Of a stretch of 45,105 bases of DNA, positions 1 through 45,105 are shown piece after piece (position 1 is the stretch's first letter; each line of letters begins with the position of its first letter). Source of the DNA: a virus; IMG/VR virus record IMGVR_UViG_3300044953_000216, positions 1 through 45,105 of that record; one strand, given 5' to 3'. A model generated the notes under the pieces. That model saw only the letters and a program-made list of their open reading frames with translations, did no database searches and had not been told where the DNA came from. The translations under genes and the position numbers were made by a program.

Positions 1-217
1 CTTTTCCTAATATTTCTTGAATCTTAAACGCTAATTGTGTGCTTTTGGCACTATCATCTTTGTGACCACTCCATCTATTACTAGTAGTTAATAACAACAC
101 TTTATTTTTATCACGGAGATAATCAATTGTTTTTTTGTACTTACGTGCATACATGTCCATCTCATCTTCGCTGGACGGAATCTTGACTTCATTTAATAAA
201 TCAATTAGACTAATCAT
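1..217 (-). CDS. Partial gene, possible flavodoxin/FMN-reductase-like protein
   Basis: This reading frame starts at an ATG at 217 and stays open to the left edge, so only the first 72 residues are visible. After a helical N-terminus rich in K and D there is a hydrophobic strand, KVLLLTTSNRWSG, followed by a polar stretch and a helix (STQLAFKIQEILGK). The pattern strand, Thr/Ser/Asn loop, helix resembles the FMN-binding start of NAD(P)H-dependent FMN reductases or WrbA-like flavodoxins. That is inference from a short fragment. It lies downstream of the tail sheath, beyond a strong terminator, so it probably has its own promoter. No clear Shine-Dalgarno sequence precedes the ATG; an AT-only stretch does. 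Confidence 0.55.
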   Translation of the reverse strand, partial: MISLIDLLNEVKIPSSEDEMDMYARKYKKTIDYLRDKNKVLLLTTSNRWSGHKDDSAKSTQLAFKIQEILGK

Positions 218-244
218 CTTATATAAATATATATACACAATAAA

Positions 245-268
245 AACCCCACATTTTACTGTGGGGTT
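245..268 (-). terminator. Rho-independent terminator after the tail sheath gene
   Basis: A perfect 9-bp stem AACCCCACA/TGTGGGGTT encloses a 6-nt loop. Read on the minus strand it begins about 20 nt after the sheath stop codon and is followed by TTTTTATTG, a standard intrinsic terminator. On the plus strand it is followed by CTGTTTTATTTT, so it may also work in that direction. Confidence 0.85.
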
Positions 269-288
269 CTGTTTTATTTTAATTATTA

Positions 289-3200
289 TTAAGCTCCTGG
301 GAATTGAGCACCTGTTGGCAACACGTTGAAGTCGAGAACAATAAATTCTGACGTTCTGGTTGGTTGTAGATAAATTTGACCATAAAGGATATTACGATCA
401 ATAATATCTGGTGTGTTGTTGGTTTCGTCCATCTTCACTTGGAAGGCAAATAAACCATTACGTTGTTGAACAGATTCCAAGTATGGGTTAACAATACTCA
501 AAAAACGATTTCTTGTAGCAGCAATGTTTTGTTCGAATACCAAGTATCTGCTTGTGCTTGCGATGAATTTCTTCAATGCGATCAACAATCTACGAACGTT
601 AACTCTGTCAAGGGCACTTGCCTTTTGTTGGAGAGTTTTTTGACCCCATACACAGATACCTTGGCCAGGGAATGCTGCGATTGGATTGACACGACCTTCA
701 TAGAGTGTATCACGTTCACTGTGTGTAGTTCTATCAAGAACTTGAACTGCTTGTGGAATACCACCACGATTCAAACCGGCTGGAGCAAACCATTCGGCAG
801 CAACGTTATCATTAGCAGCATACACTGAAGGTAATACAACGGAAGGTGGAACACTTACAATCTTATTTGTATTTGTATCCAAGATACGAACCCAAGGATA
901 ATATGTTGCCACATAGTTACTGTCAATTGTAGATACGTCACTTACAGCAGAATCAATCAATCCGACTGATTGTCCACTGTTAGGGAATACTACGTTATCC
1001 ATAATATAAAAACAATCACCACGAGCTTCACACATATCAATTACTAAGTCAGCAACATAACTATGTTGTTGATGTAAAATGCCAGGTGTCACAATCAAGT
1101 TAATATCAAACTCATCGGCATTTCCAAGAGCACCCACTGTTTGTTTATAAGCAACTGAACCCGCGCTTGAAATGTTTGTGCAATTTAATCCTTGTGTATT
1201 ACCTGCAACGATATCACCGCCCAAGTTTATCTTAATTGCTGGTGATTGTCCATCAAAACCTCCTTGGAAACCAAAGATAAACTTACGCATCTTGGCATAA
1301 GAAGTTTCATTGACATCATCTGGATTTGTAGATGGAATACTTCCACTCAAACTTGCATCCAAGAATGAACCTGTATTTGATCCAACAATTACGTTATCAA
1401 GCGCAAACGCCGTATTAGTTCCGGCAGAAGGATTACTTGGAATTGGAGCAAAATATTGGGCATTGTCATTATACACTGGAACTCCCGTAGATGCGGTAGG
1501 ATATAATCCAACGAGTTCAGAGTCAGTTGATGGAACATCATTAAATACTATACCTGATGCATATTTTCCCAATGATTGACCATACAATGAAGCGTTACTA
1601 TATTTTATTGTAGGAGTTGCATTAGCAATATCTCCTGATAGTGGACAATAATAAGCTTGGAATCCATAAGGAACGGCTGCTACAGGACATTCCGTATCAG
1701 ACATTTCGATTCTTATATACTTGCTTATATTAGAATAAATTCCATATTCAATAATTTTACCTGTATAAGTTATGAAATTGTATCTATCACCAATTCTTCT
1801 AGCAATAAAGTTTGCGCTGTCAGGATCCAAACTCAAATTGGTAAATGTTTCAAGATACTTAGGACGCTTATCAGTATCACTATAATCACGAACTGAAAGT
1901 GTAAAAGATCCCCAATCACTTCCTGGGACTGAACCTGCCAACTTGATATCGCTAATTTCAATCTTATACAACTTATTAGCATTTGTTCCATCAGTCAACG
2001 TATGAATCTTGAACAAATCGTGTCTTGTTGTGGTTCCATCGACAGAAGCAATCTTTTGAGAAACCACATATGGAGTGTAAGCATTTGTCAAACTAAATTG
2101 ACTGTCGCCTTCAGCAGGAGTCAATGAATTTGTATCAGTGAAATTCAATGGATTTCCACCACCAAATGTTGTGGTGTTTGGAAGAACTGCAATCTTAATT
2201 CCGTATTTTGTAGGATTTGCGGCAACTTTTGCCATAGAATCTTCAAATGCCTTATAAAGATAAGCATTTATAGATGAATCAGAAGTTTTTGCTGATTTTT
2301 GGAATACATTTGTGATGTATTTTTGGTCTGCTTTATCCAATGAGAATTCATAGATACCATATCTACCAGCGGTGCTTCCACTCAAAGTCAAATAATACTC
2401 TGATTGAATACTTGAACTGTTAGAATTTAATATTGAAACCAAACTCAAATTTGAACCACTAAATCCAGGAGATACCAAATCGGTTCCTGGAGAATGATTT
2501 GTTGTATCGGCCAATACTGCCAACAAAATTTGATGTGCATTTGATTGTGAAGACCATGTTCCACATTCATCTACACTTGATGTTCCTGTACTTGTAAATG
2601 TCCCAGTATATGTTCCAAATGCACCAGTGACTAATCCTTGTAATCTAAATACAGGATCTACACAACTTCCTTTATGGGAATGTATACTAGATGCTGTCAA
2701 TAATACTGATCCAAATGGATCGTTGCCACCAACCAAAATTTTATCAGTTTCGCCTAAACTAGAAGATACTGAGAAATTTTGCAATCCATAATCAAATAAT
2801 AACTTTGCAATCATGGTATTTGATAACGTGTTTAGGCCTGATCCTGTTAGTGTAGTGCTGCCCGTCCAACTCATTTTTATTGGCAGATTGTATACTTGAG
2901 AACTAATGATAACAGTAGTTCCTGCGAAAAGTTTACTTCCACTTGTAGAATTTACAGAAGTTGCAGTTTCGCTAACGGAACCAAATGATAGAACAAAAGA
3001 AGCACTTGGAATAGTTGCATTGAAAGTTGCTCCGTCTATATAGTTTGTTGCGGTTGAAGAAGTAGCCTCTAATGTCAACGATGTAAACCCTGCAAAAGAT
3101 GATCCACTTGATAGAGATCCGGAAGGAATTAAGAATGATGATGCGCTTACTAATGCAGCCGCATCACTATTTCTTGTATAACTTCCAGATTCGGCATAAA

Positions 3201-3522
3201 TTGCGATTGGATATCTCTGGTCATAACCAGTCAGTCCGCCCACACGACATACTGTTACGAATCCTTTTTCATTTAAGTATTCTTTTGCTGTATATGGTCC
3301 ATAATAAGTTCCGTCGGCAATACCGAACTTATCTTCTAAATCTGCTGCGTTTGTTATCAAAGTAGGGCTAAAGCCAGGTCCTTTTGCAAATGGTGCAACA
3401 ACGACTGCTCCAATGTCAGCGACACCTTGAACAATGCCCGATAAATCATTTTCTCTCGTAAAGACACCCGGACTAACAATTGTGTTAACGGGACTAAATA
3501 TTCCACCTTCTTGTATTGGCAT
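289..3522 (-). CDS. Contractile tail sheath protein (T4 gp18-like)
   Basis: This is the subunit of the contractile tube that drives DNA injection. The N-terminus (about residues 1-115: SPGVFTRENDLSG, VAPFAKGPG, VCRVGG) and the C-terminal 250 residues match the two conserved parts of myovirus sheath proteins. The C-terminal part includes GICVWGQKTLQ, ALDRVNVRRLLIALKK, the following helix with FEQN, and a final FIVLDFNVLPTG strand. At 1077 aa it is about 400 residues longer than T4 gp18; the excess is a Ser/Thr/Gly-rich middle region of roughly residues 115-800. The start is supported by GAAAGGAAA upstream of ATATG. A near match to a T4-type late promoter, GATAAATA on the minus strand (3599-3606), lies 76 nt upstream. 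A terminator follows. The tube protein that normally neighbours the sheath is not in this window. Confidence 0.93.
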   Translation of the reverse strand: MPIQEGGIFSPVNTIVSPGVFTRENDLSGIVQGVADIGAVVVAPFAKGPGFSPTLITNAADLEDKFGIADGTYYGPYTAKEYLNEKGFVTVCRVGGLTGYDQRYPIAIYAESGSYTRNSDAAALVSASSFLIPSGSLSSGSSFAGFTSLTLEATSSTATNYIDGATFNATIPSASFVLSFGSVSETATSVNSTSGSKLFAGTTVIISSQVYNLPIKMSWTGSTTLTGSGLNTLSNTMIAKLLFDYGLQNFSVSSSLGETDKILVGGNDPFGSVLLTASSIHSHKGSCVDPVFRLQGLVTGAFGTYTGTFTSTGTSSVDECGTWSSQSNAHQILLAVLADTTNHSPGTDLVSPGFSGSNLSLVSILNSNSSSIQSEYYLTLSGSTAGRYGIYEFSLDKADQKYITNVFQKSAKTSDSSINAYLYKAFEDSMAKVAANPTKYGIKIAVLPNTTTFGGGNPLNFTDTNSLTPAEGDSQFSLTNAYTPYVVSQKIASVDGTTTRHDLFKIHTLTDGTNANKLYKIEISDIKLAGSVPGSDWGSFTLSVRDYSDTDKRPKYLETFTNLSLDPDSANFIARRIGDRYNFITYTGKIIEYGIYSNISKYIRIEMSDTECPVAAVPYGFQAYYCPLSGDIANATPTIKYSNASLYGQSLGKYASGIVFNDVPSTDSELVGLYPTASTGVPVYNDNAQYFAPIPSNPSAGTNTAFALDNVIVGSNTGSFLDASLSGSIPSTNPDDVNETSYAKMRKFIFGFQGGFDGQSPAIKINLGGDIVAGNTQGLNCTNISSAGSVAYKQTVGALGNADEFDINLIVTPGILHQQHSYVADLVIDMCEARGDCFYIMDNVVFPNSGQSVGLIDSAVSDVSTIDSNYVATYYPWVRILDTNTNKIVSVPPSVVLPSVYAANDNVAAEWFAPAGLNRGGIPQAVQVLDRTTHSERDTLYEGRVNPIAAFPGQGICVWGQKTLQQKASALDRVNVRRLLIALKKFIASTSRYLVFEQNIAATRNRFLSIVNPYLESVQQRNGLFAFQVKMDETNNTPDIIDRNILYGQIYLQPTRTSEFIVLDFNVLPTGAQFPGA

Positions 3523-3613
3523 ATAATATATTTCCTTTCAAAAAAAATTTTTTTAAAAATCTTAAATATAAATATTTCCAAAAATTTGAAGATGTAAATA
3601 TTTATCATTTTTT

Positions 3614-6600
3614 TTATATAAAGGAAACCTTACTAAACCCGTTTTCTTTACGTATTTCTATACGATTATCTACCATATCTTTCATACCGTCTAAATGACT
3701 TATAATCCATACAAAGTCAAAATTTGTCTTCAAAAAGGCAAATAAAGTGCTCATAGACGATAAATTATCCGCGTCGGCACATCCAAAACCTTCATCTATA
3801 GCGATAAAGTTAGGTCTCGGTAAGTTACTGATATTGATTAATGCTACTCTTATAGCAATCGAACTTACAAACTTTTCCAATCCACTCGACAGTTCTAATG
3901 GCCACTTTTTATCCTCATAGTTTATAAATGTGCTTACATTTTTACCATCTGTTTGTAGAGAAATGGTAAATTCTACAATTTGACTCAATATATTATTGAC
4001 CTCTTTTTCTATAGTGGGTAAGGCTTGACTGATTAATTCGTATGGAATGCCATCTCTTCCTATAGCAGAATTATATAATTCATATGCTTCAGATATAACC
4101 TCCAATGATTTTGTTTCTTCGACGGTCTTTTCAATGTATGATTTCTGATCAATAGAAGAATTGAGACTAGATTTTAAATTTAAAATATCTGTATTCTTTT
4201 GTTTAATCTTATTGTCTATTAACTTAATACTGGATTTTATAGATTCAATATTTGACTTGACAATTGTATTACTTTCAATATTGTCTTTTTGTTTATTAAA
4301 TTTCTCAATTTTTTCTAAAATTGTATTTAATTTAGTTTCTTCTTGGGAAATTTTATTTTCAGTCGAAACAATTGAGTTGTTCAATTTATTTAACTTATTT
4401 TCAATATTAGTTTTATTAATATTGTTATCTTGATACTTTTTATATTCAGATTCAATATTTCCATATCCATTAATTTTGCTCTTCAATTCATTATATTTTT
4501 GAAAAACAACTAATGCATTTGATTTATCTTTTTCCAAATCTTCTTTTGTTTTGATAGCATCTTTTACGAAAACGTTATTTGTGCAGTATTCACAATTTGG
4601 GTCATATTTGTGTTGTTCAAGAGTCTTTAATTTTTCTAATTTAGTATTGACAACGATTTTGAATCGTTCAATTTCATTTTCTTTATTAGTAAACTCTTTT
4701 TTAACTATAATATATTCGTCATATTTATCTCCGATATTTTCAATCAAATATGATTTTTCTAAATCAATAGAACTTGACAATTGAGGCTCTATTTTTTTAT
4801 ACTCTTCTCTGAAATATTCAAGTTCTTTATTTAGTTTCTGAATAGAATCCTTGCAAAAAATTTCAGCCTGTGTCAATTTTGTTATGTCTCCAATATCGTT
4901 ATCAACCGAGATAAGTTTTTTGGTTTCTTCAAGCAGAGAATTGTTTTTTGTATCTCTATCAGACATTAATTGTTCTAAATTTTCACTTTCGTTTTTTATA
5001 AGGCTAGCTGAAACTTCAATTATATTTGTCAACTCATTTAATTTCTGTGTATAATCGTTTTTCTTGAAATTTCTGAGCAAAATATTAATTTCTTTGATTT
5101 TTTCTTGAGATGTGGATGACAATTTATCAAAAATATCAAGTCCCATAAATTGTGCCAACAGTTCTTTTCTCTCTGTTTGACCCATATCAATGAAAGAACC
5201 GGTTTTATTATTTTGAATACTCAAAACGGTCAAAATAAAATCATCATATGTGCCTACATAATCTCTGATAATATCGTTTGTGCTTCTACGAGCTTCACCG
5301 TTGAGTTCAATTACTTTACCACCTTCTTCTTTCCAAAATTTTACATCAACTTTTACATTTCCTTTTTTATCGGCATTTCCTACTCTTTCAATGAAGAAAT
5401 CTACGCCATTGACTTCAAAGTTAAACTTACATTTAAAAGTCATTTTTTGAGTATTCAAAACATGAGATGCTTTAAATGCACGATCACATTTATCAAAAAT
5501 ACAAAATGATAGTGCGGACAAAATGCTTGATTTACCAGCAGCATTTGATGCAAATAAGCCAATAACATTATGCATCTTGGTGAAATTTATAACATTTCCT
5601 TCACCATAACTAAACATGTTATCAAATTCAAATGTCTTCGGTTTCCATCTTATATTTTTTATTATTTGTTCTTTACCTAATGAATCATTTAATTCTTTAT
5701 TGATAGTATATACTTTTTCTAACAACTCTTTATCATCAATATCAAATTTATTTTTAATATAATCCGTAATAAGTTTATTTTGATAATCAACATCTACAAT
5801 ACTATTAATATTAAGATTGGTGTTATCAATTATATTTTTATTTTGAGATACTAAACTATCAACTCTCACATAAGAAATGTCCACCACTTCGGCGGCTTCT
5901 CTAATTTTAGACAATATGGATTTGACTTCAGTTGCAACACTTTCACAACACTTCATTCTGAGTCTAACTTTTTTTGGGATATCAGAAATATCTGTTATGA
6001 GTTTACCTTTATTTACATCTACGGTATAAAAACCATAGTCATTAGGAACTTCGAAGTGTTTAAATGCTTTAGTTTTTAAATCCCAATAAACAAATCCATG
6101 ACCTTTCAGTTCTTCACCGTGAGATTGCTGGATTGTAGACCCAGCATAAACAATAGCAGGTTTTTCTTCAATAGTATCATACTGTTGAAGTATTTGATAA
6201 CGGTGAATATCACCTAATAGTGCAATTTGATGTCCATCAAATAATTCATTCGTAATAGTTCTGCTAGAAACTTTATAACCAACATCAGTAATTGCATCAT
6301 TTACAGCTCCATGGAACAATACTACATTATAACGCGTCTCGTTTATATAATTTTTTGGAATATCTTTATACTTTACATACTTTTCATGTTCATCAAATAT
6401 AGAAAAATGATTAAAAAGAATATCTCCCAGTATAAAAAGACCGGATTCCTTTAGATAAAATAAATTATCATGATTTAATGCATCTACGATTGGTGTCAAA
6501 CTATCCAATCTATTTTTATTAGCCAAAGTCGCATCATGATTGCCGGCAATCAATACGGTGGGTCGTCTATCCGCAAGATTTTGAAGAAAATCAGAAGCAG

Positions 6601-6814
6601 TTTTTACACATTCTGGACTCAAATCACTTTTATTGTGAAATAAATCACCCAACACGGCAACAACAGTCGATTCAGGAGTTTTTTCTATTGATTTATAGAA
6701 TTTTTTAAATACTTCATTATATTCATCGTGTCTTTTTGTAAGACGAATATGAACATCTGCGATATGAAATATGTTCGTAAACTCTTTTATACTACATGAT
6801 AATTTTTTTGCCAT
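3614..6814 (-). CDS. Single-chain Mre11-Rad50 (SbcD-SbcC / gp47-gp46) recombination nuclease
   Basis: One 1066-aa chain carries both halves of the DNA end-processing complex that T4 makes as gp47 and gp46. Residues 1-270 are a calcineurin-like phosphoesterase with the metal motifs IADVHIR (D20, H22), GDLFHNK (D57), GNHD (91-94), LFHGA (H168) and GDIH (201-204). From about residue 390 a Rad50/SMC ATPase begins: Walker A GLFASNAAGKSS (419-430), long coiled coils, a zinc hook CEYC near the coiled-coil apex, a signature-like LELSSGLEKF, and Walker B FIAIDEGFG near residue 1010 with a switch histidine in WIISHLDG. The frame is continuous with no internal stop. The ATG lies 1 nt past the primase stop codon, so translation is probably coupled. 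Expected role: resecting DNA ends for recombination-dependent replication. Confidence 0.92.
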   Translation of the reverse strand: MAKKLSCSIKEFTNIFHIADVHIRLTKRHDEYNEVFKKFYKSIEKTPESTVVAVLGDLFHNKSDLSPECVKTASDFLQNLADRRPTVLIAGNHDATLANKNRLDSLTPIVDALNHDNLFYLKESGLFILGDILFNHFSIFDEHEKYVKYKDIPKNYINETRYNVVLFHGAVNDAITDVGYKVSSRTITNELFDGHQIALLGDIHRYQILQQYDTIEEKPAIVYAGSTIQQSHGEELKGHGFVYWDLKTKAFKHFEVPNDYGFYTVDVNKGKLITDISDIPKKVRLRMKCCESVATEVKSILSKIREAAEVVDISYVRVDSLVSQNKNIIDNTNLNINSIVDVDYQNKLITDYIKNKFDIDDKELLEKVYTINKELNDSLGKEQIIKNIRWKPKTFEFDNMFSYGEGNVINFTKMHNVIGLFASNAAGKSSILSALSFCIFDKCDRAFKASHVLNTQKMTFKCKFNFEVNGVDFFIERVGNADKKGNVKVDVKFWKEEGGKVIELNGEARRSTNDIIRDYVGTYDDFILTVLSIQNNKTGSFIDMGQTERKELLAQFMGLDIFDKLSSTSQEKIKEINILLRNFKKNDYTQKLNELTNIIEVSASLIKNESENLEQLMSDRDTKNNSLLEETKKLISVDNDIGDITKLTQAEIFCKDSIQKLNKELEYFREEYKKIEPQLSSSIDLEKSYLIENIGDKYDEYIIVKKEFTNKENEIERFKIVVNTKLEKLKTLEQHKYDPNCEYCTNNVFVKDAIKTKEDLEKDKSNALVVFQKYNELKSKINGYGNIESEYKKYQDNNINKTNIENKLNKLNNSIVSTENKISQEETKLNTILEKIEKFNKQKDNIESNTIVKSNIESIKSSIKLIDNKIKQKNTDILNLKSSLNSSIDQKSYIEKTVEETKSLEVISEAYELYNSAIGRDGIPYELISQALPTIEKEVNNILSQIVEFTISLQTDGKNVSTFINYEDKKWPLELSSGLEKFVSSIAIRVALINISNLPRPNFIAIDEGFGCADADNLSSMSTLFAFLKTNFDFVWIISHLDGMKDMVDNRIEIRKENGFSKVSFI

Positions 6815-6815
6815 A

Positions 6816-7760
6816 TTAAACTGTAACTTTTAATTTAAATAGTTTCTCAAAGTCTATTGTATCACAACTATCTATCAACTCCCAAGTTTTTTCAAAACCC
6901 ATTACACTGGGATCTTTGTCTTTTAAGACTATTAACTTTGTTTTTATATTGTTTTTAATCAAAAACTCACAAATCTTGATCGCATCTGATATAGCATCGT
7001 TGTCTAATAATACATTTACCATCGGAACATCATATTCTAATAATTTCATTTTCAATTTATTGCTTAACGTCTTTCCGAACAATGGAATTGTATTTGTTCT
7101 TACACTTATTGCATCAAATGGTCCTTCAACCAACGTAATTGTCTCTTCAAAATTTACTAAAAGTTCAAAACCTATAATATTTTTAGAAAATGGACAACTT
7201 ACATATTTCAAATTGTTTGTATCATAAAAACTTCTCGCGGTATAAAAATTCAAAGCACCATGTTCGTCATAGGAAGGAATTATTATACGATTTCGCAAAT
7301 CCCCCTCTGTAGAATATCCTATACAATATCTAATAACATCTTCTTTTGTTATACCTCTATTTTTAAGATAAACCAATGCATGTCTATATTCCAATTCGGA
7401 TGACGGTTCCCACATTGGTTTAAACTCTTTTGGAAGTTGCAGTATAGTTGGTTGCTTTTCAATTTCTTCTTCAAACGAAATTTCAAATTCTTTATTTTGT
7501 TTAAAACTTTTACTTTCATTTAAAAATGTATAGTATGATGAAGGTGCGCCTAACTTTTTGAACAATGTTTTAAAGTTTAACCCACCAAATCCACACACCC
7601 AACAATGATATTTGCCTGTCAATATGTTTACTTCTAACTTTCTTTTATAATGTTTACATATTGGACAAAAATAAACCGCATCAGTTCCCTTTCTAATCTT
7701 GGGAGTCTGATTTAACAGTTTATTTAAGTTATTTATTATAGTTTCTTGGTATAATAACAT
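6816..7760 (-). CDS. DNA primase with zinc ribbon and TOPRIM domain
   Basis: The protein (314 aa) has a CHC2-type zinc motif near the N-terminus (CPIC then CWVC about 20 residues later). After an acidic linker comes a primase core with GDLRNRIIIPSYDEHG and a TOPRIM motif VEGPFDAIS, then LLDNDAI and KDKDP. This is the arrangement of DnaG/gp61-type primases, which make RNA primers for lagging-strand synthesis. There is no helicase domain. I chose the ATG at 7760; a TTG one codon upstream is also in frame. It lies between a broken small gene and the Mre11-Rad50 fusion, in a compact replication and recombination cluster. It could also be a primase-like TOPRIM protein of other function, but the zinc ribbon makes priming the best call. 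Confidence 0.88.
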   Translation of the reverse strand: MLLYQETIINNLNKLLNQTPKIRKGTDAVYFCPICKHYKRKLEVNILTGKYHCWVCGFGGLNFKTLFKKLGAPSSYYTFLNESKSFKQNKEFEISFEEEIEKQPTILQLPKEFKPMWEPSSELEYRHALVYLKNRGITKEDVIRYCIGYSTEGDLRNRIIIPSYDEHGALNFYTARSFYDTNNLKYVSCPFSKNIIGFELLVNFEETITLVEGPFDAISVRTNTIPLFGKTLSNKLKMKLLEYDVPMVNVLLDNDAISDAIKICEFLIKNNIKTKLIVLKDKDPSVMGFEKTWELIDSCDTIDFEKLFKLKVTV

Positions 7761-7763
7761 CAA

Positions 7764-7935
7764 TTATAGTCTATCACCACTATCTTCATCAATCAATTTT
7801 TTATTACGATCAACTTTCACCCATGGATTTTTTTCTAACGCAACCGCAATTTTCATTAATTTAATTGGGTCGATGGGTTTTCCTCATCTTCGTTTTTATC
7901 TTTAGATTTTTTGGTTGTATCAGTTTCTTTATCAT
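7764..7935 (-). pseudogene. Small gene interrupted by two frame changes
   Basis: A strong Shine-Dalgarno (AAGGAG) sits 7 nt before an ATG at 7935, but that frame stops after 24 codons (TAA at 7861). Coding-like sequence continues in other frames: an acidic stretch (SKDKNEDEE), then PIDPIKLMKIAVALEKNPW and a charged end (DRNKKLIDEDSGDRL) that stops at 7764 and abuts the primase start. Adding one A to the A6 run in CCAAAAAATCT and one A to the A4 run in GAGGAAAACCC joins all three parts into one protein of about 59 aa. Alternatively the acidic frame may have had its own ATG, lost through a 4-nt ATGA repeat. I cannot tell mutation, programmed shift and assembly error apart. No function recognised. 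Confidence 0.55.
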
Positions 7936-7975
7936 TGTTTTCTCCTTATATCATTTAAAATAATAAAAATATAAT

Positions 7976-8482
7976 TTATTTAAAAAGAGATGCAACGATT
8001 GCGTCATACATATCGCCGTTTCTTTCGTCCCAATTACCCTTTTTGTTTAATACTGAAAATTTAATAACATCTGGACATAGTAATTCTAATTCAGCTTTAA
8101 CAAAATCTTTTGATTTAACGCCTTTGATTCTACATTTACCAAATAATTGTTTACGCATTATATTTACTGACAAGAGATTTACTTTAATCTTAAAATGTTC
8201 TTCAATAATATATGCAAATACAGCATTATGTCTTGCTAACATAATAATTGTTTGTTGACTAGTAAATCCTCCAGCAAAACCACTTAAAGCTGCTTCTAAA
8301 TTGATGTGTTCAATTTTCTCTATAAGACTATTCTTTGATAATTTTGATATAACTTGGTAAGTTTTTTCTTTGGTGGTTTCAAATTTTTTTGTGTCTATGA
8401 AACCCGCATCAAGAATTTTACCATTTTCGTTAAATGCCCAGCCTGTAACAGATGTTGATGAATCCAATCCTAATATAACCAT
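7976..8482 (-). CDS. RuvC-like Holliday junction resolvase
   Basis: The 168-aa length and fold pattern fit RuvC-family endonucleases, which resolve four-way junctions. The acidic catalytic positions are visible: D7 in LGLDSSTSVTGWA, E63 in HINLEAALSG, and D157/D160 in GDMYDAIVAS. RuvC substitutes for T4 endonuclease VII (gp49) in many phages; here it is the first gene of the island containing primase and Mre11-Rad50. A minus-strand TATAAATA lies 21 nt upstream, inside the end of the preceding gene, and could be a late promoter. The nearest start has an AT-rich leader and no clear Shine-Dalgarno. Confidence 0.87.
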   Translation of the reverse strand: MVILGLDSSTSVTGWAFNENGKILDAGFIDTKKFETTKEKTYQVISKLSKNSLIEKIEHINLEAALSGFAGGFTSQQTIIMLARHNAVFAYIIEEHFKIKVNLLSVNIMRKQLFGKCRIKGVKSKDFVKAELELLCPDVIKFSVLNKKGNWDERNGDMYDAIVASLFK

Positions 8483-8502
8483 ATACTAATATATAGTATA
8501 GA

Positions 8503-8784
8503 TTATTTATAACGTTTATTATTTAATCCTCTTGAAAGTAATGATGAATTGGAATTATACTCGTTTCCTTCTATCCCCTTATATCCCACTTGTGTTTCTT
8601 TAACGATAAACCCACCTTTTCTATAAAGTGTGTCGTTTAAATTAAAGGAACCAGGATCAGTAGATACTACACTACCAGCGTTTGTTTGAATATTTTTTGC
8701 ATTAAACGCACCGCCCGCTGGTTGGCTTTTATATCTGTCTTCTAAAGTTTTAACTAAAGAGTCTCTGGAAATAGTGTTTGACAT
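8503..8784 (-). CDS. Small protein of unknown function in the structural block
   Basis: A 93-aa protein, polar, rich in Asn, Ser and Gly, with no membrane segment and no cysteine. Segments such as QPAGGAFNAKNIQTNAGS and FNLNDTLYRKGG look extended rather than helical, as in small virion or chaperone-like proteins. It lies between the FG-GAP/dockerin-like virion protein and the RuvC-like gene, 26 nt after the former, and may be co-expressed with the baseplate genes. I do not recognise the family. The start ATG has the ATATG context common in this window and no Shine-Dalgarno. Confidence 0.7.
   Translation of the reverse strand: MSNTISRDSLVKTLEDRYKSQPAGGAFNAKNIQTNAGSVVSTDPGSFNLNDTLYRKGGFIVKETQVGYKGIEGNEYNSNSSLLSRGLNNKRYK
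8504..8511 (-). promoter_or_regulatory. Possible T4-type late promoter (TATAAATA)
   Basis: The minus strand reads TATAAATA 21 nt before the RuvC-like start, matching the element recognised by gp55-type sigma factors, and a gp55-like gene is present. It lies inside the last codons of the upstream gene. The 8-mer is expected by chance several times in DNA this AT-rich, so position is the only support. Confidence 0.3.
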
Positions 8785-8810
8785 ATGTTATTCTTTTTTT
8801 ATAAATATCT

Positions 8811-11147
8811 TCAAATATCCCATTTTACCAAAATATTTAATAAAAATTCACCGCCGTTTTTAATTGGAGTTCCCAATTTACCAATTGCTACTAAATCGGT
8901 TCCACTATATAACCCAACAGTTGTAATATATGGAGCCAAATATGAACCGGTATTATCAACCGATGAACTATATTGATATTTGAAAAACTCTTCTTTTATG
9001 TAAGATGGGTTAATTTTGTTGGTTTTCGTGTCTAAATACTTAACCAAATCTGAATATTTTGATCTAGTCGATTTAATTGTGATATATTTTTTATAAAGAT
9101 TATCTGTTAATTGGTTGGAAAAATATTTCCAAAGAATAAACATGTCGTTTACATCCAAATTTCCTGCACCGTCAAAATCAAATAACGTTTTTCTTTGATT
9201 GAAATATGAAAGATAATCATTAGTTAAAAATGATCCACTAAAATAATTCAAAGTTTCTGGGGATATTTTTGTGTTATAGTCGCCTAACTGAAATCCTGTA
9301 TAATAATTAAACAAACTAGTTTCGTATTCATTCTCTATTACCACCGTCCACCATTTTTCGTGTCCCAAATTTAATTTACAAATATATCTTAGTATCAAAT
9401 CTACGTCAGAAAAATCAAAATGTTTGTCTCCATTAATATCATAGTCAAAAGGTAACTTATGTGTAGCGGTAGGATTTGTGCTTACGTTAAATTCGCCAGG
9501 TTCAATTGTGCAAATAATTTGATTTTCATACAAAGTTATTTGAGAATCATAATTAATATCATAATAAGGCACAGGATCTGAATATAAACCCCTTCTCACC
9601 GATAAATCTTCAAATATAGACCCGGTTGTCTTTAATATTATATCACCAGTTCTGTAAAATACATTTCCAATGTGAACATTTGTTCCGAATTCATTAAAAT
9701 CATAAACATACGAATAACCACGTATGTTTTTGTAATTGGAAACTGATTGACTTACGGTTCTATTTGAATCCAAAATCAAACAAGGAGATCCAACTACAAG
9801 CGATTGGGTAGAAAGTGCGATTGAATGACCGTATACATTATATGGATAACCAACTTCTTTCTTTCTATATATATTTTTTAGAGCGTCCCAAGACCCACTT
9901 ATGTTTTTGTATAAATAAACATAACCAAGCGTGTTATAAAAATTATCGTTTGTTTCATTAAACAATACACTATTCAATGTCCCCGAGATATAACTTGCAC
10001 TGAATGGGAAATTATATTTCAACGATGATGCGACCAAGTAATCTTCAAAAATATCTACACTATAACCTAGTTTGTTATCTTTAAATACGGCTTCGTTTTC
10101 ATCCCATAGTCCATTATAGATTTTTTGAGATTGAATCCATTGATTTGACGTATCGCATCTATGATATACAAAGACACATCCTCTTTTTCTCAAGGTTGAT
10201 CCGTTATATTCATAATATTGAGATTCGTTTGGACATCCTACAACTGCCCAATTTCCATAAATTGATACGCTTTTTCCATAATTATCATACGATTGAGATG
10301 ATGACGAACTTGGGAATGAATCCAAATATTGTAGTTTATAATTGAAATCGCCGTCACCGTTAAATTTTTTAACTTCTGTCCAACCAGCAGAAGAAGATTC
10401 AAAAAAGTATACGGCTCCCTTAGATGATATTGATGAACTATTGGCAACTATCAATCTTGCACTACTACTTACATCTAACTTTACCGTAGTTCCGAAATAT
10501 TCGCCTGACACGCTGTCACCACCTGTCAGTGATGTTAAATATGACCACGTATTATTTGATTTGGTATATAAAAATACTTCACCTTTATTGTTAAAAGACT
10601 TGTTTGCGCCGATTGCAATTATATTATTCCCCAGTGAAACGTCACATCCAAAACTTCCACTTTCTCTCTTAAACGAACTAGTTATGGTATAATAAGGGAT
10701 TATATTTGTAGTGGATATATCATATATATCGACATTTGAACCTGTTATTAATGTAGCAGGATTTGGTGTATAAACAGAACAGCTAAAAAATCTAGTAGCG
10801 ACTGCCAAGTCTGTTCCATAAATAGATAATGCATTTCCATATTCATTTTCTATTTTATTTACACCAAAATTATCTGTAAAATCATAAAGAAGAAATTGTG
10901 ATAGCTCTGTAAGAATATCGTCTGCTTGAGATAAATTAAATGCTGTAGAATTATCTTGATCCAATGTTTTTTGAAGAGTCAAATAAAGTTCATAATCGTT
11001 TGTAGTATAACTATATTTTTTTACAGAAACTTCTCCAAGACTAAATCCCGACCCAGATCTAAACGATGGTGGCGAACCTATAGCGATATAATCACCATAA
11101 GCAGCGACTTTGTATCCATAATTTTCATTTCTGATATTAAAATTCAT
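8811..11147 (-). CDS. FG-GAP-like beta-propeller virion protein with dockerin-like calcium loops
   Basis: The 778-aa protein has about six repeats of the type YGDYIAIGSP, YGNWAVVGCPNE, GNNIIAIGANK, STQSLVVGSP spread over residues 10-490. That spacing is typical of FG-GAP/integrin-like beta-propeller blades. Two EF-hand-like loops follow, DINGDKHFDFSD (about 572-583) and DFDGAGNLDVND (about 656-667), each followed by a helix, as in a type I dockerin pair. The last 37 residues (ITTVGLYSGTDLVAIGKLG...LNILVKWDI) resemble the end of the 346-aa protein at 15122-16162. It is probably a baseplate-attached adhesin or decoration protein. The receptor or glycan it might bind cannot be inferred. Confidence 0.72.
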   Translation of the reverse strand: MNFNIRNENYGYKVAAYGDYIAIGSPPSFRSGSGFSLGEVSVKKYSYTTNDYELYLTLQKTLDQDNSTAFNLSQADDILTELSQFLLYDFTDNFGVNKIENEYGNALSIYGTDLAVATRFFSCSVYTPNPATLITGSNVDIYDISTTNIIPYYTITSSFKRESGSFGCDVSLGNNIIAIGANKSFNNKGEVFLYTKSNNTWSYLTSLTGGDSVSGEYFGTTVKLDVSSSARLIVANSSSISSKGAVYFFESSSAGWTEVKKFNGDGDFNYKLQYLDSFPSSSSSQSYDNYGKSVSIYGNWAVVGCPNESQYYEYNGSTLRKRGCVFVYHRCDTSNQWIQSQKIYNGLWDENEAVFKDNKLGYSVDIFEDYLVASSLKYNFPFSASYISGTLNSVLFNETNDNFYNTLGYVYLYKNISGSWDALKNIYRKKEVGYPYNVYGHSIALSTQSLVVGSPCLILDSNRTVSQSVSNYKNIRGYSYVYDFNEFGTNVHIGNVFYRTGDIILKTTGSIFEDLSVRRGLYSDPVPYYDINYDSQITLYENQIICTIEPGEFNVSTNPTATHKLPFDYDINGDKHFDFSDVDLILRYICKLNLGHEKWWTVVIENEYETSLFNYYTGFQLGDYNTKISPETLNYFSGSFLTNDYLSYFNQRKTLFDFDGAGNLDVNDMFILWKYFSNQLTDNLYKKYITIKSTRSKYSDLVKYLDTKTNKINPSYIKEEFFKYQYSSSVDNTGSYLAPYITTVGLYSGTDLVAIGKLGTPIKNGGEFLLNILVKWDI

Positions 11148-11148
11148 A

Positions 11149-14100
11149 TTATGTTATTTGATCAACATTGTATATTGAAGATCCATTTAAATAAATTTCG
11201 TATAACAAATTTGATCCTGTTATAACGTAATTGCCTCTCATTCCGTTTAGATTAGTATTATCTCCACCACGGCCATATTTTTTAAAAAACACATCTGACA
11301 CAGATAAATCTACAGAAGGCCCCCCAACAGGATTATCACTCGTATACGATCCTGGTTCCCCATTTATCGCATCATTATATCCAATAGGAATATTGTTTCC
11401 ATAATTTCCTGCAAATATATTTGGATTTAAAGTAAACTCTTGTCTCTGCTGCATGTCCAAGATGGACTGTGGCAGATAATAAGGTTTTGGATTTTGAAAT
11501 ATATTATAATAGTCACGTTGTATTTTGCCTGTAAAAGTTCCAGTTGTAGTGAACAATTCACCTTCATAACTAGTGTCTAATATGGATGCGGTTCCATAAT
11601 TATCATACGTTGGAATACCGGAACTATCCATATTTATAGATTCTCCGCCGCCTGCAATCATGCCTAAGAAAGAATATTGTGGAGTAGTAGACGAACCGGT
11701 AATCATATAAGTATTACCACCACTATCAATTGAACTATTAACGGTCTGATATATTTCTACAGTATTCTGCTGAGTTTTTGGAAAAATGAATTTTATCTTA
11801 CATTCCGCATCTGAACTATTAGGCTTTTTTAACACTTCATAATATAATGTGTTATCCCATCCGTCAGTTTCAACTGTGATTACATTATTATCACTCTTAA
11901 CCGTTCCTCCATTGGCTACACTTGCATTTGAAATTATTGAATAATCTATACCACTTGCTTGATTTCCATTCAAAACAAATTGCATTTCTTTTGATGGAGT
12001 GGTATTTGTTATATTAAATGAATAAACTAATGTTTTTTTGATAGGATCTGGAATATTACCCTTGCCAGATTTTCCTACCACAAATTTTACATTTTGTAAA
12101 TCTTTATCAATAATATATTGAGATGGGAGAATAAATCCGATTGATGCACCTGATCCACCGCCAATATTTGGTGTTGAATTACTTACCCATTCAATGTACG
12201 CGGAATTGGATAATTTGTCAACCAAAATATCATATGCAGACTTTGGCGATCTCTTTTCAAAACTAAATTTAAATTTATGATATCCACGATTTAAAGTTAA
12301 AGTCACAAATGAATGTGGAAATGCATTTGCAGGTGAATTTACAATAGTAAAATCATCTACTTCCGATGCAAAGACTTCATCTTCATTAATATATAATGTC
12401 AACTTAGTTTGTGTAATATTTGTAAATTTAAATTTAAATGTATAATCATCAGTAGGAACGAAAAATATTCCACGTTGAATCACTTGATTGGCACTAGCAA
12501 GATTGCCTGTAAATAATAATATGTTTGAATTTTTAGGAACATTAGAATATTGTGTAGGAGATAATAAAACATTTTCATTATAATATGTAATTTCTATATT
12601 TTTATCAGTAGATGTATAGTTATTAAACTTTAAAGATCCGCCGCCTGCACCTGTTAAATTAATACCCAAATAATTTTTATTATATTGATTTAAATAATTA
12701 GTAAATTTATCTTTTATTAAATTTGCACTTGACTTAGCGACAGTAGTCCATGTTGAAAGCGTATATGGATCAAAATATTTTCTCAAATTATACGTCGAAC
12801 TTACTGTGTTTGATTCTAAAACATCAGATAATGGTGAAGTTTCATTTACATCTTTAACTATGATATAAATGAAATCTCCAATTTTCCAACTTGGATTGTT
12901 ATCATTGTAATACAAATTTTGATTTTCAATCTTAGTTATAAGTTTATATACGCCAGAAACTGTAGGTTTTATAGTTGGAAAACTGTATTCCACAGCAGGA
13001 GATCCACTTATGAAAGAAAATTTTACAAGATCATTATATTTATAATGGTTATTTGTAACATTATTTCTATCTTTGAAAGAAATATATGAAACTACAGGCG
13101 AACTAATTTCATCTTCAAATGATTTTACAGTATTAGTTTTGTCTTTAAATAAAATAATATCATTTTTAAATTGATTATAAAATTTATCAGGATTTTGTAA
13201 AGTAATCGAACTTACATTATTTTGTATTATTTGAACAGTAAATGATTGATTAGGTGATGCTCCAACTCCATTGCTATTATCTGTAATTGTTAATTGGTAT
13301 ATGCCTACATCTTTAGGGAAATTCCCCTCGAAGTCCGTCTTTACTTTATTTATATAGTTTTCACTAGCAATTTTATTACCTAATTTATACCAATCAACTG
13401 TAAAACTGTTCGGTAAATTTGATAAATGTTGAAAATCAGATATAAAATAAAAATTTCCATCAAACGTTCTATCGGTTCTTATTAATGAAATGTTATTAAA
13501 TATTTCAACGGTTATAGGTGGTTGAATCAATTCATATTTTGGAGAATTTGTTCCTGTTAAAGCATACGATGTAAATGTCACCGTTTTTTTAGTTCCGCTA
13601 GAATCATCCGATATTGTTCCGGTTGATGGACCTGTTATATCAACGAAAAGAATGTCATCTGCAATTATACCTAAATCAAATTTCGATGAAAGTTTTTTAT
13701 TATTTATATTTACGGATGTATTGGCTGCTTGATAATTTCTATTTATTGCTGATACTACTCCGTTTAAATTGATTTTCTTTGGAGATATAGTAAATGTTCT
13801 TGAAACAGGAGTTGAAGAAGGATCGGTATCGGCTGTAACTGATACCGATCCTAAAGACGTTGCAACTTTACTTGGATTTAAATCAATGGTTTGTTTTCCA
13901 GGAATATTTTTTATTTTTGCTAATTCGTTGCCGGATGTAATAGATAATTTTATATGTTTATTATTTATATCTTTTACAATTGGAGTTATTTCCCACACAT
14001 CTCCATATGTTAAATCAGTTATATTATTAAAAGAAATATTAGAAACGGGCGCAGTAATTGTAGATGTCCCCCCAGTAGATGTCCCAAAGTAATTTTGGTC

Positions 14101-15120
14101 ATTTATAGTGACTGTTGCCATATAAGTTCCAACATTGATTGGATCGGCCTCCGATAAATTATTTTTTTTATAAACTACATCGTAATTTAATCCTGGCGGT
14201 GTTGTAGCTACTAATACATCGTGACGATTTCCATCATACATATTGCTTACGGATGTAACAATCAATGATGCTTGTATTTTGTTAATCGTAAATATATCGG
14301 TTTTTGTTCCACAATAATATCCGTCTGATATCTCCGAAAATACGGTATATGTGCCGGCACTAGTTGGCGCAACAGAACTTCCATTGTAAACCGTAGAAAC
14401 TGATAAATTGGAAGGAATTGTAGAAACAGATGCAGATCTTTGAAAACCATTATATGTTTGTGTTAATTTATCATGTAATATACTAGCAGATACACAATTA
14501 TAATCTGCGGTTTGAATAGATGCAAATGAACTGCCACTTACTTTTAAATTATTGTTTCCATCGTCTATTATTGTAGTATATCCTATAGGTAAGTCATGTT
14601 TAATTTCAACACTTGTAGGTTGAATTTTCTCACCCATTTTATTTAATGGAACGGTAAATACCGATATTTGTTTTGGAATAGTTCTATTTACATTTGAGGG
14701 ATCAAGCGATTCTAATCCGAAATTTTCAGTTGGATTTTCACTTTCATTGTAATACAAATGTTTCTTTGAATTGTAAACTAAAGATTGATAACTCTCATCA
14801 ATATTTACTGGATTAGTATCTGAATTATAAAATTTATCTCCCACCGGATAAAACGTAGAACCTGTAATTTCTTTTCCAATTTTGAATTTTAAGAAATCTG
14901 CATTTTGTTGTTGGTATGCAATTGCAGATGAAAATGCAGAAGAGATTTCTGACATTTTGGTTCCATCACCATAATCGAAAAACGTCAAAAGCAATGATCC
15001 ACTCAAACCGCCACTTTGCCAACTTATTAAATCTTCGAACCGTTGATTTTGAGCGTTCCAGAATTTATTAGCAGCGAATGGTGTGTATCGGATATCATTT
15101 CTCTTTAACGATTTTATCAT
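11149..15120 (-). CDS. Large MBG/Ig-like repeat virion protein
   Basis: A 1323-aa protein directly after the 346-aa baseplate protein, ending 1 nt before the FG-GAP gene. An N-terminal region of about 200 residues (FWNAQNQRFEDLISWQSGGLSGS) is probably the attachment domain. Residues about 215-357 hold two MBG-type repeats (QTYNGFQRSASV...AGTYTVFSEISDGYYCGTKTDIFTINK, then MYDGNRHDVLV...VGTYMATVTINDQNYFGT). More Ig-like beta segments follow. The final third has glycine-rich patches and a conserved-looking end (GRGGDNTNLNGMRGNYVITGSN). MBG repeats are usually found in large secreted bacterial adhesins. Likely a long fibre or baseplate appendage; the exact part is unknown. Confidence 0.72.
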   Translation of the reverse strand: MIKSLKRNDIRYTPFAANKFWNAQNQRFEDLISWQSGGLSGSLLLTFFDYGDGTKMSEISSAFSSAIAYQQQNADFLKFKIGKEITGSTFYPVGDKFYNSDTNPVNIDESYQSLVYNSKKHLYYNESENPTENFGLESLDPSNVNRTIPKQISVFTVPLNKMGEKIQPTSVEIKHDLPIGYTTIIDDGNNNLKVSGSSFASIQTADYNCVSASILHDKLTQTYNGFQRSASVSTIPSNLSVSTVYNGSSVAPTSAGTYTVFSEISDGYYCGTKTDIFTINKIQASLIVTSVSNMYDGNRHDVLVATTPPGLNYDVVYKKNNLSEADPINVGTYMATVTINDQNYFGTSTGGTSTITAPVSNISFNNITDLTYGDVWEITPIVKDINNKHIKLSITSGNELAKIKNIPGKQTIDLNPSKVATSLGSVSVTADTDPSSTPVSRTFTISPKKINLNGVVSAINRNYQAANTSVNINNKKLSSKFDLGIIADDILFVDITGPSTGTISDDSSGTKKTVTFTSYALTGTNSPKYELIQPPITVEIFNNISLIRTDRTFDGNFYFISDFQHLSNLPNSFTVDWYKLGNKIASENYINKVKTDFEGNFPKDVGIYQLTITDNSNGVGASPNQSFTVQIIQNNVSSITLQNPDKFYNQFKNDIILFKDKTNTVKSFEDEISSPVVSYISFKDRNNVTNNHYKYNDLVKFSFISGSPAVEYSFPTIKPTVSGVYKLITKIENQNLYYNDNNPSWKIGDFIYIIVKDVNETSPLSDVLESNTVSSTYNLRKYFDPYTLSTWTTVAKSSANLIKDKFTNYLNQYNKNYLGINLTGAGGGSLKFNNYTSTDKNIEITYYNENVLLSPTQYSNVPKNSNILLFTGNLASANQVIQRGIFFVPTDDYTFKFKFTNITQTKLTLYINEDEVFASEVDDFTIVNSPANAFPHSFVTLTLNRGYHKFKFSFEKRSPKSAYDILVDKLSNSAYIEWVSNSTPNIGGGSGASIGFILPSQYIIDKDLQNVKFVVGKSGKGNIPDPIKKTLVYSFNITNTTPSKEMQFVLNGNQASGIDYSIISNASVANGGTVKSDNNVITVETDGWDNTLYYEVLKKPNSSDAECKIKFIFPKTQQNTVEIYQTVNSSIDSGGNTYMITGSSTTPQYSFLGMIAGGGESINMDSSGIPTYDNYGTASILDTSYEGELFTTTGTFTGKIQRDYYNIFQNPKPYYLPQSILDMQQRQEFTLNPNIFAGNYGNNIPIGYNDAINGEPGSYTSDNPVGGPSVDLSVSDVFFKKYGRGGDNTNLNGMRGNYVITGSNLLYEIYLNGSSIYNVDQIT

Positions 15121-15121
15121 T

Positions 15122-16162
15122 TTAGAAATCTAGTCTAACTTTTATTAAACATTCGTTATCGAAATTTTTAAAAATTGGTTGACTAGTTTTAGCCACTGCA
15201 ACTAAATCGTTATTTTCATTATATAATCCTATAGTCGTTATATAAGTGCGTGGATCTGTATAAAATTCAGTAAATCTTAATTTTCCGGTCGTTTTAGATA
15301 AAACAAACGTTGGATTGTTTGAATAATTAAATTCTTGGCTTTTTACTCTTATAAAGTAATATTTTGAAGGCAAATATTCAGATTTTCTTGCTTGAAAATA
15401 ACTATTAGAACACAATGTTATAGAATTTAAAAGTTTTTGTTGATTTAATTGATAAGTCGAACCTGTCATTTCAAGTAATGGACTTAAAGTAGACCCAACC
15501 AAACTAGAAATTTTATCCGAGCTCAATACAATTATTCCATTTTTTGGATAAACGGTTCCCAATCCTTTATATACAGTAGAACCATTTTCCTTGTATGTAA
15601 CAGCAACACCGTTTTGTATACTTCCACTTACAATATTATAACTATCGGATACAGAATCTGGTGAAGAATCATCTACGAAATTAAATGTTCCATTACTGCC
15701 ACTTAAAGAAAATTGAAAATGACCTTCGTCCAATCTATCTTTAAACTTACTCACAGCAAAAGAAATTACATAAATATTTGATGATGTTATATAATTAGTT
15801 GATGAACCTGTAGCAAATGAAAACGCGGTATCTGTAGAATTTAACAATACATTTTTGTATTGAGAATAAATTACTTTACTTGGAAATGCCTTGACCGTGC
15901 TAACATCCGTGGTTGAACTTCCGCTCCCATATTGATTTCCGAATGCTATAGAAAATACTGGTTCGCCTGCATAATATACATCATAGTAATACAAACCATT
16001 TTTTAGATCGTTAATATTTGACCCGGTAGAAACGGTCTGATATGGATTTGTATAAAAAGAGGATTGGAGAGCGTTAACATCGCCAGCAGGCCACAAAGGT
16101 GAAGATACTCTGTTTATCTTTCCATCGATTTTGTCAGTTGAATCAAATTGTTTAAATATCAT
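15122..16162 (-). CDS. Baseplate-associated structural protein
   Basis: A 346-aa, mostly beta-predicted protein with no signal or membrane segment. The N-terminus carries PLWPAGDVNALQSSFYTN and a tyrosine-rich YYYDVYYAGEPVFSIAFGN segment. The C-terminus YITTIGLYNENNDLVAVAKTSQPI...ECLIKVRLDF closely resembles the end of the FG-GAP protein at 8811. Such ITTIGLYN...LVAVAK endings occur in baseplate and tail proteins of large myoviruses. It sits between the 208-aa Ig-like protein and the MBG-repeat protein, in a run of genes separated by 1-5 nt. A structural role is well supported by context; the specific wedge or hub position is not. Confidence 0.7.
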   Translation of the reverse strand: MIFKQFDSTDKIDGKINRVSSPLWPAGDVNALQSSFYTNPYQTVSTGSNINDLKNGLYYYDVYYAGEPVFSIAFGNQYGSGSSTTDVSTVKAFPSKVIYSQYKNVLLNSTDTAFSFATGSSTNYITSSNIYVISFAVSKFKDRLDEGHFQFSLSGSNGTFNFVDDSSPDSVSDSYNIVSGSIQNGVAVTYKENGSTVYKGLGTVYPKNGIIVLSSDKISSLVGSTLSPLLEMTGSTYQLNQQKLLNSITLCSNSYFQARKSEYLPSKYYFIRVKSQEFNYSNNPTFVLSKTTGKLRFTEFYTDPRTYITTIGLYNENNDLVAVAKTSQPIFKNFDNECLIKVRLDF

Positions 16163-16167
16163 AAAAA

Positions 16168-16794
16168 TTAAACGGTTACGGTTACTGGCATTGTTACACT
16201 TCCACCACTTTCATTTCCTATTATTGTTAATGTAGTAGTCGTGGTTTCACCTACACCTGGATTTGCTAAAAATTTAAACTGCAACCCAATTACTACTTGA
16301 GAAGTTTCCACTGAAACACCAGTAAAGGATGTAACCGTATTAGATACTGTATTTGCAGATACGTTGATTGTAGGGACAATCGTGCCAACATTTTTATTTG
16401 CTAATATAGCAGTATATCCCAAAATAGTATTATATGTTGGAGTAGTGCTTGGTGATATTATAGAATCGCCGGTGAATGTAGAAGGCACATTTATATTAGT
16501 AACGTTAAGAGAAATCACAGGAATGGTCGTTACTCCTTGATTTAAGGTGACCAACTTATACTTCATTACCTGTGTTTCATCGAAAAATGCTTCCAAAATT
16601 GGAGTTTTTCTAATGGCAAAGTCGTTAAAATTAGATCCTTCTGGATGATTTGGATCATACAGACTATAATCAATTTCATCATCAGCTAGTGCGAATGAAT
16701 TAATATTTAAATTGCCGTTCTGAGCTAACAGTTCTCTACCCTTTTTAGTTAGGGTAGCGTCAACTATAATTGTTTTATTATCTAGATATGCCAT
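16168..16794 (-). CDS. Small virion protein with C-terminal Ig-like domain
   Basis: A 208-aa protein. Its N-terminal half (TIIVDATLTKKGRELLAQNG, FALADDEIDYSLYDPNHP, PILEAFFDETQVMKYKLVTL) is a motif set I recognise from structural proteins of large myoviruses near baseplate and fibre genes. The second half (about 95-208) is Thr/Val/Ser-rich beta sequence ending in SGGSVTMPVTVTV, consistent with one Ig-like domain. It may connect the baseplate to an appendage. The start has the ATATG context, and an AT-only leader containing minus-strand TATTTATA lies 5 nt upstream. Confidence 0.68.
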   Translation of the reverse strand: MAYLDNKTIIVDATLTKKGRELLAQNGNLNINSFALADDEIDYSLYDPNHPEGSNFNDFAIRKTPILEAFFDETQVMKYKLVTLNQGVTTIPVISLNVTNINVPSTFTGDSIISPSTTPTYNTILGYTAILANKNVGTIVPTINVSANTVSNTVTSFTGVSVETSQVVIGLQFKFLANPGVGETTTTTLTIIGNESGGSVTMPVTVTV

Positions 16795-16832
16795 ATGTAT
16801 ATAAATAGTTTAATTTTATGTTTTTTATTATT

Positions 16833-19800
16833 TTATATAATGAAAATACTTTGACTCAAGGATAAGCTCTGGGTTAATACAGGAGAATATGATAATGAAC
16901 TCGTACTGGTTGACGATGTTATTTCATAGGGACTTATTATGTTGGTATCCTCGGTATTTCTGGATTTTACATAAAATTGTCCTTGATTTATGTTTAGAGA
17001 TCCCAAAGAAGTATTTGAAACGGTTAAAATATTTCCATTTGAGTCTGTATATGATGGAACATATGATGATGTATTCAAATAAACACTGAATTTTTCAAAA
17101 GGTTTATTTTTATAAGATAAATGTTGGAATGGATATATATTTGTTATATATAATTTATCATTTGCAGTCACTATATAATCATCTCCTATCTGTTTAGCCA
17201 CAGATGATGATGGAACCGAAACAATTTTGCATAAATTTATTGTTATCGGATTTTGCAATTTGTCTTCGCTATAAATCTCTTGTGTTTCTTGGATTTTTCT
17301 CAAAAAACAAATGGTTTTTTGATTTTTGTCATAAAAAGGAATGTTAGACTGTATATATTCGTTGAAATAATATTCATTTCCGTCAGATGAAAAATATCCA
17401 TCATTTAAATTGCCGGATTTCACATGCGAGACCACATCTGATACGTTCAAGTTTATATTATACGTATCTGATGGAAATAAATCAGCAGTTATGTCGTCAA
17501 TTAAATTGACAGATACATTGTAAGATGGTATTTCTTCTTTGTATATTGGCCGAACAGCAAATCTAGGTCTTTCAAGAATAGACGGTTCTACAACTATTCC
17601 ACTTAGATACTTTGTTCTGGCAGGAATTATATTTTTTATTGTATCAAATATAGAATTGTCTATATAATTTTTAAACAGTGTTATAAATTCTTGATATAAA
17701 ACTCGTGATCCATTGTATTTATAATAGTTCTCTCTAAGTTCAGTGAGAGATTTATACGATGATTCAAATACATTTCCTGGATCTCCGATGTAATTCATCA
17801 TATTTAAATCACCATAAAAATTTAAGATATCATCATCTTTTACTTTAAACGGAGAAACATAAACGCCTAAAATATTTGAGTCAGGAGACATTACATCTGT
17901 ATTTTTGGCTACACTTTGAACAGGAGATGGATATGCAGTTAAAATTTGGTCTATTTTTCTAATTTTATTGTTTTTTAACTTATTTGGGCCGTATTTAGAA
18001 ACAATTATCGTCTGGGGTAATTCTACTACTTCAAATTGATACGGATAAACCGATTGAGAATATGAAACGCAATCAGAAGATTGTGTAACTGAATTATAAT
18101 TGAAATTATATGCTGATGCAGTTGGTGTTGGATAAGACTTACCCTCTGGAAAATTAGGATAAATAGGAACAAATCCGGACGAACTTTGTAAATTTATAGG
18201 ATAATCATAACTATATTTATAGTATAGATTTTCCCAAGTTTCTAAAATTTTATTGTTTCCATAGTAATCGTAATTTTTTGAATATTGATCAAAATCATAA
18301 TCTAATATTGGATTGTTAATGAGATTTATCTTGTCTAATAATCCTGTAAAATCATTTGTGTCCTTATAATTTCCGAAATTCAAGAATCCATTAGATGAAT
18401 AGTATTCATTATATGTTCGGGTTAATACAATACTGGATGAGTGTGAAAATGTTTGTCTATCTCCGTCATATGATTTCACGATCAAATCATATTTTATTGG
18501 AACATAGTCTTCGTTATTTGATGGATCCAATAATGAAGATGTATTGTTTCTTCTCAAAAGAACATTAAAAAATACATCATTATTGAAAATGGGAACATTG
18601 TTTATTGATAGATTTCTATCTTGTATCTGGAATATTATATTTCCGTATTGATCACGTTTATCTTTTTGCAAAAACAATCTCCATGCAGATTCATTTTTAT
18701 TCGCAAGTTCTACTGTTTGGTTTTGTTGATAATTTTTATTTAACTTAAAAGTAAACTCAATTGATTTTGATCCTGAATATGGAATTCTTAAATATTCATT
18801 ATTCGATTCGAATTTAGTAAAATAATATTTTTGATTATACAAATATGTTGTTTTTTTGTTTTTGTATACATCATTATTTCCAAATTCTCTTATTGTAAGA
18901 ATGTTAAGTGGAATGCCGTGACATGCAAGTATAAGATTTATACATTCCTGTGTTCCTTTGGTTTTATATATTTGTGGTAATGTATCTAATATCCGTTTCC
19001 AAATAGATTCTGTTTTATCTTTATAAGACATCGTGTTTGATAGATGCGCACTAACTTCACTTTTATTTGAAAAATCCGTGGAAGTGTTCCAACCAAATGT
19101 TTTTAACATGTAATATACAAAATCAGAAATATAACTGTCGCTAGATTCTCCGTTATTTAAAATAGGGAATGATTTTATATACAAATATATGTTGTCAAAA
19201 TGATGTCCTATCATTGATAGGAATAATAAATAATCCGAATTATTCTCATCGTTTTTAATATTTTCAGGAGTATTATTTACTAAACTGTCAATATTTTCTA
19301 TATCAAATTCTTCGGCATCTAAAACATAATTGTAATAATTTGAATTTACATTTGACAAACTTCCATCGACTAACGATTGATTGGTATACAGATATGATTC
19401 GAAACCATCAAATGAATTCAAAATTTCATCAATTGTATTATTATAATTTGTTATTTGTGATGAGAAAGACGATGATATTACAATATTAGTTGCGGATGAC
19501 GCTGATACTGAAGAACTGCTAATATTAGAATTTAACAAATTAATAGATTCTAATTTGTTTTTAAATATTTTTATTCTTAATGCGACAGATGAAAATACTA
19601 CAAAATTTGAAAAGTCAGAATAATCAACGTTTAAATTTTTTAATTTTTTAGTAACATTTATGAGAGATAAATCTCTATTAGTTACGTTGTCTCCGAGTGA
19701 AGAAATATTATTAATAGAATTTTTCTCAGAATTGATAATTGAAATTGAAAAATCAGGACCAGAAATTTGGAAATTTTTTGATTCTGTTTTATTGATCAAA

Positions 19801-21020
19801 ATCACAGATTGAACAATCGGAGCAATGCTTACATTTGATATCCAACATCTGCTTTTAACATCGAATTCGTTTGGAAGAGGAGAATCTAACTTTATTAAAA
19901 GTTCTATATGTTTGTCATCTGTTTCATTTTCATTTGAGAATGAATGATCTATATATCTTATGATTACTCCATTTCCAAAATTCAAAGAATTCTTATAATA
20001 AGAGTAAAATTTGTTTACATATATATTTTGTATTATAGTTATGACTTGTTTAACAAATAATTCATAGACTGTATTAGAAATTATCTGAAGATTTATTGCC
20101 AAGTCTGCATCGAATATATTAATAACTGTTAGTTGATTTAAATATTCTTTTTCAACTACATATTTTATTTGTTGGTATAATTCATCGAATGATAATATAT
20201 TTTTGGAATAAGTATACAACCAATATTTTATATAGTTATTTACACCAAATAAATTTTTGATTGTTATTTGATTTACCAAATTTAGTTTAATTTCATTACT
20301 TCCATTGTATACTTGGTTTATAAAACTGATCGCATCTTCATCACTCTTAAAACCAAATGAATTCTTAAAATAAGAAATTTGATCTGGGTTTTCTTGCGAA
20401 TATAATTTATAATTTTCGTCACAGTTGAATTTTTCGGTTGAAGATACCACTAAATCTAGTATATCTTCGATTAATACTAATTTTCTAGAAAACGATTCAT
20501 ATGCTAAGTTTTCATAGAAAATTATATTATCATTAGATCTCTTGACGAAAGAGGGAATTAATTTAAGTTCCGTTCTGGATGGTGAAATATCTGAAATTAT
20601 GAGCGGATAGTTTTGATTACCTGCCAAATTTCTAATAAAATTGTAAGAAACTAAATGTTGACCATCAAATATATTTGATGATGACAAATCAGATTGAATA
20701 TCAATTAGGAAATTATTTTTATAATTGATATAATCGGTTTTTGTTTTTCTATAATTATAAGTTATAGAATTTTGATCTACATCCTTATAAATGCCCACCT
20801 CGGATAGATATTTGATTGATGGAGTTTTGTAACTAAATCCGTTTTGTTCACCTATAGTATTGAAATAGGAGAACTCAATTAAATCTCTAGCAGACTTACC
20901 AAAAAATAAATCAGAAAGATTGGTTTTTTGATTATAATTCAAAACATCCGACCCAGGAAAATAAGACGCGGTGTTAAAACTACTCGTAAAATTACTTACT
21001 AATGGATATGGAAATGTCAT
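16833..21020 (-). CDS. Very large baseplate/fibre protein with LamG-like region
   Basis: The largest gene in the window (1395 aa). Near residue 690 it carries ILDTLPQIYKTKGTQECINLILACHGIP followed by LTIREFGNND. This 'KTKGT...NLI...GIP' block is recurrent in big tail-associated proteins of marine and freshwater myoviruses. It leads into a LamG/concanavalin-like beta region (IEFTFKLNKNYQQNQTVELAN, AWRLFLQKD). The first half is Asn/Ser/Ile/Tyr-rich with helical segments; the end is serine-rich. It lies between the 139-aa coiled-coil protein and the 208-aa Ig-like protein. Likely a tail or baseplate appendage with carbohydrate-binding potential. The long frame is intact despite many A/T runs. 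Confidence 0.75.
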   Translation of the reverse strand: MTFPYPLVSNFTSSFNTASYFPGSDVLNYNQKTNLSDLFFGKSARDLIEFSYFNTIGEQNGFSYKTPSIKYLSEVGIYKDVDQNSITYNYRKTKTDYINYKNNFLIDIQSDLSSSNIFDGQHLVSYNFIRNLAGNQNYPLIISDISPSRTELKLIPSFVKRSNDNIIFYENLAYESFSRKLVLIEDILDLVVSSTEKFNCDENYKLYSQENPDQISYFKNSFGFKSDEDAISFINQVYNGSNEIKLNLVNQITIKNLFGVNNYIKYWLYTYSKNILSFDELYQQIKYVVEKEYLNQLTVINIFDADLAINLQIISNTVYELFVKQVITIIQNIYVNKFYSYYKNSLNFGNGVIIRYIDHSFSNENETDDKHIELLIKLDSPLPNEFDVKSRCWISNVSIAPIVQSVILINKTESKNFQISGPDFSISIINSEKNSINNISSLGDNVTNRDLSLINVTKKLKNLNVDYSDFSNFVVFSSVALRIKIFKNKLESINLLNSNISSSSVSASSATNIVISSSFSSQITNYNNTIDEILNSFDGFESYLYTNQSLVDGSLSNVNSNYYNYVLDAEEFDIENIDSLVNNTPENIKNDENNSDYLLFLSMIGHHFDNIYLYIKSFPILNNGESSDSYISDFVYYMLKTFGWNTSTDFSNKSEVSAHLSNTMSYKDKTESIWKRILDTLPQIYKTKGTQECINLILACHGIPLNILTIREFGNNDVYKNKKTTYLYNQKYYFTKFESNNEYLRIPYSGSKSIEFTFKLNKNYQQNQTVELANKNESAWRLFLQKDKRDQYGNIIFQIQDRNLSINNVPIFNNDVFFNVLLRRNNTSSLLDPSNNEDYVPIKYDLIVKSYDGDRQTFSHSSSIVLTRTYNEYYSSNGFLNFGNYKDTNDFTGLLDKINLINNPILDYDFDQYSKNYDYYGNNKILETWENLYYKYSYDYPINLQSSSGFVPIYPNFPEGKSYPTPTASAYNFNYNSVTQSSDCVSYSQSVYPYQFEVVELPQTIIVSKYGPNKLKNNKIRKIDQILTAYPSPVQSVAKNTDVMSPDSNILGVYVSPFKVKDDDILNFYGDLNMMNYIGDPGNVFESSYKSLTELRENYYKYNGSRVLYQEFITLFKNYIDNSIFDTIKNIIPARTKYLSGIVVEPSILERPRFAVRPIYKEEIPSYNVSVNLIDDITADLFPSDTYNINLNVSDVVSHVKSGNLNDGYFSSDGNEYYFNEYIQSNIPFYDKNQKTICFLRKIQETQEIYSEDKLQNPITINLCKIVSVPSSSVAKQIGDDYIVTANDKLYITNIYPFQHLSYKNKPFEKFSVYLNTSSYVPSYTDSNGNILTVSNTSLGSLNINQGQFYVKSRNTEDTNIISPYEITSSTSTSSLSYSPVLTQSLSLSQSIFII

Positions 21021-21021
21021 A

Positions 21022-21441
21022 TTATGATGGAGGAGTCAATTGAGATATAATGGTATTCAATTTAGTATACGCATCGTCTCTTTCAGACCTTAACTGTAAG
21101 ATTGCGTATTCTAATTCAGCTAATGCCTCAGGTGTTATAGTTAATCCATTTGATGAAACACTTAGACTTCCACTTGCTCTCAATATAGATTCTACAAAAT
21201 TAGTTGATGTATTTATATTTGTATCTATAGGTGTAGTTATCACAGGTATAAATTCTTGAAAAGTGGGATCGTTTAATGCTTCAATTTTATTTATTTCATA
21301 TGAATAATCATACAATCCAACTTTTAAATATTTGGCTTCAAAACTTGGTTTATTTTCATCAATAACAAGATTACCACTACTATCTAATTGATATGTGTAT
21401 TCTCCGTTTAAAATAAACTTATTTAATTTTTCTTGATACAT
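21022..21441 (-). CDS. Small coiled-coil structural protein
   Basis: A 139-aa protein. Its N-terminal half contains KLNKFILNGEYTYQLDSSGN and AKYLKVGLYDYSYEINKIEALNDP, the latter recalling the VGLY strand at the end of the larger baseplate proteins nearby. The last 40 residues (LAELEYAILQLRSERDDAYTKLN) form a clear amphipathic helix, probably a trimeric coiled coil. It lies 2 nt after the 803-aa fibre gene and 1 nt before the 1395-aa gene. A connector or small baseplate subunit is likely; I do not recognise a named family. Confidence 0.62.
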   Translation of the reverse strand: MYQEKLNKFILNGEYTYQLDSSGNLVIDENKPSFEAKYLKVGLYDYSYEINKIEALNDPTFQEFIPVITTPIDTNINTSTNFVESILRASGSLSVSSNGLTITPEALAELEYAILQLRSERDDAYTKLNTIISQLTPPS

Positions 21442-21443
21442 AA

Positions 21444-23855
21444 TTATCTTGTTATAGTAAATATATTATTATCAAATATCTTTGTTTCTCCATCAATTAT
21501 AGTTTTTATTAAAATTCTATAATATCTTTCTACAGGCAAAGTCGTTGTATCTAGATTAAAATAATGTATTGATCCATCACAACTTAATTTTGTATATTCA
21601 TCAAAATCCAATATCATATTTTCACTATTATTATCTTTTATAGCAAAATAAGTGTCTGATGGCAATAGACTTGAACTCAAATATTGTGATTGTTGATATC
21701 CTTTTACGAAGTTTTTAAGTGGCGATTTTTCTCTGGCAAATACATTTATTCTTATAACCGATCCAAATTTATATGATCTATTTAAATTCTTAACTACTAC
21801 GGTATAAGGATTAAATGTATTTAACGATACTAAACTGCCTGTAATATATTCACTATCATCATATGCTATGTCCAAATATGGTGAATAAATCGTATTACTT
21901 TCTTTACTAAAGAATTTAATTGTTCCGTTTACATTATCAATGTTTGATAATTCTAATGAAGTTAACAAAATAAATCCTTCGTTTGGAACACATCCACAAA
22001 TCCATCCCTTAACAATATCAGTTACGTCTACATTTAGATCAGATGATTGATAATTGAATGATTGTGAACATATTAACGAACTGCCTGTCGGTATATTACA
22101 GAACTTGGCCGCAAATTTTTGTGTCAAACTTGAAACTACACTTGCCGATGTAATCGTTTTTATATTTTCTATACCATTATTAAAATATGAAATTACACTG
22201 GATGAGAAATAATTCAATATACTTGAAGAAAATGAATTGTTCGCTACAATCAAAGAACTTGATATGATTGATGACGATACACTTGAACTCAAATAAGAAA
22301 GATATTCCGAATTTAACAAACTTGCAGATATGCTAGATGTTTGTTCTGTTAATGAACAAGAACATGCACTTGAACTGTACCAATAATTGGATGACAAATC
22401 AGAAACCAAATCTGTATAAAATCCATAATAAGTATTATAATTATTTGACGAAGATATACTAGCAGAGATACTTGCCGTCACTAAATTATTAATGATTGAA
22501 TATAGTTCAGAATATATTGTCGATGGTGCAACACTACTTGATAGTGACAATATATATTGATATGATTGGGTTGTATATGTTGCAAGAGACGTGGAACTTT
22601 GTAATACAGACTGTATACTTGAAGACAAACTTTCCAAGAATAAAAGACTAGAACTGTATTTTGAGTTGTATACATCTCCACTCACTGTATTATTCAATAC
22701 AGATGTATCCAATGATGATAACGATTCAGATACACTTGCGGATGTCGTTGTATATGCATTAGATGCAAATTGGTTCAAGAAAACATAATTTTGATATGCA
22801 ATTGAACTGGAATTGAAAGATGAAGAAACGACTGAATTCAAACTCCCAGAGAGTAGTCCTGAGAAACTTGAAGTTAAATTTGTATTTAAACTTGAAGAAT
22901 ATTGTGTTTCAAAAGTTGGTGTAGAACTCGCTGTATTATAAAATAAAGTTTTGACACTTGATGTGGGTTGAACATAAGTTGTTGGAACAGAATAATACCA
23001 GGTTCCACCTTCATTTTGGAAAGATGCAGATGACAAACTTGGAACGGTTAAATAATCACTTGAAGTATAATATGCATTCGCAGATCCGGTTCCTGACCAA
23101 AAATCAGAATTTGAATTGGTTCTGTGATTCCAACTAACTCCAATGCTATCTCCTCCATAAGCATATCTCCCAGTTCCCATCGTCCAACTCTGACTTACTG
23201 GATATGCATATATTGTATAATTGACAGGAACCTGAACAGCTTCAGTTGCTTTTAGTTTTAAATAAAATTTAATGTCATTTGTGTCAATATCTCCTTCGAT
23301 AATTGATTTTGAAATCGAAGACAAATCAAACTTCAATAAGACTCTACTCAAATCTGGGTCATTAACATAACTATAATATGGTTGATAAACGTCCGCTGTC
23401 CCACTTAATTGTCCATTTAATGATCCATTAAAATTCATTAATGTTCCACTTGCATAACAAAAAGATCCTGTAAATGAACCGGTTATACTACCTGTTACGG
23501 AACCTGAAAAATGTCCACTTGCATCACTGAAATTAGTCAATGCAACTGCGCCTCCATTATAAGATCCTGATAATCCCCCATTAAATCTGGATGAACTAAA
23601 GTAAGAAGAACCAGAAACATAAATTATCGCGTGTTTGTCCTTACCGGATATGCCACCAATAATTGAACCCGAATAATTTATAAATGATTGACTGAAAAAC
23701 CCATTAAATGGAAGAGATACATATGAATTTAATACTCTTGTAAGTTGTGGAATAGCCTTTAACTCTAGAATTTCATCAATTCCAAAGTTTTTATTAACAT
23801 ATGTTAAATCATTAGTAATATATGTATCTTTTTCTGGATATACAAATATATGCAT
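21444..23855 (-). CDS. Serine-rich tail fibre with DNRLRE-like domains
   Basis: An 803-aa protein starting MHIFVYPEKDTYITN, which matches the opening strand of DNRLRE-type domains (proteins with long exposed beta stalks). The same family is recalled by LSRVLLKFDLSSIS...FYLKLKATEA, VSQSWTMGTGRYAYGG...SWNHR and, near residue 615, VDVTDIVKGWICGCVPNEGFIL. Residues about 75-155 hold G-S-rich repeats (GSVTGSITGSFTGSF), and the middle (about 300-570) is strongly serine-rich (SSSVSSSIISSS) and probably forms a repetitive shaft. It follows the gp6-like gene directly (1 nt), so it probably attaches at the baseplate. Confidence 0.75.
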   Translation of the reverse strand: MHIFVYPEKDTYITNDLTYVNKNFGIDEILELKAIPQLTRVLNSYVSLPFNGFFSQSFINYSGSIIGGISGKDKHAIIYVSGSSYFSSSRFNGGLSGSYNGGAVALTNFSDASGHFSGSVTGSITGSFTGSFCYASGTLMNFNGSLNGQLSGTADVYQPYYSYVNDPDLSRVLLKFDLSSISKSIIEGDIDTNDIKFYLKLKATEAVQVPVNYTIYAYPVSQSWTMGTGRYAYGGDSIGVSWNHRTNSNSDFWSGTGSANAYYTSSDYLTVPSLSSASFQNEGGTWYYSVPTTYVQPTSSVKTLFYNTASSTPTFETQYSSSLNTNLTSSFSGLLSGSLNSVVSSSFNSSSIAYQNYVFLNQFASNAYTTTSASVSESLSSLDTSVLNNTVSGDVYNSKYSSSLLFLESLSSSIQSVLQSSTSLATYTTQSYQYILSLSSSVAPSTIYSELYSIINNLVTASISASISSSNNYNTYYGFYTDLVSDLSSNYWYSSSACSCSLTEQTSSISASLLNSEYLSYLSSSVSSSIISSSLIVANNSFSSSILNYFSSSVISYFNNGIENIKTITSASVVSSLTQKFAAKFCNIPTGSSLICSQSFNYQSSDLNVDVTDIVKGWICGCVPNEGFILLTSLELSNIDNVNGTIKFFSKESNTIYSPYLDIAYDDSEYITGSLVSLNTFNPYTVVVKNLNRSYKFGSVIRINVFAREKSPLKNFVKGYQQSQYLSSSLLPSDTYFAIKDNNSENMILDFDEYTKLSCDGSIHYFNLDTTTLPVERYYRILIKTIIDGETKIFDNNIFTITR

Positions 23856-23856
23856 A

Positions 23857-25836
23857 TTACATTACATTTCCTTTAATATCAGTTTCTGGATATTTGACTT
23901 CAAAAATACATGGATCTAGCGATGGATATATTATTTTATTCTTTGTTGCGGCTTTAATATCATATTTGTGTGGAGAATAATCGCCGTCTGATGCCGATAA
24001 ATTATGAATATTTAAGTCAGCAACAGATTGGACGCCATCGACTTTTGCAATTTCTAATTCAAGTTGACTCAAATTAATTGGTTGGGAAAAACTCCATTTA
24101 TCGATATTAAAAAATTCTTTTACTTTTTGATTACAATAATTTAATACATCCCTCTTATTATAATTGTTATATATAACAATCTTATAGTTTACACCTATGT
24201 TTATAATATACCCATCTATTATATTAACACCATCGGTCAATAGTCTGTATTTAGACAAATATTTTTTTAAATTAAATGTTAACGCATCGTTTATAGCAGT
24301 TAAATGTTTCTGAGAATCATATGACAATACGTATAAGTTTATAGAAAATGGATTACTTATATCATAATTTATTTTTCTAAAATAATTTTCCACTGCATTT
24401 GTTGTGCCTGTTGCATTGTTATTGTAATCAACAAATCCACTGACATTTTTTTGTAAATTAAAATTTAAGTCTACGTCCGACTTTACATAAGCTTTGGCAA
24501 TACTACCAAATCTAGAAGGCATAGATATTGATCTCAATACATAATCATCGTTTGTCACTGCTCTATTTTGAGAAACAAACATTGAAACTGCATTTTGTCT
24601 TATTTCTTCTATACTCTCTTCGTCTTTGCCTCCTGTAGCAGCCGTAAAGTTATTTACTCTTAGAGACTGAACCATTGTGTTGAACAAATTTTGTTCTACA
24701 GGATTAAAAGCAGAAGAATCATTTAGTAATTCATAAGAATTAATTCTGACTATTTCATTTACATTACAATTTGACAGTATTCCTCCTCCAACCGTATATG
24801 TTATTGTTAGTGTAGTATTCGATGGGGATACACCGTATGTATTAGTTTGTAAGAAATTTGTGCTATCTAATGATATGTCTATATTTGATATATTTGATAA
24901 CCCTATACCAATTACATTTGAATTTGGATAGACAATTTCATCCGTCGAATTGTCGATATTTGCTCCGAATTCCAAATACGTAGTATTGTTGGCAGTAACA
25001 TTTCTTGTAAATTTTCTAGAAGTCTTCAAAGACTTCATTATCTTAGGAACTTCAGTTTTGTATATATAAAAATATCCATCATTGGTTTCGATATTATCTA
25101 CTTCTGTAAAAATTACATCTTGTGCCAAATATTCTACTTCATACCATTTATTATTATTTTCATCTTTGATTTCTATAATATCTAAAACATTATTTTCTGA
25201 TAATTCTATTTTATAAAAAGAAGAGGGTTCGCCTACACTCACGTTTTTTATTACCAATTCACCCGCAAACGCATTTACGGTTTTTCTTAACAAAAAGAAT
25301 TGTGGAACGCCTAATGAGTCTCTTGAATATACAGTTACTTCTCTTGGGGAAAATTTAGTATCTACAGCAAAATCAACTGGTTCGTTTGTCAGATATTTTT
25401 GACCCGAGGTGTTCTCCAGTTGAACGTATTGTTTCAAAGACAATGCGTATTTATTGTCGGGTACATAATTTCCATCATTATCTAATTTTGATGGAACTAG
25501 TTGAAACATTTCAATTTGAGTTGTAGCCGATATTGAAGCGTATGGTTTATATCCAAGATATTTTGCCAATGTCAAAACGTTCTTTCGTTCTTCTGCATAT
25601 GGCAATAAACTTTCTTTAAATTGATAATCAATATAATATGATAATACATCTCCAACGTATGCTGCCTGTTCAATGAACATTGTTCCGGGAGATGCATCGC
25701 TAAAATCTTGATAACTTCTAGGATAGTAGTTTTTTGCAAAATCAATCAGTCCTTGTTTAAAAGAATTAAAATCTCTGTTAAGATATTTTACATCTTTGTT
25801 CAAAGGTTGAAATGACTTCTGTGTAATATCTGGCAT
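23857..25836 (-). CDS. Baseplate wedge protein, gp6-like
   Basis: A 659-aa protein whose N-terminus (YLNRDFNSFKQGLIDFAKNYYP, DFSDASPGTMFIEQAAYVGDVLSYYID, LTLAKYLGYKPYASISA) is the diagnostic start of T4 gp6-type wedge proteins. The middle contains the baseplate-J-like block (AATGGKDEESIEEIRQNAVSMFVSQNRAVTNDDYVLRSISMP...GSIAKAYV). The end, INLSQLELEIAKVDGVQSVADLNI, is also family-typical. gp6 forms the inner ring of the baseplate and triggers sheath contraction. It lies 5 nt after the gp25-like gene, the order seen in many myoviruses. Confidence 0.93.
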   Translation of the reverse strand: MPDITQKSFQPLNKDVKYLNRDFNSFKQGLIDFAKNYYPRSYQDFSDASPGTMFIEQAAYVGDVLSYYIDYQFKESLLPYAEERKNVLTLAKYLGYKPYASISATTQIEMFQLVPSKLDNDGNYVPDNKYALSLKQYVQLENTSGQKYLTNEPVDFAVDTKFSPREVTVYSRDSLGVPQFFLLRKTVNAFAGELVIKNVSVGEPSSFYKIELSENNVLDIIEIKDENNNKWYEVEYLAQDVIFTEVDNIETNDGYFYIYKTEVPKIMKSLKTSRKFTRNVTANNTTYLEFGANIDNSTDEIVYPNSNVIGIGLSNISNIDISLDSTNFLQTNTYGVSPSNTTLTITYTVGGGILSNCNVNEIVRINSYELLNDSSAFNPVEQNLFNTMVQSLRVNNFTAATGGKDEESIEEIRQNAVSMFVSQNRAVTNDDYVLRSISMPSRFGSIAKAYVKSDVDLNFNLQKNVSGFVDYNNNATGTTNAVENYFRKINYDISNPFSINLYVLSYDSQKHLTAINDALTFNLKKYLSKYRLLTDGVNIIDGYIINIGVNYKIVIYNNYNKRDVLNYCNQKVKEFFNIDKWSFSQPINLSQLELEIAKVDGVQSVADLNIHNLSASDGDYSPHKYDIKAATKNKIIYPSLDPCIFEVKYPETDIKGNVM

Positions 25837-25841
25837 ATAAA

Positions 25842-26234
25842 TTATATATTATTTGTAGTTACAAATGAAAAACTACTGGTTTGGTCGTTATATGTAAATT
25901 GCACGTTCACTCTTATTATATAATTATTAATATCATTGTTTTTTTCAGCAGAAGAAATGTCCAAAAACACTTGATTTACAAAAACATTTGGAAACCAAGT
26001 GTTAATGTCTTCGGTAATAATGTTTTTTAAGATATCCTCAAATCCGTCAACTCTTTGTTCAAACAAAAAATTATACAATCTGGTTCCAAATTGGGGATTA
26101 AATCTACGTTCCGATGGTTTAGTGCTAAAAAAATTAAATAAATTTGAACGAATCTGAGTTAAAGAATCATACGATTGTTGAAAATATCCACTATTTCCTC
26201 TCTGTATCGGTAAAGTTATCCCTATGGTGGTCAT
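25842..26234 (-). CDS. Baseplate wedge protein, gp25-like
   Basis: A 130-aa protein with the gp25 signature: an N-terminal polar segment, SLTQIRSNLFNFFSTKPSERRFNPQFGTRLYNFLFEQ, then ILKNIITEDINTWFPNVFVNQVFLDI and a final beta strand pair. The length agrees with T4 gp25 (about 130 aa). gp25 sits at the sheath-initiating core of the baseplate. It precedes the gp6-like gene and follows the 158-aa helical protein with 2 nt spacing, forming the expected wedge operon. Confidence 0.92.
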   Translation of the reverse strand: MTTIGITLPIQRGNSGYFQQSYDSLTQIRSNLFNFFSTKPSERRFNPQFGTRLYNFLFEQRVDGFEDILKNIITEDINTWFPNVFVNQVFLDISSAEKNNDINNYIIRVNVQFTYNDQTSSFSFVTTNNI

Positions 26235-26236
26235 AA

Positions 26237-26713
26237 TTATTGAGATTGAACTAAGTTAGATGATAAATCTCCTGACTTTTTCTTTTTGTCTACCGCTTTC
26301 ATCAAAGATCTAAAATCTTTATTTATTACATTCAATACATTCTTTTGTTTTTCATTCATAGGTAAAACGGATTCATTTAATTGTTGAGGTTCAGATTCAA
26401 ATGAAGCCGCCCCTACTGGCTTAATAGGCGAAGAATATCCTATAAATGAACCTTCTTTTGGAACTCCACCAACGGTTTCATTTAAAATTTGGTTTAACAT
26501 TTCGTTGCTGGTGTATTTTTTATAGGTTTTGGTGGCCGGTGTTGATGAAGTGGCAGCAGACGTTGATTGAACATTATTTGACGATGTTTCGACAATTCTA
26601 TTTGAATTTGACAAAATCTCTGTCAAAATTTTGGGAATCATTGTAGGCAATGCAGTTTTCAACTCTTCTTGAATTATAGTTCTTATTATGCTTTTGAGTT
26701 CGTTAGTTTTCAT
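26237..26713 (-). CDS. Baseplate-region protein with helical N-terminus, unknown role
   Basis: A 158-aa protein. The start, KTNELKSIIRTIIQEELKTALPTMIPKILTEIL, is an amphipathic helix of a kind common at the start of small T4-like phage proteins. A Ser/Thr/Ala linker (about 45-65) follows, then a short motif TSNEMLNQILNETVGG and a charged end (NKDFRSLMKAVDKKKKSGD). Much of it is probably disordered, suggesting a scaffold or assembly chaperone. It lies immediately upstream of the gp25-like gene. I do not recognise a named family. Confidence 0.65.
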   Translation of the reverse strand: MKTNELKSIIRTIIQEELKTALPTMIPKILTEILSNSNRIVETSSNNVQSTSAATSSTPATKTYKKYTSNEMLNQILNETVGGVPKEGSFIGYSSPIKPVGAASFESEPQQLNESVLPMNEKQKNVLNVINKDFRSLMKAVDKKKKSGDLSSNLVQSQ

Positions 26714-26740
26714 ATAGTATAATTATCAAATAAATATTCA

Positions 26741-26768
26741 ATTACAACTAAATATATTATGTTGTAAT
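26741..26768 (-). terminator. Weak hairpin at the end of the proline-rich gene
   Basis: An 8-bp inverted repeat, ATTACAAC/GTTGTAAT with a 12-nt AT-only loop, spans the stop codon of the proline-rich gene. No proper U-tract follows on the minus strand, so it may only slow transcription or protect the mRNA end. Confidence 0.3.
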
Positions 26769-27341
26769 TTTAGGAACTGACACCTTTGGTGCAGTTAAAT
26801 TGCACGGAAGTGTAAAATAAGGTGGCTTTGGTATAGTTGGAAGATTGGGTAAAAGGTCTTTTATCTTTGGTAAAGTGATAGGTTCGTTTAACCATAATTT
26901 AACTTGTGCAGCATAACCTGGAAATGGATTTAATGCACTTAAAGTAGGAACTGCCGGACAAGGTTTTAAATTTAATTTTAAAATTTCTAATTTAGGCAAA
27001 TTTAATGGGGGAATGGCTGGTACAGATGGTAAACCAGGAACTGATAAATTAGATGCGTTAGGTATAAATTGAGTAATTCTATTTACCAACTCTTGTTTGC
27101 TTGGTAATCTCAGTTTAGGTAATGCAGGTAAATCTGGACAGGGAAGTTTATCTAAAGATATTAAAGGAAACTTTGCACAATCAATTATAGGTCTTTTATA
27201 TGGCAATCCAGCCACATTTTTTAACGGTTCTGTTTTATTTAGCACGACCGGTTTAATATTGACAGCAGAATTAGTTTGATTGAAAATTCCACTCAATGGA
27301 TTATCTATGTTAGGTAGAGTTGGTGTAGATAATATTGACAT
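26757..27341 (-). CDS. Proline-rich protein of the spike/baseplate cluster
   Basis: A 194-aa protein with very high Pro and Leu content arranged in repeats (PCPDLPALPKLRLPS, VPGLPSVPAIPPLNLPKLEIL, PTLSALNPFPGY, LPKIKDLLPNLPTIPKPPYF). Four Cys-Pro or Cys-Asn pairs are spaced along it (DCAKFP, PCPDLP, PCPAVP, PCNLT). It has no signal or membrane segment. Such sequence can form an extended polyproline rod. Its place between the spike gene and the wedge genes suggests a virion linker or tape-like element, but this is inference. The start is ATATGTC, with no Shine-Dalgarno. Confidence 0.65.
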   Translation of the reverse strand: MSILSTPTLPNIDNPLSGIFNQTNSAVNIKPVVLNKTEPLKNVAGLPYKRPIIDCAKFPLISLDKLPCPDLPALPKLRLPSKQELVNRITQFIPNASNLSVPGLPSVPAIPPLNLPKLEILKLNLKPCPAVPTLSALNPFPGYAAQVKLWLNEPITLPKIKDLLPNLPTIPKPPYFTLPCNLTAPKVSVPKITT

Positions 27342-27348
27342 ATATCTG

Positions 27349-29130
27349 TTAAGGTAAGAATTTCTTATAAATATCAGGAGGATTTCCTCTTCTTATATTA
27401 CTAAACGGCGTTGATTTATATCCGCCTGGAACACCTTCTCCTGTATATGGATTAATCACTGTATTTGCCGCTATAGGAGAATATGTGCCAGGAGCATATC
27501 CGCCACCTGTTAAAAATACACGTTTACTTAAAATCATTCCTAAAGAATCTCTTATTTGTCTAAGTTCTTGAATTTCCTTCGGAATTTCAGTATCAACTGG
27601 AACAGCATTCAAAGTGTTTACAGGAATAGCATTCAGTGTTGCGCCTCCGATATCAACATCGGTTCCCGGGGCAGCATCCCCTGTACCTATACTAATAATA
27701 GCAGCCACAGTGCCGTCATCGGGGGCACGTGTTGTTTTACCGTCTAGAGTTACCGGAGGTATAGGTGGTCCTACAACTCCTCCGCCGGCTCCACCTTTAT
27801 GAACATGTGGATATGGATGTATGTGGGGATGTGTATGAACGTGGGGGTGTGGGTGAATATGATTATGACCATGTTTATGATCCAACAACCAATTACATAG
27901 ATCATACAACCAATCTACTAATGTTTGGCCCAATACTGCCGGTTCATTGGTTTGATCATATTCACCCAAAAATATAGCAGGAGAATTTAATACTGTTTTC
28001 GTATTCGATGTGATAACAATTTGTTTTTCCGCATCCACTGTATATTCATCATCAGTTGCAACAGCATATCTCTTTTTGCTGAAATGGAATGTTTCTTCGG
28101 CCTTGCTACTTAATATCAATCTGTCAGTGTTTATAACAATTTGATCACCAATTAATTTGGGAAATTTAAAATTAGTCGATCCGTTAGGATAAAATTGTGA
28201 AATTTCATTTGAACTTCTAAATCCATCTTGAAAGAGGTGTTTAATCACAGGTATGATAAACGGAGATTGCGTCAAACCGGAAGTAATATGAATGGAAGAC
28301 CCATCATTATTTATATCTTCGGATATAAATCCCCCAGGATTAGATTCGGTAGAAACATTTTGTATTGGTCTTTGTCTGTTTCTGATTAAAATCATGGGGT
28401 TACCACCACCAGAAGGTTTATTTGTGTAAGGATTCTTAATTTGATTATAATAATCTCTGTATTCTTTCGATCCTACATCATTGTCTCGATTAGAATCATA
28501 GGCTGAAAATCTAATAGATTGACCAAATCTACTTTCTATTACCGTATCGCCTTCGTATTTTTTAATCGATCTGATACTTCTGTTTGCTAAAAAATATCTT
28601 CCTAATGCACCCTTATCATCTTTGGTTGCATATTTGGTAGAAATCATTGTAGATTCTGGTCCTTGATATAACTTTGAAGTTTCGTTTGGATTTACACGTT
28701 TTTCCAAATTAAAATTTGAAGGGCCAGCAATTCTTTCTTTTGAAAAATCTGCATTATTATTTAGAAATCCATTGGGAATATTTAATTTTTTAAAATAATA
28801 TAACTTTTTGAAATATTTTCCAATTATAACTACTTCATTTACAAGAGGATATTCTACTATTCCTGTGCTTTCCATTGGAATTGCCCAGTCATTAATGTCG
28901 TCTTTATCGACTTTATATGCAGAGACAAGTGGTCTTACCAATATTCTTCCGATCCAAGAATAGTCAATCGAATTAGGATTAACAGGTTTTCCGTCAAATC
29001 TATCAGGAACAGATGTATAATCTAAATTTACTGTTTTTGTTTTAAATATAGGATGTGTTTCATCAAGAATAACATCCAAGACTACTGCCGGTTCTAATTC
29101 ATAAAAGTGATTATTTTCGTCAGTATACAT
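27349..29130 (-). CDS. Baseplate central spike protein (gp5/gpV-like) with His-rich tract
   Basis: A 593-aa protein. Residues about 50-125 (WIGRILVRPLV, DWAIPMESTGIVEYPLVNEVVIIGKYFKKLYYFKKLN) fit the OB-fold of phage spike proteins. Residues about 330-400 contain repeated strands (DQIVINTDRLILSSKAEETFHFSKKRYAVATDDEYTVDAEKQIVITSN) of the beta-helix type. VLGQTLVDWLYDLCNWLLDHKH then leads into a histidine-rich stretch (27799-27881) alternating His with Pro, Ile, Val and Gly, followed by Gly/Pro-rich sequence. Spike tips of this class bind metal through histidines, which fits. No lysozyme domain is visible, unlike T4 gp5. Two helices near the end may link to the hub. Confidence 0.8.
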   Translation of the reverse strand: MYTDENNHFYELEPAVVLDVILDETHPIFKTKTVNLDYTSVPDRFDGKPVNPNSIDYSWIGRILVRPLVSAYKVDKDDINDWAIPMESTGIVEYPLVNEVVIIGKYFKKLYYFKKLNIPNGFLNNNADFSKERIAGPSNFNLEKRVNPNETSKLYQGPESTMISTKYATKDDKGALGRYFLANRSIRSIKKYEGDTVIESRFGQSIRFSAYDSNRDNDVGSKEYRDYYNQIKNPYTNKPSGGGNPMILIRNRQRPIQNVSTESNPGGFISEDINNDGSSIHITSGLTQSPFIIPVIKHLFQDGFRSSNEISQFYPNGSTNFKFPKLIGDQIVINTDRLILSSKAEETFHFSKKRYAVATDDEYTVDAEKQIVITSNTKTVLNSPAIFLGEYDQTNEPAVLGQTLVDWLYDLCNWLLDHKHGHNHIHPHPHVHTHPHIHPYPHVHKGGAGGGVVGPPIPPVTLDGKTTRAPDDGTVAAIISIGTGDAAPGTDVDIGGATLNAIPVNTLNAVPVDTEIPKEIQELRQIRDSLGMILSKRVFLTGGGYAPGTYSPIAANTVINPYTGEGVPGGYKSTPFSNIRRGNPPDIYKKFLP

Positions 29131-29132
29131 AA

Positions 29133-29507
29133 TTATTGTTTCTTGGTAAATTCTATTGGAGTATTTAAATCTTTAGTTATCTTTTCCGCTTCTTCCATCA
29201 ATTGTTTGCGTTCGGCATCTGATAAAGCAAATCCTGATTCACCTTCGCCTGTTTGAGTAGAAGAACTTATTAGCCTTTGAACGATTGCAGCCAGTTTAAC
29301 TAATTGTTCATCGTTTCTGACACCAACATCTAAATAATCTTTTATCAACGGCACAATGACAATTGCGTCATTTGCTGTTTTTATCATACTCCGAAGATCG
29401 GAAATCAAAATATCTATCTGATTTCGTTTGTCGTCGGAGTTGATTACGATGTCTTTTAAAACGGAAGAATATTTCTTACCTTTATACAATTCAAAATCAA
29501 GATCCAT
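29133..29507 (-). CDS. Helical virion-region protein of unknown function
   Basis: A 124-aa, largely helical, charged protein (LDFELYKGKKYSSVLKDIVINSDDKRNQIDILISDLRSMI, then LVKLAAIVQRLISS and a helix DAERKQLMEEAEKITKDLN). It has no cysteines and no membrane segment. It lies 2 nt before the spike gene and is probably co-translated with it, suggesting a hub assembly factor or small hub subunit. No family is recognised with certainty. A minus-strand TATAAATA lies 30 nt upstream, where a late promoter would be expected. Confidence 0.68.
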   Translation of the reverse strand: MDLDFELYKGKKYSSVLKDIVINSDDKRNQIDILISDLRSMIKTANDAIVIVPLIKDYLDVGVRNDEQLVKLAAIVQRLISSSTQTGEGESGFALSDAERKQLMEEAEKITKDLNTPIEFTKKQ

Positions 29508-29536
29508 ATATCTATATATATGGAATATAACCGATT

Positions 29537-30409
29537 TTATTTATATAAATCAGTTTGTAAATTACCTCTATTCGTATAAGCCTTGGTTATAATACTCTGG
29601 TAATGTTTCATACGATTAATAACCTTGGTTATCTGTTGTGTTTTACATGAAGAAATCTCACGGATATATAAATAAAGAGATTTTTTATTAAAACAATCTA
29701 TACGGTTTCCATTTCTGAATAACTCAATAACGGCATTTGCAATTCCCAAATCTCTTTTTTTAGTAAAAACATTATTTATATTTTTTTCCCAATATTCAAT
29801 CATTAATCGCATGAATTCAGACATTTCTATATTTTTATGATGTGAATCTTCCACTTGCAAACATACGGTTGATCCGTCGGGAGCATCAGAAATATTTACA
29901 TGTTGATTGAATTTTTTATAATTTCCATTGTTAAGAAAAATTAAATAATTTTTGGCTACAATGCTAAAATAACTGAAGGCTTTACCTTTTCCTTTTTCAA
30001 ATTTATGCATATTCGCAACCAAATGTGCTACAGTTTCTTTTTTAATTTCGGAAGGACTGTTGTCAAAATATGTAAATTTAAAAGTATTGAATATATTTTC
30101 AACTAATTTATCAAATGCATTTTTGATATGATTTTCATATAGTTCATTTCGGACAGATTGATCCTTCTCTTCATTATATTGAATTATATATTTCTCAGTA
30201 TCTTCGGTGAAATACATTTTTGTAGTAGAAGGTTTTCTCTTTTTTCTCTTTTTTACCGGTTCTTCTACTTTAGTTATAACTTCAAGTTTTGGTTTAACTT
30301 TTTTTTTAACAGAGACTTTTGTTTTTATTTTATTTTTTTTCTTGGGTTTTGTTATCTTAGATTTAACACGTAAATTTGCCGATTTTTTTAGTTTTTTAAT
30401 TTTTTTCAT
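29537..30409 (-). CDS. Late-transcription sigma factor, gp55-like
   Basis: A 290-aa protein. The first 62 residues are extremely lysine-rich and probably flexible. From about residue 75 a sigma70-like region 2 pattern follows: QYNEEKDQSVRNELYENHI, a helix with FKFTYFD, then HKFEKGKGKAFSYFSIVAKNYLIFLNNGNYKKFNQH. This corresponds to the region 2 helices of T4 gp55 that bind RNA polymerase and the -10 DNA. A helical C-terminus (KSLYLYIREISSCKTQQITKVINRMKHY) may contact DNA or a clamp. It is longer than gp55 (185 aa), mainly because of the basic N-terminus. Its start overlaps the stop of the 86-aa gene by ATGA, so translation is coupled. Confidence 0.82.
   Translation of the reverse strand: MKKIKKLKKSANLRVKSKITKPKKKNKIKTKVSVKKKVKPKLEVITKVEEPVKKRKKRKPSTTKMYFTEDTEKYIIQYNEEKDQSVRNELYENHIKNAFDKLVENIFNTFKFTYFDNSPSEIKKETVAHLVANMHKFEKGKGKAFSYFSIVAKNYLIFLNNGNYKKFNQHVNISDAPDGSTVCLQVEDSHHKNIEMSEFMRLMIEYWEKNINNVFTKKRDLGIANAVIELFRNGNRIDCFNKKSLYLYIREISSCKTQQITKVINRMKHYQSIITKAYTNRGNLQTDLYK
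29538..29545 (-). promoter_or_regulatory. Possible late promoter (TATAAATA) for the spike/baseplate operon
   Basis: The minus strand carries an exact T4 late-type TATAAATA 30 nt before the 124-aa gene, in the short gap after and overlapping the stop of the gp55-like gene. The spacing would leave a leader of about 20-25 nt. This is the best-placed of the three exact matches noted, because it opens the long run of baseplate genes. Confidence 0.4.
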
Positions 30410-30666
30410 TCAATCCTTTTATTTAGTTGTTTTATCAACTTTACTATTTCTGAAAAAACAAAACCTACATCATCATCTTTCTGAAAAAGTTGCCTATCAT
30501 CTACTTCTTCTAGTTTTTGCAAAGTATTCTCTACGGAATTTTTATATTCTCCGATTGAATTTAATAATTTATCGATCTGGTCGTATAATCTATCAACGGA
30601 CATTCCAAGATATATATTCAAACATAATGATGCCGTCAAAAAAACACTCAATAACACTAATAACAT
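30406..30666 (-). CDS. Small membrane-anchored coiled-coil protein
   Basis: An 86-aa protein with an N-terminal hydrophobic segment (MLLVLLSVFLTASLCLNIYLG) that should act as a signal anchor. A heptad-patterned helix follows (VDRLYDQIDKLLNSIGEYKNSVENTLQKLEEV), then a short acidic, helical end. The body probably faces the periplasm or cytoplasm as an oligomer. It resembles small phage membrane proteins of unknown role. Its stop codon overlaps the gp55-like start by 4 nt, and the upstream 46-aa gene ends 3 nt before it. Confidence 0.68.
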   Translation of the reverse strand: MLLVLLSVFLTASLCLNIYLGMSVDRLYDQIDKLLNSIGEYKNSVENTLQKLEEVDDRQLFQKDDDVGFVFSEIVKLIKQLNKRIE

Positions 30667-30669
30667 ATA

Positions 30670-30810
30670 TCAATCCTCGTAATCATTATAATCAGATTCA
30701 TCCAAATATTCTTCTAAATAAGATACTGCGTCATCTACAAGATCCCAATCTTCTCTTTTATAGGCAGATCTTAATAAACTTAAAATTTCTTTAATGTCGG
30801 CTTGGTCCAT
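30670..30810 (-). CDS. Small acidic helical protein
   Basis: A 46-aa protein beginning MDQADIKEILSLLRSAYKREDWDLVDDAVSYLEEYL and ending with an acidic DESDYNDYED tail. Two helices are likely. I chose the ATG at 30810; a TTG 15 codons upstream is also in frame, but its extra residues (IFKNSILYLDIDTI) read like leader. No Shine-Dalgarno is visible at either start. It is short, but its codon pattern and its 3-nt spacing to the next gene favour a real gene. No function recognised. Confidence 0.58.
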   Translation of the reverse strand: MDQADIKEILSLLRSAYKREDWDLVDDAVSYLEEYLDESDYNDYED

Positions 30811-30869
30811 AATTGTGTCGATATCTAAATATAGTATTGAATTTTTAAAAATCAATAAAAATATTTAAT

Positions 30870-31886
30870 TTAAAAAGAAAAATATCCTTTTAATCCGTCC
30901 GACGATGGAGATACTTCTTTAATTACTTCTTTAATTACTTCTTTTTCAACAGGAACTTCTACTTCTTTAATTACTTCTTTAATTACTTCTTTTTCAACAG
31001 GAACTTCTACTTCTTTAATTACTTCTTTAATTACTTCTTTTTCAACAGGAACTTCTACTTCTCTGGGTGTTGATTCCACAATTATTTTTTGTGATTCATC
31101 GTTTTTCTGATATAAGGCAGTATTATATGCTAATAATAAACAAACTGCAAGCGGATCAAATACAGAAATTAAAGATATAATAAACCATTTTACTACTTTA
31201 TTTAATTGGACCCCAAATTCGTCAGCAATAAACTGAAATGTTTGAACATCTTTTTTTGAACCGTTTTGAATTCTTAAATCGGTTATCTGTTTATCAAATG
31301 ATTGAAGTTCATCAATTCCTTTTTGAATCTTTGAATTTTCAGATTCAATGTCTTTTTGACTTTGTTCGATGAAATCTGCGGTTTGTTGTTGAATTTGACG
31401 CAATTGTATAGGATTTCTAGCAATAAGACTGTTAGTCATACTTTCGTTTAATCTAGATTCTTGACTATTACGTAAGGATATAATATTTTCAATTCTCTTT
31501 TTAGATGCGTCAATTTTATCTTGGGAATATTTCTTCTGACTTTCAATGACTTCTATTTTTTGATTTGAAATTTTCATCTCCAATGCGGATTGTTGATAAG
31601 CTCCAGTCAAATATCCAAATATACCCGCACTGGTAATTACCATCAAAATTAAAACTGCAGATATTAAATAACTTTTTAAGAAAAATTGAGATTTTCGCCA
31701 ATATCTATACAAAAAACTTGTAGCCACAAGTTTTCCTATTTCCAATGAACTTGCCATTATCATTGCGGCTATAGATGATCCACTAAATAACATTCCAATA
31801 CCTATAATACTAAAGACAGCTGCACAACTTGCTATGAATAATGATGATAATCCCACAAGTTTTTCAAATGTTATTAAATTTTTCAT
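30870..31886 (-). CDS. Multi-span membrane protein with long coiled coil and repeated charged tail
   Basis: A 338-aa protein. Residues 10-63 form two hydrophobic segments and 69-97 a third. A long charged coiled coil (about 98-215) follows, then a fourth hydrophobic segment near 231-258 (VVKWFIISLISVFDPLAVCLLLAY). The C-terminal 65 residues contain a 16-residue repeat with core VPVEKEVIKEVIKEVE, nearly identical three times, ending in a short GLKGYFSF. The design resembles bacterial membrane proteins with large coiled-coil loops, but I do not recognise a specific family. It follows Hsp20 beyond a strong terminator, so it should have its own promoter or rely on read-through. Expected location: host inner membrane. 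Confidence 0.75.
   Translation of the reverse strand: MKNLITFEKLVGLSSLFIASCAAVFSIIGIGMLFSGSSIAAMIMASSLEIGKLVATSFLYRYWRKSQFFLKSYLISAVLILMVITSAGIFGYLTGAYQQSALEMKISNQKIEVIESQKKYSQDKIDASKKRIENIISLRNSQESRLNESMTNSLIARNPIQLRQIQQQTADFIEQSQKDIESENSKIQKGIDELQSFDKQITDLRIQNGSKKDVQTFQFIADEFGVQLNKVVKWFIISLISVFDPLAVCLLLAYNTALYQKNDESQKIIVESTPREVEVPVEKEVIKEVIKEVEVPVEKEVIKEVIKEVEVPVEKEVIKEVIKEVSPSSDGLKGYFSF
30911..31063. repeat. 48-bp tandem repeat, three copies, inside the membrane protein gene
   Basis: Three nearly identical 48-bp units encode the VPVEKEVIKEVIKEVE repeats at the C-terminus of the membrane protein. The high nucleotide identity implies recent duplication or ongoing length change. The repeats are in frame and not palindromic. 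Confidence 0.85.
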
Positions 31887-31910
31887 ATTTGATATATATG
31901 GACAAAAAAG

Positions 31911-31945
31911 ATAACCCTCTCATGTTTGTAACACAAGAGGGTTAT
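31911..31945 (-). terminator. Rho-independent terminator after Hsp20
   Basis: A 10-bp perfect stem ATAACCCTCT/AGAGGGTTAT has a 15-nt loop that can pair further (TGTT/AACA). On the minus strand it is followed by CTTTTTTG. It lies 12 nt past the Hsp20 stop and isolates the heat-shock gene from the membrane protein gene. Confidence 0.88.
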
Positions 31946-31956
31946 TATATAACCAA

Positions 31957-32439
31957 TTACTTAATTGTAACTTTTCTTACTTCAGGAACCACAGGTTTCA
32001 CTTTGTCGAGAGTAATTTGAAGGATTCCGTTTTCAAATGTAGCTGAAACGGTATCTTTTTTAATATTTTCTCCCAATGTAAATGACCTACGGAAATTAGA
32101 ACGTTTTAGTTCTCGTCTAATACACCTTCCTCCCTCTGTATCTGTAACATTTTTGCTTTTTCCACCACTAACAGTAAGAACATTTTGTTGAACTTCAACG
32201 TTTACGTCCCCCTTTGTTAATCCTGGAACTTCTGCTTCTATAACAACTTTATCATTGAAATCAATTACATCAACTCTTGGATATGAACCTTTTTCGAAAA
32301 AGTCTACACCAAATTCTTGTGTAAATGATGGAACATTTGCTTTAAAAAATTCATCGAAAATTTGATCAAACGGAGTTAAAAACTCGTCACGATGAATTGT
32401 ACGGGATAACGGATTATTTTGATATTTTATCACTGACAT
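31957..32439 (-). CDS. Hsp20-family small heat shock protein
   Basis: A 160-aa protein with an alpha-crystallin domain at about residues 50-150: YPRVDVIDFNDKVVIEAEVPGLTKGDVNVEVQQNVLTVSGGK, the arginine-rich RCIRRELKRSNFRRSFTLGENI, and the family signature FENGILQITLDK. The C-terminal VPEVRKVTI lacks an exact IxI motif. Such chaperones hold unfolding proteins and are carried by many large phages, where they may assist virion protein folding. A strong ribosome site (AAAGGAAA) precedes ATATATG, and a terminator follows, so it behaves as a single-gene unit. Confidence 0.93.
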   Translation of the reverse strand: MSVIKYQNNPLSRTIHRDEFLTPFDQIFDEFFKANVPSFTQEFGVDFFEKGSYPRVDVIDFNDKVVIEAEVPGLTKGDVNVEVQQNVLTVSGGKSKNVTDTEGGRCIRRELKRSNFRRSFTLGENIKKDTVSATFENGILQITLDKVKPVVPEVRKVTIK

Positions 32440-32563
32440 ATATTTCCTTTCTTAAATGGTCTATTTAGACCCATTTTCATGTATTCCTTTTGGGACATAC
32501 AAGGATAACAACTTTAGTCATCTAACCTATATATATCAATTTTTTCAGAAAAATTCAATGTTT
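32440..32563 (-). promoter_or_regulatory. Leader region of Hsp20 with inverted repeats
   Basis: The 124-nt gap between the fibre gene and Hsp20 holds a perfect palindromic hairpin GGTCTA-TT-TAGACC (about 32459-32472), just upstream of the ribosome site. A weaker CCTT...AAGG pair lies further up. A short open frame, MTKVVILVCPKRNT, is readable in between. I see no clear sigma70 -35/-10 pair. The hairpin could influence translation or mRNA stability. Confidence 0.4.
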
Positions 32564-34117
32564 TTATTGCCATTCAATTATTACTTTTCCGTGTGAACCA
32601 CTTCCACCATTCACAGTTGTTGTTATAGCGAATGAACTTGCGCCGCCGCCGCCGCCACCTGGAAATTCTCCATTGTTTCCAAACCAAGACGATGTTATAA
32701 CGCCGGATGCTGAAATACTAGTATTCATCAACCCCCCAGCTCCGCCAAAATAACAAGCTCCGCCTGCTGAGCCAGAAATTGTTGTCGAAGTATAACCATC
32801 TTCTCCACTTACTATAAAACTTCCAGAACAATTTGATCCTTTTCCACCAGACCCACTGTTTGGAGTAGTTACGCCGCCTTCGGCGCCATATCCTCCATCT
32901 GCCAATATGATATAAGAACTGCTAGTAAGATATACATAAGAATCTTCGCCGTCCAATCCTTTACTTCCAAAAGCAGATGGCGATCCCAATGAACCGGTTC
33001 CGCCGGCGCCGCCTCGACCTACAAAAACAGTCAATATATCAGATGAAGCAGTTGGTAATGTATAAAAAAATTGGACGTATGATCCGCCGCCCCCTCCGGA
33101 AGCTCCAACTGCACTTCCTACAGATGTTCCACCGCCGCCGCCGCCACCGGCACCTATGGCAGTAATTCTTAACATTAATGATGATGTGGTAGGTGATGGA
33201 CTATACAATCCCATCAAATTATTTTTAAATCTAAAATAATGGGTTCCTGGTGAAGAAAATTCTATTTTTCTGGTAGGAGTAAAACTTAAAATGCTGGCTG
33301 TCAATGAATATGAAGATGAAACAGATTGATTAGAAAATTGAGATATACTACTTGTGTAAGAATACAATGAATTATTGGAATAATCAGCTAAACTTGATGA
33401 GAGTGAGTGTGAAGATAACAGTGAATAACTAGAACTTATTCCATTAAACGAATAACTTGAAGTTATTGAATAACTTGAAGTTATTGAAATTGAGCTAGTT
33501 AATGAGTAACTCGCTGTAAAAATACAATACGAAGATGTGGATGATAATGTTGAGAACAAAGAATTATCAGAATATGACGATGTTACAGAATAACTTGATG
33601 ATGGAGAAAATGCAGAACTTAATGCTGTAGAAGCATATAAAGAATATGATGCTGTATTTGATAATTCAGATAATAAAGAATAACTGCTACTCACGGAATT
33701 AGATGACGTAACTGATAAACTGGAAGTATTACTAAATATAGAAAATATAGAATAAGATGAAGTAGAATTATTTGGATATGAAAGTGATTGCGCAGTTGAT
33801 GAAATACTTGAAGTATCTGCATTTTCAGAAAATATAGAATAAGATGAAGTAGAATTATTTGGATATTGTAATTCTTGCGCAATCAATGAGACGGAAGAAG
33901 TGGTTGATATTCCGTTTAAATTTCCATAAATTGACCCTGTGACATTTCCTACAACATTTCCTACAAAAGATCCTGTAAAGCTACCAGTAGATACAGATAG
34001 TGATATGTCAGAAATGGACGCTCGGTAAGTATCCAATGAACTGCTTTGGACAATTGGAAAAAAGTCACTTCCCGTAACTTGTCCTGGATATTGTAATAAT
34101 TCGCTTATTCTTGGCAT
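32564..34117 (-). CDS. Tail fibre/adhesin with serine-rich shaft and glycine-rich tip
   Basis: A 517-aa protein. Residues 1-70 carry the shared fibre module (SDFFPIVQSSSLDTYRASISDI...TGSFTGSFVGNVVGNVTGSIYGNLNG). A long Ser/Tyr/Thr shaft (about 75-275) is built from units such as SSYSLLSELSNTASYS and a duplicated YPNNSTSSYSIFS. The C-terminal 220 residues are a glycine-rich domain with poly-Gly loops (GAGGGGGGG, GASGGGGGSY, GGKGSNCSG, FPGGGGGGASS) and a final GKVIIEWQ strand. Glycine-rich loop domains of this kind form receptor-binding tips (as in T2 gp38-like adhesins) and tolerate rapid change. It is the last of four related fibre genes. Confidence 0.8.
   Translation of the reverse strand: MPRISELLQYPGQVTGSDFFPIVQSSSLDTYRASISDISLSVSTGSFTGSFVGNVVGNVTGSIYGNLNGISTTSSVSLIAQELQYPNNSTSSYSIFSENADTSSISSTAQSLSYPNNSTSSYSIFSIFSNTSSLSVTSSNSVSSSYSLLSELSNTASYSLYASTALSSAFSPSSSYSVTSSYSDNSLFSTLSSTSSYCIFTASYSLTSSISITSSYSITSSYSFNGISSSYSLLSSHSLSSSLADYSNNSLYSYTSSISQFSNQSVSSSYSLTASILSFTPTRKIEFSSPGTHYFRFKNNLMGLYSPSPTTSSLMLRITAIGAGGGGGGGTSVGSAVGASGGGGGSYVQFFYTLPTASSDILTVFVGRGGAGGTGSLGSPSAFGSKGLDGEDSYVYLTSSSYIILADGGYGAEGGVTTPNSGSGGKGSNCSGSFIVSGEDGYTSTTISGSAGGACYFGGAGGLMNTSISASGVITSSWFGNNGEFPGGGGGGASSFAITTTVNGGSGSHGKVIIEWQ
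33741..33866. repeat. Direct repeat of 39 bp in the fibre shaft
   Basis: The same 39-bp sequence occurs at 33741-33779 and 33828-33866 (87-bp period) and encodes the YPNNSTSSYSIFS unit twice. A shorter tandem repeat encoding SITSSYS lies near 33465-33490. These suggest shaft length changes by recombination. Confidence 0.85.
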
Positions 34118-34147
34118 ACTTATATATATATTTAAAGGTTGATAAAA

Positions 34148-35356
34148 TCAATAACAATTACTTGAATTGGTTGTAGGAGGTGCTTCATCGTTTGATCCTG
34201 ACGAATTTGGTTGTCCTGACGAATTTGATTGAATTGTAAATGCTGCAAATGAAAATATAGAATTTGATAAAATCGGCCTTGGTGTCGTAGCTCTCAAATA
34301 TCGACTTTGTGTCCAGGCTCCACTCCAACGTGTTTTTCCATATTGAACTCTGTGAACATATATAATTCCACTTGTTCTTGAACAATTTACTGCCCAACAA
34401 GCAGTATTATTTTTTATATCCGCATTTGACGCACCTCCTGATAATGGAGAACTGTCTGCTTTTACAATTAATGATTGATTTCTATTAGGCGGAGTAAAAT
34501 ATGATATTATGAATTGACATCCACTAAAATTTACTGGGGTAGTCACAAAAGTAATTTTTGAAACATTATACCAGCAAAGAGGAATTAATTTATTGTTATT
34601 TCCTACTTGAAATGAACAATATGCAAATGCATCAGTATTTCCCGATAAAACTTTTTTACTCTTATTCGATATATGTGCGTAAGATGAATAATCACTAACC
34701 GAAGCGGTGATTGCATTATAAGATTTTTCACTTTCATATGCATATTTCATCTTAGTTGTATTTACAGAAGAGATTTTATCTGCAAAATCAGATTTTACAC
34801 TTTTATCACTGTGTATAGACCGTCTCACAATTCCATTATTATTAGAAGGAATTATATATTTTGTTTTTTGAGATATACTTGATGAAATAGATGAATTTGA
34901 TTTATAAGATGTTTTTGTAAAATTAACATTTTGATTGACGAATACGTAAGAGGATGTATTTGAAAATAAAGAAATATCAGTAAACGAAGAACTTAAAGAA
35001 AAAGATGAATATTTCGATTTACTTGAAGAAAAAGAATTTACAGAATATGACGCGGTTCCATTTGTAGCAGAATAATTTAAATGATTTGAAAATAAACTTT
35101 TGCTACTTGTAATTGAAAATGACGAGGAATCAACCGATCCTGAAAAAATTCCATAAAAAATTCCATCATATGATCCTGTTCTGAATATATTTGATATGTT
35201 GGATGACGTATAATAATATTTTGTAAATTCACTTAATTCAATCGCTTTTGTCTCTATTTTTCCTAAACTATTTGTGACTTCCGTTACAACAATACGATCT
35301 CCTCCTGAAATAAGAGAATATAATAATTTCTTAAGATTAGTAATTTGATAAGACAT
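34148..35356 (-). CDS. Tail fibre paralog
   Basis: A 402-aa protein. The N-terminal module (GDRIVVTEVTNSLGKIETKAIELSEFTKYYYTSSNISNIFRTGSYDGIFYGIFSG) matches that of the neighbouring fibres. A Ser/Lys-rich shaft follows (about 75-230). The C-terminal domain begins DAFAYCSFQVGNNNKLIPLCWYNVSKITFV and carries cysteines and aromatic residues (NNTACWAVNCSRTSG, YGKTRWSGAWTQSRYL), then a disordered Ser/Asn tail ending NSSNCY. The FAYCSFQV...WYNVSKI segment parallels one in the 936-aa paralog. Probably a host-recognition fibre; the receptor is unknown. Confidence 0.76.
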   Translation of the reverse strand: MSYQITNLKKLLYSLISGGDRIVVTEVTNSLGKIETKAIELSEFTKYYYTSSNISNIFRTGSYDGIFYGIFSGSVDSSSFSITSSKSLFSNHLNYSATNGTASYSVNSFSSSKSKYSSFSLSSSFTDISLFSNTSSYVFVNQNVNFTKTSYKSNSSISSSISQKTKYIIPSNNNGIVRRSIHSDKSVKSDFADKISSVNTTKMKYAYESEKSYNAITASVSDYSSYAHISNKSKKVLSGNTDAFAYCSFQVGNNNKLIPLCWYNVSKITFVTTPVNFSGCQFIISYFTPPNRNQSLIVKADSSPLSGGASNADIKNNTACWAVNCSRTSGIIYVHRVQYGKTRWSGAWTQSRYLRATTPRPILSNSIFSFAAFTIQSNSSGQPNSSGSNDEAPPTTNSSNCY

Positions 35357-35360
35357 AATA

Positions 35361-36641
35361 TTACACTTTTGAACATCCGACTATTAAATTAGATACCGTA
35401 ACAGTTTCAACTGAACATGAAAATGGATTTTTTGTTCCTGATGAATTGGAATACATTACTACAGATACATTTGATCCTGCAGAACCTCCACGCCAATTAT
35501 TCGTTGGATCTCCATCTGCGGATGAACCGAAGAATATTGCAACGGCAAATTTATTTGCAGATATAGGCCATCCATATGTTCTATAATAAAACGATACAGG
35601 AGTTTGTATCGGAAATGATCCAACACCAATATCAGATAAAACAACTGTAGAAGAAACGTTTTGATTTGGTGGAATTTCATATGACCCAGTAAAAACTACC
35701 ATATAATCAGTATTATACCAAAATCCTACACCGGGTTCTGCAATATTTTTATATTGATCAACATTATATAAAAAAACAAAGTCAGAATTAGATTTATTAG
35801 GCGTGGTTCCTTCCGCAATTCCAGGTTTTAATTGAACATCCAAAATTAATTTAAAATTAATATAAGCAAAAACAATATGGTCAGCGTTCTCAGTAAATGT
35901 AGATTTTGCAGAATTTAATGATCTCTTTATATATTCGGATTGGTCTGAAATTTTAGAAATCGAAGATGATATAGCAGCAGAAGATGTAGAATCATTTACT
36001 AAAACTCCATTAGATGATACTGCGGGATCTATTAAGTATTCACTTGTAGTTTTTTTAATTATTTTGTTTTTTGATAATTCATTACAAAATGAAGACGAAA
36101 GTGAATAATCTGATATTATAGATTTATATACTTGTCCATTATATTTTCCATCATATATTAAATAATTCGATGAATTTGAATAAATAGATACTCTAGACAA
36201 TGAAGATGTATTGCATTTAAATGATGAAGAATAAATTAATACATCCACATGAGATGATGTCAAACTTATATTTGAGTTATAAGAGTATGAAGATGACAGT
36301 GATTGGATTGAAGATGATGCATAAGATGACGATATAGATAATATCGAAAATGATGATGTAGAATTATTAGGATAATTTAAAAAATTTGTAATTTCCGAAT
36401 AAGATGATACAATTGAACTTGTTGCATTTGTAGATTTTCCATAATTATTTCCCACAAACTCTCCCAAATAACTTCCTGTTTTCAATGAATTATTTAAATT
36501 TGATGAAGTTATTATGTAGGCAGATAAATCTTCTATAAGTAAAGCTTTTGTTTCAGACTCACTCATATCTTGAACAAAAATCAAATCATACTTATTTGAA
36601 ATTTCATTCTTTTTTAATTTTTTTAAGCCAGACAGTTCCAT
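35361..36641 (-). CDS. Tail fibre paralog
   Basis: A 426-aa protein starting with the shared module (YDLIFVQDMSESETKALLIEDLSAYIITSSNLNNSLKTGSYLGEFVGNNYG). The shaft includes YPNNSTSSFSILS, the same unit that is duplicated in the 517-aa fibre. A distinct C-terminal domain starts near DHIVFAYINFKLILDVQLKPG and contains FLYNVDQYKNI, a Tyr/Trp-rich FWYNTDYMVVFTGSYEIPPNQ and FYYRTYGWPISANKFAVAIFFGSSADG. It lies 4 nt upstream of the 402-aa paralog. An adhesin tip is likely; binding target unknown. Confidence 0.76.
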   Translation of the reverse strand: MELSGLKKLKKNEISNKYDLIFVQDMSESETKALLIEDLSAYIITSSNLNNSLKTGSYLGEFVGNNYGKSTNATSSIVSSYSEITNFLNYPNNSTSSFSILSISSSYASSSIQSLSSSYSYNSNISLTSSHVDVLIYSSSFKCNTSSLSRVSIYSNSSNYLIYDGKYNGQVYKSIISDYSLSSSFCNELSKNKIIKKTTSEYLIDPAVSSNGVLVNDSTSSAAISSSISKISDQSEYIKRSLNSAKSTFTENADHIVFAYINFKLILDVQLKPGIAEGTTPNKSNSDFVFLYNVDQYKNIAEPGVGFWYNTDYMVVFTGSYEIPPNQNVSSTVVLSDIGVGSFPIQTPVSFYYRTYGWPISANKFAVAIFFGSSADGDPTNNWRGGSAGSNVSVVMYSNSSGTKNPFSCSVETVTVSNLIVGCSKV

Positions 36642-36656
36642 ATTTTTTAATAAAAA

Positions 36657-39467
36657 TTATTGTTGTTGATAAATTGATAAGAATGCGGTTTTATGAGAAT
36701 CAGTCTGAGTATATCCTCCTAATAAAAATTGACTGTTATCAATTTTTTCACAACAATTTATTCGTAAACTTCCACTGACATCCCCAGGGACATAATTATA
36801 ATAATAATAAGATCCGCTTGTATTTAAATTATAACCAGCAATTAAGAAATTTGTTTCGTTTGTGCAAATATCTTTGAACGAACTATCTTCACTCACTATA
36901 ATTGATGGATCGTCATTCTTTCTTTCAACCACATTCCATAAAGATGTTGTCCAATCCCACCTATTTGGATCATTTCTTATTGTTGGCAATTTACATTGTA
37001 ATGTTACACCAAACCTGCGCGCGCTGTTATCAACATCATTATCTCTGGAATCTCCTACTATTATCACAGTATCATTTGTTAGTATTTTAACACTATATTG
37101 ATTCAATGGATAATTTATTAATTTTTTAATTCGTGTAGATTTAGTTGGATCAGTACTCATCAAATAATCTACACGTAACCATTTCCAATCGCCACCATCT
37201 ATATATCCATATACAACTACTGCATTTGTTCCTACCAAAATTACTTCGGTATCACTTATTTTTGTAATATCATAGAATTTACAAGTGTTAACCGCCAGTC
37301 GCAGTTGATATCTGCGTATTGGTCCAACACTAACTTTCTTTGCTGCCTTGTCTAATTGATCATATTCTGCATCCGATAATCCTATAGTAACATCAGATGG
37401 ATACAACTTTGAATTTTGTTGGGATATAGTAGATGATAAATTAGTTATATCATCTACTATATAAATTGGTAAAGGGTTTGATTCAAAATTTAAAGTGACG
37501 CGTTCATCTGTCACCAATATATATTTCGTTTCAGTCAATCCTATTGCGGATATGATATTTTTATCAATTAAACTGCTATGAGTATATGTATTCCATAAAG
37601 GAAACGATCTCCAAGTCCCCAAATCCAAATCTTCATTACTAAAATTACCTAAATTAATATTTGTTGGCTTATCATAAGAATCATATTGGTTTATATAAGA
37701 CGATCCCGCATAAATTAATTTTCCTGGTGTGTTAGATACACCATAATAATCTAAAGACGATGAATTATATTTAATTTTATTTAAATTATTTACCGAATCA
37801 TCATTTACTGATCCTGTTCTTGGAGAATATATATATTTCAAATTTTCACCGGCATTATCTGTCACAGAAATATTTGTAATAGAATTACTTTCTAATAATA
37901 CTAAATTATAATTCCCAGTTGAATGTGCAATTGATTTTACATTATCAAATGTTTGTTGCAGGGCGTCAACGAAATCATCATCATTATCGACACTCGTTAT
38001 TTCTAAAGATTTTAAAAATTTTAATTCTGTAATTGCAATATTTACTGCACTTGATATAATAATTTTATTTGCATACTGTGATAGATTAGAAACAGGACCT
38101 TGATCTAAAAAGTTATTAACATTACAAAATACTGCCGCAGAAATCGATCTTCCATTTAAATACGTTTTAAGCGGAATTAGAAGTGGATTATGATTTACAA
38201 CGTTTGGATCATCACGTCCTAATAATATATATATTAAAAATCCAAGACCAGCACCAGCTGATATAACACCTGCAATAATTAGTGTCGTTACAGCAAAAAG
38301 CACGCCTCCTGCGACAATAAGAACACCGGCAGCAAGAAATTGAAGCCAACCTGCTTTTTCTTCTTTTTTATAAACAGTATAATTACTAAATCTGATTACA
38401 AATCCTTCCAAACCACAAGGAAATACGGAGGAATGATATATAGGGACGTGTCGTTTGAGTAGTTTAATAGAGGCTTTTGGGTCTTTTTTCGAGTAGGTAG
38501 AAGGATCTTCAAAATCTAAACCTGCCTCTGTTAATTGAACCCCACCGACCGAACTCAATGTTAATTTTGAAGCTTCTTCTATCCTATTCAATGGATAATC
38601 TGGCTGTTTTTTATATTTTACTATAAAATCTGTATAATATTTGCCTGCTTTTTTTGGAGGAGCAATATTATCGATATTTTTCCAACTTATAGGTGTTATT
38701 TGAATATTATCTTTATTATCAAAATCCACTCTAAATTCAACTGCAGCAAATAATCTGTCCAATGCGGAATCTGATTCGTCTGCCAACTCAGTATATGAAG
38801 CAGTAACAGATTGAACCGCTTGATAACATGATAAAGCGGAATCAGATTGTAATGTATATGCGACAGGCACTTCTGAAATTAATGCAAGATCAGTATTAAA
38901 ATTTTCAGCCATCTTGGAATATAAAGATCTTTCTGATACACTTGAACTAATTGATGTTCCATTATCTTGTCCATAATAATTCAAATAAGATGAACTGATC
39001 GATATATCAGAATTAAAAGAACTAGATGCATCCAATGAATATAAAGAATGATTTGAACTAGAATTTAATGCGTATGAAGATGTAACAGAAAAGGATGATG
39101 TAATTGAAAAAGATGAAGATATACAATTAGAAGATGTAATTGATATATTAGTATCTGAATTATTAATTGAATATGATGAAGTTCCGTTTACATCGCCATT
39201 AAATAACAATACACTGGATGTATAAGATAAATTAGAAGTTATGGAAAATGAAGATGTATTTGAAAATCCTTTTAAATTTCCATAAAAACTACCACTGAAA
39301 GATCCGGTGGAAAGTGTGTTGAGTATATCATTATTATAAGAGACGAATTCAGATACTTCTATATTTTTAGTTTCTTTCGCACTTACATCTGTAATAAGAA
39401 GCAAATCATTTTCGGAAAGATCCGATTTAGTGAGTGAATTTAGTTCGGTTATTGATTTTGACACCAT
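36657..39467 (-). CDS. Large tail fibre paralog with internal hydrophobic hairpin
   Basis: A 936-aa protein. The first 65 residues carry the shared module (NDLLLITDVSAKETKNIEVSEFVSYNND...LSTGSFSGSFYGNLKG). A serine-rich shaft runs to about 235. A domain with FAAVEFRVDFDNKDNIQITPISWKNID parallels the tips of the smaller paralogs. At about 374-418 there is an uninterrupted hydrophobic stretch (LQFLAAGVLIVAGGVLFAV, then TLIIAGVISAGAGLGFLIYIL) able to form two membrane helices. The C-terminal half has strands such as KYILVTDERVTLNF, EVILVGTNAVVVYG, DTVIIVGDSRD and SQFLLGGYTQ, suggesting a beta-propeller-like fold. It is first in the fibre array, 23 nt after the PhoH stop. Confidence 0.74.
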   Translation of the reverse strand: MVSKSITELNSLTKSDLSENDLLLITDVSAKETKNIEVSEFVSYNNDILNTLSTGSFSGSFYGNLKGFSNTSSFSITSNLSYTSSVLLFNGDVNGTSSYSINNSDTNISITSSNCISSSFSITSSFSVTSSYALNSSSNHSLYSLDASSSFNSDISISSSYLNYYGQDNGTSISSSVSERSLYSKMAENFNTDLALISEVPVAYTLQSDSALSCYQAVQSVTASYTELADESDSALDRLFAAVEFRVDFDNKDNIQITPISWKNIDNIAPPKKAGKYYTDFIVKYKKQPDYPLNRIEEASKLTLSSVGGVQLTEAGLDFEDPSTYSKKDPKASIKLLKRHVPIYHSSVFPCGLEGFVIRFSNYTVYKKEEKAGWLQFLAAGVLIVAGGVLFAVTTLIIAGVISAGAGLGFLIYILLGRDDPNVVNHNPLLIPLKTYLNGRSISAAVFCNVNNFLDQGPVSNLSQYANKIIISSAVNIAITELKFLKSLEITSVDNDDDFVDALQQTFDNVKSIAHSTGNYNLVLLESNSITNISVTDNAGENLKYIYSPRTGSVNDDSVNNLNKIKYNSSSLDYYGVSNTPGKLIYAGSSYINQYDSYDKPTNINLGNFSNEDLDLGTWRSFPLWNTYTHSSLIDKNIISAIGLTETKYILVTDERVTLNFESNPLPIYIVDDITNLSSTISQQNSKLYPSDVTIGLSDAEYDQLDKAAKKVSVGPIRRYQLRLAVNTCKFYDITKISDTEVILVGTNAVVVYGYIDGGDWKWLRVDYLMSTDPTKSTRIKKLINYPLNQYSVKILTNDTVIIVGDSRDNDVDNSARRFGVTLQCKLPTIRNDPNRWDWTTSLWNVVERKNDDPSIIVSEDSSFKDICTNETNFLIAGYNLNTSGSYYYYNYVPGDVSGSLRINCCEKIDNSQFLLGGYTQTDSHKTAFLSIYQQQ

Positions 39468-39470
39468 AAA

Positions 39471-39490
39471 ATGTATATATAAATATACAT
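39471..39490. repeat. AT-rich hairpin between PhoH and the fibre array
   Basis: A perfect 8-bp inverted repeat ATGTATAT/ATATACAT with a 4-nt loop starts at the end of the PhoH gene and lies 3 nt before the 936-aa fibre start. There is no GC pairing to speak of and no U-tract, so a terminator role is doubtful. Confidence 0.45.
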
Positions 39491-40218
39491 CATGTCGGTT
39501 TTTTTATTTTTTTAATGATATAAGCAACCAATCCACTTCTTACAACATCATCTTCGGTAAATCGAAAAACATAAATACCATTTTGTCTACTTTCTTCATC
39601 ATCAAATAGGTTCAATATTTTTAAAAACCCGCTTTTACCATTAATATCGGATTGGTCCGGGTCTCCTAATATGAAAACTTTACTGAACTCACCTGTTCTG
39701 GTTATCAACGTAATTAACTCTTTTTGAGTCATGTTTTGGGATTCATCGGCCACAATCACTTTAGCATTCCAATTTAATCCTCTCAAGAATCCAATAGGAA
39801 TACTATCGATACGTTCTTCTTTTTCTAAAAAGTCAATGTTGTTTTTTGGCAAAAGTTCTGATAATTTTTCTAAAAGAGGTTGTATATATGGAGACATTTT
39901 TTCCTTTGCTTCTCCTGGCAAAAATCCAATTTTATTTTCTGAACTTTCTACTGCACTTCTTAAATATAATAAATCACTTACCTTTTTAAGATTCATTAAT
40001 TTTAAAGCTGAATATATTGATATATAAGTTTTGCTTGTGCCTGCTGGGCCACTTACAAAAATCATTTTTGTGTTTTTATTCAATGCAATATTAACAAATT
40101 CTTTTTGTTTTTCTGTCAATTCTCTTTCTATAATATTTAATTCATTTTTTAATTTCGATCTTTGTGGTATTTTAGGACTTGAATCAACTGTTACGTTTAT
40201 TTTTTTATTTTTTTTCAT
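39490..40218 (-). CDS. phoH: PhoH-like ATPase
   Basis: A 242-aa protein with Walker A GPAGTSKT (57-64), Walker B VIVADESQN (about 151-159), RTGEFSKVFILGDPDQSD (sensor region) and FTEDDVVRSGLVAYIIKKI at the end. These are the hallmarks of PhoH proteins, which are common in large phages. Cellular PhoH is linked to RNA metabolism (an ATPase/helicase often fused or adjacent to RNases); the phage role is not settled. The gene overlaps the end of the upstream 111-aa gene by 14 nt. Confidence 0.93.
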   Translation of the reverse strand: MKKNKKINVTVDSSPKIPQRSKLKNELNIIERELTEKQKEFVNIALNKNTKMIFVSGPAGTSKTYISIYSALKLMNLKKVSDLLYLRSAVESSENKIGFLPGEAKEKMSPYIQPLLEKLSELLPKNNIDFLEKEERIDSIPIGFLRGLNWNAKVIVADESQNMTQKELITLITRTGEFSKVFILGDPDQSDINGKSGFLKILNLFDDEESRQNGIYVFRFTEDDVVRSGLVAYIIKKIKKPT

Positions 40219-40540
40219 GCGATTTTTTTCTGATAGTATTTTCTAACTTTGTTTCTATCGACTTTACTCTAACGCATAACTCATAATTTTCTGTATCAAT
40301 ATAATAGTCAAAAACATTTTTCAAATTCTCTTTGAAACTTTCAAATTGAATAGTGACTACAAAGTCGGAGTTCTTAAAGGAAAAAACTTCAACAAAACTT
40401 AAATTTTTATTCAATGCGTATTCAATTGAAGAAATAACGTGTTCTGTCATCTCAATTTTATGAGAATCTATAAATCTTTCCATTTCATCGAAATTGGACG
40501 GTAACACGTAAATTTTATATTTGGATGCTTTTTTAGGCAT
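40205..40540 (-). CDS. Small protein of unknown function upstream of PhoH
   Basis: A 111-aa protein beginning MPKKASKYKIYVLPSNFDEMERFIDSHKIEMTEHVISSIEYAL, with a mixed alpha/beta pattern and a lysine-rich end. I place the start at the ATG at 40540; the frame is open further upstream, but the extension would run into a terminator hairpin. The ATG is preceded by an AT-only stretch with TATTTATA and no Shine-Dalgarno. Overlap with phoH implies co-translation. The segment FVEVFSFKNSDFVVTIQFESFKENL looks like a beta hairpin plus helix. No family recognised. Confidence 0.68.
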   Translation of the reverse strand: MPKKASKYKIYVLPSNFDEMERFIDSHKIEMTEHVISSIEYALNKNLSFVEVFSFKNSDFVVTIQFESFKENLKNVFDYYIDTENYELCVRVKSIETKLENTIRKKSHEKK

Positions 40541-40570
40541 ACAGATATAAATATCATCCACAAATAAAAA

Positions 40571-40594
40571 TGCCGCCAAAATTATTTGGCGGCA
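40571..40594 (-). terminator. Rho-independent terminator after the 76-aa gene
   Basis: A 10-bp stem TGCCGCCAAA/TTTGGCGGCA with a 4-nt loop is followed on the minus strand by TTTTTATTTG. It ends the small-gene unit above and separates it from the phoH unit. Confidence 0.9.
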
Positions 40595-40615
40595 CTCGAA
40601 ATATAAAATAAAATA

Positions 40616-40846
40616 TTACTTTTTCTTAGATACTTTTTTCTTCTCAGATTTGACTGATGATTTTGATTCCTGTGCGGGATCATTACTTTCTAACTGTGCA
40701 AGTCTAAATTTTGCAGTTGAAGTCCACGCACGTTTTGTTACAGGTGAAACGAATTCAAAAGTCTTTCCTAACTTCAAAAGTTCATTTATTTCTTCTTTTG
40801 AATTTGAATTCTTAATTTTTTCTCTCAAACCATGGATTTTATTCAT
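40616..40846 (-). CDS. Small basic protein of unknown function
   Basis: A 76-aa protein with a helical N-terminus (NKIHGLREKIKNSNSKEEINELLKLGKTF), a central FEFVSPVTKRAWTSTAKFRLAQLES and a lysine-rich tail (KSEKKKVSKKK) that could bind nucleic acid. A terminator follows it. The start lies 3 nt after the stop of the preceding 73-aa gene. No family recognised. Confidence 0.66.
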   Translation of the reverse strand: MNKIHGLREKIKNSNSKEEINELLKLGKTFEFVSPVTKRAWTSTAKFRLAQLESNDPAQESKSSVKSEKKKVSKKK

Positions 40847-40849
40847 ATA

Positions 40850-41071
40850 TTATACTTTATGACGTTTTTCATCAAACTCTGCGATTTCAATTTTAGAACC
40901 ATCAGGCCAACGATTAACAATTCGTTTCCAATGTTCAAACTCAACCTGTGCTTCTTCTTTTGATTGATATTCTTGTTCACTCACACGCAATCCGCTTCGT
41001 GTGACTACATACCGTTTTGTATTTGATGTGGATTCGGTATTTTTACTATTCTTAGTTTTAGTATCAGACAT
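40850..41071 (-). CDS. Small conserved phage protein (YVVTRSGLRVSEQEY type)
   Basis: A 73-aa protein with a polar N-terminus followed by KRYVVTRSGLRVSEQEYQSKEEAQVEFEHWKRIVNRWPDGSKIEIAEFDEK. I recognise this pattern (R-Y-V-V-T-R-S-G-L-R-V-S, then W-K-R-I-V...WPDGSKIEI) as recurrent in small proteins of large T4-like phages, without a known role. Upstream lie a candidate sigma70 promoter (TTGTGA-17-TATTAT) and a TATAAATA only 7 nt from the ATG. No Shine-Dalgarno is visible. Confidence 0.72.
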   Translation of the reverse strand: MSDTKTKNSKNTESTSNTKRYVVTRSGLRVSEQEYQSKEEAQVEFEHWKRIVNRWPDGSKIEIAEFDEKRHKV

Positions 41072-41167
41072 ATTTTTTTATTTATATGTTTATTGATTTT
41101 ATTTATTGGTTTTATATATAATACAATTTATGATAACCAGTCACAAACTGAAATTGAATATTGTTAT

Positions 41168-41527
41168 TTAATTGTCTATATTTGGAACTTTATATCGATC
41201 TTTTTTTGTAGGATGAATTGCTACACTTTCATAATAAAATGATTGAACTTGATCAAACGTTTGGTTATATACCTTTATACCTCCTCTGGGATAATAAGGC
41301 ATTCCGACTTCGATATATTCGATTAAATAAATTTTATAAAATGATGGGTATTTTGCAACTACTACTCTAGTCCCCTTTTCTGTGAGAATATTTATTTTTT
41401 TATTTTCAGGAACATTAAAAAAAACTTTATGATGATTTCCACTTTCCGCATTTATTATCGATGAATAGACTGAATATGCAGACTCATTTATTTCTTCAAT
41501 TTTTTTAGGTTTAGACTTTTTCGGCAT
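41168..41527 (-). CDS. Small protein of unknown function with near-consensus promoter
   Basis: A 119-aa protein beginning MPKKSKPKKIEEINESAYSVYSSIINAESG, with beta segments HKVFFNVPENKKINILTEKGTRVVVAKYPSFYKIYLIEYIEVG and a polar end. The ATG at 41527 is chosen because a consensus promoter ends 7 nt before it; an upstream TTG in the same frame is itself the -35 element. The N-terminal MPKK(A/S)K matches that of the 111-aa protein at 40205, but the rest differs. No family recognised. Confidence 0.68.
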   Translation of the reverse strand: MPKKSKPKKIEEINESAYSVYSSIINAESGNHHKVFFNVPENKKINILTEKGTRVVVAKYPSFYKIYLIEYIEVGMPYYPRGGIKVYNQTFDQVQSFYYESVAIHPTKKDRYKVPNIDN

Positions 41528-41534
41528 ACACACT

Positions 41535-41563
41535 ATTATAGTTAATACACTATATCGTGTCAA
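41535..41563 (-). promoter_or_regulatory. Consensus sigma70 promoter (TTGACA-17-TATAAT), near-leaderless
   Basis: On the minus strand TTGACA (41558-41563) and TATAAT (41535-41540) are separated by exactly 17 nt, a perfect consensus match. Only 7 nt separate the -10 element from the ATG at 41527, so the transcript should start at or next to the start codon. The promoter overlaps the stop region of the upstream 56-aa gene. Confidence 0.85.
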
Positions 41564-41565
41564 CT

Positions 41566-41735
41566 TTATGGTGCTTTAGATGTCGATTCGGCTTCTTCTA
41601 CTACTGCTTTAATTTCACTTTCCAACTCTTTTATTTTCTCTTTATATCCCGCCGCGACATCCTTGAAATCTCTTTTTACATACAAGAGTTTCTCAGTCAA
41701 TTCATATACTTTTTTTCTGCTTCTATTTTTGTCAT
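41566..41735 (-). CDS. Small helical protein readable only through a -1 frameshift
   Basis: The ATG at 41735 gives MTKIEAEKK and then a stop at 41697. At 41709-41716 the zero frame reads GAA-AAA-AAG, that is A-AAA-AAG, the most efficient bacterial -1 slippery heptamer (known from dnaX). A -1 shift there continues VYELTEKLLYVKRDFKDVAAGY...KIKELESEIKAVVEEA to a TAA at 41566, giving a 56-aa amphipathic helix protein. No strong downstream hairpin or upstream Shine-Dalgarno-like stimulator is obvious. Possible explanations are programmed shifting, slippage by RNA polymerase on A7, a real loss-of-function indel, or a one-base sequence error. It begins 26 nt after the tmRNA 3' end. Confidence 0.6.
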
Positions 41736-41760
41736 AATTAATTTATTACTTTATTTAAAT

Positions 41761-42147
41761 TGGTGGACATGGAGGGAGTCGAACCCTCGTCTTCAACAAT
41801 AATCCTATGCCAGACTACATGTATATTTGATTTACAATTCTTAAAAACAATGATATAAATCAACAAAAGACATTGTTCTAAAGATTTATTAGTATACTCA
41901 ATCAACAACATAAATCAAATTGTCAATTTAGCCTGATGATATTCACCTAATATTATTATCAGACATCATGATATTAGATGTGGTGCCATTATTAGGCTGC
42001 CAATGCTACGGCATCGCGTGACACGAAGTCATAGCTGATTACATTATCTTCAGCAGTTAATGTTTTGATAGACGTTTAAAGAGGCCAACTATCATCCTCT
42101 ACATGCCTGACACGAACTTATTTCTGAATCGAAACCAGTACATGCCC
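41761..42147 (-). ncRNA. ssrA: Transfer-messenger RNA (tmRNA)
   Basis: This 387-nt RNA would rescue stalled ribosomes and tag the incomplete protein. The ends form a 7-bp acceptor stem, GGGCATG with CATGTCC, including the G3-U70 pair that identifies alanine, and a genome-encoded CCA. The T-arm is GAGGGTTCGACTCCCTC. The 5' part has the conserved TGGTTTCGATTC. A pseudoknot of the PK1 type is visible (GAGG/CCTC interlocked with GATAG/CTATC, plus-strand 42067-42099). The tag frame (41989-42054 plus stops) reads AEDNVISYDFVSRDAVALAA, followed by two TAA stops; A at position -4 before the resume codon is present. The ALAA end is a typical ClpXP degron. It lies 25 nt after tRNA-Gly and probably shares its promoter. 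Confidence 0.93.
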
Positions 42148-42172
42148 ATAAATTTTAAAAGAACGTTTAAAC

Positions 42173-42246
42173 TGGAGCGGGTAACCGGAATCGAACCGGT
42201 ACATCGACCTTGGCAAGGTTGTAGGCTGCCACTACATCATACCCGC
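42173..42246 (-). tRNA. tRNA-Gly (anticodon GCC)
   Basis: A complete cloverleaf: acceptor GCGGGTA/TACCCGC, D-arm GTAG...CTAC, anticodon loop TTGCCAA with GCC, T-arm ACCGG TTCGATT CCGGT, discriminator T and encoded CCA. It precedes the tmRNA by 25 nt in the same direction. It would read GGC and GGU codons. Confidence 0.95.
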
Positions 42247-42259
42247 GCTTCATTACATA

Positions 42260-42287
42260 AGTATATCTCGTTATTGAAAAGTGTCAA
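42260..42287 (-). promoter_or_regulatory. Sigma70 promoter for tRNA-Gly and tmRNA
   Basis: On the minus strand TTGACA (42282-42287) and TATACT (42260-42265) are separated by 16 nt, and the -10 element ends 13 nt before the tRNA 5' end. Only 25 nt separate the tRNA from the tmRNA, so both are probably made as one precursor. Confidence 0.8.
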
Positions 42288-42290
42288 ATA

Positions 42291-42506
42291 TTATTTTTCA
42301 TAACACCTTGACATTGTTAAAATCTGATCAATAGTCTCTTTAACTCTAATGCCGGGCCCATTTTGTGATGTGTTAATCACAGTATGTTTACCACTAGGAC
42401 TAGGTTCCATACTAATAGCTCTATCTAAATTGAATAGAATAGAAATATAAGTACGACTGTTATCGTGATTCAACTCTAATTGGTTTAATTTAATTAAGTG
42501 TGCCAT
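42291..42506 (-). CDS. Small protein, possibly FlbD-like
   Basis: A 71-aa protein: AHLIKLNQLELNHDNSRTYISILFNLDRAISMEPSPSGKHTVINT...GIRVKETIDQILTM. The order LIKL, a loop, an I-x-x-x-E-P strand, then a V-K-E-T-I-D-x-I helix resembles the short FlbD family (linked to flagellar loci in bacteria), with an insertion. The resemblance is suggestive, not firm. It has its own promoter and sits between a terminator and the tRNA-Gly promoter, so it is a single-gene unit. No Shine-Dalgarno is clear. Confidence 0.66.
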   Translation of the reverse strand: MAHLIKLNQLELNHDNSRTYISILFNLDRAISMEPSPSGKHTVINTSQNGPGIRVKETIDQILTMSRCYEK

Positions 42507-42519
42507 ATATTACTTTATC

Positions 42520-42548
42520 AGTATGGTATATAAGATTATATTTGTCAA
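42520..42548 (-). promoter_or_regulatory. Sigma70-type promoter for the 71-aa gene
   Basis: On the minus strand TTGACA (42543-42548) lies 17 nt from CATACT (42520-42525, four of six consensus bases). It starts 4 nt after the terminator stem of the upstream gene, and the expected leader is only about 6 nt. Confidence 0.65.
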
Positions 42549-42552
42549 CAAA

Positions 42553-42581
42553 AAAATCCGTTAGATTTTCCAACGGATTTT
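42553..42581 (-). terminator. Rho-independent terminator after the outer-membrane protein gene
   Basis: A 10-bp stem AAAATCCGTT/AACGGATTTT with a 9-nt loop is followed on the minus strand by a run of T. It lies 18 nt past the stop codon and directly before the next promoter. Confidence 0.88.
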
Positions 42582-42598
42582 ATCATTTATAATTTAGA

Positions 42599-43345
42599 TT
42601 AGAATGTCAAAGATAGACCTGCGGTATATTGAACTACACCATCATAGGAATACTTCTGACCTGCACTAACGTTGTTGATATAATCAACTCCTGCGAAAGG
42701 AGACAACTTATTCCAAAGAACAAACGCTACTCTTCCACCACCCTTGAATGCTTCATAATTTTCATAATGGGTGAATTCTACATATGGAGTAAGAGTCAGA
42801 TCTGCCCAACTAGTCAATCCAAATGTAAATGGTCGTTTACCACCGAAAGTAACACCTTGTTTTGTAACATCTGCAACAGCAGCGCTTCCAAGATTTAATC
42901 CAGTGATATCATATGTATATCCAACATATGGTGTTACAACTTTGTTCACTACCCACAACTTTTCGAAAGTAAGAGTTGTGTTGACTGTATTACGATCTTG
43001 ACCTTCAACGACATAATAGCCTGTTCCAGCAGCAACATTGACTGCCAACCAATCAGTAAGGTTCAAAGTCTTGTCCAAACCTGCTTGAAAAGCACTAAAC
43101 TTCTCATCCGAAGTTTGCGCGGACAAATTAAAATCGACATACTTAAACGGAGTAGACAATGCTACACTTCCATAAGCTGCACCTGGACTCAATTGAAGTC
43201 CTACAACATCGTATGTTGATTGATATCCGGCTTCGAACGTTACGCTTGGTTTTTCAGTTGGAAACAAAGATTCCACTGAGACGGCCCTTACTACCGTAAG
43301 TAAAGAAACCAGACCGATTACTACACTTGTTAATACTTTATTCAT
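42599..43345 (-). CDS. Outer-membrane beta-barrel protein
   Basis: A 248-aa protein with an N-terminal signal peptide (MNKVLTSVVIGLVSLLTVVRA, likely cut after VRA). Alternating beta strands follow, rich in aromatic and small residues: VTFEAGYQSTYDVVGLQL, AYGSVALSTPFKYVDFNLSAQTS, VVTPYVGYTYDITGLNL, LTLTPYVEFTHYENYEA, VQYTAGLSLTF. The final residue is phenylalanine, the usual barrel-assembly signal. About ten strands are plausible. It has a good ribosome site (AAAAGGAT), a promoter and a terminator of its own, so it is an independent unit. Insertion in the host outer membrane is expected, perhaps altering phage adsorption or permeability. It may be host-derived. Confidence 0.8.
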   Translation of the reverse strand: MNKVLTSVVIGLVSLLTVVRAVSVESLFPTEKPSVTFEAGYQSTYDVVGLQLSPGAAYGSVALSTPFKYVDFNLSAQTSDEKFSAFQAGLDKTLNLTDWLAVNVAAGTGYYVVEGQDRNTVNTTLTFEKLWVVNKVVTPYVGYTYDITGLNLGSAAVADVTKQGVTFGGKRPFTFGLTSWADLTLTPYVEFTHYENYEAFKGGGRVAFVLWNKLSPFAGVDYINNVSAGQKYSYDGVVQYTAGLSLTF

Positions 43346-43380
43346 TTTTTATCCTTTTTTTATTATTTGTGTTTCTAACA

Positions 43381-43397
43381 TTCTACACCTCGTAGAA
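43381..43397 (-). promoter_or_regulatory. Stem-loop in the 5' leader of the outer-membrane protein mRNA
   Basis: TTCTAC-ACCTC-GTAGAA forms a 6-bp hairpin in the leader between promoter and start codon, extendable by two more pairs past a mismatch. With no U-tract it is unlikely to terminate; 5' hairpins often stabilise mRNA. Confidence 0.5.
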
Positions 43398-43405
43398 CGT
43401 TTCCC

Positions 43406-43434
43406 ATAATAACCCAAGACAAAAAAGAGTTCAA
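43406..43434 (-). promoter_or_regulatory. Sigma70-type promoter for the outer-membrane protein gene
   Basis: On the minus strand TTGAAC (43429-43434) and TATTAT (43406-43411) are exactly 17 nt apart. The leader to the ATG at 43345 is about 55 nt and contains a hairpin. Confidence 0.75.
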
Positions 43435-43498
43435 GTTATTTTATGGACGCAAATAATTAGTGTGTTTTCATTCAAAAACTTATATTTATTTTTAACCT

Positions 43499-43630
43499 AT
43501 GCCTTATGAATACCGTGCAAAAGTTACGGAAGTCGTTGACGAAAATACGATTATTATCAACATCGACCTCGGATTCAGTGTGAAGTTAACATATCAAAAA
43601 AAATCATTGGTGACTCCATCCAACAAATAA
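43499..43630 (+). pseudogene. Truncated SNase-like (thermonuclease) gene fragment
   Basis: One of the few plus-strand coding signals. The 43-aa frame MPYEYRAKVTEVVDENTIIINIDLGFSVKLTYQK matches the first strands of micrococcal-nuclease-like proteins (Y-x-A-K-V-x-x-V-V-D-x-x-T...D-I-D-L-G-F). The catalytic part that should follow is missing: after an A8 run (43596-43603) the frame continues as unrelated sequence to a stop at 43630. Even the fragment has VDEN where VDGD is usual. Full proteins have about 110-150 residues. It converges on the truncated pilin gene, whose end overlaps it. Confidence 0.6.
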
Positions 43631-43848
43631 AAGTCTTCAAATGAACTATACATATTATAGTTTTCATCGAATGTCAATTCGAACTCTTTTTGTTGAAATG
43701 CGGATTGATGTTTAAGATTAATGAGAAACATTTTTAAATTTTCCCTCGCTTCATTATATCTATTATTACCCATTAAACTGTCAAAGTTAATAACAACGGC
43801 AATAGTAATACTAACCAATATCACTACGGTTAATAACAATTCCATCAA
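43594..43848 (-). pseudogene. Type IV pilin/pseudopilin N-terminal fragment
   Basis: The sequence AFT L MELLLTVVILVSITIAVVINF, with the invariant glutamate five residues after the cleavage site, is the class III signal of type IV pilins and type II secretion pseudopilins. A GspH/FimT-like helix and strands follow (NEARENLKMFLINLKHQSAFQQKEFELTFDENYNM). The frame is open upstream to a TAA at 43873 but offers no ATG before the cleavage motif; only TTG at 43848 or the internal ATG would start it, both after the leader. It stops after 84 codons inside the SNase-like fragment. It is probably a non-functional remnant. Confidence 0.65.
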
Positions 43849-43858
43849 TGTAAATGCT

Positions 43859-44116
43859 TTATTGGGTTTTATTTATTAATTTTAACTTTTGTTGACAGGT
43901 TAATTGTTTGATTTGATATTCTCGTTTCATTGCTTCACTCTTGGTATCAAAACATTCACTATATACTAATCTAACGGGTAATCGTGTCTTAGTATATTTA
44001 GCACCACACCCTCTATTATGATTGCTAACTCGTTTTTCAACATTATTAGAATAACCACAATAGAGGGTGTTGTCCCGACAAATAACTATATAACAACAAT
44101 GATTCTTAACTATCAC
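43859..44116 (-). CDS. GIY-YIG endonuclease domain protein
   Basis: An 85-aa protein consisting of one GIY-YIG domain: CYIVICRDNTLYCGYSNNVEKRVSNHNRG (the GIY and YIG strands, with R after the second), GAKYTKTRLPVRLVYSECF, and the helix SEAMKREYQIKQL with the catalytic glutamate. Free-standing small proteins of this type (UvrC/YhbQ-like) are common in bacteria and phages. The start is GTG (44116), since the nearest upstream ATG is followed at once by a stop. It overlaps the end of the upstream gene by 11 nt and its own end overlaps the pilin-like frame. Confidence 0.85.
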   Translation of the reverse strand: MIVKNHCCYIVICRDNTLYCGYSNNVEKRVSNHNRGCGAKYTKTRLPVRLVYSECFDTKSEAMKREYQIKQLTCQQKLKLINKTQ

Positions 44117-44480
44117 ATCGTATATCTAGTTTTGCACTAGGATTACAAGTGCCTAATCCAATATTACCATTTGAAGCAATAACTGATTGTGGTAATGAAT
44201 TGGTTGTTTTCAACTCAGCTTTAACCACAGATGGTTTATTTAGTGGTGAACAAATATTGATTGAAATATTCTCACTATTATTAATCTTGACTTCAAAGTT
44301 ATCACTATCTCTGAATGTCATTACACAAGTAGCACCACTACTATGTGTAAATACAAGTTTGTCACAAGTTAATACATTTTCTTTTACTGGTTCAGATGCT
44401 TTCACGCTTGAACCAACAACTACTCCTGCTAACCCACCAAAAAGTGTGGAGAAAAACCCTTTACGATTTAATTTGTTCAT
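44106..44480 (-). CDS. Exported protein with fibre-like 'GLGTCNPSAKLDI' end
   Basis: A 124-aa protein. The N-terminus MNKLNRKGFFSTLFGGLAGVVVGSSVKA looks like a signal sequence with a Tat-like N-R-K-G-F-F segment, cut after VKA. The body is beta-type (TCDKLVFTHSSGATCVMTFRDSDNFEVKINNSENISINI). It ends with NGNIGLGTCNPSAKLDIRCDS, very close to the N-V-G-I-G-T-x-x-P-x-x-K-L-D-V motif that precedes the chaperone domains of phage tail fibres, but the protein stops there. It overlaps the upstream gene by ATGA and the GIY-YIG start by 11 nt. It may be a truncated fibre fused to a signal peptide. Confidence 0.65.
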   Translation of the reverse strand: MNKLNRKGFFSTLFGGLAGVVVGSSVKASEPVKENVLTCDKLVFTHSSGATCVMTFRDSDNFEVKINNSENISINICSPLNKPSVVKAELKTTNSLPQSVIASNGNIGLGTCNPSAKLDIRCDS

Positions 44481-44758
44481 AGAAACTTAATTGTTGATGT
44501 GGTAGTATCTGTCCCAGCACCTGTGCTACACCAAGTTTGTGATAAAGTATATGGTGGATATTTATCTCCAGTTGATGGTGTTGTAATTATAGGATTAGTC
44601 AACCACGGATACGGATTATATGGATATGATGTTTTGTCATCACCTAATGCTTGTTTTAACTGATACAATAAAACATTAGCTTCTTCGTTGTTAAGTTGAA
44701 TCTCTTGATCTTTAGTCTTGAGTGTAATTGTAGTTGTAATCGAAATGTCTTTATTCAT
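44477..44758 (-). CDS. Small protein of unknown function
   Basis: A 93-aa protein. The first half (ISITTTITLKTKDQEIQLNNEEANVLLYQLKQALGD) is a strand, a turn and an amphipathic helix, a pattern seen in many small phage and bacterial proteins of unknown role. The second half is rich in Pro, Tyr and Thr and probably disordered. A sigma70-type promoter ends only 9 nt before the ATG. The stop overlaps the next start, so the two genes form an operon. Confidence 0.66.
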   Translation of the reverse strand: MNKDISITTTITLKTKDQEIQLNNEEANVLLYQLKQALGDDKTSYPYNPYPWLTNPIITTPSTGDKYPPYTLSQTWCSTGAGTDTTTSTIKFL

Positions 44759-44767
44759 ATACGTAAT

Positions 44768-44796
44768 ACTATATCAACAATCATATACATAATCAA
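44768..44796 (-). promoter_or_regulatory. Sigma70-type promoter, near-leaderless
   Basis: On the minus strand TTGATT (44791-44796) and TATAGT (44768-44773) are 17 nt apart. The -10 element is 9 nt from the ATG at 44758, predicting a leader of only 1-3 nt. Confidence 0.6.
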
Positions 44797-44815
44797 TATT
44801 TTATTTTTATTAAAT

Positions 44816-44891
44816 TGGAGTTCCGTGTTGGATTTGCACCAACCTCTATTCGTCTTCAGCGAATCGCTTTCACTAGGTTAGCTTAACTGGG
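44816..44891 (-). tRNA. Degenerate tRNA-Phe-like sequence (anticodon GAA)
   Basis: The anticodon arm ATTCG-CTGAAGA-CGAAT (GAA), T-arm GTTGG-TGCAAAT-CCAAC, 3' acceptor strand ACGGAAC and CCA are all present. The 5' side is wrong: the bases that should pair with the acceptor strand (expected GTTCCGT) read CCCAGTT and scarcely pair, and the D-loop lacks the usual GG. It is likely a decayed or rearranged tRNA gene. Confidence 0.5.
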
Positions 44892-44923
44892 ATTTTTAAA
44901 TATAATTTATATACTTATATAAT

Positions 44924-45073
44924 ATGCAAAAATTTGATTTTGATTATTTTAAGTCTTCTATTATTAGATACACTGAATATATTTTAAATAATAAACTAGA
45001 AATTACCGCACAAAAACAATTAGGATATATTTTTCTGGGTCAGAACCAGCTGCGGTTCTATTACGCTAAGTGA
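44924..45073 (+). CDS. Possible small plus-strand gene
   Basis: A 49-aa frame, MQKFDFDYFKSSIIRYTEYILNN...LEITAQKQLGYIFLGQNQLRFYYAK, on the plus strand between two minus-strand tRNA-like sequences. It has no Shine-Dalgarno and only AT-rich sequence upstream; no convincing -35 element was found. The helical, charged start looks protein-like, but the last third lies in a hairpin-forming segment (45042-45059). It may be a truncated gene or chance. No function recognised. Confidence 0.3.
   Translation: MQKFDFDYFKSSIIRYTEYILNNKLEITAQKQLGYIFLGQNQLRFYYAK
45042..45059. repeat. Hairpin next to the edge tRNA
   Basis: AGAACC-AGCTGC-GGTTCT forms a perfect 6-bp stem. It lies 20 nt downstream of the partial tRNA at the window edge (minus strand). 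No U-tract follows, so a processing or weak stop role is only possible. Confidence 0.4.
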
Positions 45074-45078
45074 CAGTT

Positions 45079-45105
45079 TGGCGCCTGTTACAGGAATTGA
45101 GCCTG
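45079..45105 (-). tRNA. Partial tRNA, 3' end only
   Basis: Reading on the minus strand, the edge contains a T-arm CAGG-CTCAATT-CCTG, the 3' acceptor strand AACAGGC, discriminator G and CCA. The 5' part and anticodon lie beyond the window, so the amino acid cannot be told. Confidence 0.6.

Follow-up and report, generated by a model that had tools for sequence, protein, structure and literature searches.

A one-piece tmRNA gene shared by uncultured contractile-tailed phages

The window (the whole stretch of DNA analysed here, a linear IMG/VR record of 45,105 bases) represents part of the genome of an uncultured phage with a contractile tail. Its proteins match the sheath, baseplate wedge, SbcC-like exonuclease, primase, Holliday junction resolvase, PhoH and Hsp20 families of phages, from which the contig is recognised as belonging to a T4-like phage of the contractile-tailed type. 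The closest annotated phages are only distantly related, at about 32-51% protein identity: Mel-JY01, a phage of Microcystis, LR756508.1, an uncultured phage of 484 kb, and Flavobacterium phages. Mel-JY01 and LR756508.1 give the best or near-best matches for sheath, baseplate, SbcC-like exonuclease and primase, at about 32-48% identity. Flanked on both sides by phage genes, and with a downstream open reading frame (ORF) common to relatives, lies a complete one-piece tmRNA gene on which ARAGORN and Rfam agree (Table 1). The RF00023 match spans the full length of the model (positions 1-374) with 121.6 bits against a gathering score of 47 (E 3.7e-47), and the covariance model thus accepts the fold that a preliminary description had read from the letters; among sampled bacterial one-piece tmRNAs, which mostly score about 104-286 bits, this is in the lower range. 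As in the one-piece ssrA RNAs of that family, there is a tRNA-like domain with G3-U70, a P2 helix, four pseudoknots and a tag followed by a stop.

Table 1. Positions of the tmRNA gene, its parts and the neighbouring features in the window
Feature	Position	Strand	Evidence
One-piece tmRNA (ssrA-like), 387 nt, 3' CCA encoded	41761..42147	-	RF00023, ARAGORN, covariation
Tag reading frame AEDNVISYDFVSRDAVALAA, then UAA UAA	41989..42054	-	ARAGORN; open frame and pN/pS in relatives
Acceptor 5' strand GGGCAUG, pairs with 41765-41771, holds G3-U70	42141..42147	-	covariation
T arm (41772-41788) and acceptor 3' strand (41765-41771), tRNA-like domain	41765..41788	-	Rfam, covariation
Helix P2 5' strand, pairs with 41807-41822	42101..42113	-	covariation
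PK1, AGAGG/CCUCU and GAUAG/CUAUC	42067..42100	-	covariation
PK2	41933..41980	-	covariation
PK3	41883..41928	-	covariation
PK4	41828..41882	-	covariation
tRNA-Gly(GCC), CCA encoded, 25 nt upstream of the tmRNA	42173..42246	-	ARAGORN; RF00005 51.1 bits
Sigma-70-like promoter TTGACA-16-TATACT	42260..42287	-	11/12 match; same string and spacing in L031

The acceptor stem (GGGCAUG/CAUGUCC) contains the alanine identity pair G3-U70 and runs into an encoded CCA end. Both halves of the tRNA-like domain stand at the ends of the gene in standard order, so the circularly permuted two-piece form does not apply. A tag-less form of the DS6A type, consisting of the tRNA-like domain only, was ruled out by the 387-nt length, the tag and the four pseudoknots. 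Nothing beyond the tmRNA and tRNAs was returned by the Rfam scan of the window.

Relatives were traced in two ways, by way of viral contigs encoding relatives of PhoH and by scanning for the core of the tag. This gave 19 further complete tmRNAs in related IMG/VR contigs, all above the Rfam cut-off, and one more that is cut at its 5' side by a contig edge; where aligned, the tmRNAs of these 20 other viral contigs share about 67-78% nucleotide identity. With phage genes on both sides, the same gene in 20 related phage contigs and no integrase found in 20 contigs, the earlier statement that the tmRNA is phage-encoded holds, and the gene is conserved in phage relatives rather than a host remnant. 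For the fold, the helices of the acceptor, T arm, P2 and PK1-PK4 were first assigned in the window and then counted in 15 distinct sequences. Covariation is strong across the 83 pairs in 12 helices, the four pseudoknots among them: 50 of the pairs have changes on both sides and 89.8% of cells are paired, the latter figure leaning towards the window fold (the structure having been read from the window) and the two-sided changes being the stronger evidence. The covariation score of 0.438 compares with a shuffled mean of 0.206 (sd 0.010), was reached by none of 500 shuffles and exceeds the slid controls (at most 0.151).

The individual parts follow the same pattern. G3-U70 is present in 15 of 15 distinct sequences, with compensatory changes at four other acceptor pairs. 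Pairing reaches 98-100% of cells in P2 (8 pairs changed on both sides), 100% in PK1, where both stems show compensatory changes, and 97-100% in PK2 (10 pairs). The lower figures of PK3 (71-79%, 9 pairs changed on both sides) and PK4 (76-82%, 11 pairs) come from a less certain part of the MAFFT alignment, which is gapped at PK3. The tRNA-like domain, the P2 helix and all four pseudoknots are thereby shown to be kept by compensatory change, and the complete tmRNA with alanine pair and PK1 of the preliminary description is confirmed.

The tag, of 20 codons and closed by a UAAUAA double stop, had been contrasted with the 10 codons of the E. coli tag, and the comparison is correct. None of the 17 tags read has an interrupted frame, and lengths range from 18 to 21 codons, differing only by whole codons. 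Most tags follow the pattern A-E-D-N-V-I-S/A-Y-D-F, a variable middle and then VALAA or VAVAA, giving an ALAA or AVAA C-terminus; 15 of the 17 end in AA, the exceptions being AVAT (L035) and VVA (L038). The pN/pS ratio of the tag is 0.34 overall and 0.20 in the window and its four nearest relatives, as against 1.05 and 1.57 in the shifted frames, which contain 29 and 48 stops. Between the window and its nearest relative, L031, the tag differs by synonymous changes and one whole-codon insertion only. Because the frames are open, length changes come in whole codons and pN/pS lies far below that of the shifted frames, the tag is under purifying selection and kept as a peptide. Disruption of the frame in related phages, named earlier as an observation that would speak against a tmRNA, was not found, the frame being intact in every relative. 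The U-A-A preceding the resume codon is invariant in relatives. Drift of the C-terminus in L035 and L038, together with ACU as the resume codon in one member (L036), suggests that degradation by way of the tag may not be a strict requirement.

The tRNA-Gly(gcc) and the 25-nt gap that separates it from the tmRNA are as previously described, as is the promoter, the -10 box of which ends 13 nt before the tRNA. An identical promoter string stands at an equal distance before tRNA-Gly in L031; it is not recognisable in most other relatives. Co-transcription of tmRNA and tRNA-Gly from one promoter is inferred from this layout. The proposed pairing of the two genes under one promoter therefore stands as regards layout and promoter, but not as a dedicated two-gene unit. 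The nearest upstream tRNA is likewise tRNA-Gly(gcc) in L031, L037, L093/L104/L105, L097, L098/L100/L101/L103, L102 and L108, at distances from 9 nt to about 820 nt, with Ala, Gln, Gly, Ser, Leu, Pro and Val tRNAs farther upstream in relatives, and since these have further tRNAs upstream of tRNA-Gly the pair in the window is best seen as the end of a tRNA array. At 44821-44892 (-) lies a weak tRNA-like match (RF00005 31.9 bits, gathering score 29) with a poor acceptor stem, missed by ARAGORN; similarity to DNA at the tRNA-Cys of L003/L095 extends over 45 nt in its 3' part, and the match is possibly a decaying tRNA. A short ORF with a GIY-YIG nuclease domain (43859-44116 (-), Pfam 76.5 bits) adjoins the tRNA/tmRNA region and is a possible homing endonuclease.

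Downstream, an ORF starts about 20-30 nt past the tmRNA CCA in the close relatives L022 and L031, for which reason the tmRNA probably joins a longer transcript. The small conserved ORF at this place in the window (41560-41740 (-)) is out of frame with its ATG, which may reflect a genuine mutation or a mistake in sequencing or assembly; the ORF is intact in the 14 relatives checked. The tmRNA region is followed closely by a perfect promoter-like site, TTGACA-17-TATAAT, at 41535-41563 (-); within 41400-42900, promoter-like sites number about twice those in shuffles.

Phage tmRNAs have been listed for the mycobacteriophages Bxz1 and Wildcat and for Bacillus phage G (PMC4131195), and they also occur in Melnitz and pelagimyophages (PMC9004378, PMC7474061), in 402 of 18,146 phages (PMC9004378) and, along with SmpB, among huge phages (PMC7162821). 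Melnitz has no integrase, which it shares with the relatives described here, whereas its tmRNA is of the permuted two-piece form with a glutamine riboswitch and that of the window is one-piece. DNA similarity to the tmRNAs in 50,697 phage records was absent, tRNA genes alone being matched. Of the nearest annotated phages, Mel-JY01 has no tmRNA match above 17 bits and LR756508.1 has a different tmRNA of 447 nt (72 bits). The latter phage also contains a 112-nt tmRNA-like domain without a tag (414804-414915, 58 bits), with G3-U70 and a stable fold, similar in kind to the DS6A form. The tmRNA of the window is thus a new, well-supported family of an already known kind of phage tmRNA.

The tag had also been put forward as a pointer to the host lineage, which is not borne out. 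All 16 viral contigs that match the tag pattern hold a tmRNA (14 by ARAGORN, L102 and L107 by Rfam). Across 84,980 bacterial and archaeal genomes the pattern, which in this search is limited to tags with Glu or Asp at position 2 (unlike, for example, the cyanobacterial ANNIV... shape), has 32 matches, none of them in a tmRNA. In sampled bacteria the tags are mostly of 8-12 residues and different from the phage tags, one of 21 residues occurring in a Doudnabacteria genome, and the tag peptide has no match in phage records. As far as tested, the tag is specific to these phages and does not name the host. Two other routes to a host were tried and rejected: the sampled bacterial tmRNAs (no cyanobacterial genome among them) match the whole-RNA profile weakly and with no clear lineage, and of the phage relatives Mel-JY01, which has a cyanobacterial host, is best for most proteins with Flavobacterium phages close behind. 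No psbA was found in 23 records.

The locus probably encodes a functional tmRNA of an uncultured contractile-tailed phage that acts in trans-translation with host SmpB. The SmpB family has no match in 22 contigs (about 1.1 Mb of fragments, so that absence is not proof), with the control matched in 10 named genomes, which makes host SmpB the likely partner. Judged from sequence, the RNA most likely functions in trans-translation and borrows this protein from the host. It would be transcribed together with tRNA-Gly from the host-type promoter, processed to its CCA end and charged by host AlaRS through G3-U70. Host SmpB would then bring it to ribosomes that have stalled on mRNA that is cut or lacks a stop codon, where it would add Ala and the 20-residue tag to the stalled peptide, releasing the ribosome for phage translation and marking the fragment for a host protease via the C-terminal ALAA. 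The proposed rescue of stalled ribosomes with delivery to ClpXP is consistent with these features. Benefits to the phage could include ribosomes freed from cut host mRNA, amino-acid recycling and resistance to RNA-cutting defences. The tmRNA of phage Wildcat is its most highly expressed lytic gene (PMC7474061).

Since integration often takes place at tmRNA genes, and fragments of these genes are found in prophages (PMC9004378, PMC11915505), the gene might instead be a piece of host ssrA in a temperate phage, either copied by imprecise excision or forming the part of an attachment site that rebuilds the host gene. This is highly improbable and largely refuted: the gene is full length and lies among conserved phage genes, the ORF downstream of it recurs in relatives, the tmRNAs of the related contigs are divergent, no integrase was found in 20 contigs, and the tag pattern hit no tmRNA among the genomes searched. 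As has been proposed for the tag-less tRNA-like domain of phage DS6A, the RNA could be a decoy whose main effect is to compete for host SmpB or to block trans-translation by the host; a molecule of the DS6A type inhibits tmRNA, perhaps through SmpB titration (PMC4131195). In a pure decoy the tag and resume signal would be superfluous, yet the tag frame is under purifying selection with whole-codon indels, and this role is very unlikely. The tmRNA ends a tRNA array of variable content in relatives, and the window retains one tRNA and the doubtful remnant, as might be expected of a passenger that moves with a mobile array and serves no selected function in the phage, but covariation and codon-level constraint over many divergent relatives make this improbable too.

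A further possibility within trans-translation concerns the tag itself, the core of which, NVI[S/A]YDF, is unlike any bacterial tag found in the sampled genomes. Proteins rescued with such a phage-own, virus-specific tag might be handled differently from host-tagged ones, a rather unlikely reading, under which another adaptor or protease or slower degradation could, just as tentatively, be involved. If true, the phage would have a trans-translation pathway of its own that runs on host SmpB.

The analysis adds to the phage tmRNAs a family from uncultured phages, with 21 members including one that is cut off and with strong evidence of selection on both fold and tag. The family cautions against naming a host from the tag of a phage, and it offers clean material for asking why some phages bring a ribosome-rescue RNA but apparently not SmpB.
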